A program made the position numbers and the translations under genes. DNA of 64,000 nucleotides from Stenotrophomonas maltophilia (GTDB lineage: Bacteria; Pseudomonadota; Gammaproteobacteria; Xanthomonadales; Xanthomonadaceae): positions 4,140,501-4,204,500 of the forward strand of contig NZ_NERD01000002.1 in NCBI RefSeq assembly GCF_002799155.1, read 5' to 3'. How positions within the stretch are numbered: the first letter of the stretch is position 1; each line of letters starts with the position of its first letter. The notes under the pieces were generated by a model. That model searched no databases. It was given only the letters and a program-made list of their open reading frames with translations, and was not told where the DNA came from. This document shows positions 1-64,000 of this stretch, piece by piece.

Positions 1-1
1 C

Positions 2-244
2 CCGCTGATCCCGGACTACCAGTGCCTGCAGGTGCGCGAAGTGAAGTTCGACGACAAGGGCCTGAAGCAGGGTGAGCCGGGCAAGTTCGAGAACTTCTAC
101 GGCAACATCGAGGGCTACACCCACGAAGACGGCGTGCGCAACGTGGTGCGCGTGAAGCGCTACGAAGTGAAGAACCCGCCGGCCGATGCGCCGTCGCAGG
201 CGTACGTGCTGGACATGGTGGTCGAGTCGGCCATCGAGAAGTGA
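2..244 (+). CDS. DUF4377 domain protein, C-terminal part (5' end outside window)
   Basis: The reading frame is open from the first bases, so only the last 80 or so residues are visible. The segment CLQVREVKFDD, then FENFYGNIEGYTHEDG and a late NPPADAPSQAY matches the DUF4377 pattern (Cys-Leu-Gln-Val-Arg, an I-E-G-Y turn, then P-P-A-D). This domain often sits at the C-terminus of META-domain lipoproteins. The next gene is also a META-type protein, so the two may be related envelope proteins. No function is known for DUF4377. Family assignment is from memory of the motif. A terminator-like hairpin follows the stop codon. Confidence 0.65.
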   Translation, partial: PLIPDYQCLQVREVKFDDKGLKQGEPGKFENFYGNIEGYTHEDGVRNVVRVKRYEVKNPPADAPSQAYVLDMVVESAIEK

Positions 245-245
245 T

Positions 246-388
246 GTAGAGCCGACGGTTAGTCGGCTGGCTCTTGAAGGGCGGCCGCGAGGTCGCCCTT
301 CTTCGTTGTGGGTAGAGCCGGCCGCTAGCCGGCTGCCCTGCGGAGCACTGCCAGCACACGGATGTTGCCGGCCAGCGGCCGGCACTAC
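246..388. repeat. Cluster of three SMAG (GTAG) hairpin repeats
   Basis: Three hairpins lie between the two META/DUF4377 genes. At 246-269 a GTAG foot precedes a GCCGAC/GTCGGC stem. At 312-335 GTAG precedes a GCCGGC/GCCGGC stem. At 364-388 a stem in the opposite orientation ends in CTAC. The second and third face each other, as in dimeric SMAG elements. A further stem at 276-301 (GAAGGGCG/CGCCCTTC followed by TTCG) may terminate the upstream gene. Confidence 0.75.
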
Positions 389-410
389 CCACATGCATCA
401 GGAGATCGGC

Positions 411-869
411 ATGAAGCACGTCCCCGCCCTCATCATTGCTGCGCTGCTGGCCATGTCTGCGGATGTGGCCGCTGCCAGCACGCCCAGCACCGATCAGCTC
501 GAGGCACACCGATGGCAACTGGCGCGCGCCACCAACGCGCAGGGCCGGCGCATCGATGCGTTGTTCGTCCGTGGCCGCCCGCCTTACACGCTGCGCTTCC
601 AGCCCGGTTACATGAGCCAGTTGAACCTGTGCAACCAGTCAAGCAGCACCTATCACCTGCAGGGCAACCGCCTGGTTCTGCAGGGCGGCATCATCACCAC
701 GGCCGCCTGCATCCGGGCCGAGGTGGCCGAACAGGAACGTGTCGCCGGCGCGGTGGTGAATGCGCGCGCAGAGATGACGCTTGCGCTGGATGCGCGTGGC
801 CGCCTGCTGCTGCGCAACGCACATGGCGATGTGCTGGAGTTCGCGCCGGTATCGGGTACGGACGAATGA
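411..869 (+). CDS. META domain protein, secreted (HslJ-like)
   Basis: 152 residues. The ATG at 411 is chosen because AGGAG lies a few bases upstream and the protein then starts with a clear Sec signal peptide (MKHVPALIIAALLAMSADVAAA). The mature part starts with LEAHRWQLARATNAQGRRID and carries the LNLCNQSSSTYHLQGNRLVL segment typical of META/HslJ domains, a small beta-barrel-like fold linked to heat and novobiocin resistance in E. coli. Two cysteines (CNQSS and TAACI) could form a disulfide. Its role here is inferred only from the family. A strong hairpin follows directly. Confidence 0.7.
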   Translation: MKHVPALIIAALLAMSADVAAASTPSTDQLEAHRWQLARATNAQGRRIDALFVRGRPPYTLRFQPGYMSQLNLCNQSSSTYHLQGNRLVLQGGIITTAACIRAEVAEQERVAGAVVNARAEMTLALDARGRLLLRNAHGDVLEFAPVSGTDE

Positions 870-898
870 AAAGGGCGGCCGAAAGGCCGCCCCTTTTC
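868..898. terminator. Bidirectional intrinsic terminator
   Basis: A GC-rich stem (GGGCGGCC, loop GAAA, GGCCGCCC) is flanked by AAAA on the left and TTTT on the right. It can serve the META gene on the plus strand and the PEBP gene on the minus strand. Confidence 0.8.
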
Positions 899-904
899 AT
901 GGTG

Positions 905-930
905 GGTAGAGCCGGCCGCTATGCAGGCTC
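905..930 (+). repeat. Partial SMAG repeat
   Basis: GTAGAGCCGGCCGCTATGCAGGCT has the GTAG foot and an AGCC/GGCT stem end, but the inner stem is eroded. It abuts the 3' end of the PEBP gene. Confidence 0.5.
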
Positions 931-1540
931 AGCCCAGCGCCGGGTTCAACGTGTAGGTGCCATGCAGCGCGGCTTCGGCCAGCACGTGGCCGTGCATGGC
1001 GCGGTAGGCGTCGGCAGCGGTGAAGCGTTCCGGCAGCTGCAGCGACGCTACGTCCAGCGCGAAGACGCGGAAGAAATAGCGGTGCAGGCGCTCGTCGTTG
1101 AACGGCGGATACGGGCCGTCATAGCCCAGGTAGTCACCGGCCATGTCCGGATTGCCTGCGAACCAACCGGTGAAGTCGTTCAGGCCCTGGCGGCTGCCGG
1201 CCGGGCCGGCCGGTGCGGACTTGCCCTTCACCACGAAGCCGTCGCTGCAGCTGCCTGCGGCGATCTCGTGCACCGAGGCCGGGATATCGGCCATCACCCA
1301 GTGCACGAAATCACAGCGCGGCTGGTCGCGCGGCACGCTCATGTCGGTGCGGCCGACTGTCTCCGGCACGGTGGGCACGTCTGGATCGACGCACACCAGC
1401 AGGAACGAACGGGTGCCCTCCGGCGCGCCGCTCCAGGCCAGGTGCGGATTGCGGTCCGGTGCGAAGCCCGCGGCATCGCCGGCGGCGAATTCGCGGTCGA
1501 TCGGTGCACCGTTGGTCAGGCTGTGGCTGCTCAGTTGCAT
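929..1540 (-). CDS. YbhB/YbcL-family (PEBP, Raf kinase inhibitor-like) protein
   Basis: 203 residues, no signal peptide. It shows the phosphatidylethanolamine-binding protein pattern: NPHLAWSGAPEGTRSF, then CVDPDVP, FVHWVMADIP, YDGPYPPFNDERLHRYFFRVFALD. The DPD and the GPxPP...HRYFF segments form the ligand pocket in the family. Bacterial members have no settled function. The start has GAGGA eight bases upstream on the minus strand. It lies 10 bp downstream of the sulfotransferase gene and is probably cotranscribed with it. Confidence 0.88.
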   Translation of the reverse strand: MQLSSHSLTNGAPIDREFAAGDAAGFAPDRNPHLAWSGAPEGTRSFLLVCVDPDVPTVPETVGRTDMSVPRDQPRCDFVHWVMADIPASVHEIAAGSCSDGFVVKGKSAPAGPAGSRQGLNDFTGWFAGNPDMAGDYLGYDGPYPPFNDERLHRYFFRVFALDVASLQLPERFTAADAYRAMHGHVLAEAALHGTYTLNPALG

Positions 1541-1550
1541 CGGCGTGTCC

Positions 1551-3620
1551 TCACTCTTCCGGGTAACCCAGGCGCACCGCGATCGGGGTGAGCTTGGCGA
1601 AGGCGGCGCTCATCACGTCGCGGTAGTTGCGCCAGTGGCCGGGCGGGAAGCGCGGCGCGCCCAGCTGCGCGGCCGGCGGCATCGGCCGCTCGAACAGGCG
1701 GCCCAGCAGTTCGGCCATCGCCTGCGGATCGTTGCCGATCTGGTCAATGCGCAGCAGCACCTGCGGATACAGATCGTCCTCGTGCAGGGCGGCGACCTGG
1801 GCCAGCGCGCGTGCCAGCCATTCGCTGGCTTCGGCCAGCGAGGTCATCGCCAGCGGTGCAGCCGCACCGTAGGCCACCCAGTCCAGCAGCATGTCGCGCG
1901 GATCACGCAGCACCACCAGCAGGCGGCCCTGCGGCAGCTGCGGGCGCAGCGCCCACAACAGCGCGTTGTCCCACCACAGCAGCCAGTCGATGACCGCGTC
2001 GTCCTGCACGCCCCGCGACGGCAGCTGTTCGCGCCAGCGCTGCACCAGCCGCTCCGGGGTCAGCACGCCGGAGGCGAGGTCCTGCAGCGTGTGGTAGTTC
2101 TGGAAGGCATCATCGGGTGCATTGGAGGTGTAGCGGTCGCTGCGCAGCACCGGGCTGGCGGCGGCCAGGGCGGTTGCCACGCGCTCCACGCCCGAACCCG
2201 GCGCCCCCCACAGGAAGATCGGCGCGGAAGTGGCATCGCCGTCGATCTCGCCCTTGTCCGGCCAGCTCGGCGGCGCCTTGGCCTGCGGCGGCAGCGGCAG
2301 GCGCTGCGAGGCCTGGTCGGCCTGCAGTGCCAGCCAGGTCTGCAGCGCGTCTTCGTGCTGCCCGGCGCGATCCTGGATCTCACCCAGCCAGGTGCGCAGG
2401 TCGGCGCGGTGGCCTTCCGGTGCCATGTCGATCAGCGCCTGCACGCGGGCGACCGCGGCGGCCGGATCGCGTTGCAGCAGGCCTTCGACCAGGCGGGTTT
2501 CGCCGCTCACGCGGCCCGGTTCGAGGCTGACGATGCGCTCGGCGATCGCTTCGGCCTGGGCGTGTTCGCCGACCATGTCGTGCAGGCGCAGGCGCGCTTC
2601 CAGCGCCGGCAGGTGGCCCGGCATCGCGTCCATCCAGCGCTCGACCGTGGCGGCGGCGGTGGCACTGCCGACCTCTTCCACCGCCAGGCGTGCCAGCCAC
2701 AGGTCATGCAGCTGCGGGTGCTGCTCCAGGGCGGCATCCAGGCGGGCGCGGGCCTCGTCTTCGCGGCCCAGGCGCTGCCAGGACATCAGCAGCAGCTGCA
2801 GCACGTCGCGGTCGTCAGGCAGCGACTCCAGCAACGGCAGCAGGTGCTCCAGCGCCTGCAGCGGCTGGCCGCTGCGCAGTGCCAGTTCGCCGGCCAGGCG
2901 GCGCATCGACGGCGTATCCAGGCCCTGCTGCTGCAGCGCGAGCTGCATCGCTTCGGCGGCAGCGTCCAGGTTGCCCTGGCGCATGGCCAGCTGCACCACC
3001 AGGCCATGCAACGAGGCTAGGGTGGGGTTCAGTTCCAGCACGCGGCGGAACGCCTGCTCGGCGAAGGCCAGCATGTTCTTGCCCAGGTAGGCGAAGCCCA
3101 GTGCGTAGAGCACGCGAATGTCGTTGGGCTGGGCCTGGTTGGCAGCCGACAGCAGCGTCAGCGCGCGATCGGGATCATCGCGGCGCAGCGCGATCATGCC
3201 GTCGATGGTCAGCAGTTCCGGGTGGTCCGGTTCGACACGCGAGGCCAGGGTGGACAGGCGCTGCGCTTCATCGAAATCGTTGCGGCCGATCGCCAGGTGG
3301 GCCTGCATCAGGTAGGCGGCGAATGCGTTCGGGTCCAGCCCGGTGGTGCGCGTCAGTGCTTCGCCGGCGCCGTCGAACTGGCGCAGGGCCAGCAGCAGGC
3401 CGGCGTGCTGCAGGTGCAGCTGGGCATTGTCCGGGGCCAGCTGCAGCGCCTGCTGCAGGGCCTGCATCGCGTCCTCGGCGTTGCCCTGCTGCTGCAGCGC
3501 AAGCGCCAGCCAGCGGTGGGCCTCGGCCTGGCCGGGTTCATCACGGGTCCACGCCTGGGCCAGCTGCACGGCCTGGTCGGCCTCGTTCTGGCGCAACGCT
3601 TGGATGATCTGGTCTTGCAT
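1551..3620 (-). CDS. TPR-repeat protein with C-terminal sulfotransferase-like domain
   Basis: About 689 residues. The first two thirds are tandem tetratricopeptide repeats (recurring A-x-RWL-LAL, A-L-x-A-x-x-L-x-P patterns, for example EAHRWLALALQQQGNAEDAM). From about residue 465 a sulfotransferase-type domain begins with a P-loop-like LWGAPGSGVERVATAL (5'-phosphosulfate binding in the family) and later LLVVLRDPRDMLLD, the usual 3'-phosphate binding segment. It may sulfate, or be a degenerate relative that binds, a protein partner held by the TPRs. An in-frame TTG lies seven codons upstream; the ATG at 3620 is preferred although the ribosome site is weak. The substrate is unknown. Confidence 0.8.
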   Translation of the reverse strand: MQDQIIQALRQNEADQAVQLAQAWTRDEPGQAEAHRWLALALQQQGNAEDAMQALQQALQLAPDNAQLHLQHAGLLLALRQFDGAGEALTRTTGLDPNAFAAYLMQAHLAIGRNDFDEAQRLSTLASRVEPDHPELLTIDGMIALRRDDPDRALTLLSAANQAQPNDIRVLYALGFAYLGKNMLAFAEQAFRRVLELNPTLASLHGLVVQLAMRQGNLDAAAEAMQLALQQQGLDTPSMRRLAGELALRSGQPLQALEHLLPLLESLPDDRDVLQLLLMSWQRLGREDEARARLDAALEQHPQLHDLWLARLAVEEVGSATAAATVERWMDAMPGHLPALEARLRLHDMVGEHAQAEAIAERIVSLEPGRVSGETRLVEGLLQRDPAAAVARVQALIDMAPEGHRADLRTWLGEIQDRAGQHEDALQTWLALQADQASQRLPLPPQAKAPPSWPDKGEIDGDATSAPIFLWGAPGSGVERVATALAAASPVLRSDRYTSNAPDDAFQNYHTLQDLASGVLTPERLVQRWREQLPSRGVQDDAVIDWLLWWDNALLWALRPQLPQGRLLVVLRDPRDMLLDWVAYGAAAPLAMTSLAEASEWLARALAQVAALHEDDLYPQVLLRIDQIGNDPQAMAELLGRLFERPMPPAAQLGAPRFPPGHWRNYRDVMSAAFAKLTPIAVRLGYPEE

Positions 3621-3676
3621 GGCGGTCCGGTTCAAGGGCAAACCCGCATTGTAGCGGCCTGCGCGCCCGTGCCGGT

Positions 3677-4711
3677 TCAGCCTTGCAGCACGCGCTGCAG
3701 GCGCTGCGCCACCCAGCGCTCGGAGAAGCCGTCGCCGCGCCAGTTTTCCAGGAAGCCGCAGTGGCCACCCCAGCAGGCGGTTTCCAGGTGCGCCTGGCGC
3801 GGCAGCTGCCAGTCGCTGAAGGTCGCATAGGGAATCACCGGGTCGTCCTGCGCCATCAGGATGTCGGCCGGCACCTGCAGCGTGGACAGGCGATCGCCGG
3901 CAATCGAGTAGCCATCGAAATAGGCCTGCAACGAGCCGAAGCTGGTGTGGCGCTCGACCAGCCAGGCGGTCAACGCGCGGATGTCCAGCTTCAGCACGCG
4001 GTCGTCGCAGTCGCTCAGCTCAGGGAACAGGTCGCGCTTGCGCCGCAGCGAACCGGCCCACTTGCGGCGGAAGTACCAGTCGTACATCGCCGGGCCGTTC
4101 TCGATGCTTTCCATGGTCAGCGCCGGGTCCAGCACCGGGCATACCGAGGCCACGCGCAGCAGCGGCACGCCGGCGGCCGGCGCGCGCAGGGCCAGGCGCA
4201 GCACGAAGTTGCCGCCCAGCGAATAACCGGCCGCCACCAGCGGTAGCTGCGGCCAGCGCTGGGCGATATCGCCGGCGGCATGCACCACTTCGTCGATCAG
4301 GTTGGAGTGGAAGATGCCGGGGTTGAGATGATGGGTATTGCCGTGGTCGCGGAAATTCAGCCGCACCACGTCGAAGCCCTGTTCGAGCATGCGCGCGGCC
4401 GCCATGCGCATGTAGCTGGATTCGGCGCTGCCTTCCCAGCCGTGCAGCAGCAGGGCCATGCCCTTGGGCTCGCGGCCTTCGACGCGGCTGTGCCAGCCCT
4501 GCAGGCGCACGCCATCGCCACCGTCGAGGATCAGTTCTTCGCTGATCGCGCCGGTCGCGGCCAGCAGCAGCAGGCCGCGCTGCAGGCGCATGCGGCTGGA
4601 GCTGAGCATCGATTGCAGGTGCGGATTGCGCAGCCAGCGCGGCGGCTGGTAGTCAGCCGCATGCAGCGTCGGCGTGCCGGCGTCCAGGACGGGTGGCGGG
4701 ATCAGGGCCAC
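3677..4711 (-). CDS. YheT-family alpha/beta hydrolase
   Basis: 344 residues with a GTG start preceded by GAGG. It has the UPF0017/YheT layout: PPRWLRNPHLQSM near the N-terminus, an oxyanion-type LLLHGWEGS, the nucleophile elbow GYSLGGN (Ser), DDPVIPY carrying the acid residue, and a late GGHCGFLE with the catalytic His. The family includes esterases of unsettled substrate. It starts 7 bp after the acyltransferase gene, so the two are likely one transcript. Confidence 0.85.
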   Translation of the reverse strand: MALIPPPVLDAGTPTLHAADYQPPRWLRNPHLQSMLSSSRMRLQRGLLLLAATGAISEELILDGGDGVRLQGWHSRVEGREPKGMALLLHGWEGSAESSYMRMAAARMLEQGFDVVRLNFRDHGNTHHLNPGIFHSNLIDEVVHAAGDIAQRWPQLPLVAAGYSLGGNFVLRLALRAPAAGVPLLRVASVCPVLDPALTMESIENGPAMYDWYFRRKWAGSLRRKRDLFPELSDCDDRVLKLDIRALTAWLVERHTSFGSLQAYFDGYSIAGDRLSTLQVPADILMAQDDPVIPYATFSDWQLPRQAHLETACWGGHCGFLENWRGDGFSERWVAQRLQRVLQG

Positions 4712-4718
4712 CGCAGCC

Positions 4719-5537
4719 TCACTGCGTGCTCATGGCCGCCACGATGCGCGCGCGCGAAGTCTCCGCGATGCGCCGACGGCCCTCCAGATCCTGCGCACCG
4801 ATCGGTGCCAGGAAGTGCACTTCCGCACGCCGCGCCGGCTCACCGAGCAGGCGCAGGAAATTGGCGAAGAAACTCTCGCCGGGGCCGAACGCGACAATGG
4901 TCTGCGCATCGCCCTTGGCGCCGTAAACCAGTGCCACCGGCTGCACCGGCACGCCGGTTTCAACTGCGGCCTGGAAGATGCGGGCATGGAACGGGCCGAC
5001 TTCGTGGCCGCCGCGGGTACGCCCTTCCGGGAACACGCCCACCGCCTTGCCTTCACGCAGGCGATCGGACATCACCTGCATCACGCCACCGAGCGATTCG
5101 GTGTTGCCGCGCTGGTGGAAGATGGTCTGGCCACGCGCGGCCAGCCACCCGACCAGCGGCCAGCTGGCGATCTCGCGCTTGGCGACGAAGCCCATCATGC
5201 GCTGGCTGTGCAGGATGCAGATGTCGACCCAGCTGACGTGGTTGGCGACGAACAGCACGGCACCGGGCAACGGCGTGCCGATCTGCACCAGGCGGAAGCC
5301 GAAGATCCACATCAACCCGCCCTGCCACCAGTTCACCACTTTGGCACCGAAGGTCGCTTCGCCCACGCGCAGTTCGCCCCACGGCCGAAGCATGCCGATC
5401 AGGATGAGCGGCAGGAACACGACGATGTGGACCAACAGCAGCGGTACGCGGTACAGGTAACGGCACACACGCGCCACGCCGCCGCGGGGGGCCGGAGTGG
5501 GGGAAGTCATCCGCGCACGATACCGGAGGGCCGTCAT
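4719..5537 (-). CDS. 1-acyl-sn-glycerol-3-phosphate acyltransferase (PlsC-type)
   Basis: About 272 residues. An N-terminal membrane segment (LLLVHIVVFLPLILIGML) is followed by the acyltransferase motif NHVSWVD (H-x4-D) and by FPEGRTRGG, the phosphate-binding motif. This supports transfer of acyl groups to lysophosphatidic acid or a related lipid at the inner membrane. An alternative ATG at 5510 (MTSPTPAP) is equally possible; neither start has a convincing ribosome site. A separate plsB lies at 57164-59800, so both acylation steps are represented in the window. Confidence 0.88.
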   Translation of the reverse strand: MTALRYRARMTSPTPAPRGGVARVCRYLYRVPLLLVHIVVFLPLILIGMLRPWGELRVGEATFGAKVVNWWQGGLMWIFGFRLVQIGTPLPGAVLFVANHVSWVDICILHSQRMMGFVAKREIASWPLVGWLAARGQTIFHQRGNTESLGGVMQVMSDRLREGKAVGVFPEGRTRGGHEVGPFHARIFQAAVETGVPVQPVALVYGAKGDAQTIVAFGPGESFFANFLRLLGEPARRAEVHFLAPIGAQDLEGRRRIAETSRARIVAAMSTQ

Positions 5538-5628
5538 CGCTGCCAGCCGATTTAGGCCATAACTGCCATTGACCGGGGCAATCGGCAGGGAACGCTGGGT
5601 TCCGCTGCCGTCACCGGCCGTCCAGGGC

Positions 5629-6063
5629 TCAGCCGTGGCCGGCCGCCACCACCGCCAGGGTCAGCCGCGAGATGCATACCAGCCGGCCCTGCTCATCCTC
5701 GATGCGGATCTCCCACAGCTGGGTGCTGCGGCCCACGTGCAGCGCGCGGGCGGTGCCGGTGACCGTGCCCGAGCGCACCGCACGCACATGGTTGGCGTTG
5801 ATTTCCAGGCCCACGCAGATCTGCTTGGCCGCATCCACGCACAGGTTGCCGGCGCTGCTGCCCAGGGTCTCGGCCAGCACCACCGACGCGCCGCCGTGCA
5901 GGATGCCGTAGGGCTGGCGGGTGCGCTCGTCCACCGGCATGGTGGCCTGCAGCCAGTCGTCACCGGCCGCGCTGAAGACAATGCCCAACGACGCGATCGC
6001 GGTGTTGCGGCTGAGCGTGTTGAGCTGCTCGAGGGAAACGGCTTCGCGGAACACCTGGGTCAT
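5629..6063 (-). CDS. PaaI/YdiI-like hotdog-fold thioesterase
   Basis: 144 residues. The hotdog thioesterase signature is clear: PYGILHGGASVVLAETLGS, with Gly-Ile-Leu-His-Gly-Gly and the downstream Glu of the active site, and a C-terminal LCVxxxxxxVGLEINANHVRAVRSG strand region. It resembles YdiI/EntH proteins that hydrolyse aromatic or fatty acyl-CoA thioesters. The natural substrate cannot be told from sequence. It starts 10 bp after the phospholipase D gene, with GAAGG upstream. Confidence 0.88.
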   Translation of the reverse strand: MTQVFREAVSLEQLNTLSRNTAIASLGIVFSAAGDDWLQATMPVDERTRQPYGILHGGASVVLAETLGSSAGNLCVDAAKQICVGLEINANHVRAVRSGTVTGTARALHVGRSTQLWEIRIEDEQGRLVCISRLTLAVVAAGHG

Positions 6064-6073
6064 GCGGGCACCT

Positions 6074-8125
6074 TCAGAGGATGGGAACGAGGCCGGCGCC
6101 GAATGCGGTCAGCATGCGGACCAGCAGCCACTTCGGGCCGACATTGACCTCGGGGAAGTCGCCCACGGCGACATAGCAGCGGTGGAAGCCCGGGTCCTGT
6201 CGCGGCAATGGCTGCGGGCAGTCCGGGCCGGGCTTGAATTCGTAGTCGGTGGCATAGCGCCACGGCCAGAAGTCGAGGATCGGCAGTGCTTCGGAGGCTT
6301 TGCCGACGCTGTAGTTGAGCCCGGAAAGCACCGGCGGCTTGGCCCGCGGCGCCACCGTCCACGAGTTCTGCGGATGGATATCGCGCAGGATGCTCTCGGC
6401 CAGCTGCTCGGCGAAGGCCGGGTCATCGATGATCACCGCGCCTTCGGTGTTGTAGTTCTCGCTGCGCGGATCGAAGTTGTGGGTGCCGACCACGCCGATG
6501 CGGCGATCGACCACCAGCGACTTGGCGTGCAGGCCCATACGGGCGCCCTTGCGGGTGACCGGCAACGGCTTGTTGACCGCCTTGCTGCCCAGGAACGACG
6601 GTCGTGTCTCGGTGCGCAGCAGGCGCGTTTCCACCTCGCTGCCGGCGGCGCGGCGGCGCTCGCGCGCGTTCTGGTAGGCGCTGCCGGTGCGCGGATGATT
6701 CACCGGACCCTGCCTGCCGGTGGGCGCAGGGTGCTCATCGCGGCTGTCGCCGGCATTGCTGCCTGCAGCGCTGCCGCCGATCAACGGATTGCGCCCGCTG
6801 TCATCCTCGCCTTCGGGCGCAGCGATCGGGTCGGGCAGCAGGTTGCGGTAATCGACCGGTGCATCCAGCGGGAACGGCTTGTATTCGAAGATGTTGAAGC
6901 CCAGTTCGCGCATGTTGCGCCGCTTGTACTTGTACGACAGCGCATAGACGATCGGGTTGTCGGTGGCCGCCAGGCTGTTGCTGGATACCACCACGCGCGG
7001 CGGCTGCGGGCGCTCGCGCAGTGCTCGGAACAGCTTCTGCGCCGGCTTGGACAACACCAGGTACGGGGTCTGCAGGATCACTTCCTTCTGCGCGCCGGCG
7101 ATCAGCGCATCCAGCTGCGGCTCGGTCACGTGCTGGCCTGCCAGCGGCGCATCGGCCTTCTCGCGCCGGTGCTTGCGTGGCAGGTCGGCCACATAGCGCA
7201 CCGAGGCCACCGGCAACGCGGTATCGACGAAGGAACGGCTGACGAAGTCCATGTCGTTGGCTTCGGCACTGACCCGCTGCACCCGCTCGGGGCGGCGGAA
7301 GCTGGCCGGCGGCAGGGTCGGCACGCCCTCGCGCAGCAGGGTGCGGCCGACATCGTTCAGGCGCTCGGCCGGCACGCTGCGCTTGGCGCGCCAGAAGGCA
7401 TCGAAGTTGGCGGCCATCGCCCGCGCCTCCGGGCCGGCGATCAGCACGTCGCGGTCGCGGAAGTTGTACTCGCGATCCCAGTCGTAATAGTCATCCTGGT
7501 AGTTGCGGCCGCCGACCACGCCGATCGCATCGTCGATCACCAGCAGCTTGTTGTGCATGCGCTGGTTGAAGCGGCGGAAGCAGCACAGCACGCTGCCGGC
7601 ATAGTCGAAGTAGTTCAGCCGGGCCTTGCCGAAGGTCGGGTTGTAGACCCGCAGCTGGAAGTTCTGGTGCGCGCCGGACAACGCGCCGAGGATCTGCAGG
7701 TCGGAGATCGCCGAGAGCTGGTCGATCAGCACCCGCACCTTCACCCCGCGCCGCGAGGCGGCCAGCAGCTCGTCGATGACCAGCCGCGCACTGTCGTCCT
7801 TGTCGAAGATGTAGGTCTGCAGATCGATGCTGCGGGTCGCGCTGCGCAGCAGGTTCAGGCGCGCCACCAGGGCGCCCTCGCCCTCGTCGAGCAGGGTGGC
7901 GTAGTGGCGCGGCTGTTCCGGGGTGGATTCGGTGAACGCCCGCCCGGCCAGCGCACGCAGGGGAGAGTCCTGCGCACAGCGATCGGCACGCTGGCAGTCG
8001 ACGTCGGTCGAGCGCGCCTGCACGGCGATTGCTTCGGCGCGATCGCGCTCGGCATGCGAGAGCGATGCACAACCACTGCCCAGCAACACGGTTGCCAGCG
8101 CCAGTACACGCAGCAGGAGGTTCAC
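6074..8125 (-). CDS. Phospholipase D-family lipoprotein (cardiolipin synthase-like)
   Basis: 683 residues. A lipobox (LLGSGCAS, lipidated Cys about 19) predicts an outer membrane or periplasmic lipoprotein. Two HKD motifs are present: HNKLLVID near His191 followed by GGRNYQDDYYD, and HAKSLVVD near His533 followed by THNFDPRSENYNTEG. Both halves are therefore catalytically complete. A low-complexity insert around residues 440-500 (DSGRNPLIGGSAAGSN) separates them. Candidate activities are phosphatidyl transfer or phospholipid hydrolysis. It overlaps the YceI gene by 4 bases (ATGA), so the two are coupled. Confidence 0.9.
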   Translation of the reverse strand: MNLLLRVLALATVLLGSGCASLSHAERDRAEAIAVQARSTDVDCQRADRCAQDSPLRALAGRAFTESTPEQPRHYATLLDEGEGALVARLNLLRSATRSIDLQTYIFDKDDSARLVIDELLAASRRGVKVRVLIDQLSAISDLQILGALSGAHQNFQLRVYNPTFGKARLNYFDYAGSVLCCFRRFNQRMHNKLLVIDDAIGVVGGRNYQDDYYDWDREYNFRDRDVLIAGPEARAMAANFDAFWRAKRSVPAERLNDVGRTLLREGVPTLPPASFRRPERVQRVSAEANDMDFVSRSFVDTALPVASVRYVADLPRKHRREKADAPLAGQHVTEPQLDALIAGAQKEVILQTPYLVLSKPAQKLFRALRERPQPPRVVVSSNSLAATDNPIVYALSYKYKRRNMRELGFNIFEYKPFPLDAPVDYRNLLPDPIAAPEGEDDSGRNPLIGGSAAGSNAGDSRDEHPAPTGRQGPVNHPRTGSAYQNARERRRAAGSEVETRLLRTETRPSFLGSKAVNKPLPVTRKGARMGLHAKSLVVDRRIGVVGTHNFDPRSENYNTEGAVIIDDPAFAEQLAESILRDIHPQNSWTVAPRAKPPVLSGLNYSVGKASEALPILDFWPWRYATDYEFKPGPDCPQPLPRQDPGFHRCYVAVGDFPEVNVGPKWLLVRMLTAFGAGLVPIL

Positions 8126-8739
8126 GGTTTCGGCGCCTCGCTCAGGCGCGCACGCAATACGAAAGTCACTCGGTCACTCAAGGCAAGCTGCCAGCTGTCC
8201 ATTCCATACCGGCCTCGCTGAACGGTACCGCGGCTGACGACATCGCAATCATAGCCGGGTCGGTCGCACTCCGCTTTCTCGACCCGCAGCGACTCGGGGT
8301 GGCTGACGCCGCGTAGGGTCAGCCGGCCATTGATGTCGCCGCCCTGTTCCACGGTCTCCGGCCAGTACGGCAGCGAGTCGAACTCGACCACCGGATGGCG
8401 CCCGGCATCGAAGAACTCCTCGCCACGCATCCAGCCGGTATAGCGCGCCTTGCCGGGGATCTCCACCGAACGGGTGAACATCTTCAGGTGCACCTGGTGG
8501 CGGCCATCGGACAGGATCTCGATACGCCCCTCGAAGTGCGGGAACACGCCTTCGATGCGCTGGCCGAAGCGGGTGCGCACCTCGAAGCCGATCCGAGAGC
8601 GCTGGGTATCCAGGCGGAGTACCCGTGGCGCCTCGGCGGACACGGGCGGCAACGGGGTCGGTGGGGGCGCCGCGGCCCAGGCCGGGCCGAGCGCCAGCAA
8701 CGCGGGCAGCAGGAAGCGGCTGCGCCGCGCCAGGCTCAT
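8122..8739 (-). CDS. YceI-family periplasmic lipid-binding protein
   Basis: 205 residues with a Sec signal peptide (RRSRFLLPALLALGPAWAAA). The mature part fits YceI: LRLDTQRSRIGFEVRTRFG, then FFDAGRHPVVEFDSLPYWP and LTLRGVSHPESL. The YceI barrel binds isoprenoid or fatty acyl chains. Its coupling to a phospholipase D lipoprotein suggests shared work on envelope lipids, which is inference. Four cysteine-containing positions (ECDRPGYDCD) could form a disulfide. Confidence 0.85.
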   Translation of the reverse strand: MSLARRSRFLLPALLALGPAWAAAPPPTPLPPVSAEAPRVLRLDTQRSRIGFEVRTRFGQRIEGVFPHFEGRIEILSDGRHQVHLKMFTRSVEIPGKARYTGWMRGEEFFDAGRHPVVEFDSLPYWPETVEQGGDINGRLTLRGVSHPESLRVEKAECDRPGYDCDVVSRGTVQRGRYGMDSWQLALSDRVTFVLRARLSEAPKP

Positions 8740-8743
8740 CGGA

Positions 8744-9220
8744 TCACGGCCACCAGAACGCGTTCAGGCTGGCCACGCCCGGTTCGATCGAGGACTCGCG
8801 CGGGAAGCCAAGGACGGCCACGCCGCCCGGCGGCATGCCACGGTAGTCACTGCTGGTGCCGTCGGTCATCAGGGCCACCAGCTGCTCCAGGCCCGGGTTG
8901 TGGCCGACGATCAACACCCGGTCCAGGTCACGGCGCTCGTCCACCAGCGCCGCCAGGGTGCCTGGGGTAGCCTCATAGATATGGTCTTCCAGGCGCTTTT
9001 CGACATAGCCGATGGCCGTCATCACCGCTTCCAGGGTCTCGCGGGTGCGTCGCGACGGCGAGCACAGCACGCAGTCGGGCAGCAGGTTGTTTTCCTTCAA
9101 CCACTTGCCGGCCGCTTCGGCCTCGGCGAGCCCTACCGGCGACAGCGGCCGGTCGAGGTCGGCCTGGCCGGAAACGGCGGGTTCGGCATGGGCATGGCGC
9201 AGCAGGATCAATTCACGCAT
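8744..9220 (-). CDS. sixA: Phosphohistidine phosphatase SixA
   Basis: 158 residues. The histidine phosphatase signature LILLRHAHAE lies at the N-terminus (catalytic His in RHA), followed by DRPLSPVGLAEA, SPSRRTRETLEA and the second catalytic His in VGHNPGLEQLV. Length and motifs match SixA, which removes phosphate from His of phosphotransfer proteins. No membrane segment is present. It lies 4 bp upstream of the YceI gene on the same strand. Confidence 0.9.
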   Translation of the reverse strand: MRELILLRHAHAEPAVSGQADLDRPLSPVGLAEAEAAGKWLKENNLLPDCVLCSPSRRTRETLEAVMTAIGYVEKRLEDHIYEATPGTLAALVDERRDLDRVLIVGHNPGLEQLVALMTDGTSSDYRGMPPGGVAVLGFPRESSIEPGVASLNAFWWP

Positions 9221-9258
9221 CGCGGGTTTCCATGAAAAGAGGGTGGAGACGTGCAGCG

Positions 9259-12159
<2,901 letters not shown>

Positions 12160-12795
12160 TCAGGGCCAGGCCGGCGGGGCGGCCGCCCAGGCCTGCTGCA
12201 CTTCCGCCAGCGAAGCGCGCTCGTCGTCACGCCACAACGGCAACAATTCCGCATAACGGCTGCTGTCGCTCCACTGCGTCGGCTCGGTACGCACCGCTGC
12301 GGCATACCACTGCACCGCCTCCTGCTTCTGCCCCGCCCGCCACAGCGCCAGCGCATAGGTGGGTGGCAGCCAGCCTGGCTTGCTCAGCGAACCACCGGCG
12401 GCGGCCTGCCATTGCTCCAGGGCCGCCTCGGCCTGGCCCTGCCGCAGCAGGTCCCAGCCGTAATTCCAGCGCACGCCACGGCCCAGGCTGCCCTGCACCG
12501 GCGCATCCTTCAGTGCTTCGCGATACAGCTGTTCACCCAGCTCGGTGCGGCCCTGCGCAATGGCCACCGACGCCAGCTGCACGGTGGCCTCCACGGTGCG
12601 CCGGCCGCGCTCGCGCTGCTTGAGCAGCTGCGCCACCAGTTCATCCCCGTCGGACTGGACCACGACCATCGGCACGGCGGCCGCATCGCTGTCGAAGTAG
12701 AACTCCTGTGGTGCCGGCACCGCCGGCGCGGCCCACACCGGGGCCGTTCCCGAGACCAGCAACATGCTGCCCAGGATCTTTCCTGCAACTGACAT
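12160..12795 (-). CDS. Secreted tetratricopeptide-repeat protein, function unknown
   Basis: 211 residues from the ATG at 12795, chosen because GGGGAGAAGGG lies directly upstream and the protein then begins with a signal peptide (MSVAGKILGSMLLVSGTAPVWA). The rest shows TPR/Sel1-like helical pairs: LASVAIAQGRTELGEQLYREAL, YGWDLLRQGQAEAALEQWQAAA and YALALWRAGQKQEAVQWYAAAV. An acidic, aromatic stretch EFYFDSDAAA follows the signal. It is a periplasmic scaffold-type protein of unknown partner, divergent from the oxidoreductase gene. Confidence 0.75.
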   Translation of the reverse strand: MSVAGKILGSMLLVSGTAPVWAAPAVPAPQEFYFDSDAAAVPMVVVQSDGDELVAQLLKQRERGRRTVEATVQLASVAIAQGRTELGEQLYREALKDAPVQGSLGRGVRWNYGWDLLRQGQAEAALEQWQAAAGGSLSKPGWLPPTYALALWRAGQKQEAVQWYAAAVRTEPTQWSDSSRYAELLPLWRDDERASLAEVQQAWAAAPPAWP

Positions 12796-12964
12796 CCCTT
12801 CTCCCCAGGCCGCAACCGCAGCCTCCCTCTCTCTCCCCGATCCTAACCCCAGCATGGCCGCCTGCGCGAGTGCCGGGGCGGAAGGGCCCCACTGCTACAA
12901 TTCGCGCCTTTCCCGCCGCGTGCCCGCACGCGGCCGGTGCCAGCCGATCCTGACCGGGCCAGCC

Positions 12965-15900
12965 ATGACCAGTACCGCGCAACTCACTTCGCCCTCTTCC
13001 GCCGACCTGATCGACCGTGGCTACACGCTCGACCACAAGTACACCCGCAACGAGGGGCGGATCTATCTGAGTGGCGTGCAGGCGCTGGTGAAGCTGCCAC
13101 TGATGCAGCGGCTGCGCGATGCACAGGAAGGCATCGACAGCGCCGGTTTTGTCAGTGGCTACCGTGGCAGCCCGCTGGGCGGCTTCGATCTGGAACTGTG
13201 GCGCGCACGCAAGCACCTGGACGCGGCCAAGGTGAAGTTCACCCCCGGCCTGAACGAGGACCTGGGCGCCACCATGGTGTGGGGCACCCAGCAGACCAAC
13301 CTGTTCCCCGGCGCCAACGTGCAGGGCGTGTTCGGCATGTGGTACGGCAAGGGCCCGGGCGTGGACCGCTGCGGCGACGTGTTCAAGCACGCCAATGCCG
13401 CCGGCACCTCGCGCTACGGCGGCGTGCTGGCACTGGCCGCCGATGACCATGCCTGCCGCAGTTCAACCCTGCCGCACGGCAGCGAGGACGAGTTCGTCAG
13501 CGCGATGATGCCGGTGCTGAATCCAGCCGGCGTGCAGGACATCCTGGACATGGGCCTGCTGGGCTGGGCAATGAGCCGTTATACCGGCCGCTGGGTTGGT
13601 TTCAAGACGATCGCCGAGACGGTCGAATCGTCGGCCTCGGTCGAGGTCGATCCGATGGCGCGCCGCATCGTGCTGCCCGAAGACTTCGAGATGCCGGCAG
13701 GTGGCCTCAACATCCGCTGGCCGGACCCGCCGCTGGACCAGGAGATGCGCCTGCACCGCTATGCGGTGAAGGCCGCACAGGCATTCGCCCGCGCCAACGG
13801 CATCGACAAGGTGGTGATGGACGCGCCGCGCGCGCGGCTGGGCATCGTCACCACCGGCAAGAGCTACCTGGACGTGCTGCAGGCGTTGGAATACCTGGGC
13901 CTGGACGAAGCCGCCTGCGCCGACATCGGCATCCGCGTGTACAAGGTCGGCATGACCTGGCCGCTGGAGCCGCAGGGCATCGCGCGCTTCGCGCAGGGCC
14001 TGGAGGACATCATCGTGGTGGAGGAGAAGCGTGCCTTCATCGAGCGCCAGATGAAGGAGCAGTTCTTCAACTGGCCGGCCAGCTGGGGCCAGCGCCCGTC
14101 GATCGTCGGCAAGTACGACGAGAGCGGTGAGTGGATCCTGCCGTCCACCGGTGAACTGACTCCGGCCACCATCGCCGGCGTGATCGGTCGCCGCATCCAG
14201 AAGTTCTTCAACAACGAATCGATCGAGCAGCGCCTGCAGTGGATGCAGGAAAAGGAAGCCGAGCTTGCGTTGCCGCGCGCCAGCTTCCCGCGCGTGCCGC
14301 ACTACTGCTCGGGCTGCCCGCACAACACGTCCACCAACGTGCCGGAAGGCTCGCGTGCGCTGGCCGGCATCGGTTGCCATTACATGGTGACCTGGATGGA
14401 CCGCAGCACCGACACCTTCACCCACATGGGCGGCGAAGGGGTGACCTGGGCCGGGCAGGCGCCGTTCACCGATACCCCGCACGTGTTCCAGAACCTCGGC
14501 GACGGCACCTACTTCCACAGCGGTTCGCTGGCGATCCGCCAGGCGGTCGCCGCCGGCGTCAACATCACCTACAAGATCCTCTACAACGATGCGGTGGCGA
14601 TGACCGGCGGCCAGCCGGTGGACGGCCCGTTGAGCGTGCCGGACATCGCCAGGCAGATGCGCGCCGAAGGCATCCACACCATCGTGGTGCTGTCGGACAA
14701 CATCGGCAAGTGGACCAGCCAACGCGAGCACTTCCCCAGCGATGTCGAGTTCCACGACCGCAGCGAACTGGACGAAGTGCAGAAGCGCCTGCGCGAAGTG
14801 AAGGGTGTTTCAATCCTGATCTACGAACAGACCTGCGCCACCGAGAAGCGCCGCCGCCGCAAGCGCGGCAAGCTGGAAGACCCGCAGAAGCGGGTGCTGA
14901 TCAACTCGCTGGTCTGCGAAGGCTGCGGCGACTGCGGCAAGAAGAGCTTCTGCGTGTCGGTGCTGCCGAAGGAAACCGAGTTCGGGCGCAAGCGCGAGAT
15001 CGACCAGTCCAACTGCAACAAGGACTATTCGTGCGTGAACGGCTTCTGCCCGAGCTTCGTCACCGTGCACGGCGGCCAGCCACGCAAGGGTAGCAAGCGC
15101 GATGCCTCCACCCTGCTGGACAACCTGCCGGCACCGGCCATCCGCGGCAGCCTGGAGCAGCCTTGGAACATCCTGATCACCGGCGTCGGCGGTACCGGCG
15201 TGGTGACCATCGGTGCGCTGCTGGGCATGGCCGGCCACCTGGAAGGCAAGGGTGCGACCGTGCTCGACCAGACCGGCCTGGCGCAGAAGGGCGGTGCGGT
15301 GACCACGCACATCCGCATTGCGCGCCGCCCGGACGACATCCACGCCGTGCGTATCGCCGCCGGCGAAGCCGACCTGGTGCTGGGCTGCGACATGGTGGTG
15401 GTGAACGATTACTGGGCGCTGTCGAAGGTGCGCGCCGGCCGTTCGCAGGTGGTGCTGAACACCTATGAAGCGATGCCCGGCACCTTCACCACCCGCCCCG
15501 ACATGCAGTTCCCCGCCGCCGACATCGTTGCCGGTGTGCGCGTGGCGCTGGGTGGCCAGGAGCCGCTGCTGCTCGATGCCACCCAGCTGGCCACCGCGCT
15601 GCTGGGCGATGCGATCGCCGCCAACCTGTTCATCCTCGGCTACGCCTGGCAGCAGGGCCTGGTGCCGCTGTCGTTCGATTCACTGATGCGCGCCATCGAA
15701 CTCAACGGCGCTGCGGTGGCGATGAACCAGCAGGCCTTCGCCTGGGGCCGCCTGGCGGTGGTCGATCCGCAAGCCGTGCAGCAGGCCGCCGGCCTGGTAC
15801 ACAACCGCCACACCGATACCGAATCCACCCCGGGCCCGCTGCATCCGCTGCCGCCAGGCGAGTGGGAAGGCAACGAATGGGGCGCCACCGCGGCACCGCG

Positions 15901-16651
15901 CAATACCGGCGACGAACGCGAACTGCGCGGCCTGCCCTCGCACGGTGGCGACGTGGCATTCCTGCCGCTGGACGATGCCCGCCTGTCGCGTTCGCTGGAT
16001 GAGATGATCGAGCGCCGCGCCGCGTTCCTGGTCGAGTACCAGGATGCTGCCTATGCCAACCGCTACCGCAGCCTGGTCGAGCGCGTGCGCGCCGCCGAAG
16101 CCGACCGCATCGGCGGTTCCACCGCACTGACCGAGACCGTGGCCCGCTACCTGTTCAAGCTGATGGCCTACAAGGACGAGTACGAAGTGGCCCGCCTGTA
16201 CACCAGCGGCGACTTCCAGCGCCGCCTGCAGCAGCAGTTCGAGGGCGATTACCAGCTGCGCTTCCACCTGGCGCCGCCGCTGTTCGCCAAGAAGGACGAG
16301 CAGGGCCGGCTGCTGAAGAAGGAGTACGGCCCGTGGATGTTCAAGGCGTTCGGTCTGCTGGCCAGGCTGAAGTTCCTGCGTGGCGGCCGCTTCGACGTGT
16401 TCGGCCGCACCGAGGAACGCCGCATGGAGCGCAAGCTGATCGGTGACTACGAGACCACCGTGCAGCTGCTGCTGGATGGCCTGGAAGACGGCCGCCTGGC
16501 ACTGGCGGTGGAAATCGCCAGCGTGCCCGAGCACATCCGCGGCTTCGGCCACGTCAAGGAAGCGCATGTCGAGCAGGCCAAGGCACGCGAAGCCGCCCTG
16601 CTGGCGCAGTGGCGCAACCCGAAGGCGCTGCACATCGTGCAGGTGGCTTGA
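12965..16651 (+). CDS. Indolepyruvate ferredoxin oxidoreductase-family protein, fused subunits
   Basis: 1228 residues. The N-terminal part is the pyrimidine/TPP-dependent alpha-type module (RGYTLDHKYTRNEGRIYLSG). CSGCPHNTS near residue 447 opens the TPP-binding part. A cysteine cluster from about 651 (CEGCGDCGKKSFC, then NCNKDYSC) suggests an iron-sulfur site. From about 739 the gamma-type module begins (GVGGTGVVTIGALL), and the last 200 residues match the DUF6537-like tail. The protein would convert aryl- or branched-chain 2-oxo acids to acyl-CoA. Single-polypeptide forms are typical of aerobic proteobacteria. The ATG at 12965 gives the conserved MTSTAQL start. Confidence 0.9.
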   Translation: MTSTAQLTSPSSADLIDRGYTLDHKYTRNEGRIYLSGVQALVKLPLMQRLRDAQEGIDSAGFVSGYRGSPLGGFDLELWRARKHLDAAKVKFTPGLNEDLGATMVWGTQQTNLFPGANVQGVFGMWYGKGPGVDRCGDVFKHANAAGTSRYGGVLALAADDHACRSSTLPHGSEDEFVSAMMPVLNPAGVQDILDMGLLGWAMSRYTGRWVGFKTIAETVESSASVEVDPMARRIVLPEDFEMPAGGLNIRWPDPPLDQEMRLHRYAVKAAQAFARANGIDKVVMDAPRARLGIVTTGKSYLDVLQALEYLGLDEAACADIGIRVYKVGMTWPLEPQGIARFAQGLEDIIVVEEKRAFIERQMKEQFFNWPASWGQRPSIVGKYDESGEWILPSTGELTPATIAGVIGRRIQKFFNNESIEQRLQWMQEKEAELALPRASFPRVPHYCSGCPHNTSTNVPEGSRALAGIGCHYMVTWMDRSTDTFTHMGGEGVTWAGQAPFTDTPHVFQNLGDGTYFHSGSLAIRQAVAAGVNITYKILYNDAVAMTGGQPVDGPLSVPDIARQMRAEGIHTIVVLSDNIGKWTSQREHFPSDVEFHDRSELDEVQKRLREVKGVSILIYEQTCATEKRRRRKRGKLEDPQKRVLINSLVCEGCGDCGKKSFCVSVLPKETEFGRKREIDQSNCNKDYSCVNGFCPSFVTVHGGQPRKGSKRDASTLLDNLPAPAIRGSLEQPWNILITGVGGTGVVTIGALLGMAGHLEGKGATVLDQTGLAQKGGAVTTHIRIARRPDDIHAVRIAAGEADLVLGCDMVVVNDYWALSKVRAGRSQVVLNTYEAMPGTFTTRPDMQFPAADIVAGVRVALGGQEPLLLDATQLATALLGDAIAANLFILGYAWQQGLVPLSFDSLMRAIELNGAAVAMNQQAFAWGRLAVVDPQAVQQAAGLVHNRHTDTESTPGPLHPLPPGEWEGNEWGATAAPRNTGDERELRGLPSHGGDVAFLPLDDARLSRSLDEMIERRAAFLVEYQDAAYANRYRSLVERVRAAEADRIGGSTALTETVARYLFKLMAYKDEYEVARLYTSGDFQRRLQQQFEGDYQLRFHLAPPLFAKKDEQGRLLKKEYGPWMFKAFGLLARLKFLRGGRFDVFGRTEERRMERKLIGDYETTVQLLLDGLEDGRLALAVEIASVPEHIRGFGHVKEAHVEQAKAREAALLAQWRNPKALHIVQVA

Positions 16652-16667
16652 AGGGAATGCCGGCGGT

Positions 16668-17282
16668 TCACCCCAGCCGCCAGAGCAGCAGGCGGTTGTT
16701 GGCCGGCATCGCCACATCGCCCAGGCGGGTGAACCCGTGGTCGGCGGCCAGCGCCTGCACCGCTTCGCTATCGCGGATGCCGCTGCGCGGGTCGCGCGCC
16801 TTCAGCCAGGCATCGAACTGCGCGTTGCTTTCGCTGGTGTAGCGGCCGCCGTAGTTGAACGGGCCGTACGCCGCCAGCAGCGCGCCGCGACGCAGCACCG
16901 ATGGCAGCGCGGCGAACAGCACCTGCACGTGCTCCCAGCTCATGATGTGCAGTGTGTTGGCGCTGAATGCGGCGTCGAACATGCTGCCCTGCGGCAGGCT
17001 CAGACCGGGCGCCGGTGGAAGTTCCACCTGCAGCGCCACCGGCGGCAGCAGGTTCAGCAGCGCGGCCCCGGCGCGCCAGGCCTCGATGCCGGGCAGATGG
17101 TCCGGATGGTCGCTGGGCTGCCAGCGCAGCCACGGCCAGCGCTCGGCGAAGAAGGCCGCGTGCTGTCCGGTGCCGCTGCCGATTTCCAGCACCCGGTGAC
17201 GGTCGCCCATCCACGGGTCGAGTGCGGTGGCGATCGGTTCGCGGTTGCGCTCGCAGGCTTCTGAATACGGCTTGCTCGACAT
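16668..17282 (-). CDS. DUF938 family SAM-dependent methyltransferase
   Basis: 204 residues. MSSKPYSEACERNREPI at the start and VLEIGSGTGQHAAFFA (SAM-binding glycine loop) are diagnostic of DUF938. Later FDAAFSANTLHIMSWEHV and YGPFNYGGRYTSESN complete the family pattern. The substrate is unknown. It converges with the oxidoreductase gene, leaving a 16-bp gap. ATG at 17282 gives the expected start and length. Confidence 0.88.
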   Translation of the reverse strand: MSSKPYSEACERNREPIATALDPWMGDRHRVLEIGSGTGQHAAFFAERWPWLRWQPSDHPDHLPGIEAWRAGAALLNLLPPVALQVELPPAPGLSLPQGSMFDAAFSANTLHIMSWEHVQVLFAALPSVLRRGALLAAYGPFNYGGRYTSESNAQFDAWLKARDPRSGIRDSEAVQALAADHGFTRLGDVAMPANNRLLLWRLG

Positions 17283-17336
17283 CAGGACGGTGTCCAGGCG
17301 GGGTCGGCCCCATTGTGCACGAGGGGGTGTTGCCCG

Positions 17337-17506
17337 GCAGGGCTGCGCCCTGCACCCGCCGAAGCAACCGCAAAGGCCGAAGCAGTCAAAAGCTGACTTC
17401 CTGTGGGATGGCGAGGTGGGTCCGGTGGCAGGGGACGCCGTAAACCCATCCATGGGGGCTTGGTCGCGGCATCCATGCCGCTCACACCCCTGCCACCGGA
17501 CCCACC
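17337..17506 (-). repeat. Long hairpin repeat, copy 3 (reverse orientation)
   Basis: The arms 17415-17434 and 17487-17506 are a perfect 20-bp inverted repeat (GGTGGGTCCGGTGGCAGGGG and its complement). The centre contains CCCATCCATGGG and GGCATCCATGCC. The element's tail, read on the minus strand, ends with the GCAGGGC/GCCCTGC stem at 17337-17353, as in copy 4. Confidence 0.85.
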
Positions 17507-17547
17507 CCGCCTTTGACAGTTCTCCGCGGTCTGTTGGAACGGCTCTT

Positions 17548-17588
17548 GGGGTCAGATCCGTTTTCCGCAGGAAAACGGATCTGACCCC
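17548..17588. repeat. GGGGTCAGATCC-type perfect palindrome, copy 1
   Basis: The arms are 19 bp with a GCA loop. The outer 12 bases are GGGGTCAGATCC and the inner stem is GTTTTCC/GGAAAAC. Two relatives occur at 30382-30420 and 60838-60880. Confidence 0.85.
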
Positions 17589-17613
17589 GGATTCATTTCG
17601 ATATCTGACAGAT

Positions 17614-17633
17614 GTGTCGACCAAGGTCGACAC
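17614..17633. repeat. SMAG-like stem lacking the GTAG foot
   Basis: GTGTCGACC/GGTCGACAC with loop AA is identical to the stem at 11836-11855, but the following bases read CCACC rather than CTACC. Confidence 0.6.
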
Positions 17634-17664
17634 CCACCAACAGCCGCAGCGATCTGTCAGAGGT

Positions 17665-17847
<183 letters not shown>

Positions 17848-17914
17848 CGAAACCCTCCCCAACCATGACTGCAGTCACTTGCCCGGACGCGCTGCGCTGG
17901 CGAAAGTCGAGTGG

Positions 17915-17971
17915 TTGACGTGATCGGCTCGGCCTGTTGCCGGCTGCACGCAAGCGAGAGAGAGAAACGCT
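17915..17971 (+). promoter_or_regulatory. Candidate promoter and leader of the tldD operon
   Basis: A TTGACG hexamer at 17915-17920 is the best -35 candidate upstream of the first gene of the nine-gene operon. No strong -10 stands out. A GAGAGAGAG tract near 17956-17964 may act as the ribosome site for the GTG start at 17972. Confidence 0.35.
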
Positions 17972-19603
17972 GTGCAACGACGTGAGTTCCTGGCTTTTTC
18001 CGGTCTGGGCCTGGCGGGCCTGCTGCTGCCGCATTCCCGTGCCATCGCCGCCGAGCAGCTGCTGGCCCCGGTCGACACCCTCCAGCGCAGGCGCCTGGCG
18101 GACGTGGCGCTGGCCACCGCACGCACGGCCAAGGCCAGCTACTGCGATGTGCGCATCGGCCGCTACCTCAACCAGTCGGTCATCACCCGCGAGCACCAGG
18201 TCGGCAATGTGACCAACCGCGAATCGTCCGGTGTGGGCGTGCGGGTGATCGTCAACGGTGCCTGGGGCTTCGCCGCGACCCATCAGCAGACCGAGGCCGC
18301 CGTGCGCGCGGCGGTCGAGCAGGCTGCGGCAATCGCCCGCGCCAACGCCAGCATCCAGACCCGGCCGGTGCAGCTGGCGCCGACGCCATCGGTCGGTGAA
18401 GTGCGCTGGCAGACCCCGGTCCGCAGGAACGCGATGGCGGTGCCGATCCAGGACAAGGTCGAGCTGTTGCTGGCACTCAACGCCGCCGCACTGAATGCGG
18501 GTGCCGACTACATCAATTCGACCCTGTTCCTGGTCAACGAACAGAAGTACTTCGCCTCCAGCGACGGCTCGTTCATCGACCAGGACATCCATCGCATCTG
18601 GCTGCCGTTCACCGCCACCGCCATCGACAAGGCCAGCGGCAAGTTCCGCACCCGTGCCGGCCTGTCTTCGCCGATGGGCATGGGCTACGAGTTCCTTGAT
18701 GGCGATGCGCGCGGCAAGGTGCACCTGCCCGGTGGCATCACTGCCTACCGCGATTCCTACGACCCGGTCGAGGACGCCATTGCGGCCGCCCGCCACGCGC
18801 GCGAGAAACTGAAGGCGCCGTCGGTGAAGCCCGGCAAGTACGACCTGGTGCTGGACCCGTCCAACCTGTTCCTGACCATCCACGAGAACGTCGGCCACCC
18901 GCTGGAGCTGGACCGCGTGCTCGGCTACGAAGCCAACTACGCCGGCACCAGCTTCGCCACGCTGGACAAGCGCGATGCGGGTTTCCGCTGGGGCAGCGAC
19001 ATCGTTACCTTCTTCGCCGACAAGACCCAGCCCGGCAGCCTCGGTGCGGTCGGCTACGACGACGAAGGCGTGAAGACCCAACGCTGGGATCTGGTGCGCG
19101 ACGGCATCCTGGTCGACTACCAGGCCACCCGCGATGAGGCCCACATCCTCGGCCGCGATGCCTCGCACGGCTGCAGCTATGCCGATTCCTGGTCCAGCGT
19201 GCAGTTCCAGCGCATGGCCAATGTCTCGCTGGCACCGGGCAAGACGCCGCTCAGCGTCGAGGACATGATCAAGGACGTGGAGAACGGCATCTACATCCAC
19301 GGCCGCGGTTCGTATTCGATCGACCAGCAGCGCTACAACGCGCAGTTCGGCGGCCAGCTGTACTACCAGATCAAGGACGGAAAGATCGCCGGCATGGTCG
19401 AGGATGCGGCGTACCAGATCCGCACGCCGGAATTCTGGAATGCCTGCACCGCCATCTGCGATGAACGCGACTTCCGCCTGGGCGGTTCGTTCTTCGACGG
19501 CAAGGGCCAGCCCGGCCAGGTCTCGGCGGTCTCGCACGGATCGTCCACCACCCGCTTCAACGGCATCAACATCATCAACACCGCGCGCAGTCTCGGCGCT
19601 TGA
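17972..19603 (+). CDS. TldD-family metallopeptidase with Tat signal, copy A
   Basis: 543 residues with a GTG start. The N-terminus (QRREFLAFSGLGLAGLLLP) carries a twin-arginine motif and a hydrophobic stretch ending near AIAAEQ, so export through Tat is expected. The TldD zinc motif HENVGH (H-E-x3-H) begins at residue 304 and is followed by PLELDRVLGYEANYAG. The C-terminal GKGQPGQ segment has Asp509 where I recall E. coli TldD having a metal-binding Cys. Family members cleave unfolded peptides in partnership with TldE/PmbA. It opens the operon and has a paralogue 30 bp downstream. Confidence 0.87.
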   Translation: MQRREFLAFSGLGLAGLLLPHSRAIAAEQLLAPVDTLQRRRLADVALATARTAKASYCDVRIGRYLNQSVITREHQVGNVTNRESSGVGVRVIVNGAWGFAATHQQTEAAVRAAVEQAAAIARANASIQTRPVQLAPTPSVGEVRWQTPVRRNAMAVPIQDKVELLLALNAAALNAGADYINSTLFLVNEQKYFASSDGSFIDQDIHRIWLPFTATAIDKASGKFRTRAGLSSPMGMGYEFLDGDARGKVHLPGGITAYRDSYDPVEDAIAAARHAREKLKAPSVKPGKYDLVLDPSNLFLTIHENVGHPLELDRVLGYEANYAGTSFATLDKRDAGFRWGSDIVTFFADKTQPGSLGAVGYDDEGVKTQRWDLVRDGILVDYQATRDEAHILGRDASHGCSYADSWSSVQFQRMANVSLAPGKTPLSVEDMIKDVENGIYIHGRGSYSIDQQRYNAQFGGQLYYQIKDGKIAGMVEDAAYQIRTPEFWNACTAICDERDFRLGGSFFDGKGQPGQVSAVSHGSSTTRFNGINIINTARSLGA

Positions 19604-19633
19604 GCCACCCATCCTTCGACATGGAGAGCAGCC

Positions 19634-21268
19634 TTGCAAAGACGTGACTTCCTGGCCCTGACCGGGCTTACCGCGGGCGGGCTGATCGTGCCCTCCTTCT
19701 TCGGCAAGGTGATCGCCGCCGAGCAGCTGCAGTCCAGCCTCGACCCGGCGCTGAAGAAGCGCCTGGCCGACGCCGCCCTGCAGGCCGCACGCAGCGCCGG
19801 TGCCACCTACTGCGACGTGCGCATCGGCCGCTACCTGCGGCAGTTCGTGATCACCCGCGAAGACAAGGTGCAGAACGTGGTGAACACCGAGTCCACCGGT
19901 GTTGGCATCCGCGTGATCGTCAACGGTGCCTGGGGCTTTGCCGCCACCAATGCGCTGGGCACGGCCGATGTGGCCCGCGCCGCGCAGCAGGCCGCTGCCA
20001 TCGCCAAGGCCAACGCCGGCGTGCAGACCGCCCCCGTACAGCTCGCCAAGGCACCCGGCGTGGGCGAGGTGAGCTGGAAGACGCCAATCCGCAAGAACGC
20101 GATGGAGGTACCGATCAAGGAGAAGGTCGACCTGCTGCTGGACGTCAACGCCGCAGCGCTGGGCGCCGGTGCCAGCTTCGTCAACTCGATGCTGTTCCTG
20201 GTGAACGAGCAGAAGTACTTCGCCTCCACCGATGGCTCCTACATCGACCAGGACGTGCACCGCATCTGGGCCCCGATGACGATCACCGCCATCGACAAGG
20301 CCAGTGGCAAGTTCCGTACCCGCGAAGGCCTGTCCTCGCCGATGGGCCTGGGCTACGAGTACCTGGACGGTGCGGCTGCCGGCAAGGTGGTCAGCCCGAA
20401 TGGCGTGGTCAACTACAGCTCTTCCTACAACATGAAGGAAGACGCGATCGCCGCCGCCAAGCAGGCGCAGGAGAAGCTGAAGGCCCCGTCGGTGAAGCCA
20501 GGCAAGTACGACCTGGTGCTCGATCCGTCGCACACCTGGCTGACCATCCACGAGTCGATCGGCCACCCGCTGGAGCTGGACCGCGTGCTCGGCTACGAAG
20601 CCAACTACGCCGGCACCAGCTTCGCCACCCTGGACAAGCGCGAACAGCATTTCCAGTACGGCAGCGAGCTGGTCAACATCTTCGCCGACAAGACCCAGCC
20701 GGGCAGCCTCGGGGCGGTGGCGTACGACGATGAAGGCGTGAAGTGCAAGCGCTGGGACCTGATCAGCAACGGCAAGCTGGTGGACTACCAGACCATCCGC
20801 GACCAGGCCCACATCCTCGGCAAGACCGAGTCCGACGGCTGCTGCTACGCCGATTCGTGGTCCAGCGTGCAGTTCCAGCGCATGGCCAACGTATCGATGG
20901 CACCGGGCAAGAAGCCGCTGAGCGTGCCGGACCTGATCAAGGACGTGGAGAACGGCATCTACATCATCGGTGACGGTTCGTTCTCGATCGACCAGCAGCG
21001 CTACAACGCACAGTTCGGCGGCCAGCTGTTCTACGAGATCAAGAACGGCCAGATCACCCGCATGCTGGAAGACGTGGCCTACCAGATCCGCACGCCGGAG
21101 TTCTGGAATGCCTGTACCGCCGTGGCCGACGAGCGCGACTACCGCCTGGGCGGTTCGTTCTTCGACGGCAAGGGCCAGCCGGGCCAGGTCTCGGCGGTCT
21201 CGCACGGTTCGTCCACCGCGCGCTTCAACGGCATCAACGTCATCAACACCGCACGCAGCCTCGGCTGA
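19634..21268 (+). CDS. TldD-family metallopeptidase with Tat signal, copy B
   Basis: 544 residues, initiated by TTG at 19634; GGAGAG lies just upstream and no in-frame ATG gives the Tat motif. The N-terminus QRRDFLALTGLTAGGLIVP is again a twin-arginine signal. The zinc motif HESIGH begins at residue 306, and the C-terminal segment again reads DGKGQPGQ. It is a tandem paralogue of copy A; the central region is almost base-for-base identical to copy A over at least 70 bp (18900-18975 versus 20569-20644), while the signal peptides differ. The pair may form alternative heterodimers with the next gene product. Confidence 0.87.
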   Translation: MQRRDFLALTGLTAGGLIVPSFFGKVIAAEQLQSSLDPALKKRLADAALQAARSAGATYCDVRIGRYLRQFVITREDKVQNVVNTESTGVGIRVIVNGAWGFAATNALGTADVARAAQQAAAIAKANAGVQTAPVQLAKAPGVGEVSWKTPIRKNAMEVPIKEKVDLLLDVNAAALGAGASFVNSMLFLVNEQKYFASTDGSYIDQDVHRIWAPMTITAIDKASGKFRTREGLSSPMGLGYEYLDGAAAGKVVSPNGVVNYSSSYNMKEDAIAAAKQAQEKLKAPSVKPGKYDLVLDPSHTWLTIHESIGHPLELDRVLGYEANYAGTSFATLDKREQHFQYGSELVNIFADKTQPGSLGAVAYDDEGVKCKRWDLISNGKLVDYQTIRDQAHILGKTESDGCCYADSWSSVQFQRMANVSMAPGKKPLSVPDLIKDVENGIYIIGDGSFSIDQQRYNAQFGGQLFYEIKNGQITRMLEDVAYQIRTPEFWNACTAVADERDYRLGGSFFDGKGQPGQVSAVSHGSSTARFNGINVINTARSLG

Positions 21269-21289
21269 TCGGTCAGGAGCCCTTACACC

Positions 21290-22624
21290 ATGAGTATCTT
21301 CACCGAAGCCCAGGCCAAGGCCATCCTCGACAAGGTCATTGCCCTGTCCAAGGCCGACGAGTGCACCGCCGTGCTGGCCGGCGCGATCAGCGGCAACATC
21401 CGTTTCGCGCTGAACAACGTCTCCACCAGCGGCATCGTCGACAATACCGAGCTGGCGGTCACCGTCGCCTTCGGCAAGCGCGTCGGCACGGCCTCGATCA
21501 ACGAGTTCGACGACGCCGCGCTGGAACGCGTGGTGCGTCGTGCCGAAGACCTGGCCCGCCTGGCCCCGGAAAACCCGGAGTTCATGCCGGCCATCGGCAA
21601 GCAGAGCTACCGTGCCAGCCCGACCTTCAGCGAATCCACCGCTGCGATCGACCCGGCGTTCCGTGCCAAGGTCGCCGCCGATTCGATCGCCCCGTGCCGT
21701 GGCCACGGCCTGATCGCCGCCGGCTTCCTCGAGGACGGCCAGGGCTTCCAGGCCACCGCCAACAGCAACGGCAACTTCGCCTACCAGCGCACCACCAACT
21801 TCGACTACACCTGCACCGTGCGCACTGAGGACGGCCGCGGTTCGGGCTGGGTTGGCCGCAACCTGAAGGATGCCGCCGACTTCAAGGCCGACCAGGACAT
21901 CCGCATCGCCATGCGCAAGGCCACCGAATCGGCCGAAGCCAAGGCGCTGGAGCCGGGCAAGTACACGGTGATCCTGGAACCGGCTGCGGCCGCAGGCCTG
22001 ATCAGCTTCATGATGAACTTCTTCAGTGCACGCTCGGCCGATGAAGGCCGCAGCTTCCTGTCAAAGAAGGGTGGCGGCAACAAGCTGGGCGAGCAGGTCT
22101 ACGACCCGCGCGTGACCATGATCGCCGACCCGTGGCATCCGGACGCACCGGTGCTGCCGTGGGACAACGAAGGCATGCCGCGCGAGCGCATGGCGATCAT
22201 CGAGAACGGCAGGATCGCCAACCTGGACTACTCGCGCTTCTGGGCCCAGAAGCAGGGCAAGACCGCCAAGGCTACGCCGGGCAACCTGCTGATGAGCGGT
22301 GGCGACAAGAGCACCGCCGAGCTGGTGCGCGGCACCCAGAAGGGCATCCTGGTCACCCGCACCTGGTACATCCGCATGGTCGATCCGCAGACCGTGCTGC
22401 TGACCGGCCTGACCCGCGACGGCACCTTCTACATCGAGAACGGCCAGATCAAGCACCCGGTGAAGAACTTCCGCTTCAACGAATCGCCGGTGATCATGCT
22501 CAACAACATCGAAGAGCTCGGCAAGCCGGTGCGCGTGGCCGGTGATGAATCCAGCTACGTGATGATGATCCCGCCGATGAAGCTGCGCGACTTCACCTTC
22601 ACCTCGCTGTCCGACGCCGTCTGA
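21290..22624 (+). CDS. PmbA/TldE-family partner subunit
   Basis: 444 residues; ATG at 21290 with AGGAG eleven bases upstream. It belongs to the TldD/PmbA superfamily (YTVILEPAAAAGLISFMMNFFSARSADEG, then DPRVTMIADPWHPDAPVLPWDNEGMPRERM) but lacks the H-E-x3-H zinc motif, which marks it as the TldE-type subunit that pairs with TldD. It has no signal peptide, unlike the two TldD paralogues before it. This raises the possibility of co-export as a folded complex. It overlaps the next gene by one base (TGATG). Confidence 0.85.
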   Translation: MSIFTEAQAKAILDKVIALSKADECTAVLAGAISGNIRFALNNVSTSGIVDNTELAVTVAFGKRVGTASINEFDDAALERVVRRAEDLARLAPENPEFMPAIGKQSYRASPTFSESTAAIDPAFRAKVAADSIAPCRGHGLIAAGFLEDGQGFQATANSNGNFAYQRTTNFDYTCTVRTEDGRGSGWVGRNLKDAADFKADQDIRIAMRKATESAEAKALEPGKYTVILEPAAAAGLISFMMNFFSARSADEGRSFLSKKGGGNKLGEQVYDPRVTMIADPWHPDAPVLPWDNEGMPRERMAIIENGRIANLDYSRFWAQKQGKTAKATPGNLLMSGGDKSTAELVRGTQKGILVTRTWYIRMVDPQTVLLTGLTRDGTFYIENGQIKHPVKNFRFNESPVIMLNNIEELGKPVRVAGDESSYVMMIPPMKLRDFTFTSLSDAV

Positions 22625-23331
22625 TGGATCGCCGGGCCTGCCTGCGCTGGTTGGCCGCTGCCGCTTCGGCGGCGGCGCTGCCGGCCTTCGCGCAGGCAGG
22701 CCCGCGCAGTTCGCGCTACGACTTCTGGTTCACCCGCCTGCAGTACGACTCCGGTGACTGGGACGTGGACGCGCGCATGCCGTCCAACCTGATCACCTCG
22801 CTGATCGACTACACCTCGCTGCGCGTGGACCCGCAGGAACACGTGGTCGCGCTGGCCGACCCACGCATGCTGGAAGCGCCGTTCTGCTACCTGGCCGGGC
22901 ACACGCTGGTGGAGTTCAACGCCGCCGAACGGCAGAACTTCGTGCGCTACGTGCGCAATGGCGGCTTCGTCTTCGTCGACGACTGCAACCATGACATCGA
23001 CGGCCTGTTCGCCACCTCGTTCGAAGCGCAGATGGGCCGCCTGTTCGGCCCGAAGGCACTGCAGAAGCTGCCCAACAGCCATCCGCTCTACCGCAGCTTC
23101 TTCCGCTTCCCCGATGGCCCCCCCGCCACCAGCTTCGAACTCAACGGCTGGGGCGACGACCTGGTGCACGACTACCTGAAGGGCATCGAGGTCGATGGCC
23201 GCCTGGGCCTGCTCTACAGCAACAAGGACTACGGCTGCGAGTGGGATTACGACTGGCGCAACAAGCGCTTCCTGGCCGAAGACAACACCCGCTTCGGCGT
23301 CAACATCGTGATGTACGCGTTGAACAATTGA
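22624..23331 (+). CDS. DUF4159 protein with twin-arginine-like signal
   Basis: 235 residues. The start MDRRACLRWLAAAASAAALPAFAQA is a signal peptide with an Arg-Arg pair. The mature part has the DUF4159 pattern: YDFWFTRLQYDSGDWDVD, LVEFNAAERQNFVRYVRNGGFVFVDDC, HPLYRSFF and the ending FGVNIVMYALNN. DUF4159 resembles the glutamine amidotransferase-like fold and commonly accompanies MoxR/DUF58/BatA genes, as here. Its biochemical role is unknown. It is translationally coupled to the TldE-type gene. Confidence 0.82.
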   Translation: MDRRACLRWLAAAASAAALPAFAQAGPRSSRYDFWFTRLQYDSGDWDVDARMPSNLITSLIDYTSLRVDPQEHVVALADPRMLEAPFCYLAGHTLVEFNAAERQNFVRYVRNGGFVFVDDCNHDIDGLFATSFEAQMGRLFGPKALQKLPNSHPLYRSFFRFPDGPPATSFELNGWGDDLVHDYLKGIEVDGRLGLLYSNKDYGCEWDYDWRNKRFLAEDNTRFGVNIVMYALNN

Positions 23332-23347
23332 TAGGACCCGCACGCCC

Positions 23348-24331
<984 letters not shown>

Positions 24332-24338
24332 TCCACGC

Positions 24339-25235
24339 GTGAACGCTGGTACGCCGTTGACCCTGCCACCCGAACTGCGCGCGCGCCTGCGCCTGCTGCG
24401 GTTGCGGCCGCGCCTGGCCAGCGGCGCCAGTGGCATCGGCCAGCACGCCAGCCGCAGCCGCGGTGCCGGCCTGGAATTCGCCCAGTACCGGGCCTACGAG
24501 CCGGGCGACGAACTGCGACAGATCGACTGGAAGCTGTACGCACGCTCGGACCGCTTCTTCGTGCGTGAATCCGAACGCGAGAGCCCGATCACGGTCTGGC
24601 TCCTGCTCGATGCCACCGCTTCGGCCGGCCAGGCCGATCGCGCGGCACCGCAGCACACGCGCCTGGACCACATGCGCGGCGTTGCCGCCTGCCTGGTCGA
24701 ACTGGCCCTGCAGCAGGGCGACCGTTTCGGCTTGCTGGCGATCAATGGCGATGGACTGCAGCTGGTGCCCGCAGCGAACGGCGCACGCCAGCGTGACCGC
24801 GTGCATCTTCAACTGCATGCGCTGCAGGCGCGCGGCGGCTGGCCTGCGGCGGATCGACTGCGTCCCCTGTGGGAGCGCGTGCGCCCGGGCGACCTGCTGC
24901 TGGCGGTCGGTGATGGCTTCGACGAGGCCGGCATCGTGCTGCTGGAGCAACTGGCCAGCGCGCGCCGCGAAGTGGCCCTGCTGCAGATCCTGACCGCCGA
25001 CGAGCGCGACTTCCCGTTCGACGCCGGCCATCGCTTCCGCGACCCGGAGACCGGCGAGGAACTGCTGGGCGATGGCGCGGCGATCCGCGCCGACTATCTG
25101 CGCCGCTTCGCCGATGCACGCGGCGCATTGCAATCGCGCCTGCAGGCCAGCGGCATCGCCAGTGCCACCGGCTGGCTCGACCAACCGTTGGACCAGCCGC
25201 TGCAGGCACTGCTTGCCCGTGGGGGCGGCGGATGA
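24339..25235 (+). CDS. DUF58 protein (vWA-like MoxR partner)
   Basis: 298 residues from the GTG at 24339, 7 bp after the moxR stop. The DUF58 signature YRAYEPGDELRQIDWKLYARSDRFFVRESERE is complete. A downstream ITVWLLLDATASAG resembles the metal-ion-dependent adhesion site of a vWA fold (D-x-T-x-S-like). It probably bridges the ATPase to its client at the membrane. It overlaps the next gene by ATGA. Confidence 0.9.
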   Translation: MNAGTPLTLPPELRARLRLLRLRPRLASGASGIGQHASRSRGAGLEFAQYRAYEPGDELRQIDWKLYARSDRFFVRESERESPITVWLLLDATASAGQADRAAPQHTRLDHMRGVAACLVELALQQGDRFGLLAINGDGLQLVPAANGARQRDRVHLQLHALQARGGWPAADRLRPLWERVRPGDLLLAVGDGFDEAGIVLLEQLASARREVALLQILTADERDFPFDAGHRFRDPETGEELLGDGAAIRADYLRRFADARGALQSRLQASGIASATGWLDQPLDQPLQALLARGGGG

Positions 25236-26353
25236 ACCTGCTGTTCCCGCTCGGCCTGGCTGCGCTCACCGCATGGCTGCTGCCGCTGCTGATCCACCTC
25301 GCCCGCCGCCATCCGTACACACCGCTGGATTTCGCCGCGCTGCGCTGGCTGCGTGCACAGATCCGGCCGCGCCAGCGCATCCGCTTCGATGACTGGCCGT
25401 TGCTGCTGGTGCGCCTGCTGTTGCTGGCCGCGCTGGCCTTGCTGCTGGCACGACCTGCATTGACCGGACCTGCGCCAGCCCCCACCGCGTGGACGGTTGT
25501 TGCTCCAGGGCTGGACGCGACCGCACTACGCGGCACCGCCGAAGCGGGCAACTGGCATTGGCTGGCGCCCGGCTTCCCGGCCATTGATCAAGTGCCACCT
25601 GCACCCACTGCATCCCTGCCCAGCCTGCTGCGCGAACTGGACGCACAGCTGCCCGCCGGCACCGCATTGACCGTGCACGTTCCCGATCCCCTGCCCGGCC
25701 TGGATGGCGCCCGCCTGCAGCTGTCGCGTGAGGTGCAGTGGCGCCCGCAGCCGATGCCGGTCACTGCGCAACCGAGTGCTGCGCCGTCGCCGCGCCTGCG
25801 CGTGCACAGCGATGCTTCGGCCGCCGCCCGGCACTGGGTGAATGCACTGCAGCGCGCGTGGGGCATGCAGGCGCCGCTCGCTCCTCTGTTGGCGGATGCC
25901 CTGCCCGAACGCGGCGAGATCGGCGTATGGAGCCGCAACGGCGCACTGCCGGCGAACTGGCAGGCGTGGCTGCAAGACGGTGGACGTGTAGTGACTGCCG
26001 GCAAGCCTGCCGCCGAGGCCAACGTCCTGCTGCGCAACGCCGAGGGCACCCCGCTGCTGTGGCAACAGCGCATCGGCCACGGGGTCCTGCTGTCACTGCC
26101 CGGCGACTGGGATGCCACCGGCAACGCTGCGCTGCGCGATCCGCGCCTGCCGCGTGCCCTGCTGCTGGCCCTGCAGCCGCCTCAACTGCCGCGCATCGGC
26201 GATGCACGGGATCACGCCCCCCGCCGGGCGGCACTGCCTGCAGCAACGCCGCCGCTGCGCGAGCCCACCCCGTGGCTGCTGCTGGCCATCGTGCTGCTGT
26301 TCGCGCTGGAACGCTGGATGGCCAGCAGTGCCCGTCGCAGGGGGCGCGCATGA
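25232..26353 (+). CDS. BatA-like membrane protein (aerotolerance regulator N-terminal domain)
   Basis: 373 residues. The N-terminus MNLLFPLGLAALTAWLLPLLIHLARR and the next membrane segment (LLLVRLLLLAALALLLARPAL) match the BatA N-terminal domain, including the conserved PLLIHL. The central part is probably periplasmic and poorly conserved; a last helix (PWLLLAIVLLFALERWMAS) anchors the C-terminus. Related proteins belong to the Bat operon of Bacteroides. It is coupled by ATGA overlaps on both sides. Confidence 0.8.
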   Translation: MNLLFPLGLAALTAWLLPLLIHLARRHPYTPLDFAALRWLRAQIRPRQRIRFDDWPLLLVRLLLLAALALLLARPALTGPAPAPTAWTVVAPGLDATALRGTAEAGNWHWLAPGFPAIDQVPPAPTASLPSLLRELDAQLPAGTALTVHVPDPLPGLDGARLQLSREVQWRPQPMPVTAQPSAAPSPRLRVHSDASAAARHWVNALQRAWGMQAPLAPLLADALPERGEIGVWSRNGALPANWQAWLQDGGRVVTAGKPAAEANVLLRNAEGTPLLWQQRIGHGVLLSLPGDWDATGNAALRDPRLPRALLLALQPPQLPRIGDARDHAPRRAALPAATPPLREPTPWLLLAIVLLFALERWMASSARRRGRA

Positions 26354-28518
26354 GTACGCTGCAACATGGCTGGCAGCGCGCGCGTCGTCGAAGCGCCCTC
26401 ATCATCCTGCTGCTGGGCCTGCCATGGGCGTTGGCCGCAACGGTGCTGGCCCTGCGCCTGGCAGGCTTCGACATCGCCTGCGTGGTCGGCACGATCAGCC
26501 TGCTCGCCTGCGCAGCCCTCGCCACCGCGCGTGCCCGCCAGTTGGACCGGCAGTGGTTGCAGCGCCGGCTCGATGGCAGCGGCGCCAGCGAGGACAGCGC
26601 CGACCTGTTGTTCGCCGATGCCACCAGGCTCAATCCGCTGCAGCAGCGCCAGCGTGCGCATGTGCTGGCCACGCTGGAACGCGCGATGCCGGAGCTGCGT
26701 CCGCGCTGGCCGCGCAGGGCATTGGCCCTGAACTGGATCGCAGGCCTGGCCATCGTTGCGCTGGCATTCGGCTGGCCGCGTTCGAATCCCAGCTCCGCGC
26801 CTGCCCGCACGTCGGCGCCTGGCAGCACGGCCGCCTCAGGTCCGCTTCACCTGCAGTCCGCCCGCCTGCGTATCGACGCGCCGGCCTATACCGGGCAGGC
26901 CACGCTCACCCAGAACGCACTGGATGCCAAGGTCGCCGCCGACAGCCGGCTGTCGTGGTCATTGCGTTTCGACCGCGCGCCGGACAAGGCATGGCTGCAG
27001 TTCCATGATGGCCGCCGGCTGCCGCTGAGCGAACATGATGGCCAATGGCAGGCACAGGACGTGGCGCGCACGCCGGTGCTGTACCGCGTGGTGAGCGAAC
27101 CGGCCCTGGCCGAAACCCGCCTGCATCGCCTGGACGTGGTCGCCGACCGCGCACCCAGCGTACGCGTGCTGGAGCCGGCCGCCAGCCTGGTGCTGGGCAC
27201 GCCCGGGCAACGCCAGTGGACGCTGCGCTTCGAGGCCAGCGATGACTACGGCGTAGCCACGCAGGCAACGCTGTCGATCACCGCCACACAGGGCAGCGGC
27301 GAGAACATCACCTTCGTTCGCCGCAGCGTCGGCCTCACCGGCAGTGGCGAGGCGACTGCCCGGCGATTCGCGCACACCCTCGACCTGGCCGCGCTGGGCG
27401 CACAGCCGGGCAACGATGTGATCGCCCAGCTGGAAGTACGCGACAACCACACGCCCGCGCCGCAGACCGGGCGCAGCAGCAGCGTGATCCTGCGACTGCC
27501 CAGCGCCGAGGTTGCACTCAGCGCCGAACTGGAAGGCCGCATCAAGAAGGCCCTGCCCGCCTACTTCCGCAGCCAACGGCAGATCATCATCGATGCCGAA
27601 GCGCTGATCCGGCAGCGACGCAGCCTTGCCGCCGAGGACGTCGTGAAGCGCAGCGATGCGATCGGTGTCGACCAGCGCATCCTGCGCCTGCGCTATGGCC
27701 AGTTCCTGGGCGAGGAGAGCGAGGGCGCACCCAAGCCACCGCCGACCAGCGACCTTCCCACCAGCGATGCACCGGCTGCAGACAGCCACGACGACGATCA
27801 TGATCACGACCATGGCGCGGAAGCGCACGCGCACGACGAGCATGGCCACGATCACGGCGGCAAGGCGGCCAATGCCGATGCGCCACCGGTGTTCGGCAGC
27901 GCCACCGATGTGCTCTCCGAATACGGCCACACCCATGACCATGCCGAGGCCGCGACTCTGCTCGACCCGCAGACCCGCGCCACGCTGAAGGCCGCGCTGG
28001 ACCAGATGTGGTCGGCCGAAGGCGAGCTGCGCCAGGGCCGGCCGGAGCAGGCGTTGCCGTTTGCCTACAAGGCGCTGGCTTTCATCAAGCAGGTGCAGCA
28101 GGCCGAACGCATCTACCTGGCCCGGGTCGGGCCGGAGCTGCCACCGATCGATGAAGGCCGCCGGCTGGGCGGCGACCGCGCCGGACTGGCCAGTCGTGAA
28201 CTGCCGCTGGCCGCACGCACGCCGCCCGATCCAGCCATCGTCGAAGCCTGGCAGCGCCTCGGCGATGACACGGCAACGCCCGATCTCGATGCACTCGCCA
28301 CCTGGCAGCAGCGCAATGCCGCCTACCTGCCCGATGCACTGGACCTGGCCGCCGCCATCGAGCAGCTGCGCATCGAACCCCACTGCCGCGACTGCCGCCA
28401 GCGCCTGCGCGCACAAGTGTGGCGGGCGCTGCAGCGACCACTGCCGCAGGCAATGCGGCGCAACGGCGCCGATGCGATGGGGCAGCGGTACCTTGACGCG
28501 CTGGAGGCGCAGCCATGA
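26350..28518 (+). CDS. DUF4175-like membrane protein with His-rich segment
   Basis: About 722 residues. Two N-terminal membrane helices (ALIILLLGLPWALAATVLALRL and the following one) precede SEDSADLLFADATRLNPLQQRQR, which fits DUF4175. A third helix lies near residue 130. The long C-terminal part looks periplasmic, with a helical segment RIKKALPAYFRSQRQIIIDAEALIRQRRSL. Around 27780-27865 there is a His/Asp-rich stretch (DDDHDHDHG, HAHDEHGHDHGG) that could bind zinc, nickel or cobalt. The family role is unknown. Coupled by ATGA to both neighbours. Confidence 0.75.
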   Translation: MSTLQHGWQRARRRSALIILLLGLPWALAATVLALRLAGFDIACVVGTISLLACAALATARARQLDRQWLQRRLDGSGASEDSADLLFADATRLNPLQQRQRAHVLATLERAMPELRPRWPRRALALNWIAGLAIVALAFGWPRSNPSSAPARTSAPGSTAASGPLHLQSARLRIDAPAYTGQATLTQNALDAKVAADSRLSWSLRFDRAPDKAWLQFHDGRRLPLSEHDGQWQAQDVARTPVLYRVVSEPALAETRLHRLDVVADRAPSVRVLEPAASLVLGTPGQRQWTLRFEASDDYGVATQATLSITATQGSGENITFVRRSVGLTGSGEATARRFAHTLDLAALGAQPGNDVIAQLEVRDNHTPAPQTGRSSSVILRLPSAEVALSAELEGRIKKALPAYFRSQRQIIIDAEALIRQRRSLAAEDVVKRSDAIGVDQRILRLRYGQFLGEESEGAPKPPPTSDLPTSDAPAADSHDDDHDHDHGAEAHAHDEHGHDHGGKAANADAPPVFGSATDVLSEYGHTHDHAEAATLLDPQTRATLKAALDQMWSAEGELRQGRPEQALPFAYKALAFIKQVQQAERIYLARVGPELPPIDEGRRLGGDRAGLASRELPLAARTPPDPAIVEAWQRLGDDTATPDLDALATWQQRNAAYLPDALDLAAAIEQLRIEPHCRDCRQRLRAQVWRALQRPLPQAMRRNGADAMGQRYLDALEAQP

Positions 28519-30323
28519 ACGCCTCCGCTGTGAACCTGTGGATTGCGCTGGCACTCGCCCTGATCGTGGTCATCGCCAGCGTGCGCCAGCTGCGTGGCAA
28601 TGCCACGCGCCGTGGCCACCAGTGGATCGTGATCGGACTGCAGCTGATCGCTGCCGCGCTGCTGTACTTCTGCCTGGCCCCCCCCACCCGCCAGCAGCCC
28701 GCAGTCGGCCTGGTCGTGCTGGGAATCGATGCCGGCAAAGCCGGCGCGCTGCCGGCCAGCGCAGGCCCGCTGCTGCTGTTGCCGGAAGCTACCGATGTGC
28801 CCGGCGGCCTGCGCGTGCCGGACCTGGCCACAGCGCTGCGCCAGCACCCCGCCTCCACGCTGACGCTGGTGGGTGCCGGCCTGGTCGCGCGTGACCGCGA
28901 CGCGGTACTGCCACGCGACGTGCGTTGGCAGCCGGCAGTACCGCGGCGCGGTTGGGTCGCCATGCAGCCTCCCGCCGACGCTGCGCCCGGCGCGCGCTTC
29001 GACGTCCATGCACAGGCGCGCGGTGTCGCCAGGGCCAGGGCGGAACTGCTCGATCCCGCCGGCAGCGTGGTGGATCGCGTGGACGTTGCCGAGGACGGCC
29101 ACGTGCAGCTCAGTGGCATCACGCGTGCCGAAGGCCGCAGCGTGTTCCAGCTGCGCCTGCTCGATGCCGAGGGTCACGTGGTGGACAGCGCGCCGGTACC
29201 GCAGCAGACCCTGCCGGCGGCACCACTGCGCCTGCTGGTGCGTGCCAGTGCGCCGGGCCCGGAGCTGAAGTACCTGCGCCGCTGGGCCACCGATACCGGC
29301 ATCCGCGTGCAGGTGCAGGCCGATACCGGGGCGGGCGTCAGCCTTGGAGATGGCGTGGTCGCCCTGGATGCAGCATCACTCGCGCGCAGCGACCTGCTGC
29401 TGCTGGACGAGCGCAGCCTGGCCGCATTGAGTGCTGGCCAGCTCACCGCCGTGCGACAGGCGATGCGCGACGGGCTCGGCGTTCTGGTGCGTAGTGCAGG
29501 CGCACCTGCAGCCAGCGCTCGCCAGCGCCTGCGCGACCTGGGTCTGCCGGTGCAAGGCGATGGCAGCAGCCACGCCCTCGAACTTCCCGGCGACGGCGAC
29601 AGCGCGGTCCTCGCCGCACGACGTGGCCCGCTCGCTGCGGGTACGCTGCCGACCGGCTACGGCGAAGAGGCCGACCGCAGCTCGCACAATGCTCCCCTGC
29701 CTGCGCTGGAAGCACTCGCGCTGCAGGCACCGGGCAGCAACGCCCTGCTGCAGGATGCCACGGGCAAGGCTGTCGGTGGCTGGCGCGCTGCCGGCAAGGG
29801 CCGCATCGGCCTGCTGCCAATCACCGACAGCTGGCGCTGGGTGCTGGCCGGGCGCGATGACCGCCACGGTGAACTCTGGAGCAGCGTGGTCGCCACGCTG
29901 GCGCGAGCACAGGGCAGCGGCGATGCGCTGTGGTCGCCGCAGCCGATCACCTGGGCGGGCGAACGGCAGGCGCTGTGCGGCGTGCAGGCGCCACTGCAGG
30001 TCTTCAACGCACGCGGCGACAGTGTGCCCCTGATCGTCGACGGCGCGACATCGCCCCTGCGCTGCGCCGGCTGGTGGCCGCGCGAGGCGGGCTGGCAGCA
30101 CCTGCAACACGGCGACATCACGATCTGGCGCTATGTGTTCGACCCGAAGGACGCACCTGCACTGCATCGGCAGGCGATGATCGATGCGACCACGCATGCA
30201 CTGGCATCCAGCACGCCGGCAAACACGTCGGTGATGAAGCCCGTGCCGGGCTCGCGCTGGCCATGGTGGCTGGCGTTCGTGCTCTGTGCATCGCTGCTGT
30301 GGTGGCTGGAGCGGCGGCGCTGA
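28515..30323 (+). CDS. Large membrane protein of Bat-type operon, function unknown
   Basis: 602 residues, last gene of the operon. It has two N-terminal helices (NLWIALALALIVVIASV; IVIGLQLIAAALLYFCL) and one C-terminal helix (WWLAFVLCASLLWWLERRR), placing about 520 residues outside the cytoplasm. The middle resembles an Ig-like domain (ARAELLDPAGSVVDRVDV) followed by a glutamine-amidotransferase-like fold (LLLLDERSLAALSAGQLTAVRQAMRDG). This architecture recurs at the ends of MoxR/DUF58/BatA clusters. No catalytic residues can be named. Confidence 0.7.
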   Translation: MNASAVNLWIALALALIVVIASVRQLRGNATRRGHQWIVIGLQLIAAALLYFCLAPPTRQQPAVGLVVLGIDAGKAGALPASAGPLLLLPEATDVPGGLRVPDLATALRQHPASTLTLVGAGLVARDRDAVLPRDVRWQPAVPRRGWVAMQPPADAAPGARFDVHAQARGVARARAELLDPAGSVVDRVDVAEDGHVQLSGITRAEGRSVFQLRLLDAEGHVVDSAPVPQQTLPAAPLRLLVRASAPGPELKYLRRWATDTGIRVQVQADTGAGVSLGDGVVALDAASLARSDLLLLDERSLAALSAGQLTAVRQAMRDGLGVLVRSAGAPAASARQRLRDLGLPVQGDGSSHALELPGDGDSAVLAARRGPLAAGTLPTGYGEEADRSSHNAPLPALEALALQAPGSNALLQDATGKAVGGWRAAGKGRIGLLPITDSWRWVLAGRDDRHGELWSSVVATLARAQGSGDALWSPQPITWAGERQALCGVQAPLQVFNARGDSVPLIVDGATSPLRCAGWWPREAGWQHLQHGDITIWRYVFDPKDAPALHRQAMIDATTHALASSTPANTSVMKPVPGSRWPWWLAFVLCASLLWWLERRR

Positions 30324-30347
30324 GCCCACCGATCGGATCGCAAACAG

Positions 30348-30420
30348 CATCCACGCATGGCGTGGATCTACTGACTGCACCGGGTCGGATCCCTTTCGTC
30401 CACGAAAGGGCTCTGACCCC
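30348..30420. repeat. SMAG hairpin followed by GGGTC-type palindrome, copy 2
   Basis: 30348-30371 is ATCCACGC/GCGTGGAT ending in CTAC, nearly identical to 11811-11834. 30382-30420 is a GGGTCGGATCCCTTTCGT-type stem whose right arm is ACGAAAGGGCTCTGACCCC; the inner arms pair but the GGATCC/CTCTGA portion is mismatched. The palindrome may also end transcription of the Bat-type operon. Confidence 0.7.
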
Positions 30421-30436
30421 ATCCGTCATGCGCCCT

Positions 30437-31111
30437 TCAACGCTTGCCAGCGCGCCGGTACACGCCATTGAAGCGCACGTTCATGCCGCCGCACTCGCTG
30501 TTGTCAGCCACGACCAGTACCTCACCCAGCGAGTGCACCCGCACCTTGCAGGTGTCTTCAACGAATTCCACATCGGCGCCGCGCGGCGTCGCGCGCGCTT
30601 CCACCTGGCCCAGGTTCGGCCCATACGGGCGCTGTTCCGGCGTCGGGTTGGCCGACGGCCAATAGGCATCGCCTTCCACGTGCAGCTGCCCCCCCTGCAC
30701 CGAAATCTGCAGACCGTTATCGCCATCCTTCCAGTGGCCCGCCCAGTCCTGCAGCGTTGGCGCGGCCGCCGGCAACGGCTGCAGCTTGCTGCGGTCGACC
30801 CAGCCGGCGCTGCCGCCCACCTTGTTCGGGAAAAACGCGCAGCGGTAGCGGCCCAGGTCGCGACCGGTCACCACCGTATCGCCGTTGACCACGTAGCTGC
30901 GCTGGCGGCAGGCTGGCTCGCCTTTTTCCGGGCAGCCGTCCATGTCGCCGAGCAGGTACAGGCGCGGCGCATCGACCACGCGTGCCAGCGCGAACCGGCT
31001 CTGTTCAGAGGGGAACGCGCCGTTGCGGCAGGCGCCATCACCAGCAATGCCGGCAGCGAAGGCAGACGCCGGCAGCAATGCAGCCAGCAGGCAGAACGAA
31101 CGCAGAGACAT
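30437..31111 (-). CDS. Secreted protein with SH3-like region, function unknown
   Basis: 224 residues with a Sec signal peptide (LRSFCLLAALLPASAFAAG). The mature part holds at least six cysteines (CRNG, GCPEKG, CRQRS, CAFFP, CKVRV, CGGMN). A segment SYVVNGDTVVTGRDLGRYRC...GWVDRSKLQPL resembles a bacterial SH3-like domain. The second half (WAGHWKDGDNGLQISVQGGQLHVEG) looks like a small beta-barrel. I do not recognise the family. It converges with the Bat-type operon. Confidence 0.6.
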   Translation of the reverse strand: MSLRSFCLLAALLPASAFAAGIAGDGACRNGAFPSEQSRFALARVVDAPRLYLLGDMDGCPEKGEPACRQRSYVVNGDTVVTGRDLGRYRCAFFPNKVGGSAGWVDRSKLQPLPAAAPTLQDWAGHWKDGDNGLQISVQGGQLHVEGDAYWPSANPTPEQRPYGPNLGQVEARATPRGADVEFVEDTCKVRVHSLGEVLVVADNSECGGMNVRFNGVYRRAGKR

Positions 31112-31151
31112 GGCGGCGCTACCGATGGAGGGACCGGCAGGATATACCGGC

Positions 31152-31670
31152 CTACTTCACCGGCGGTGCGGCGCAGCCTTGCTGCTCCTGGCAGAACTGC
31201 AACGCGCGCCGCTGCTGCTCAGCGCTCAGCTCCGGCGGTGGCCGGGCAATGGCGGACTGGATCTGGTCGGGGCCGCCGGTGAGCTTGTTCAGGCCCCGGC
31301 CCGCCGCCAGCACGCCCTTGACCACGCCCATCATGATGTAGCCGCCGCCCATGCTGACCTGCTCTGGCGACGGTGGCTCGCTCCAGTCGCGGCTGAAGCG
31401 GTTGTCGCCGTACTTCACCGGGTTCTTGAAGCGGTACAGGTCCAGCGGCTCGTCATCGGGCTTGAGCGCACGCACTTCGCCGAGGGTGGTGACGTTGTCC
31501 TGCGGCAAGGTGGTGGCGATCGGTGCGGTGGTTGCAGCCGGCGCATCTGCGGGGGGAACGGGCGCAGGATCAGGCGCCGCTGTCGGCGTGGCCTGCTGCG
31601 CCTGCGCGATGCCCGCCAGCAGCATGCTGGCCAGGAGTGCTCCCTGCGTTCCACGTCGTGCCACAGCCAT
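31152..31670 (-). CDS. Small secreted protein, function unknown
   Basis: 172 residues. The signal peptide (ALLASMLLAGIAQAQQ) is followed by a Pro/Ala-rich linker (TPTAAPDPAPVPPADAPAATTAP). A conserved-looking core follows, LDLYRFKNPVKYGDNRFSRDWSEPPSPEQVSMGGGY, and a C-terminal CQEQQGCAAPP pair of cysteines. Codon use fits a real gene. I do not recognise the family. It lies 40 bp upstream of the preceding minus-strand gene and may be cotranscribed with it. Confidence 0.55.
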   Translation of the reverse strand: MAVARRGTQGALLASMLLAGIAQAQQATPTAAPDPAPVPPADAPAATTAPIATTLPQDNVTTLGEVRALKPDDEPLDLYRFKNPVKYGDNRFSRDWSEPPSPEQVSMGGGYIMMGVVKGVLAAGRGLNKLTGGPDQIQSAIARPPPELSAEQQRRALQFCQEQQGCAAPPVK

Positions 31671-31816
31671 CCACCCTGTTGGTTGCGTCCAGCGATCAAG
31701 GATACGGATGCCGGCTTCAGATTTCGTTGCTGCACCGGTGGCTGTTCAGCCAGGGGAGATCCGGCACTGCCGCCGCCACCGCAATGAACAGTTCACTCCG
31801 TCCGATGCCGAAGTCT

Positions 31817-31838
31817 CACATCCTGAGACGTGGATGTG
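31817..31838. promoter_or_regulatory. Inverted repeat upstream of the helicase gene
   Basis: CACATCC (31817-31823) and GGATGTG (31832-31838) form a 7-bp inverted repeat 43 bp before the helicase ATG. Its position suits an operator or a small leader hairpin; no known regulator site is recognised. Confidence 0.3.
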
Positions 31839-31880
31839 GTGCCATGTGACCCCTCGCAATCCGTCCCGGCTCCACTTTCC

Positions 31881-34370
31881 ATGGCTTACGAACTCGCCAA
31901 GCGCACCGCCGATGCCGAGCAGAAGCTCGCCACCCGCGATGGCCTGCCCGCCCGCGACGGCGCCCTGCTCAGCGCGCGCCTGCAGCGCCGCTACCAGGAC
32001 CGCATCACCGGCAGCTTCGCCATTCCCGGTCGCGAGGGCCGCTACGCACCCATTCCCGATGCGGTACCGCCTGCCCTGGCCGCGGCCCTGAAGGCACGTG
32101 GCATCGAGCAGCTCTACAGCCACCAGGCCGAGGCCTGGGAGGCCAGCCAGCGTGGCGAGCACGTGGCCATCGTCACCCCCACCGCCAGCGGCAAGTCGCT
32201 GTGCTACACCCTGCCGGTGGTCAGCGCGGCGATGCAGGACAACGCCAAGGCGCTGTACCTGTTCCCGACCAAGGCGCTGGCCCAGGACCAGGTGGCCGAA
32301 CTGCTGGAACTCAACCGTGCCGGCGACCTGGGCGTAAAGGCCTTCACCTTCGACGGCGACACCCCCGGCGATGCGCGGCAGGCGATCCGCCTGCATGGCG
32401 ACATCGTGGTGTCCAACCCGGACATGCTGCACCAGGCGATCCTGCCGCATCACACCAAGTGGGCGCAGTTCTTCGAGAACCTGCGCTACATCGTCATCGA
32501 CGAAGTGCATACCTACCGCGGCGTGTTCGGCAGCCACGTCACCAACGTGCTGCGCCGGCTCAAGCGCATCTGCGCGTTCTACGGCGTGCAACCGCAGTTC
32601 ATCCTGTGCTCGGCCACCATCGGCAACCCGCAGGCGCATGCCGAGGCGTTGATCGAGGCGCCGGTGACTGCCATCACCGAATCCGGCGCGCCCAGCGGAC
32701 CGAAACAGGTGCTGCTGTGGAACCCACCGGTGATCAATCCAGACCTGGGCCTGCGCGCGTCGGCGCGCTCGCAGAGCAACCGCATCGCGCGCATCGCGAT
32801 CAAGTCCGGGCTGAAGACCCTGGTGTTCGCGCAGACCCGCTTGATGGTCGAGGTGCTGACCAAGTACCTGAAGGACATCTTCGACCACGACCCGCGCAAG
32901 CCGCCCCGCATCCGCGCCTACCGTGGTGGTTACCTGCCCACCGAGCGCCGCGAGACCGAGCGTGCGATGCGTGCCGGCACCATCGACGGCATCGTCAGCA
33001 CCTCGGCGCTGGAACTGGGCGTGGATATCGGCAGCCTGGACGTGGTCATCCTCAACGGCTACCCCGGCAGCGTGGCCGCCACCTGGCAGCGCTTCGGCCG
33101 TGCCGGCCGCCGCCAGCAGCCGGCCCTGGGGGTGATGGTGGCCAGTTCGCAGCCGCTGGACCAGTACGTGGTGCGGCACCCGGATTTCTTTGCCGAGGCC
33201 TCGCCCGAACACGCGCGCATTGCGCCGGACCAGCCGCTGATCCTGTTCGACCACATCCGCTGCGCGGCCTTCGAGCTGCCGTTCCGGGTCGGCGATGGCT
33301 TCGGCCCGATCGACCCGGAAGTGTTCCTGGAAGCGCTGGCCGAAACCGAAGTGATCCACCGCGAAGGCGAGCGCTGGGAATGGATCGCCGACAGCTATCC
33401 GGCCAACGCGGTCAGCCTGCGTGCCGTGGCCGATGGCAACTTTGTGGTGGTTGACCGCAGCGATGGCCGCCAGCAGATCATCGCCGAGGTCGACTATTCC
33501 GCCGCCGCGCTGACCCTGTACGAGGGTGCGATCCACATGGTGCAGTCCACCCCGTACCAGGTGGAAACGCTCGATTGGGACGGCCGCAAGGCCTACGTCA
33601 CCCGCACCCACGTGGACTACTACACCGACAGCATCGACTTCACCAAGCTCAAGGTACTGGACCGTTTCGATGGTGGCGTGGCCGGCCGGGGCGATTCGCA
33701 CCATGGCGAAGTGCACGTGGTGCGGCGCGTGGCCGGCTACAAGAAGATCCGCTACTACACCCACGAGAACATCGGCTACGGGCCGGTGAACCTGCCCGAC
33801 CAGGAACTGCACACCACGGCGGTGTGGTGGCAGCTGCCGCAGGCGCTGCTGCTGCGCGCCTTCGCCAGCAAGCAGGATGCGCTGGATGGTTTCCTCGGCG
33901 CGGCCTACGCGCTGCACATCGTCGCCACCGTGGCGGTGATGGCCGATGCGCGCGACCTGCAGAAGTCAGTCGGCAACGGCGATGGTTCCTGGTTCGCGAT
34001 TGCCGACCAGAGCGGCCGTGGCCAGCTGCGCGGCAGCGAGGGTGACCCCGGCGTGGTGGAGCTGCTGCAGGAGTTCGTGCCGACCGTCTATCTGTACGAC
34101 AACTTCCCCGGCGGCGTCGGCCTCAGCGAGCCGTTGTGGCAGCGCCAGGCCGAGCTTGTGCAGCGCGCGCGCGAACTGGTGCAGCGCTGCGACTGCAAGG
34201 CCGGTTGCCCGGCCTGTGTCGGCCCGGTGCTGGCCGCACAGGAAGAGGATGAGACCTCGCCGCGCGCGCTGGCGCTGCGCGTGCTCGACCTGTTCGATGC
34301 CGAGGCCTGCCAGCACGTACCCGACGTGGTGGTGGCCGCGCGCGACCCGATGGAGCTGCTGGCCCCGTGA
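31881..34370 (+). CDS. DEAD/DEAH-box helicase with DUF1998 domain (MrfA/YprA-like)
   Basis: 829 residues from the ATG at 31881. Helicase motifs: TPTASGKSLCYT (Walker A near residue 100), VIDEVHTYRGVFGSHV (DEVH box), LCSATIGNP, and in the second RecA domain VSTSALELGVDIG and QRFGRAGRRQQ. The C-terminal DUF1998 zinc-binding cluster CDCKAGCPACVG lies near residues 769-780. This architecture matches B. subtilis MrfA and yeast Hrq1, 3'-5' helicases acting in mitomycin C damage repair. The next gene encodes the exonuclease partner, strengthening the assignment. Confidence 0.9.
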   Translation: MAYELAKRTADAEQKLATRDGLPARDGALLSARLQRRYQDRITGSFAIPGREGRYAPIPDAVPPALAAALKARGIEQLYSHQAEAWEASQRGEHVAIVTPTASGKSLCYTLPVVSAAMQDNAKALYLFPTKALAQDQVAELLELNRAGDLGVKAFTFDGDTPGDARQAIRLHGDIVVSNPDMLHQAILPHHTKWAQFFENLRYIVIDEVHTYRGVFGSHVTNVLRRLKRICAFYGVQPQFILCSATIGNPQAHAEALIEAPVTAITESGAPSGPKQVLLWNPPVINPDLGLRASARSQSNRIARIAIKSGLKTLVFAQTRLMVEVLTKYLKDIFDHDPRKPPRIRAYRGGYLPTERRETERAMRAGTIDGIVSTSALELGVDIGSLDVVILNGYPGSVAATWQRFGRAGRRQQPALGVMVASSQPLDQYVVRHPDFFAEASPEHARIAPDQPLILFDHIRCAAFELPFRVGDGFGPIDPEVFLEALAETEVIHREGERWEWIADSYPANAVSLRAVADGNFVVVDRSDGRQQIIAEVDYSAAALTLYEGAIHMVQSTPYQVETLDWDGRKAYVTRTHVDYYTDSIDFTKLKVLDRFDGGVAGRGDSHHGEVHVVRRVAGYKKIRYYTHENIGYGPVNLPDQELHTTAVWWQLPQALLLRAFASKQDALDGFLGAAYALHIVATVAVMADARDLQKSVGNGDGSWFAIADQSGRGQLRGSEGDPGVVELLQEFVPTVYLYDNFPGGVGLSEPLWQRQAELVQRARELVQRCDCKAGCPACVGPVLAAQEEDETSPRALALRVLDLFDAEACQHVPDVVVAARDPMELLAP

Positions 34371-35389
34371 GCCTGAGCCTGGACAAGCTGCGCCTGCTGC
34401 GGAAGCAGGCCGGCGACCCGAAAGCAGTTGCGCCGGCGGCGCCCGAGCCGCCGCCCGCAGCGCCTGCCCCGGTAGCCGCCAACGATGCACAGCAGCCACC
34501 AGCGGAGCGATCGGTGTTCGCCTGGGTCGAACAGGAAATCCGCCACAAGCCGACCGGCGCTGCCGCGCCTGGTGCGCCACCAGCGCCGCTGCGGCGGCCG
34601 GAAGTGGGCAGCCTGCACCGCCTGCTCGGCCTGCGCTCGCGGGGTGGAGCCGCACCGGCACGCGCCAGTGCGCAGGATCGCCAGCTTCCCGGTGAGGAAA
34701 TCGCACCGGGCCTGTTCCTGATCGAATCGCTGCTGCCGCAGCCGATTCCCGCAGAACCGCTTTCCCTGGCTTTCGCCAAGCGCGAGCACGAGCACGTCGC
34801 CGCGCGCGACCTGCTGTTCTTCGATACCGAGACCACCGGCCTGGCCGGCGGCACCGGCACCCGTGCCTTCATGATCGGTGCCGCCGACTGGCATGTGTGC
34901 CCGCAACGCGGCGAGGGCCTGCGCATCCGCCAGTTGCTGATGTCGACGATGGCCGCCGAGGACGCGATGCTCGCCACCTTCGCCCGCTGGCTGCAGCCAT
35001 CCACCGTGTTCTGCAGCTACAACGGCCGCAGCTACGATGCGCCACTACTGAAGGCACGCTACCGGCTGGCCCGCCAGCGTTGCCCGATCAGCGCGCTGGA
35101 TCACGTCGACCTGCTCTATCCGACCCGCCGTCGCTATCGCGGCACGTGGGAGAACTGCAAGCTGTCCACCATCGAACGCCAGCTGCTGCGCGTGGTGCGC
35201 GAGGACGACCTGCCTGGCTCCGAAGCCCCGGGCGCCTGGCTGCGCTTCCTGCGCGGAGGCGACGCGGTGAACCTGCGCCGGGTGGCCGACCACAACCACC
35301 AGGACGTGGTGACCCTGGCCCTGCTGCTGCAGCGGCTGGTACGGGAAGAACAACGCGAACGCGAAACCCTGGCGCTGGTCGGGCAGTAG
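34367..35389 (+). CDS. RNase H-like exonuclease (MrfB/YprB-like)
   Basis: 340 residues with a GTG start overlapping the helicase stop by 4 bases. The first 100 residues are Pro/Ala-rich linker. The exonuclease fold starts near LLFFDTETTGLAGGTGTRAFMIG (metal-binding D-x-E), continues with LLMSTMAAEDAMLATFARWL, FCSYNGRSYDAPLLKARYRL, and ends with VADHNHQDVVTLALLL carrying the last acidic ligand and a His. B. subtilis MrfB has the same DEDD-type architecture and works with MrfA in mitomycin C repair. Confidence 0.85.
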   Translation: MSLSLDKLRLLRKQAGDPKAVAPAAPEPPPAAPAPVAANDAQQPPAERSVFAWVEQEIRHKPTGAAAPGAPPAPLRRPEVGSLHRLLGLRSRGGAAPARASAQDRQLPGEEIAPGLFLIESLLPQPIPAEPLSLAFAKREHEHVAARDLLFFDTETTGLAGGTGTRAFMIGAADWHVCPQRGEGLRIRQLLMSTMAAEDAMLATFARWLQPSTVFCSYNGRSYDAPLLKARYRLARQRCPISALDHVDLLYPTRRRYRGTWENCKLSTIERQLLRVVREDDLPGSEAPGAWLRFLRGGDAVNLRRVADHNHQDVVTLALLLQRLVREEQRERETLALVGQ

Positions 35390-35455
35390 GCGTTGACGCG
35401 GCCTGACGGTGGCAGCGGTGACACTGCCGCCACCATCCATGCCTGGAGCCCGACG

Positions 35456-35770
35456 ATGCGCCTCAATCCCCTTGCCCTGCTCGCCATCCTGCCGCTGGCC
35501 GCCTGCAGCCACGCCGGCAGCAGCACCACCCACGATGCCGCGCCAGCACCCGTGGCCGACGCCACGCACGAATGCAGGCCGGAGGCGCTGGAAGCCTTCA
35601 CCGGCAAGACCGCCGACGAGGCCACGATCAAGAAGCTGGTGGCCGACAGCGGCGCCCGCAACGCGCGCGTGGTCAAGCCGGGCATGGCGGTAACCATGGA
35701 CTTCCGCCAGGACCGCGTGACCGTGCAGGTGGATGCACAGAACCGGATCGAGCGCGCCAGCTGCGGCTGA
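35456..35770 (+). CDS. I78-family peptidase inhibitor-like lipoprotein, copy 1
   Basis: 104 residues; ATG at 35456 with GGAG upstream. Lipobox LPLAACSHA. The mature part begins CRPEALEAFTGKTADEATIKKLVADSGARNARVVKPGMAVTMDFRQDRV and ends with IERASCG, which matches I78 inhibitors (two cysteines, V-x-PG-x-x-V-T-x-D-F). The family inhibits serine proteases such as subtilisins. It follows the exonuclease gene by 66 bp but is functionally unrelated. Confidence 0.8.
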   Translation: MRLNPLALLAILPLAACSHAGSSTTHDAAPAPVADATHECRPEALEAFTGKTADEATIKKLVADSGARNARVVKPGMAVTMDFRQDRVTVQVDAQNRIERASCG

Positions 35771-35780
35771 TGTTCCCAGG

Positions 35781-35834
35781 GTAGTGCCGGCCACTGGTCG
35801 GCACCCCACATTGCCGGCCCGCGGCCGGCACTAC
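35781..35834. repeat. Dimeric SMAG element
   Basis: Two hairpins face each other: GTAGTGCCGGCC...GGTCGGCAC and TTGCCGGCC...GGCCGGCACTAC. The GTAG foot starts at 35781 and the mirrored CTAC ends at 35834. It lies between convergent genes and may terminate both. Confidence 0.8.
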
Positions 35835-35837
35835 CGA

Positions 35838-37829
35838 TCAGAGTCGCTCGGCCTTGCCGCTGGCCAGTGCGCGCGCGATCACCTGCTGTGCCTGCTGCGA
35901 TGCCTGCGCATGCACGCGTGCCTGGCGCTCGCCCAGCGCGGCCTGCTGGCTGCCCAGCGCCGCCTGGCGGCTGGCCAGTTCCGACTGCTGGCTTGCCAGG
36001 CGCTGCATGTCACGGCTGCGGCCGGACTGCGCGGCCTCGCTGCGGGCTTCCTGCATCGCACGACGCGCCTCGGCGGCGGCCTCGCGTGCAGCCTCGCGTG
36101 CAGCGGCCACATCGCTGGTCGCAGCGTGCGCCGCCTTCGCCGCTTCCGCGGCCGCCTCACGGTTGATGTCGTGGGCGGCCATCGCGCTGCGCGCGGCCTC
36201 GGCGGCAGCCAGTGCCATGCGGCGCGCCTCCTCGCCTTGCAGGCGGCCCATCTCGCCCATCTGCTTGCCGAGTTCGCCCTGCTGGCGACCCAGCGCACTC
36301 TGCTGCCGGCCCAGTTCGCTCTGCTGGCGGCCCAGATCCGCCGCGCCGCTGTAGGCACGCTGCAGGGACTGGATCAGCATCGGGTCGCGCACTACATAGC
36401 GCTTGTCGCCCTGGCGGAACCACAGCGCCGGGCCCTTGCCGAGCTGCCTGCGGGCGACCGTCACGTCGTCCATGCCGCCATTGGCGAAGGTCGAATCGCC
36501 ATCGACCAGCACGAAGGCCTCCGGCGGCGATTTGCCCAGGTCCAGGCGGCCGTAGGTGGTGATGGAGGTAGTGCGGGAGGTCGAATGTTGACTGTGCATG
36601 CCGGTATCGACGTCGACATCCGCATCCACGTCGACCGCCACATCCGCATCGTCCGGACTTGACAACGCCTCGACGTCAGCCGGCTCGGCGGGCGGCGCGG
36701 GCGCCACCGGCACGGCCGGAACGCGCGCGGGCGAAGGCGGTGCGGGCGGCGCCTTCGGCGGCGGCGGCACCACGGCCTTCGGCGCCGCAGGAGGCGCGGA
36801 CGGAGCCGGCGGCACCGGCGCTGCGACCAGCCGCATCGGCGCCACGCCCACCAGCACCACGGCGGCGGTCAGCGCCATCGCCAGGATGCGCGGGCAGGCC
36901 CGGCGCGGCTGCAGCGAAAGCAGGCGACGCTTGAGACTGGTGGTGCTCGGTGCGGCGCTGGCCACGCCCAGGTGCGGCTGCGGTGCCACGCCCAGCTGCA
37001 GCAGCAGGCGGCCATAGGCCTGGCGGCTCGCACCATGCTGGCCGACCACCGCTGCGTCCACCGCTTCTTCGCGGGCCTGTGCGTATTCGCGCACCGACAG
37101 GCGCAGCAGTGGGTGGAAGAAGAACAGGTGCTGGGCCAGTGCGGGCAGCAGGCCCCACTGCAGGTCACGCCGCTGCAGGTGCTGCAGTTCATGGGTCAGT
37201 GCCAGGTCCAGCGCATCACCCTGCAGGGCGTTATCGCCAGCCGGCAGCAGCAGCACCGGGCGGAACGGACCGACCAGCTGCGGTGCGTCCACCTGCGCGC
37301 TCATCCACAGCCGCGGTGCCGGGCGCACGCCGTGCGCATCCGAAGCCAGCTGCAGGGCCTGCACCAGCGCCTGGTCCTCGCAGGGATAGGCCGCTGCCAG
37401 CAGCGCACGGCAGCGGCGCCACTCACCGAAGGTACGCAGCACCATCAACACCACGCCGGACATCCACAGCGCGGCCAGCACGACAGCCCACCACGCCACC
37501 GCCGGTACGTCTGCGGCCGGCATCGGCATTGCAGCCAACAGCTGTGCCGAAGCTTCCGGGGCCAGCGGGTAGACCATCTCGGCGGCCACATCGGTCGCGC
37601 TCATCGCCGCCGCCTGCGGGGCCGGCAGCCAGGCCAGCTGCAGCGGCTGGCTCCAGAACAGGCCGAGCACGGCCTGCAGCGACACCAGCCACCACAGGCG
37701 GCAGCGGGTGGCCGCCGACAGCGACGGCAGCGCGCGGCATACGCCGTACACCAGGGCCACCAGCAGCACGGTCTGCAGGCTGGTCCAGCCCAGCCGTTCC
37801 AACATCGGGATCAGCATCGTGGTGTCCAT
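35838..37829 (-). CDS. BlaR1-like M56 family metallopeptidase
   Basis: 663 residues. N-terminal helices (LQTVLLVALVYGVC; LWWLVSLQAVLGLFW; VAWWAVVLAALWMSGVVLMVL) surround the zinc motif HELQH at residues 213-217. A further helix (ILAMALTAAVVLVGVAPM) leads to a Pro/Ala-rich linker and an extracytoplasmic part. There is no penicillin-binding sensor domain. Instead the C-terminus has tandem L-G-R-Q-Q repeats (residues roughly 495-535) and Ala-rich coiled coil. It follows the BlaI-type repressor gene by 3 bp, so the pair is a signalling protease and repressor whose inducer is unknown. Confidence 0.85.
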   Translation of the reverse strand: MDTTMLIPMLERLGWTSLQTVLLVALVYGVCRALPSLSAATRCRLWWLVSLQAVLGLFWSQPLQLAWLPAPQAAAMSATDVAAEMVYPLAPEASAQLLAAMPMPAADVPAVAWWAVVLAALWMSGVVLMVLRTFGEWRRCRALLAAAYPCEDQALVQALQLASDAHGVRPAPRLWMSAQVDAPQLVGPFRPVLLLPAGDNALQGDALDLALTHELQHLQRRDLQWGLLPALAQHLFFFHPLLRLSVREYAQAREEAVDAAVVGQHGASRQAYGRLLLQLGVAPQPHLGVASAAPSTTSLKRRLLSLQPRRACPRILAMALTAAVVLVGVAPMRLVAAPVPPAPSAPPAAPKAVVPPPPKAPPAPPSPARVPAVPVAPAPPAEPADVEALSSPDDADVAVDVDADVDVDTGMHSQHSTSRTTSITTYGRLDLGKSPPEAFVLVDGDSTFANGGMDDVTVARRQLGKGPALWFRQGDKRYVVRDPMLIQSLQRAYSGAADLGRQQSELGRQQSALGRQQGELGKQMGEMGRLQGEEARRMALAAAEAARSAMAAHDINREAAAEAAKAAHAATSDVAAAREAAREAAAEARRAMQEARSEAAQSGRSRDMQRLASQQSELASRQAALGSQQAALGERQARVHAQASQQAQQVIARALASGKAERL

Positions 37830-37832
37830 GGC

Positions 37833-38219
37833 TCAGCCCTCGTGGCGGCGCGATTGGAGCTGGGCGACCAGCGCTTCCAGCTCGGCCAGCTCGTTGTCGC
37901 TGACCTGCTGGCGCTGCGACAGGTAGGCCACGAACGGCGACACCGAGCCCTGCAGGGTGTTGTCGACGAACTGCGCCACGGCACCCTGCAGCACGCTCTC
38001 CGGGCCACGCGTGGCCTGATAGCGGTAGACACCGTCCTGCTGCTGGCGCTGAAGATACCCCTTCGCCCGCAGCCGCTCCATCATCGTCAGCACGGTGGAG
38101 CGGGCCAGGCCACGGGCCTCCCCATAGCCACTGGCGACTTCGCCGACCGTGGCCGGCGCATGTTCATCGATGTACTGCAGCAGGGCCAGTTCCTGGTCCC
38201 CGATCGTCTTGCCACGCAT
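37833..38219 (-). CDS. BlaI/MecI-family transcriptional repressor
   Basis: 128 residues from the ATG at 38219 with GGGAGTG upstream. The winged helix is visible: IGDQELALLQYIDEHAPATVGEVASGYGEARGLARSTVLTMMERLRAKGYLQRQQ, then the family's YRY segment. The C-terminal dimer region follows (VAQFVDNTLQGSVSPFVAYL). BlaI repressors are cut by a cognate M56 protease; the gene just downstream encodes one. The matching operator lies upstream at 38232-38278. Confidence 0.92.
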   Translation of the reverse strand: MRGKTIGDQELALLQYIDEHAPATVGEVASGYGEARGLARSTVLTMMERLRAKGYLQRQQQDGVYRYQATRGPESVLQGAVAQFVDNTLQGSVSPFVAYLSQRQQVSDNELAELEALVAQLQSRRHEG

Positions 38220-38231
38220 GACACCACTCCC

Positions 38232-38278
38232 TTGACTACACGTGTCGCCACTGTCGGCTTGACGACAGCTGTAGTCAA
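38232..38278 (-). promoter_or_regulatory. Double BlaI-type operator
   Basis: A 16-bp imperfect inverted repeat TTGACTACACGTGTCG / CGACAGCTGTAGTCAA spans 38232-38278. Each half also contains a dyad with ACA-N2-TGT (GACTACACGTGTCG at 38234-38247 and GACGACAGCTGTAGTC at 38261-38276), the core of BlaI/MecI sites. It sits 13-60 bp upstream of the repressor start, as expected for autoregulation. Confidence 0.75.
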
Positions 38279-38323
38279 CCCCCCGGAAGTCATGGGCCGA
38301 CGAACGGTAGGCCCCCCGCGCAC

Positions 38324-38539
38324 TCACGCCTTTGATGCATCGCGCTGCAATCGGGCATTTCCTGCTACGGACGCTGCCTCGCCACCGGGCAGTTCAGCAG
38401 CACGCGCCAGGCGCGCATCACCTTCGGCGGGAGCCATGGCCTGATCCCGGTTGTAGGTGACGACGTACGGCGTCGCCCCTCGCACCAGCGAGGTGGCCTG
38501 CGGCGCATGTGGAGCGCAGAGCGCCTGGCCGATGGGCAC
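38324..38539 (-). other. Doubtful 71-codon open frame
   Basis: The only sizeable frame in the 366-bp gap between the repressor and the immunity-like gene. It starts with GTG, has no ribosome site and no recognised domain (the middle reads GATPYVVTYNRDQAMAPAEGDARLARAAEL). It may be a gene remnant or chance. The rest of the gap shows only the BlaI-type operator. Confidence 0.2.
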
Positions 38540-38585
38540 GCGGGCCTGCTTGTCGCCGGTATCGGCGATGCATGCGCGCGATGCC

Positions 38586-39401
38586 TCAACGCCCAGTCAC
38601 GAACGGGTCGCCCTTGCATGGCAGCAACGGACTGTCATCGCACGGCCACAGGGCGGCGGGCACTGTCTTTGCCACCTCGAAGTGATCCCGGTTCCAGTGC
38701 AGGAAGCCGCCATGGACGGCATTGCCATGGTCGAAGGTGCGCGCATCCCCTGCCAGCGGCTGCTCGGGATCGGCCTCGGCCACCCAACGCAGCACCGGCA
38801 CCTTGTCCAGAACTCCGATGAAGGCGAACAGATCACCTGCGCCCTTGCCGTGGTAGGCCGCCATCGTCGCCGCGTCGGGCAGTCCGGCCTGGGCCAGCAG
38901 TGATGCAGTGACATCCTGCAGCGGTGCGGTTCCCTGCGCGACGTAGGCGCGCATGCCCGCGGTGGTTGCCGGGCAGTCCTGCAACTGCACCAGATAGCCG
39001 GTGGCGCCGGCGCTGCCGGCAAAGGAGCGGAGCCAGTACCGGAAGTGCGGCCCACCGCGATCGGTGACCATGACATCCTGCTGGCCGCCCTGCCCGGGAA
39101 TGGAGAACACCTGCACGTCGCCAGCGCCTTCCACGTTGCACTTCAGTTGCGTCAGCACCCGCTTGGCCGCTTCCGGCAATGCGCGGTAATGGCCGCCGGG
39201 GTGGGCGCTGCCCGAGGCTCCCGGCAACGCAGGCAATCCGCGTTCGGTGGGCACTGCCTGCGTGGGCAGGGCCTCCGTTTTCGGCGCCGGCTTGGCAGTC
39301 GGTGCTGCCGGCGTGGCGCGCTCTCCGGCGGGCGCGCAGGCGCTGCAGGCCAGCAGCAGCATCAACGAAACGCTCGGCATCAGGTGCGGACGGCCCCTCA
39401 T
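38586..39401 (-). CDS. Putative X-Tfi-type immunity lipoprotein
   Basis: 271 residues. A lipobox (LLLACSACAP) follows a short signal; a second start at MPSVSLMLL is possible. The mature protein has a Pro/Ala/Thr linker, then a compact domain with six cysteines (LKCNVEG, LQDCPATT, PCDDS, LPCKGD) and motifs such as FRYWLRSFAGSAGATGYLV. It begins directly after the stop of the effector gene with no spacing. Lipoproteins in this position protect against periplasmic T4SS effectors in Xanthomonas and Stenotrophomonas. Function is inferred from context; the family itself I do not recognise. Confidence 0.6.
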   Translation of the reverse strand: MRGRPHLMPSVSLMLLLACSACAPAGERATPAAPTAKPAPKTEALPTQAVPTERGLPALPGASGSAHPGGHYRALPEAAKRVLTQLKCNVEGAGDVQVFSIPGQGGQQDVMVTDRGGPHFRYWLRSFAGSAGATGYLVQLQDCPATTAGMRAYVAQGTAPLQDVTASLLAQAGLPDAATMAAYHGKGAGDLFAFIGVLDKVPVLRWVAEADPEQPLAGDARTFDHGNAVHGGFLHWNRDHFEVAKTVPAALWPCDDSPLLPCKGDPFVTGR

Positions 39402-40811
39402 TCAACGCCCTCCCATCGCCGGTGCTTCCTGCGGCTGTGCGGGCGCCGCCGCGGGTACCCCGTGCTCGCGTGATTGCTGCTGCAGCTGGCGCAGGCTGGT
39501 TTCCACCGCAGTCTCGCGCACCTCGGCCGCATCGACCCCTGCACGCAGCGCCGCGGGGTCGCCCGGGCGGCCTTGTACCAGGAACAGCGTCTCGCCCGCG
39601 GCACGGCCCGCGCTGGGGTTGCTGGCCACAATCTGGTCAACCTGGGTGATGCCCGCAGCCTTCGCTTCACGCAGCATCACCAGGCTGTAGGCATCAGCGT
39701 GTTCGGCATAGCGCCCACCCAAGGCCTGCAGGCGCGTGCTGATCTGCTGCTGCAGGGCATGATCGCGATGTTGGGGTTGGCGAGGATCGTCATTGGCCGC
39801 AAGCGGCGTGTCCTGTCCCAACCCGCGCGCCTGTCCCGGTACAACCGAGGTCAGCACGTACTGCCAACGGTTCTGCCCGGGCGTGCCGCGCACCGTCGAC
39901 ACGAAGTCATCGTACTCGCCGCCACCGATGGTCTGGCAGCCCGCCGAATCGGTGTTGGATCGGCTGCCGCGATGGATCTTGAAGGTGTCGTTGAGGTCCT
40001 GCACGCCCTGAGTATCACGCGCATCGAACCAGCCGTCGCCATTGCTGTCGCGCTCCACCCGGCCGGCGCCCGCCGTGATCGCGTCCTGCGAAGGACGCAG
40101 CGCGAACTCATCGGGATGGCCGTTGCGCGGATGGGTGGTCGCGCGCATCTCGGTGGTGCCTTCGCCCAGTCGCCCCAGGTCCTTGACCCGGTCGCCGTTG
40201 ACGTCCTCACCCTCGGTCTTGGTGCGTGGCGCCACGTTGCCGAAGCCCGGGCTGCGCGGCGTGGTCTTGGCATGACCATCGTACTGGGCGGTCGGCTCGG
40301 TCGTGGCCTGGTTGAACTCGCGCACATGGCCGTGACCCTGCGCATCCTTCCACAGCACCACGATGCGGTCGTCGTAGACACCGCGCCCGCGCGCGTCGGT
40401 CGTGCGGTTCTCGTCGCGCAATCCCAGCACCACGCGGTCCTGGGTTGCCATTGCATCGTTCGCCGCGGCGTTGCCGCGCTGGGCCACGATGCTGCCATAC
40501 ACGTCGTACTGCTGGGCCTGGCTCAGGCCCGCAGTCTCCGCAGCATCGGGCATCCGCGGCGGCCGCGCCGCCTCGCGCAGGCGATCCAGCATCGGGCCGA
40601 CCGTGGCGGCATCCGCGCCGCCGCCGCTGCGTCGCAACGCCTCGAGTTCGGTGGCAGCACGCGTCGAGATGTAGCGATCCAGCGATTCCTGCACTACCAC
40701 GCTCTGGCCGTCGTGCAGTGCCTCCAGGCGGGCGGCGGCACCGCGCGCGTCGTGCTGCCGCAACAGGGCAACGACTTCATTGGCCGCCGCGTTGATATCC
40801 ATCTCGGGCAT
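39402..40811 (-). CDS. Putative T4SS antibacterial effector (X-Tfe) with XVIPCD-like C-terminus
   Basis: 469 residues; AAGGA six bases before the ATG. Residues about 341-469 resemble the XVIPCD secretion domain: PQHRDHALQQQI, LGGRYAEHADAYSLVMLREAKAAGI, VDQIVASNPSAG, ETLFLVQGRPGDPAALRAG, then a Gln/Pro/Ala-rich tail. The preceding toxin-like region has VYDDRIVVLWKDAQGHGHV, calcium-loop-like DSNGDGWFD, and KIHRGSRSNTDSAGCQTI with His280 and Cys292, a pattern seen in peptidoglycan-acting L,D-transpeptidase-like domains. X-Tfe proteins are delivered into rival bacteria. The secretion apparatus is not in the window. The downstream lipoprotein is the likely immunity partner. Confidence 0.75.
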   Translation of the reverse strand: MPEMDINAAANEVVALLRQHDARGAAARLEALHDGQSVVVQESLDRYISTRAATELEALRRSGGGADAATVGPMLDRLREAARPPRMPDAAETAGLSQAQQYDVYGSIVAQRGNAAANDAMATQDRVVLGLRDENRTTDARGRGVYDDRIVVLWKDAQGHGHVREFNQATTEPTAQYDGHAKTTPRSPGFGNVAPRTKTEGEDVNGDRVKDLGRLGEGTTEMRATTHPRNGHPDEFALRPSQDAITAGAGRVERDSNGDGWFDARDTQGVQDLNDTFKIHRGSRSNTDSAGCQTIGGGEYDDFVSTVRGTPGQNRWQYVLTSVVPGQARGLGQDTPLAANDDPRQPQHRDHALQQQISTRLQALGGRYAEHADAYSLVMLREAKAAGITQVDQIVASNPSAGRAAGETLFLVQGRPGDPAALRAGVDAAEVRETAVETSLRQLQQQSREHGVPAAAPAQPQEAPAMGGR

Positions 40812-40927
40812 GGTCGGTCCTTGAACGTGATCATTGGAAGGTCAGCCTACCCCAGCGCCCCGGCGGGCCTTTTGACACACCGCACACCCTTGTTGCCACG
40901 CCGCATTCAAGCAGATCGCGCCCTGGC

Positions 40928-42034
40928 TCAGCCCCGTGGCCCGCCCATCACCGGCAGGATCACCCCACTGATGTAACTGGCACAGACCGGCGAGGCCAGG
41001 AACACATACGCCGGCGACAGCTCTTCGGGCTGTGCAGGCCGGCCCATGTCGCTGTCCTTGCCGAACTCGGCGACGTCCTCGGCCTGCTTGTCGGCCGGGT
41101 TCAGCGGCGTCCACACTGGCCCCGGTGCCACGCAGTTGACCCGGATGCCGCGTGGCAGCAGCTGGCTGGCCAGCGCCTTGGTGAATGCATGGATGGCGCC
41201 CTTGGTGGCCGAGTAGTCGATCAGCGCCTTGCTGCCGAAGATGCCGGTTTCCGAACCGGTGTTGATGATGCTGGCGCCCTCGCCCAGATGCGGCAGTACC
41301 GCGCGCGCCATCTGGATGTACCCACCGATGTTGGTCTGCAGGGTCTCCTGCAGGTGCGCGTCTTCCAGGTCTTCCAGCCGTTCGCAATGCAGCTGGAACG
41401 CAGCGTTGTTGACCAGGATGTCGATGCCGCCGAAGGCCTTGGCCACCTGCTTCACCGCCTTGTTGCAGAAGCGTGGGTCGCGCACGTCGCCAGCGATCAC
41501 CACGCAGCGGCCGCCTTCGCGCTCCACGTGCTGGCGGGTGATGTCCGCGTCTTCGGCCTCGTCCAGGTGCAGCACTGCCACATCGGCGCCTTCGCGTGCG
41601 AACAGCACCGCCACCGCACGGCCAATGCCGGAATCGCCACCGGTGACGATCGCGCGCATGCCCTGCAGCTTGCCGCTGCCGGCGTAGTCCGGTGCAAGGA
41701 AACGCGGCGCCAGCTCCAGTTCGTGCTCATGCCCGGGCTTGGCCAGCTGCTGCGCCGGCATCGCTTCCGGTTGCCGGCGTGCACCGGCCTGGGTCGCGGT
41801 CTTCCTTGTGGCCTTTTTCGCTGCACGCACGTCCTTGGCTTTTTCCTGGTCCTGCAGGCGCCGCTGCCGGGCCGCAACGCGGGCGGCACGGGGATCGCTG
41901 GCCGCCGCCTTGCGGGTTGCGGTCTTCACCACACGCGGGCGAGCGGAGTCGGCAGCGGTCTTCGCCGCGGTGCTGCCTTTGCGCACCTTGGGCGAGGCCT
42001 TGCGGCGGGCGGGGGTCTTCTTGCTGGTGGCCAT
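40928..42034 (-). CDS. Short-chain dehydrogenase with histone H1-like N-terminal tail
   Basis: 368 residues from the ATG at 42034, with GGGAGGAG upstream. Residues 1-90 are Lys/Arg/Ala-rich (KKTPARRKASPKVRKG, RAAKKATRKTATQAGARR), like AlgP or histone H1 tails. The SDR core starts near residue 118: TGGDSGIG (131-138) binds NAD(P), NNAAFQL follows, and YSATKGA holds the catalytic Tyr-Lys pair. The core resembles the YghA/stress-associated SDR group. The tail could bind DNA, RNA or polyphosphate. Substrate unknown. Confidence 0.85.
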   Translation of the reverse strand: MATSKKTPARRKASPKVRKGSTAAKTAADSARPRVVKTATRKAAASDPRAARVAARQRRLQDQEKAKDVRAAKKATRKTATQAGARRQPEAMPAQQLAKPGHEHELELAPRFLAPDYAGSGKLQGMRAIVTGGDSGIGRAVAVLFAREGADVAVLHLDEAEDADITRQHVEREGGRCVVIAGDVRDPRFCNKAVKQVAKAFGGIDILVNNAAFQLHCERLEDLEDAHLQETLQTNIGGYIQMARAVLPHLGEGASIINTGSETGIFGSKALIDYSATKGAIHAFTKALASQLLPRGIRVNCVAPGPVWTPLNPADKQAEDVAEFGKDSDMGRPAQPEELSPAYVFLASPVCASYISGVILPVMGGPRG

Positions 42035-42062
42035 GCAGGTCTCCTCGGGAGGGAAAGGGGCT

Positions 42063-42084
42063 GCCGGCCAGCGGCCGGCACTAC
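42063..42084 (-). repeat. SMAG repeat
   Basis: GCCGGCCAGCGGCCGGC stem followed by ACTAC, lying 29 bp upstream of the SDR start. No promoter can be recognised with confidence nearby. Confidence 0.65.
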
Positions 42085-42229
42085 CGGGGGCGGCGCATGC
42101 CGCTCCTTCAGTGTCTCCACCCAGGCTGTCGGCGGCGGTGAGCGCACCGTGTCCACGATGTGCACGGTATTCATTCCGCCACCACGCGCGCCGTCGCACG
42201 CTGCACCCAACCCCACAAGGAACGCCTCC

Positions 42230-42538
42230 ATGAAACATGCCATCGCCACCGCCGCCGTCTGTCTCGCCCTCGCCGCCTGCAGCAGCACGCCGATGGCCCA
42301 GGTGCAGCCGATCGACGGCGTGATCTCCGGCCAGTGCCACAGCGACATGGTGCGCGGCGCAGTCGGCCTGGCTGCCTCGGACGCCACCGTGGCCCGCGCA
42401 CGCGTGGACAGCGACAGCCTGCAGGTACGGGTACTGCGCCACGACGGTCCGCGGGTGCCGCCGGCCAGCGAAGGCGGCGACCGCCTGACCATCGAAAAGG
42501 GCCGCACCAACAACATCACCGCGATCTACTGCGGCTGA
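42230..42538 (+). CDS. I78-like inhibitor lipoprotein, copy 2
   Basis: 102 residues; ATG at 42230 with AAGGA upstream. Lipobox CLALAACSS. The mature region (GQCHSDMVRGAVGLAASDATVARARVDSDSLQVRVLRHDGP, then RTNNITAIYCG) has the two-cysteine frame and V-R-V core of I78-like proteins, but the central PGD-type segment is altered, so it is a divergent member. Its 3' end overlaps the topoisomerase gene tail-to-tail by 23 bp. Confidence 0.65.
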   Translation: MKHAIATAAVCLALAACSSTPMAQVQPIDGVISGQCHSDMVRGAVGLAASDATVARARVDSDSLQVRVLRHDGPRVPPASEGGDRLTIEKGRTNNITAIYCG

Positions 42539-43571
42539 GCCTGCGCGCCCTGCGCAGCACGCGCAGGGTGGCCTGTTCCCACTGGCGCGGCCCGCGCAGG
42601 CCGGCCAGCTTCGCCAGTTCGCCGCGCTCCCAGCCGGCGAACACGCACGGGTCGATGTAGGCCTTGCGGCACACCGCCGGGGTATTTCCCAACAGCGACG
42701 CCACCTCGCACACCACCGCGCGCTGCGCCTGGGCCAGGGCGCGCTGGCTGGCCGGTTCCGGCAGCTCAGTAGCCGCGAACGCCTGCACCGCCGCCACGGT
42801 CCCGCCCCAGGTGCGGAAGTCCTTGGCGGTGAAGTCCTCGCCCATCACCTCACGCAGGTAGTCGTTCACCGCGCCGGAGTCGACCGGCTGCAGCGCACCG
42901 TCGTCATCGCGATACTGGAACAGCGCCTGCCCGGGCAGCTGCTGCAGGCGCCGCACCAGCATCCCCAGCCTGCGATCGCCTACGGTCACCTCCTGCAGCT
43001 GCCCGGACTTGCCGCGGAAGCGCATGCGTACCCGGCCACCGCGCAGCAGTTCCAGGTGACGGTTGCGCAGTGTGGTCAGTCCGAACGAACGGTTCTGCTG
43101 GGCGTAGGTTTCATTGCCCACCCGCACCAGCGTGTCCGCCAGCAGCGCGACCACCATGGCCAGCACCTTCTCCTGCGGAAACCCGGGTCGTTTGAGATCC
43201 CGTGACAACCGCCGCCGCAACGTAGGCAGGGCCTCGCCAAACGCAATGATGCGGTCGAACTTGCCGGCGTCGCGCTCCTTCGCCCAATCGGCGTGGTAGC
43301 GGTACTGCTTGCGCCCGCGGGCATCGCGGCCGGTAGCCTGCAGGTGGCCGTTGGCGTGGGCACAGATCCACACCGCGGTGTAGGCCGGTGGGATTGCCAG
43401 CGCGCGGATCCGCTGCAGGGTCGCGGCATCGCGAACCGCGTGGCCATCGGCATCGCGGTAGCTGAAACCCTTGCCGGCGCGGCGGCGGCTGATGCCCGGT
43501 TGAGTGTCGTCGACATAGCGCAGGCCCGCAGCGCGCGCGGCCTGTCGTTCGGGGGTGGAGGGGGTTGGCAT
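42516..43571 (-). CDS. DNA topoisomerase IB (poxvirus/bacterial type)
   Basis: 351 residues from the ATG at 43571. Family segments are all present: GLRYVDDTQPGISRRRAGKGFSY, IPPAYTAVWICAHANGHLQATGRDARGRKQYRYH, RVGNETYAQQNRSFGLTTLRNRH, FRGKSGQ and FTAKDFRTWGGT. The catalytic tyrosine is in RKAYIDP (Tyr305). It relaxes supercoils by a 3'-phosphotyrosyl intermediate and is a scattered gene among bacteria. The open frame extends upstream but sequence similarity begins here. Confidence 0.92.
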   Translation of the reverse strand: MPTPSTPERQAARAAGLRYVDDTQPGISRRRAGKGFSYRDADGHAVRDAATLQRIRALAIPPAYTAVWICAHANGHLQATGRDARGRKQYRYHADWAKERDAGKFDRIIAFGEALPTLRRRLSRDLKRPGFPQEKVLAMVVALLADTLVRVGNETYAQQNRSFGLTTLRNRHLELLRGGRVRMRFRGKSGQLQEVTVGDRRLGMLVRRLQQLPGQALFQYRDDDGALQPVDSGAVNDYLREVMGEDFTAKDFRTWGGTVAAVQAFAATELPEPASQRALAQAQRAVVCEVASLLGNTPAVCRKAYIDPCVFAGWERGELAKLAGLRGPRQWEQATLRVLRRARRLSRSRSR

Positions 43572-43682
43572 GCGCGCAGTGTCGCTGCCGTGCTGCCGCG
43601 ATCCTGTCGATAACACAAGACAAACACGTGAGGATCGGTTCGCCGCTATGCTCGGGTTTTCACAATCCCTTCCGGAGTCATG

Positions 43683-44072
43683 ATGTCGTTCCCGATTCGC
43701 GCCCGTTCGCTCTCCGCCCTGCTGCTGCCGGCCGTGCTGGCCCTGACCGCCTGCCAGGCGCCGGCGCTGGATGAACAGGATTCGGCCACGGCCCGCGCCC
43801 AGCAGGCCGCCGAGGCAGCCAAGGCGCCGGCCGACGAAGCCGGCAAGGCCACCGAGGCACCGCCGGTCGGCACCTGCGATGCCAGCCAGGTGCAGAGCCT
43901 GGTCGGCCAGGCCTACGCCGACGCACTGGGCAAGCAGGCGCAGGAAGATGCCGGTGCCCACCAGCTGCGTGTCCTGAAGCCCAATGACGTCGCCACGATG
44001 GAGTTCCTCGGCGACCGCCTGAACATCGAAGTGGACGACAAGGGCCTGGTCAGCGGCGTGCGCTGCGGCTGA
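43683..44072 (+). CDS. I78-family peptidase inhibitor lipoprotein, copy 3
   Basis: 129 residues. Tandem ATGs occur at 43680 and 43683; the GGAG at 43674-43677 is better spaced for the second. Lipobox VLALTACQA. A helical Ala/Glu linker precedes the inhibitor domain CDASQVQSLVGQAYADALGKQAQEDAGAHQLRVLKPNDVATMEFLGDRLNIEVDDKGLVSGVRCG, a textbook I78 sequence with paired cysteines. Members inhibit serine proteases. A strong terminator follows. The gene diverges from topoisomerase IB. Confidence 0.88.
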   Translation: MSFPIRARSLSALLLPAVLALTACQAPALDEQDSATARAQQAAEAAKAPADEAGKATEAPPVGTCDASQVQSLVGQAYADALGKQAQEDAGAHQLRVLKPNDVATMEFLGDRLNIEVDDKGLVSGVRCG

Positions 44073-44081
44073 GTTCGATCC

Positions 44082-44107
44082 CGCGCCGGCACAGGGGTGC
44101 CGGCGCG
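44082..44107 (+). terminator. Intrinsic terminator-like hairpin after I78 copy 3
   Basis: CGCGCCGGCA and TGCCGGCGCG are perfect 10-bp arms around an AGGGG-type loop, followed by TTCTGTTG. It separates the inhibitor gene from gltB. Confidence 0.75.
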
Positions 44108-44246
44108 TTCTGTTGCACCTGCAACCGTGTATTGCGGCGCTGCAGCAACCTGTGATCTAGTCGAGGCATCCGGTGGCCTCACGATGCGCTCCAGGGATTG
44201 GGCGGGGACGAGTGTCGCCGCCAACCCTATACGCATCGAGGTAGAG

Positions 44247-52617
<8,371 letters not shown>

Positions 52618-52769
52618 ATCGCGGGCAGGAACCACGGCCGCGCAGCGGTACCGCTGCCAGCCACGCTAGCGAGGCAGTCCCCCGCGACAATGAGAAAAAT
52701 TTGAAAAGCATCCGCACCGGCGAATGCCGACATACACTGCCGCTTCTACCTGCCCCAACGGAGCGCTCG

Positions 52770-53636
52770 ATGCGTATCGGCCTGGCCGCCAACCGTCTCC
52801 ATCACCACGATGCGCGCGCCGCGCTGTTCCGTTGGCTGCGTGCCAGCGAGGCAGGCCTGCGCGAGCTGGGGGTGTCATTGCATGCGGTCGGGCGCACCCA
52901 CGATGCGATCGAACGGCAGGGCTTCCTGGCCGGCTACGGTGGCCTGCACCGGTATCCCTATGGCCGCGAGGGCGGCCTGATGAAACTGGTGGCCGAGGTG
53001 GTCGGCATGGGGCCGGAGCGGACACTGGATGGTGCGATCTACCTGATCGACCCTGTCGATCCGTCCTCGGTGTTTCCGGAAGCGACCGCGCTCAAGCGGC
53101 AGTGCGTGATCCACGGCAAGCCGTTCATTTCCACCGTGGCCACCGCTCGCGACTGGATCGAGGTGGAGCGCATCCACGCCGGGCTCGCTGCCGATGCCGG
53201 TGCCGACGACCTGCATGCCTTCCAGGCACAGACGCTGGCGCTGATCGCGCATGATGCGATGAAGCCGGCAATGCTGGCCTTCGCCGATGAACACTTCGAT
53301 GTGCTGGCCCGGTTTGGCCAACGCGTTGCGACGGGCACCACCGGCCAGCGCTTGAACGAGCTGGCCTGGAGCCGTGGTTGGCCCAGCGATACGCCGTGGG
53401 TGACGCGTTACCAGAGTGGCCCGATGGGCGGCGATGCACAGATTGCCGACCGGGTGCTGGAGGGGCGCTGCCAGCGCGCGATCTTCTTCGAGGACCCGCA
53501 TGTGGCACGCCAGCACGAGGCCGATATCCAGCTGCTGGAGCGCGCGGTGACGACGGTGACCGACCAGGCGGTGTGCATCACGGCGCCGCGGGTGGCGGCG
53601 CGCTGGGCGGCGGCGGCGGCGTTGCGGGCGGGGTGA
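52770..53636 (+). CDS. Methylglyoxal synthase with duplicated MGS-like domain
   Basis: 288 residues, about twice the usual 150. Residues about 155-288 are a normal methylglyoxal synthase: LALIAHDAMKPAML, ATGTTGQRL, GPMGGDAQIAD with catalytic Asp222, and FFEDPHVARQHEADI. Residues 1-135 repeat the same plan in worn form: GLAANRLHHHDARAALF, AVGRTHDAI, GREGGL without the Asp, and YLIDPVDPSSVFPEATALKR. The enzyme would convert dihydroxyacetone phosphate to methylglyoxal; the first domain may sense phosphate or regulate. ATG at 52770 fits both halves. Confidence 0.85.
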   Translation: MRIGLAANRLHHHDARAALFRWLRASEAGLRELGVSLHAVGRTHDAIERQGFLAGYGGLHRYPYGREGGLMKLVAEVVGMGPERTLDGAIYLIDPVDPSSVFPEATALKRQCVIHGKPFISTVATARDWIEVERIHAGLAADAGADDLHAFQAQTLALIAHDAMKPAMLAFADEHFDVLARFGQRVATGTTGQRLNELAWSRGWPSDTPWVTRYQSGPMGGDAQIADRVLEGRCQRAIFFEDPHVARQHEADIQLLERAVTTVTDQAVCITAPRVAARWAAAAALRAG

Positions 53637-53695
53637 GGGTTTCGGCCAACGGCTGAGCCCCTCGTGGTGGGTCGTTCAAATCAGAAGCCGTGCTC

Positions 53696-53801
53696 GGCCG
53701 GGCGGGGTGGATTGCGCAGGGGTCGCTGCAAGTACGTCCTTGTAGGCTCGGTCGCCGCATCCATGCGGCTCACGCCCCTGCGCAACCCACCCCGCCCGGC
53801 C
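53696..53801. repeat. Long hairpin repeat, copy 5
   Basis: The arms 53696-53722 and 53775-53801 are 27 bp with a single mismatch that would be a G-U pair in RNA. The centre (CGCTGCAAGTACGTCC, then CCGCATCCATGCGG) nearly matches copy 1, as do the outer flanks. Confidence 0.85.
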
Positions 53802-53923
53802 ACGGACAGTTTCCGGTGTGCCCACCACGGAAGAAAGAAAGAAGAGCAGGAGCGAAAGCGAGTCGCGCGCTGCGCGCGCTCTGCGGCGCGCTCCCATTCC
53901 GCGGAGTTGTTGTTCTTCACTGT

Positions 53924-53945
53924 GTAGCGTCGAGCTTGCTCGACT
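53924..53945 (+). repeat. SMAG repeat
   Basis: GTAG foot followed by TCGAGC-TT-GCTCGA. Confidence 0.65.
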
Positions 53946-54022
53946 GCTCAGCACACGCTCTGGAGTGAAGCCCCTTCTGTTGAAGGGGTGCGCCGAAGGC
54001 GGGGGTAGAGGAAGAATGCGTG

Positions 54023-54058
54023 GGCAACTGCTGTAGCGCTGGCGCTACAGCAGTTGCC
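54023..54058. repeat. 36-bp palindrome overlapping the end of the YgjP-like gene
   Basis: GGCAACTGCTGTAGCGC and its complement form 17-bp arms around TG. GTAG and CTAC lie within the stem. The right part encodes the last residues (RQLL) and stop of the minus-strand gene. Confidence 0.75.
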
Positions 54059-54824
54059 GGAGCATAGCTTTCAAGCGTCGGCCTTCGAGCTGGAAGTAAT
54101 CGCGCTGTTCGCGCCAGGCGGGGAAGCGTTGTTCCACTTCCTGCCAGAACGCGGGCGAATGATTCGGCTGGATCAGGTGGCAGAGTTCGTGCACCAGCAC
54201 GTACTCGAATGCTTCAGGGCGCCCCAGCACCAGTGCCAGGTCCAGTGCCATGCTGCCGTCGGGGGCCAACGAGCCCCACTGCGAGGACATCACCTTCAGC
54301 CGCAGGCGGCTGGGTGCACGTGGCAGGGTGGGCAGGTATTTCGGCAGCCAGCGGCCGACATCGGCACGGGTCTGTGCTTCGTAGAACTCGCGCAGCAGGC
54401 GGCGCAGGGTGGCATCGCCGGCACGGGTCGGCCACTGCACGCAGGCGCCCCGCGCGTCGATCTCCAACCGCGCATAGCGGCCTTCCTGCCAGCGCAACGG
54501 CAGCAGTTCGCCGCGCAGTGGCAGTACGCCGTCCTCGCCGGGCTGCAGCGGGGCCGGCAGGCCCTGGCTCTGGTACTGGCGCAGCTGCAGCGCCAACCAG
54601 TCGCGGTGCTGTTCCAGGAAACGCTCGCCCATCACCAGGCTGGCCCGCGGCGGCAGGGTCAAGCGTGCACCGCGTTCGTCCACGCTCAGCTTGATCCGGC
54701 GTGCACGCGGATCACGCACGCGCAGCACCTCGATCTCGGCATCCTCCAGGCGCAGGCGAACGGTGTCGCGCTGCACGGTGGCGGGCGGGGTCGGCGAGAT
54801 CAGGCGGCGCAGCAGACGGCTCAT
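54045..54824 (-). CDS. YgjP/SprT-like zinc metallopeptidase (DUF45)
   Basis: 259 residues from the ATG at 54824; an upstream ATG adds an Arg-rich tail. The family zinc motif is HELCHL followed by NHSPAFWQ, giving H-E-x2-H and a downstream His. SSQWGSLAPDGSMALDLALVL and the C-terminal EGRRLKAMLRQLL complete the DUF45 pattern. E. coli YgjP is linked to uridine nucleotide metabolism but the role is uncertain. The last codons are drawn from a palindrome. Confidence 0.85.
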   Translation of the reverse strand: MSRLLRRLISPTPPATVQRDTVRLRLEDAEIEVLRVRDPRARRIKLSVDERGARLTLPPRASLVMGERFLEQHRDWLALQLRQYQSQGLPAPLQPGEDGVLPLRGELLPLRWQEGRYARLEIDARGACVQWPTRAGDATLRRLLREFYEAQTRADVGRWLPKYLPTLPRAPSRLRLKVMSSQWGSLAPDGSMALDLALVLGRPEAFEYVLVHELCHLIQPNHSPAFWQEVEQRFPAWREQRDYFQLEGRRLKAMLRQLL

Positions 54825-54883
54825 GCGCCCAGCATAGCGCTGGTTCGAGCCGCCGGATGACCGGCGGCGCACGGGGTGCCTGT

Positions 54884-55789
54884 TCAGTCAGCCTTGCTGA
54901 GCTTGAAGGCTTCTTCCAGCAACAGGAACAGGCGGCGGATCTCGGCGCTCTGCAGCGCGAAGCGGGCGTCGAACTCGGCGCGGCGGCCGTCTTCGTCGGC
55001 ATGCTCCAGCTGGTCCAGCGCGCCATCGAGGAACTTCAGCTTGCGCACGATCAGGTCGTCGCCGATCACGAACGACAGGTTGTCCTCGAAGATCAGCGCC
55101 AGCTTGGTCACCTGCTTGCCGGCGTCCAGGTGCTTGTCGATCTCGTCGCAGCGCAGTTCCTGGTGCTGGCACTTGACGACTGCGCCGCCTTCCACCGGAT
55201 CCTTCATCTCGCACTCTTCGCCCAAGCTCAGCCCGGTCGGCAGCGGCTCGCCGGCGATCCAGCCGGTCAGGATCGAGCGCGGCGCGACTTCGGCGTTCAG
55301 CGGCATTGCCGGGAAGCTGCCAAGCAGGCCGCGGATGTCGGACATGAAGTACTCGCCGGTCTTGCGGCTGGAGGTATCCACCGCGACGTAGCCGTGCTGC
55401 AGGTCGATGAAGGCGTCATTGCGCGATGACTTCACGAAGGCGCGCGGCAGCAGTTCATGCAGCAGGTCGTCCTTCATGCGCTTGCGCTCGCGGCCACCCG
55501 GGCGACGGCCTTCCTTCTCCTCGATCTCCTCCAGCTTGCGCTCGAGCAGGTCATTGACCACCGCCGCCGGCAGGATCTTGTCCTCGCCGCCCACGGTCAG
55601 CCACAGGTGTTCGGCGATGCGGTGGGAGAGCAGTTCCTTCTCCTCGCGGCCGAACGGCGAGATGAAGCCGCGCGAATTCATTTCCAGCGCGCCGACCGGC
55701 TTCAGCAGGGCGTGCGGCAGCAGGGTGTCGACTTCGGAAAAATCGGTGGTGGTCGGGAAACGGAAGAACGTCAGGTTGCGAAAGAACAT
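54884..55789 (-). CDS. rdgC: Recombination-associated protein RdgC
   Basis: 301 residues. The start MFFRNLTFFRFPTT and the segments GFISPFGREEKELLSH, EKILPAAVVNDLLERKL-like, KDDLLHELLPRAFVKSSRNDAFID and ALIFEDNLSFVIGDDLIVRKLKFLD are characteristic. RdgC forms a ring dimer around DNA and restrains RecA filament formation. Length equals the family norm. Confidence 0.95.
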   Translation of the reverse strand: MFFRNLTFFRFPTTTDFSEVDTLLPHALLKPVGALEMNSRGFISPFGREEKELLSHRIAEHLWLTVGGEDKILPAAVVNDLLERKLEEIEEKEGRRPGGRERKRMKDDLLHELLPRAFVKSSRNDAFIDLQHGYVAVDTSSRKTGEYFMSDIRGLLGSFPAMPLNAEVAPRSILTGWIAGEPLPTGLSLGEECEMKDPVEGGAVVKCQHQELRCDEIDKHLDAGKQVTKLALIFEDNLSFVIGDDLIVRKLKFLDGALDQLEHADEDGRRAEFDARFALQSAEIRRLFLLLEEAFKLSKAD

Positions 55790-55825
55790 GGAATTCCGGA
55801 TGGCAAAGGGGAAGGGCGACCGACC

Positions 55826-56755
55826 TTAAACGGTGGGCGTCTCGGGATCTGCGTCGGCGTCGGCCGTGGAGCCGGCCAGCCAGGCATGGGCATCGGGCAG
55901 CGGCGCGTCGTCGCGACGGCCCAGCGCCATGAAGTCGAACAGGGTGGTGTCGGCCAGCTGCGAGGGCCGGACTTCGCCCATGGCACGCGCGATCTGCTCG
56001 ATGCGGCCCGGGTGGTCCTTTTCCCACTGCTTCAGCATCAGGCCGACCTGGCGGCGCTGCAGGTTCTCCTGGCTGCCGCACAGGTTGCAGGGAATGATCG
56101 GGAACTGGCGAGCCTGCGCGTAGTCGACGATGTCGCTCTCGCGCACGTAGGCCAGCGGCCGGATCACCACATGCTTGCCGTCATCGCTGCGCAGCTTCGG
56201 CGGCATGCCCGACAGCTTGGCGTGGTGGAACAGGTTCATGAAGAAGGTGGCCACCATGTCGTCGCGGTGGTGGCCCAGCGCGATCTTGGTGAAGCCATGG
56301 GCTTCGGCGTAGTTGTACAGCGCGCCACGACGCAGGCGCGAGCACAGTGAACACATGGTCTTGCCTTCCGGAATGACCCGGCTGACCACCGAATAGGTGT
56401 CCTGCTCGATGATGTGGTACGGCGCGCCCAGCCCGGCCAGGTACGCCGGCAGCACGTGCTCGGGGAAGTCCGGCTGCTTCTGGTCCAGGTTCACCGCCAC
56501 CAGCTCGAACGGCACCGGCGCCTTCTTCTGCAGCTGCAGCAGCACGTCCAGCAGGGTGTAGCTGTCCTTGCCGCCGGACAGGCAGACCATGACCTTGTCG
56601 CCGGCTTCGATCATGCCGAAGTCGGCAATCGCCTCGCCAACCTGGCGGCGCAGGCGCTTGGCCAGCTTGTGCTGCTCGCGCTCGGCCACGCGCGGATCAC
56701 GGGCGACGCGCGGCTGGGGATCGGGAAGGGAAATCACGGCACTCATGGGTTCCAT
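55826..56755 (-). CDS. ttcA: tRNA 2-thiocytidine(32) synthase TtcA
   Basis: 309 residues. The PP-loop motif [13 protein letters not shown] binds ATP. Two Cys pairs, [10 protein letters not shown] and CNLCGSQ, hold the iron-sulfur cluster. [17 protein letters not shown] is the conserved middle motif. TtcA thiolates cytidine 32 of certain tRNAs. A second ATG at 56746 is possible. Confidence 0.95.
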
Positions 56756-56838
56756 TCTAACGGCTCGGAGCCGGCCCCGGCCGGGGGCGGGGATTCCCCT
56801 CTCCCGGCGGTCATCATCGCTGTGTATGCTCGGAGGCT

Positions 56839-57042
56839 GTGGACACCTACAGCCCCGCCGAGATCGCCGAGCACCTCGCCGCCCTGCGCGCCGAGCACCG
56901 CCTGCTGGATGAACAGATCACCCGCATGGCCGCCAACGGCGAGGACGAGCTGGAGTCCAAGCGCCTGAAGCGGCGCAAGCTGCAGCTGAAGGACTGCATC
57001 GCCAGGCTGGAGAGCCTGCAGATTCCCGACGAACCGGCCTGA
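56839..57042 (+). CDS. DUF465 (YdcH-like) small coiled-coil protein
   Basis: 67 residues with a GTG start and GGAGG close upstream. It is a helical pair ([23 protein letters not shown] and [22 protein letters not shown]) with the R-L-K-R-R/K-L-x-L-K-D pattern of DUF465. Function unknown. Diverges from ttcA. Confidence 0.85.
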
Positions 57043-57062
57043 CCGACGGCCCATCCATGGGG

Positions 57063-57082
57063 GTGCCAACCTGGGTTGGCAC
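57063..57082. repeat. Short perfect hairpin between DUF465 gene and plsB
   Basis: GTGCCAACC-TG-GGTTGGCAC; a SMAG-like stem without the GTAG foot between convergent genes. It may terminate the DUF465 transcript. Confidence 0.55.
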
Positions 57083-57163
57083 GGGTGGAAGGGGTGCGGA
57101 ACAAGGTCCACACCTCCCCACAGGGTTTCCACCCGCCGAGCCGGGCCTGGCCCAGCGCTGCCG

Positions 57164-59800
57164 TCAATCCTGCGGCGCAGGCTCGTCCGGGCGAGCCGCT
57201 TCCGGGCTGACCCGCTCGATGGTGTGGCGCAGCTCGCGGCCCAGGATGAACTTGGCATCCTTGGCCCAGGCATCCAGGCGTTCGTCGAACAGCAGCTTGC
57301 TGTTTTCATCCGGCCACACCAGGCGCAGTTCGCGCAGCTTCTGGATGAAGCCGCGGAACAGGGCGCGATCGAAGAACTCCGGCGCCGCCGGTGCGTACAG
57401 CAGGCTCAACCGCTGCGCGGCCTGCTGGCACAGGCTTTCCAGCTCGGCGGCGCCGAGCACGCCGGGGCCGTTCTTCACCAGCACCGAAATGGCGATGTAG
57501 TAGCGCTCGAACGCCTGCTGCAGCGAATGGCCGATCGCACGCAGGCGGAACACCTCGTCGGTCTGCCCCGTATTGCGCGTCAGGATGCCGCCGTCGTCAT
57601 CGTTGACGTTCTGCAGCAGGCCCTCGCGCACGAACACATCGATGGTCTGGTCGATGCGCTGGGCGAACTCGTCCTCGCTCCACGGCAGGAACAGCTCGGC
57701 CTGCAGGAACGGGTACACCGTGCGGCCCAGCTGGACCAGGCCGGTGCGGCTCATGCGGCGGTTGTTCTGGAAGCAGCAGGCTACCCACGACGAGGCGGTG
57801 AACAGGTGCAGCACATTGTTGCGGAAGTAGCTCAGCAGCACCGCGGTGTCGCCGCTGACGCTGAGCACATCGCCCAGCGGATGCTTGATGCGGGTGAGGA
57901 CGTTGATTTCCTCGGCATGGGCGATGATCCGCTCCGGCGAGTGCGGGGTCACCGTCACCCGGTCCGAGTACGGCATCTCGACCAGCAGGGTCTTGCACAG
58001 TTCGATCTGCGCGATCAGGTCGGCCTCACCCATCGCATGCTTTGGCGTGGACAGCAGGGCCAGCGCCAGCAGGTTGATCGGGTTGACGTCGGCGGCGCCG
58101 TTGATGCGCACCTGGATGCGTTCGGCCAGCGTATCCACCGTGGTCGACAGCCAGGCCGGCTTCTCATCCTCGGACACCGCCTCGCCCTTCCACTCCGGCG
58201 CCTTCTCGGCCAGCACGTCGTTCAGCGCAATCGGCTCGCCGAAGTTCACCACCACCTGGCCGTAGTTCTGCTTGAGCACCTTGGGGATGCCCCACAGCAA
58301 CGACCAGATCGATTCCTTTTCCTTCGGCCGGCCGGACAGTTCGTCCAGGTAGCTGCCACCTTCCATCAGCTTCTCGTAGCCGATGTAGACGGGCTGGAAC
58401 AGCACCGGCTTGCGCGGCTGGCGCAGGAATGCGCGCAGCGTCATCGAGATCATGCCGCCCTTGGGCTGCAGCAGGCGGCCGGTACGCGAGCGGCCGCCTT
58501 CGACGAAGTACTCCAGCGAGTAGCCACCGGCCACCAGCTGCGCGACGTATTCGCTGAGCACCGCCGAGTACAGCGCGTTGCCACGGATCGAGCGGCGGAT
58601 GAAGAACGCACCGCCCTTGCGCAGCAGGGTGCCGACCACCGGCAGGTTCAGGTTGATGCCGGCCACGATGTGCGGCGGCACGATGCCACGGTCGTACAGC
58701 AGGTAGGACAGCAGCAGGTAGTCCATGTGGCTGCGGTGGCTGGGCACGTAGACCACTTCGTGGCCCGGCGCGGCGGCCTTGAACTTGTCCAGGTGATGCA
58801 CCAGCACGCCCGCATAGATGCGGTTCCACACGTGGCTGAGCATGAAGCTGGCCGAGCGCACCACCGGGCTGGAATAGTCCGCGGCGATTTCCCAGGCGTA
58901 GGCGTGCGCCTTCTTCCAGGCATCGGCCGGCTTCGAGTTGTCGCGCTTGGCCTGTGCGGCAATGGCTTCGCGTACCGGCTCGGCGGCCAGCACCTGGTCC
59001 ACCAGCAGGCGCCGGGTCGACAGGTCGGGGCCGATCACCGATTCACGGATGCGGCGGAAGTGCGTACGCAGCACGCGCTGCAGCTTGCGTACCGTGCGTT
59101 CCGGCTCCAGGCCTTCGTCCACGGTGCTGCGCAGCGAGATCGGCGGGGCGAAGCGGACGATGGTGCTGCGGCCGTTGAGCAACACCGCCAGCAGGCGGCG
59201 GAAGCGGCCGACCAGTGCCCAGTTTTCCGAGAACAGCACCGCGAACCAACCGCTCTGCTTGTCCGGTGCGCGACCGACGAAGATCGACACCGGCACCAGG
59301 TGCACGTCCAGGTCATCGCGCACGCGGTGTGCCTGCAGGACCTTGGCCAGCGAATCGGAGTGGGTCTTCGCGCCGCGCTGTTCGGGAATCAGCGAATTGC
59401 TGGAGCTGCGCCGCGACAGGGCCAGGTAGGCGCGCTTGCGGCCGGTCGGGTCACCGGCCAGCGGCACCAGCGGCGACGGCAGGCCGGCCTGGCGGCAGGC
59501 CTTGTCCAGGATCAGCGCGTTGGACAGGCCGTAGTCTTCCAGCACGTACATGACCGGGCGGCCATCGTTGTACTGGCCCGGGTCTTCCGGTTCGATCTTC
59601 AGCGACAGCCACGGCTCGACCAGGCGGCCGAGCAGGCGCGCCCACAGCGGGCGGCGACCGGCCGGACGCGCGTGCGCGGGTGGCGGTACCGGGTTCGGGC
59701 CGGTACCGGTCGAGGGGGACGCCGGCACCGTATCGGCGGGCGTCGACTGGGATTCTTCGCCGGGGAACGGCAGCGGGTTCTGTTTCGACATCGGCGCCAT
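57164..59800 (-). CDS. plsB: Glycerol-3-phosphate 1-O-acyltransferase
   Basis: 878 residues. The acyltransferase motif HRSHMDYLLLSYLLY (H-x4-D) is near the middle, followed by GGAFFIRRS, YFVEGGRSRTGRLLQPKGGM and LFQPVYIGYEKLMEG, the four PlsB blocks. It performs the first step of phospholipid synthesis at the inner membrane. The start overlaps the upstream lipoprotein stop by one base (TAATG), so it is coupled to that gene. Confidence 0.96.
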   Translation of the reverse strand: MAPMSKQNPLPFPGEESQSTPADTVPASPSTGTGPNPVPPPAHARPAGRRPLWARLLGRLVEPWLSLKIEPEDPGQYNDGRPVMYVLEDYGLSNALILDKACRQAGLPSPLVPLAGDPTGRKRAYLALSRRSSSNSLIPEQRGAKTHSDSLAKVLQAHRVRDDLDVHLVPVSIFVGRAPDKQSGWFAVLFSENWALVGRFRRLLAVLLNGRSTIVRFAPPISLRSTVDEGLEPERTVRKLQRVLRTHFRRIRESVIGPDLSTRRLLVDQVLAAEPVREAIAAQAKRDNSKPADAWKKAHAYAWEIAADYSSPVVRSASFMLSHVWNRIYAGVLVHHLDKFKAAAPGHEVVYVPSHRSHMDYLLLSYLLYDRGIVPPHIVAGINLNLPVVGTLLRKGGAFFIRRSIRGNALYSAVLSEYVAQLVAGGYSLEYFVEGGRSRTGRLLQPKGGMISMTLRAFLRQPRKPVLFQPVYIGYEKLMEGGSYLDELSGRPKEKESIWSLLWGIPKVLKQNYGQVVVNFGEPIALNDVLAEKAPEWKGEAVSEDEKPAWLSTTVDTLAERIQVRINGAADVNPINLLALALLSTPKHAMGEADLIAQIELCKTLLVEMPYSDRVTVTPHSPERIIAHAEEINVLTRIKHPLGDVLSVSGDTAVLLSYFRNNVLHLFTASSWVACCFQNNRRMSRTGLVQLGRTVYPFLQAELFLPWSEDEFAQRIDQTIDVFVREGLLQNVNDDDGGILTRNTGQTDEVFRLRAIGHSLQQAFERYYIAISVLVKNGPGVLGAAELESLCQQAAQRLSLLYAPAAPEFFDRALFRGFIQKLRELRLVWPDENSKLLFDERLDAWAKDAKFILGRELRHTIERVSPEAARPDEPAPQD

Positions 59801-60753
59801 TATGGCTTAGGCGGCGGCGTTGCCGCTTCCCCACCCTCGGCGGGGGCTTGCGCCGGTGCCGGCGACGCAGCAGCGCGGGCCGCGTCAGCCTTGCGCAGCA
59901 ACGCGTCGGTGTCGGCCAGGGTACGGGTCAGGTACCAGTGGCCCTCGCGCCGGCTCAGTGGCAGCTGCAGGGTCATCTCGCGCCCGGCCAGGTCGTAGTG
60001 CAGGCGTACCAGCGCATTGTCGCCCTCCACCGAGAGCAGCTCGCCCCGCACGCTGCGCAGCGCGTCGTCCACGGCCAGCCCGTAGCTGCCCAGCACCGCC
60101 TTGAGAGTGTGGATGAACGGCGCCAGCTGCTGCAGGCTGCCTTCCATGCCCGCGGCCTGCAGGCCTGCCTCGTCATCGAAGCCGACCTTGCCGGCCGCGC
60201 CGACCAGCGCGGCGATGGTGCTGCGCGCGCGGGCGCGGTCACTGATCGGCGCGCCCTGCGCCCACCCGGCGAGGGTTTCGACCAGGGCGATGTAATGGGC
60301 CTGCTGGCCGGGGGTGTAGCCCTTCTGATGGCGCAGGTACTGCACGCCGAAGTTGCCCATCGACTGCGCAGCCTGGCGCACAGCGCTGGCCTGGCCGGCC
60401 AGCTGGCGGTCGAAGCTGCGCTGCAGTTCGGCGCTGGCATCGGGCTTGCGCAGCGCGGCCAGCATCGGCAGCAGCTGGTCCCCCAGCGGCAGCTCGGTCA
60501 GCGGCCACTGGCTGTGGCCCTCGGCCCAGGCCTGTTGCAGGCGCTGGTACTGGCCCGGCGGTACCGACAGCTTTGCGTAGCCGACCAGATCATCTTCGGC
60601 CAGGCGCAACGCCATCGCCTGCACCGCAGCCACCGGCTCGGCCGCCGGGCTGGCCGGATCGTTGGCAGACTCGCGGCACGCCGCCACGGCCAGCAGCAGC
60701 ATGGCCACCAGCCCCCATCCACGCGCAGACCTTCCTCGCACCGCCACGCTCAT
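59800..60753 (-). CDS. Lipoprotein of unknown function coupled to plsB
   Basis: 317 residues from the ATG at 60753. The lipobox MLLLAVAACRES predicts lipidation. The rest is mostly helical (AEDDLVGYAKLSVPPGQYQRL; QQAHYIALVETLAGWAQG) with a late DNALVRLHYDLAGREMTLQLPLSRREGHWYLTRTLADTD that resembles an NTF2-like or DUF-type beta sheet. The C-terminus is Ala/Pro-rich. I do not recognise the family; coupling to plsB suggests an envelope lipid link. Confidence 0.65.
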   Translation of the reverse strand: MSVAVRGRSARGWGLVAMLLLAVAACRESANDPASPAAEPVAAVQAMALRLAEDDLVGYAKLSVPPGQYQRLQQAWAEGHSQWPLTELPLGDQLLPMLAALRKPDASAELQRSFDRQLAGQASAVRQAAQSMGNFGVQYLRHQKGYTPGQQAHYIALVETLAGWAQGAPISDRARARSTIAALVGAAGKVGFDDEAGLQAAGMEGSLQQLAPFIHTLKAVLGSYGLAVDDALRSVRGELLSVEGDNALVRLHYDLAGREMTLQLPLSRREGHWYLTRTLADTDALLRKADAARAAASPAPAQAPAEGGEAATPPPKP

Positions 60754-60837
60754 GCAATCGGACTCCCCGGACCGGCCCGCATCTTGCGGCCTGCGACGTG
60801 ACAGCGGCAAGCCGCGCGGTCACGGTTTTCGGCCAAG

Positions 60838-60880
60838 GGGGTCAGATCCCTTCTGCCGCGGGCAGAAGGGATCTGACCCC
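60838..60880. repeat. GGGGTCAGATCC-type perfect palindrome, copy 3
   Basis: The arms are 20 bp with a GCG loop. The outer 12 bases equal copy 1 at 17548-17588; the inner stem is CTTCTGCC/GGCAGAAG instead of GTTTTCC/GGAAAAC. Confidence 0.85.
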
Positions 60881-60897
60881 AGAGCCGCCGCCGGCAT

Positions 60898-60933
60898 AAA
60901 AAAAGAGCCCGGATCACGGGGATCGCAGGCTCT
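60898..60933 (-). terminator. Intrinsic terminator of the protease gene
   Basis: Read on the minus strand, AGAGCC...GGCTCT forms a stem and is followed by a run of seven T (60904-60898). It lies 137 bp after the protease stop. Confidence 0.7.
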
Positions 60934-61069
60934 TCAAACCGGCACGAGGCCGGGGGACAGTGGTGTGGCACATGTCCGGTCCGAGGACCGGATGGCGGCG
61001 ATCCTACGCTGCCCTTCAAGTTAAGGCAACACTTCACGTAATAGTATGTATGTTATTGATTTTATTGAA

Positions 61070-61891
61070 TCAATCGTGCTGCCAGACGGATTCAATGAAA
61101 TCTACGGCGTGTTTTTCGGCGATTCGGGCATAAACCCCCGGGTAGCCGGCCAGCGCGCAACCCTCACCCCAACTGACGACACCGAACTGGGTCCAGCCTT
61201 CACGCAGGCGCAGCAGCAAGGGGCCTCCGGAATCCGCCTGGCAGCTATCCATGCCCTCGCGGCCGGCGCAGATCACCTTGCCGCGCGACAGTTCCCCGCC
61301 ATAGGCCTGCTGGCATTCATTGAACGCCACGAACGGCACCTGCACGGTCTGCAGCTGGGTCGGGTAGACCCGGCCATCGCCGATGTCGGTGTCTCCCCAG
61401 CCGATCACCGTGAATTCGCGGCCCGGCTTGAGGTAGCTGGCGTCGGGCCGCAACCGCAGTGCCACCGGCTGTACACCGTCCACGGGTGTGCTGAGCTGGA
61501 TCAGGGCCACGTCGTGCTCCAGCGAATTACCGCTGTTGAATGCAGGATGGACGTGGATCGCCTTGACGTTGGAGGCGCGGGGCGAGGCTTCAGTAGACAG
61601 GGCAGTGGTGTTGCCGACAACGGCGATGCCGCCAGGCGATTCCCCCTGCATGCAATGCGCGGCCGTCAACACCCACGACGGTGAGATGAGGGTGCCCCCG
61701 CAGAAGTGGCGGTCATGATCCGAATCGCCGCCGGAGATGCCCTGGATGCTGACCATGAACGGGTACTCGCCGGCCGGGGCCGCTTCACCGCCAATGATGC
61801 GCGGTGCTTCGCGAACCTGCGGCGCAGCGATGGCGGGTACGGCAGATGCGGCCAACAGCAGGCCGATGAACAAAGAGGTGCTGCGATACAT
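61070..61891 (-). CDS. Secreted trypsin-like serine protease (S1 family)
   Basis: 273 residues from the ATG at 61891 with GAGGAG upstream. Signal peptide (FIGLLLAASAVPAIAA), short propeptide, and activation site PR-IIGG after Arg31. Triad: His79 (LTAAHC), Asp127 (HDVALIQL) and Ser221 (CQADSGGP). Asp215 corresponds to trypsin Asp189, so cleavage after Arg or Lys is expected. Ala219 replaces the usual Gly193 of the oxyanion hole. Six cysteines suit disulfides. It has its own terminator downstream. Confidence 0.92.
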   Translation of the reverse strand: MYRSTSLFIGLLLAASAVPAIAAPQVREAPRIIGGEAAPAGEYPFMVSIQGISGGDSDHDRHFCGGTLISPSWVLTAAHCMQGESPGGIAVVGNTTALSTEASPRASNVKAIHVHPAFNSGNSLEHDVALIQLSTPVDGVQPVALRLRPDASYLKPGREFTVIGWGDTDIGDGRVYPTQLQTVQVPFVAFNECQQAYGGELSRGKVICAGREGMDSCQADSGGPLLLRLREGWTQFGVVSWGEGCALAGYPGVYARIAEKHAVDFIESVWQHD

Positions 61892-62042
61892 ATCCCTGTA
61901 CTCCTCTAGCGATGGTTGGAACCGGCACGGCCGCGGTCCGTGCCGGTGCATCGATTGAGGAGCAGTGGTGAGGCCCACAGCGCGAACGCCCGCACAGTTC
62001 CGGTGCATTGCGCTGCCTGCGACAGGCGCAGACCCACAAATG

Positions 62043-62077
62043 CGAACGCCATCCCGCATGGATCGGGATGGCGTTCG
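62043..62077 (-). terminator. Hairpin after pyrF
   Basis: CGAACGCCATCCCG and CGGGATGGCGTTCG are perfect 14-bp arms with a 7-base loop. On the minus strand only CATTTG follows, so it may be weakly intrinsic. Confidence 0.65.
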
Positions 62078-62109
62078 TGGTACCGGCGTGACCGGCGTCG
62101 GCGCCGGGC

Positions 62110-62835
62110 TCAGCGTGCAGCCAGAGCCGACGCGATCTCCTGCTGGATCGCCCGCGCTGCGGCCTGCGGATCGGCCGCCAGGCGGATCGGGCGGCCGACC
62201 ACGATGGCATCGGCGCCATCGGCAAAGGCCTGCGCCACGCCAACAGTACGTTTCTGGTCATCGCCGACCGGGCCACCGGGACGGATGCCTGGGCAGACGA
62301 TCGAGAACCCGGCGCCGGTCGCGGCGCGGATCGGGCCGGCTTCCTGGCCCGAGGCGATCACGCCATCAATGCCGGCCGCCTGGGCGGCCAGCGCGCGCTC
62401 GACCACCACGTCCACCGGTTCACGGTCGATGCCCATCTGCGCCAGGTCGGTGCGACCCATCGAAGTCAGCACGGTCACCGCCAGCAGGCGCATGTCGCTG
62501 CCGTTGGCGGCCGCGCAGGCTTCCATCATCGCCGGGTGCCAGCCATGGATGGTGGCGTAGCTGACCGGCCACTGCGACAGGCGCTTGATCACCGCCGCAG
62601 CGGTGGCCGGGATGTCGAAGAACTTCAGGTCGACGAACACGCGCTTGTCGCGGCGGGCCAGTTCATCGAGCACCTGGAAGTACTCGCCGGAGGCGAGCAG
62701 TTCCATGCCGATCTTGTAGAACGCCACGCTGTCGCCGAGGCGATCGACCCACTCCAGCGCCTGCGCGCGGTCAGGCACGTCCAGCGCGAAGATCAGGCGC
62801 TCGTCATCGCGCAGCGGCAGCGGTGCGCGGCTCAC
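62110..62835 (-). CDS. pyrF: Orotidine 5'-phosphate decarboxylase
   Basis: 241 residues from the GTG at 62835. Core motifs: [38 protein letters not shown] (catalytic Asp-Lys-Asp type segment), YATIHGW, and [20 protein letters not shown] with the phosphate-binding [10 protein letters not shown]. It makes UMP from OMP. The GTG overlaps the upstream phosphatase stop by GTGA, so the start is decided by coupling. Confidence 0.94.
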
Positions 62836-63755
62836 GGTGCGTAGTCCAGGGCGGCGCGCTTGGCGTCGTGGCGAGCCTGGCGCGACTGGCTGTAGTCGTT
62901 GTTGAACTGCGCCGGCTCGAAGCCGCCGTAGGTCGGGTTCGGCAGCATCCACCAGCGCTCGCCGAACCAGTCGTGGTACTGCTGCAGCAGGGCGTCGCGG
63001 CCTTCATTGGTGTTGGCGGTCACTTCCACGAAGTCACCCAGCTGGTCGCCGAACTGCATCAGCACGCGGTACTTCTGCCCGGCCAGGCGGCGGCGGCAGT
63101 TCTTCTCGCTGCCACTCTGCTCGCAACCCGGCACCACCGTGCCCAGGCCGAGGAACACGCTGTCGTCGGCCACCGGCAGGCCTTGTTCGCGCAGGTTGGC
63201 CAGGGTTGCGTCCTTCAGGTGCACGGCGCGGTTGGAGATGTACAGCAGGGTCACGCCCTTGGCGTTGGCGGCCTTGGCGAAATCAACCACGCCGGGGATC
63301 GCCTTGGCCTTCTTTTCGGCCACCCACTGGTCCCAGGTCAGCTCGTCGTATTCCTTGCCGTCGCGCACCAGGCGCGCCTGGTAGGGCGAGTTGTCCAGCA
63401 CGGTCTCGTCCACGTCCAGCACCACGGCCGGCTTCAGGCCCTTGGCCTCGTTGCCGCGCTCTTCCGGCACCAGCGCGTCCCAGTGGGCTTCCTTCAGCGC
63501 CGCATCCAGGTGGTCGGCGGCGGCACGGTAGGTCTGCTCGGTGATCGCCTTGTACTCCTGCGCGCGCTGCATCCACAGCACCGCGTTGAGGTTGTCGTTG
63601 GCGGTCGCATCACGCGCGCCATCAACCTTGGCGGCGGCGGCCGGGGCCTGCGCGGCAGTTGCTTCAGCGGCAGGCGCCTCCACGCGCTTGCAGGCGGACA
63701 GGCCCAGCGCCGCGGTGGCGAGCAGGGTCAGGGACAGGGAAACGGGACGACGCAT
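62832..63755 (-). CDS. e(P4)-type acid phosphatase lipoprotein (5'-nucleotidase family)
   Basis: 307 residues. Lipobox GLSACK (Cys22). HAD motif I is [13 protein letters not shown] with Asp114 and Asp116; motif [15 protein letters not shown]; the late FGDQLGDF holds motif IV-type acids. This fits class C acid phosphatases such as Haemophilus e(P4), which remove phosphate from nucleotides at the cell surface. Coupled translationally to pyrF, so nucleotide salvage is a natural shared theme. Confidence 0.9.
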
Positions 63756-63856
63756 GGGTTCACCGGCAATCAGATATACCGGCGCATTTTACCGGCAAAG
63801 CCGGCCCGGGGACGGCTATGCTTGGCGGTTGACCCGTTGCCCTTCCGGAGGCCGCC

Positions 63857-64000
63857 ATGACCGATTCCGCCCAGACCCCCGACGTCCCCCTGCTCGACGC
63901 CGTGCAGGCCCGCCTGCTGGGCTGCCTGGTGGAGAAGGAGGCGACCACCCCGGATACCTACCCACTGACGGTCAACGCGGCGCAGTCGGCCGCCAACCAG
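63857..64000 (+). CDS. YceH-family (DUF480) protein, N-terminal part (continues beyond window)
   Basis: The first 48 codons are visible. CCGGAGG lies before the [33 protein letters not shown] matches the winged-helix start of YceH (E-K-E-x-T-T-P-D-x-Y-P-L-T). Function of the family is unknown. Confidence 0.88.

Follow-up and report, generated by a model that had tools for sequence, protein, structure and literature searches.

The 64-kb stretch of DNA analysed here, hereafter the window, is a segment of a Stenotrophomonas chromosome, the closest named relatives being S. geniculata and S. maltophilia (97%). On its reverse strand lies a gene for a short-chain dehydrogenase/reductase (SDR) in which a 98-residue arm rich in lysine, arginine and alanine precedes the enzyme core (Table 1). 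The neighbouring ORF encodes DNA topoisomerase IB, the true start of which probably lies inside that ORF. The topoisomerase gene has a gene of the I78 peptidase-inhibitor type on each side, both coding for small, secreted-looking proteins, at 43680-44072 (+; 70.7 bits) and at 42230-42541 (+; 17.7 bits, below the cut-off of 23.6). Downstream of the SDR, at 39402-40811 (-), lies an XVIPCD-domain effector of type IV secretion (PF20410, 80.6 bits, cut-off 24.9). It is followed by an ORF at 38586-39401 (-) with no Pfam match and, by eye, a lipoprotein-signal-like start, which is a candidate immunity protein of an interbacterial killing system. No sigma-70-like site was found in 40750-43700.

Table 1. 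Features of the arm-bearing SDR locus; positions are those of the window.
Feature	Position	Strand	Basis and remarks
Arm-bearing SDR coding sequence	40928..42034	(-)	368 aa + stop; ATG at 42034
Shine-Dalgarno AGGAG	42041..42045	(-)	6 nt before ATG at 42034
Residues 1-47, K/R/A-rich, predicted disordered, net +12	41894..42034	(-)	AlphaFold2 pLDDT 48-66 by ten-residue blocks; charge count
Residues 48-70, predicted arm helix with conserved QRxLQ, net +5	41825..41893	(-)	AlphaFold2; motif kept in arm orthologues
Residues 35-70, constrained arm block	41825..41932	(-)	dN/dS 0.097 vs core 0.091, n=50
Residues 71-98, tether with QAGxRxxP motif	41741..41824	(-)	Confident next to core from about residue 81
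Residues 99-368, classical SDR core	40931..41740	(-)	PF13561; TGGDSGIG, N235, S261, Y274, K278
Neighbour ORF with DNA topoisomerase IB	42516..43961	(-)	PF01028 + PF21338 on 42516-43430

The core belongs to the YghA-type SDRs and is complete. NF005214 (PRK06701, SDR family oxidoreductase) matches residues 84-365 and scores 436.6 bits (cut-off 413), the alignment spanning positions 7-288 of the 293 in the model and thus practically all of it, and PF13561 matches residues 134-365. The preliminary description, made from the sequence alone, had placed a complete SDR core behind a basic tail, and these matches bear it out. The nucleotide-binding TGxxxGxG motif and the active-site N, S, Y and K are all present: across 116 sequences G132, G136, G138, N235, S261 and Y274 are invariant, and T131 and K278 nearly so. 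We take N235, S261, Y274 and K278 to be the catalytic residues, and the glycines and threonine of the TGxxxGxG motif to have the nucleotide-binding role. The best solved relatives are 3i3o/3ijr of Bacillus anthracis, 5jyd of Burkholderia cenocepacia and 3r3s, the Salmonella YghA. A Foldseek search returned the same best entries as the sequence search, with 3ijr at a TM score of 0.94 by target length and 47% identity. These proteins share with ours the whole core, residues ~84-365, in both sequence and predicted fold. In contrast, their solved chains align only from residue 91-92, so that relative to known YghA-type SDRs everything before residue ~84 is extra sequence, and neither these chains nor NF005214 cover the helix and the basic tail. 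Within the genus, 29 of 91 genomes hold one or more SDR relatives of 41-48% identity (E<=1e-60) whose alignments begin no earlier than residue 68. In the window's own genome, no second SDR relative exceeds 35%.

The chemistry can be approached through Escherichia coli YghA, which reduces furfural with NADH at an apparent Km of 0.03 mM according to a review (PMC10612203). yghA is also among 13 genes whose joint deletion lowered aldehyde reduction by 90-99% (PMC9133326). Carbonyl detoxification is therefore the likely activity of the arm-bearing SDR, by homology only.

Searches with the protein place the arm in a wide but coherent set of orthologues. In the genus, 77 of 91 genomes have a match at E<=1e-60 and 14 have none. 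All but two of these matches begin at or before residue 40 and so extend into the arm, one of the others being a core fragment (G028) and the other only a 47% relative (G067), so that the tail said to be worth seeking in orthologues is indeed reached by matches in 75 of the 91 genomes. A wider tblastn search gave 211 places with 187 distinct cores, rows with core identity below 38% or alignments under 200 residues being dropped. We assigned 152 of these to the arm group, on the strength of an open upstream frame, the helix motif and a start codon; the motif pattern, which defines the group here, was written after inspecting the sequences. The other 35 cores are arm-less, 33 being devoid of the motif and two having a chance match to it but no start. 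The two sets separate by core identity to the window protein, the lowest arm row standing at 58.5% and the highest no-arm row at 56.9%, and ten further relatives at 50-55% identity are all arm-less. We then labelled a core tree of 155 rows (120 arm, 35 no-arm), from which 32 near-identical arm rows with more than 92% core identity, the window's included, had been left out, L030 and L046 standing in for them. On this tree, built by a quick method with its root not inferred and some no-arm rows on long branches, the arm label needs one change as against 31.6 in shuffles (SH-aLRT 94). As far as the core sequences tell, the arm-bearing SDRs thus form one group. Carriers include Lysobacter, Luteimonas, Pseudoxanthomonas, Xanthomonas, Tahibacter, Variovorax, Ramlibacter, Xenophilus, Comamonas, Sinorhizobium and Pseudochrobactrum. 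Two further families with arm orthologues, f201 and f208, belong to another class; we take them to be sphingomonads and rhizobia.

Residues 1-91 of the window protein contain 13 lysines, 15 arginines and 24 alanines, with a net charge of +22, while residues 92-368 carry -9. Among 10,663 other segments of 91 residues without a stop, drawn from the window (six frames, sampled every fifth residue, the arm's own frame excluded), a net charge of at least +22 recurs in 261, but at least 13 lysines in none. It is therefore the lysines that are unusual, and not positive charge alone, which is found elsewhere in this GC-rich DNA. Comparison of the arm with Pfam at E values up to 10 gave a best value of 0.37, with all matches below the cut-offs. 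A search of the window's own genome revealed no second copy of the arm, the one match being at chance level (E 3.26). We found no description of the arm in the open-access literature, which was the scope of the search.

A trivial explanation would be that the protein begins near the core and that the arm is an untranslated upstream sequence annotated by mistake. In its favour, 111 of 118 rows have alternative in-frame start codons in the stretch separating helix from core. However, 107 of the 118 lack an alternative start backed by a Shine-Dalgarno match of at least five bases. In the window the first ATG, at 42034, has AGGAG 6 nt upstream, whereas upstream of the in-frame ATG at residue 92 even a four-base Shine-Dalgarno match is missing; a better-supported start near 41700, as the preliminary description had thought conceivable, was sought and not found. 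Substitution patterns in 50 Stenotrophomonas-like sequences with core identity of at least 85% also speak against it: dN/dS is 0.23 over residues 1-91, 0.48 over 1-34, 0.097 over 35-70 and 0.16 over 71-91, compared with 0.091 for the core. By this measure the arm is under purifying selection, and block 35-70 is as constrained as the enzyme itself, so that the most conserved part of the arm is the helix block and not the N-terminal tail. Finally, S. meliloti has an arm orthologue, SMa0187, with 62.9% core identity, and the 39-base SMa0187 promoter given in PMC6180224 sits on pSymA directly before the ORF starting MKSETGQKQRDIQKQ. The transcription start, mapped there by RNA-seq and 5'-RACE, falls 19 nt before the arm's ATG. 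Given the ribosome-binding site, the presence of the arm in orthologues, the selection and this transcript, we reject the artefact and assign it a practically negligible probability. The basic tail is real and translated, as had been surmised.

AlphaFold2, run with a 116-row alignment, predicts residues 1-47 of the window protein to be disordered, a helix at 48-70 (mean pLDDT 91 over residues 51-60 and 82 over 61-70) and confident structure from about residue 81. The same method applied to an f201 orthologue with an acidic arm gives no tail: a helix spans residues 3-24, a weak linker occupies 28-34, and then comes the ordered core. For the alignments A1 and A2, automatic starts that fell too late (L052, L131, L135, L072 and L047) were corrected by hand. 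Charge was counted in 147 of the 152 arm rows, the five with picked starts of fewer than 45 residues being left out. The median net charge of the arm is +21 in the 52 rows whose core identity is 82% or higher, none of which is at or below zero; +12 in the 80 rows at 66-82%, with three at or below zero; and +2 in the 15 rows under 66%, with seven at or below zero. Thus, down to a core identity of 66%, the arm is positively charged in 129 of 132 rows, and over the whole set it is neutral or acidic in 10 of 147, seven of them among the 15 most distant; the helix motif is present in these as well. A compensation between the charges of arm and core was considered and rejected (Pearson -0.03 over 147 rows). 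Going by this spread, the lysine-rich part of the arm is a lineage feature, and since 10 of 147 rows are neutral or acidic, polyanion binding is unlikely to be a shared, older job of the arm. An acidic-arm orthologue keeps helix and tether while charge varies among rows, and we therefore infer that helix and tether are the older element, to which a lysine-rich tail would have been added, or in which it would have been enlarged, in the Lysobacterales and to a lesser degree in the Comamonadaceae.

Direct evidence on regulation comes from S. meliloti. In PMC6180224, SMa0187, given there only as 'Short-chain dehydrogenase', rises by a log2 change of 3.3 upon overexpression of RpoE2, the general stress sigma factor of this bacterium, and by 2.5 upon that of RpoE6. 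A scan for EcfG promoters was dropped as evidence of general-stress control: the canonical motif lies upstream of one in 14 arm orthologues taken as alphaproteobacterial, and a relaxed pattern of two in 14. As the mapped S. meliloti promoter has no GGAAC, such a scan is a poor test of this control. An EcfG-like GGAAC-N-GTT motif within 300 bases upstream was also observed in 5 of 32 arm-less YghA relatives (L174, L185, L189, L190 and L192) as against 2 of 152 arm orthologues. The orthologue of Pseudochrobactrum algeriensis stands amid CsbD genes, otsA/otsB and genes for an SOS-response-associated peptidase, a 'general stress protein' and a ferritin-like protein. No stress island was seen around the S. 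meliloti LMB1 and Comamonas genes, which account for two of the three annotated plasmid neighbourhoods and have incomplete gene tables. By extension, the Stenotrophomonas gene may be stress-regulated too.

The topoisomerase IB gene of the window is part of a recurrent association. Among the neighbour clusters listed for 62 arm loci are topoisomerase IB (15), LigD (11), Ku (9), BON protein (9), I78 inhibitor (7), penicillinase repressor (6) and PLD-like protein (6). The list holds 22 clusters, several of them shadow frames or without an assigned identity, and one representative of each named cluster was confirmed with Pfam. Of the 80 arm genomes searched (out of 92), 73 have Ku and 71 have topoisomerase IB. 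Topoisomerase IB lies within 10 kb of the arm-SDR in 15 of the 71, where random placement would give 0.45, and Ku in 11 of the 73, where it would give 0.47; binomial p-values for such proximity come out too small because of shared ancestry. In the present genome only topoisomerase IB is close, Ku being ~49 kb from the arm-SDR. Ku may also have an arm-less relative nearby, the two being within 10 kb of each other in 3 of 10 genomes. One arm-less relative (G334, C5, 271578-273166, partly in L223) adjoins a divergent Ku gene, and the SDR-Ku neighbourhood therefore does not need the arm; it seems to go with stress islands or with the SDR family at large. The DNA-repair neighbourhood thus looks like a property of a wider family of stress SDRs. 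Within the family, Ku is present in 49 of 55 arm genomes from outside the genus versus 37 of 80 arm-less genomes, G449, one of the 11 arm-less genomes with a near SDR, being absent from the Ku search. By eye, Ku is no commoner with the arm in any of the ten genera in which both arm and arm-less genomes occur. We accordingly treat this co-occurrence as phylogeny and not as a functional link.

Classical SDRs are tetramers. If this enzyme is one too, each particle would bear four polycationic arms, since a disordered K/R/A-rich tail extends or enriches the arm in many Lysobacterales, Stenotrophomonas among them, and to a weaker degree in Comamonadaceae. Such arms would most likely bind a polyanion, DNA first of all, and hold a carbonyl-reducing enzyme at the nucleoid when cells are stressed or not growing, at the very place where reactive carbonyls would harm DNA. 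In this proposal we infer the quaternary structure, the polyanion binding and the cell location, and take the substrate class from E. coli YghA. The topoisomerase IB, Ku and LigD neighbours and the general-stress regulation of SMa0187 are compatible with a putative role at the nucleoid, although Ku linkage occurs with arm-less relatives too. That an oligomer with polycationic arms binds DNA or another polyanion and so keeps carbonyl reduction at the nucleoid under stress is our leading reading, which we hold tentatively and somewhat short of probable. A bolder form of it, in which the multi-armed particles crosslink or coat DNA in stressed or dry cells and remove reactive aldehydes before these attack it, beside topoisomerase IB and Ku-LigD end joining, the helix being an older docking module for a shared stress partner, seems to us unlikely.

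The strongest rival holds that helix and tether are a docking or assembly element, the helix packing on the SDR core of the same or an adjacent subunit or on a protein partner, while the basic tail is a lineage decoration serving solubility or partner binding, with no nucleic acid involved. What arm orthologues share is the helix motif and, in most rows seen, a QAG-type tether, and not charge, which goes down to -8 in a distant orthologue; the drift of residues 1-34, beside a helix block held like the core, points the same way. However, this account does not explain why the arm is basic in nearly all of the nearer rows, or why its lysines stand so far above the other frames of the window, and we find it doubtful. 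The tail might instead bind polyphosphate (or RNA) and place the reductase on polyphosphate granules during starvation. A precedent is AlgP, a protein with a lysine-rich disordered tail of KPAA repeats, which associates with such granules (PMC9239181), and the SDR arm is likewise rich in lysine and alanine. Yet it has no KPAA, the words 'dehydrogenase' and 'oxidoreductase' occur zero times in the main text of that paper, and none of the nine neighbour representatives scanned is a polyphosphate gene, which together make this reading improbable. A last alternative is that the tail acts as a hydrophilin- or LEA-like desiccation shield that maintains the solubility of the enzyme or of what surrounds it during drying and has no specific ligand. 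The predicted disorder, the one stress island with trehalose genes and the RpoE2 regulation of one orthologue would suit such a function. A conserved and constrained helix block is unexpected in a purely compositional shield, and we consider this very improbable.

Returning to the arm as a putative polyanion-binding appendage, we see an ordinary stress SDR core joined to an arm of helix and tether that the curated family match does not reach. This arm is spread across several proteobacterial classes and in one large lineage became strongly polycationic. If the arm binds DNA, a metabolic enzyme would sit on the nucleoid and detoxify carbonyls at the site of damage, linking redox detoxification to DNA protection in dry or starved bacteria.

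Basic disordered tails on oligomeric stress proteins are familiar from the N-terminus of Dps and the lysine-rich C-termini of Ku, both of which bind DNA. Those proteins have unrelated folds, whereas here the carrier is a redox enzyme and the binding is putative only. Closer to home, SMa0187 has the same arm plan as the Stenotrophomonas SDR, with the helix motif and a QAGARRYP tether, but its arm is short and without the long lysine-rich tail. The arm had also been likened to AlgP and the C-termini of histone H1, and in composition, rich in lysine and alanine, the likeness stands; the absence of a KPAA array and the constrained block with its predicted 23-residue helix lead us to reject a plain low-complexity tail of that type. 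AlgP and PhaF (PMC9239181) resemble our protein in having a lysine- and alanine-rich disordered region attached to another domain, with polyanion binding proposed. Their tails are C-terminal with tandem KPAA repeats, whereas the SDR arm is N-terminal, free of KPAA and shorter, holds a conserved helix and is joined to an enzyme.
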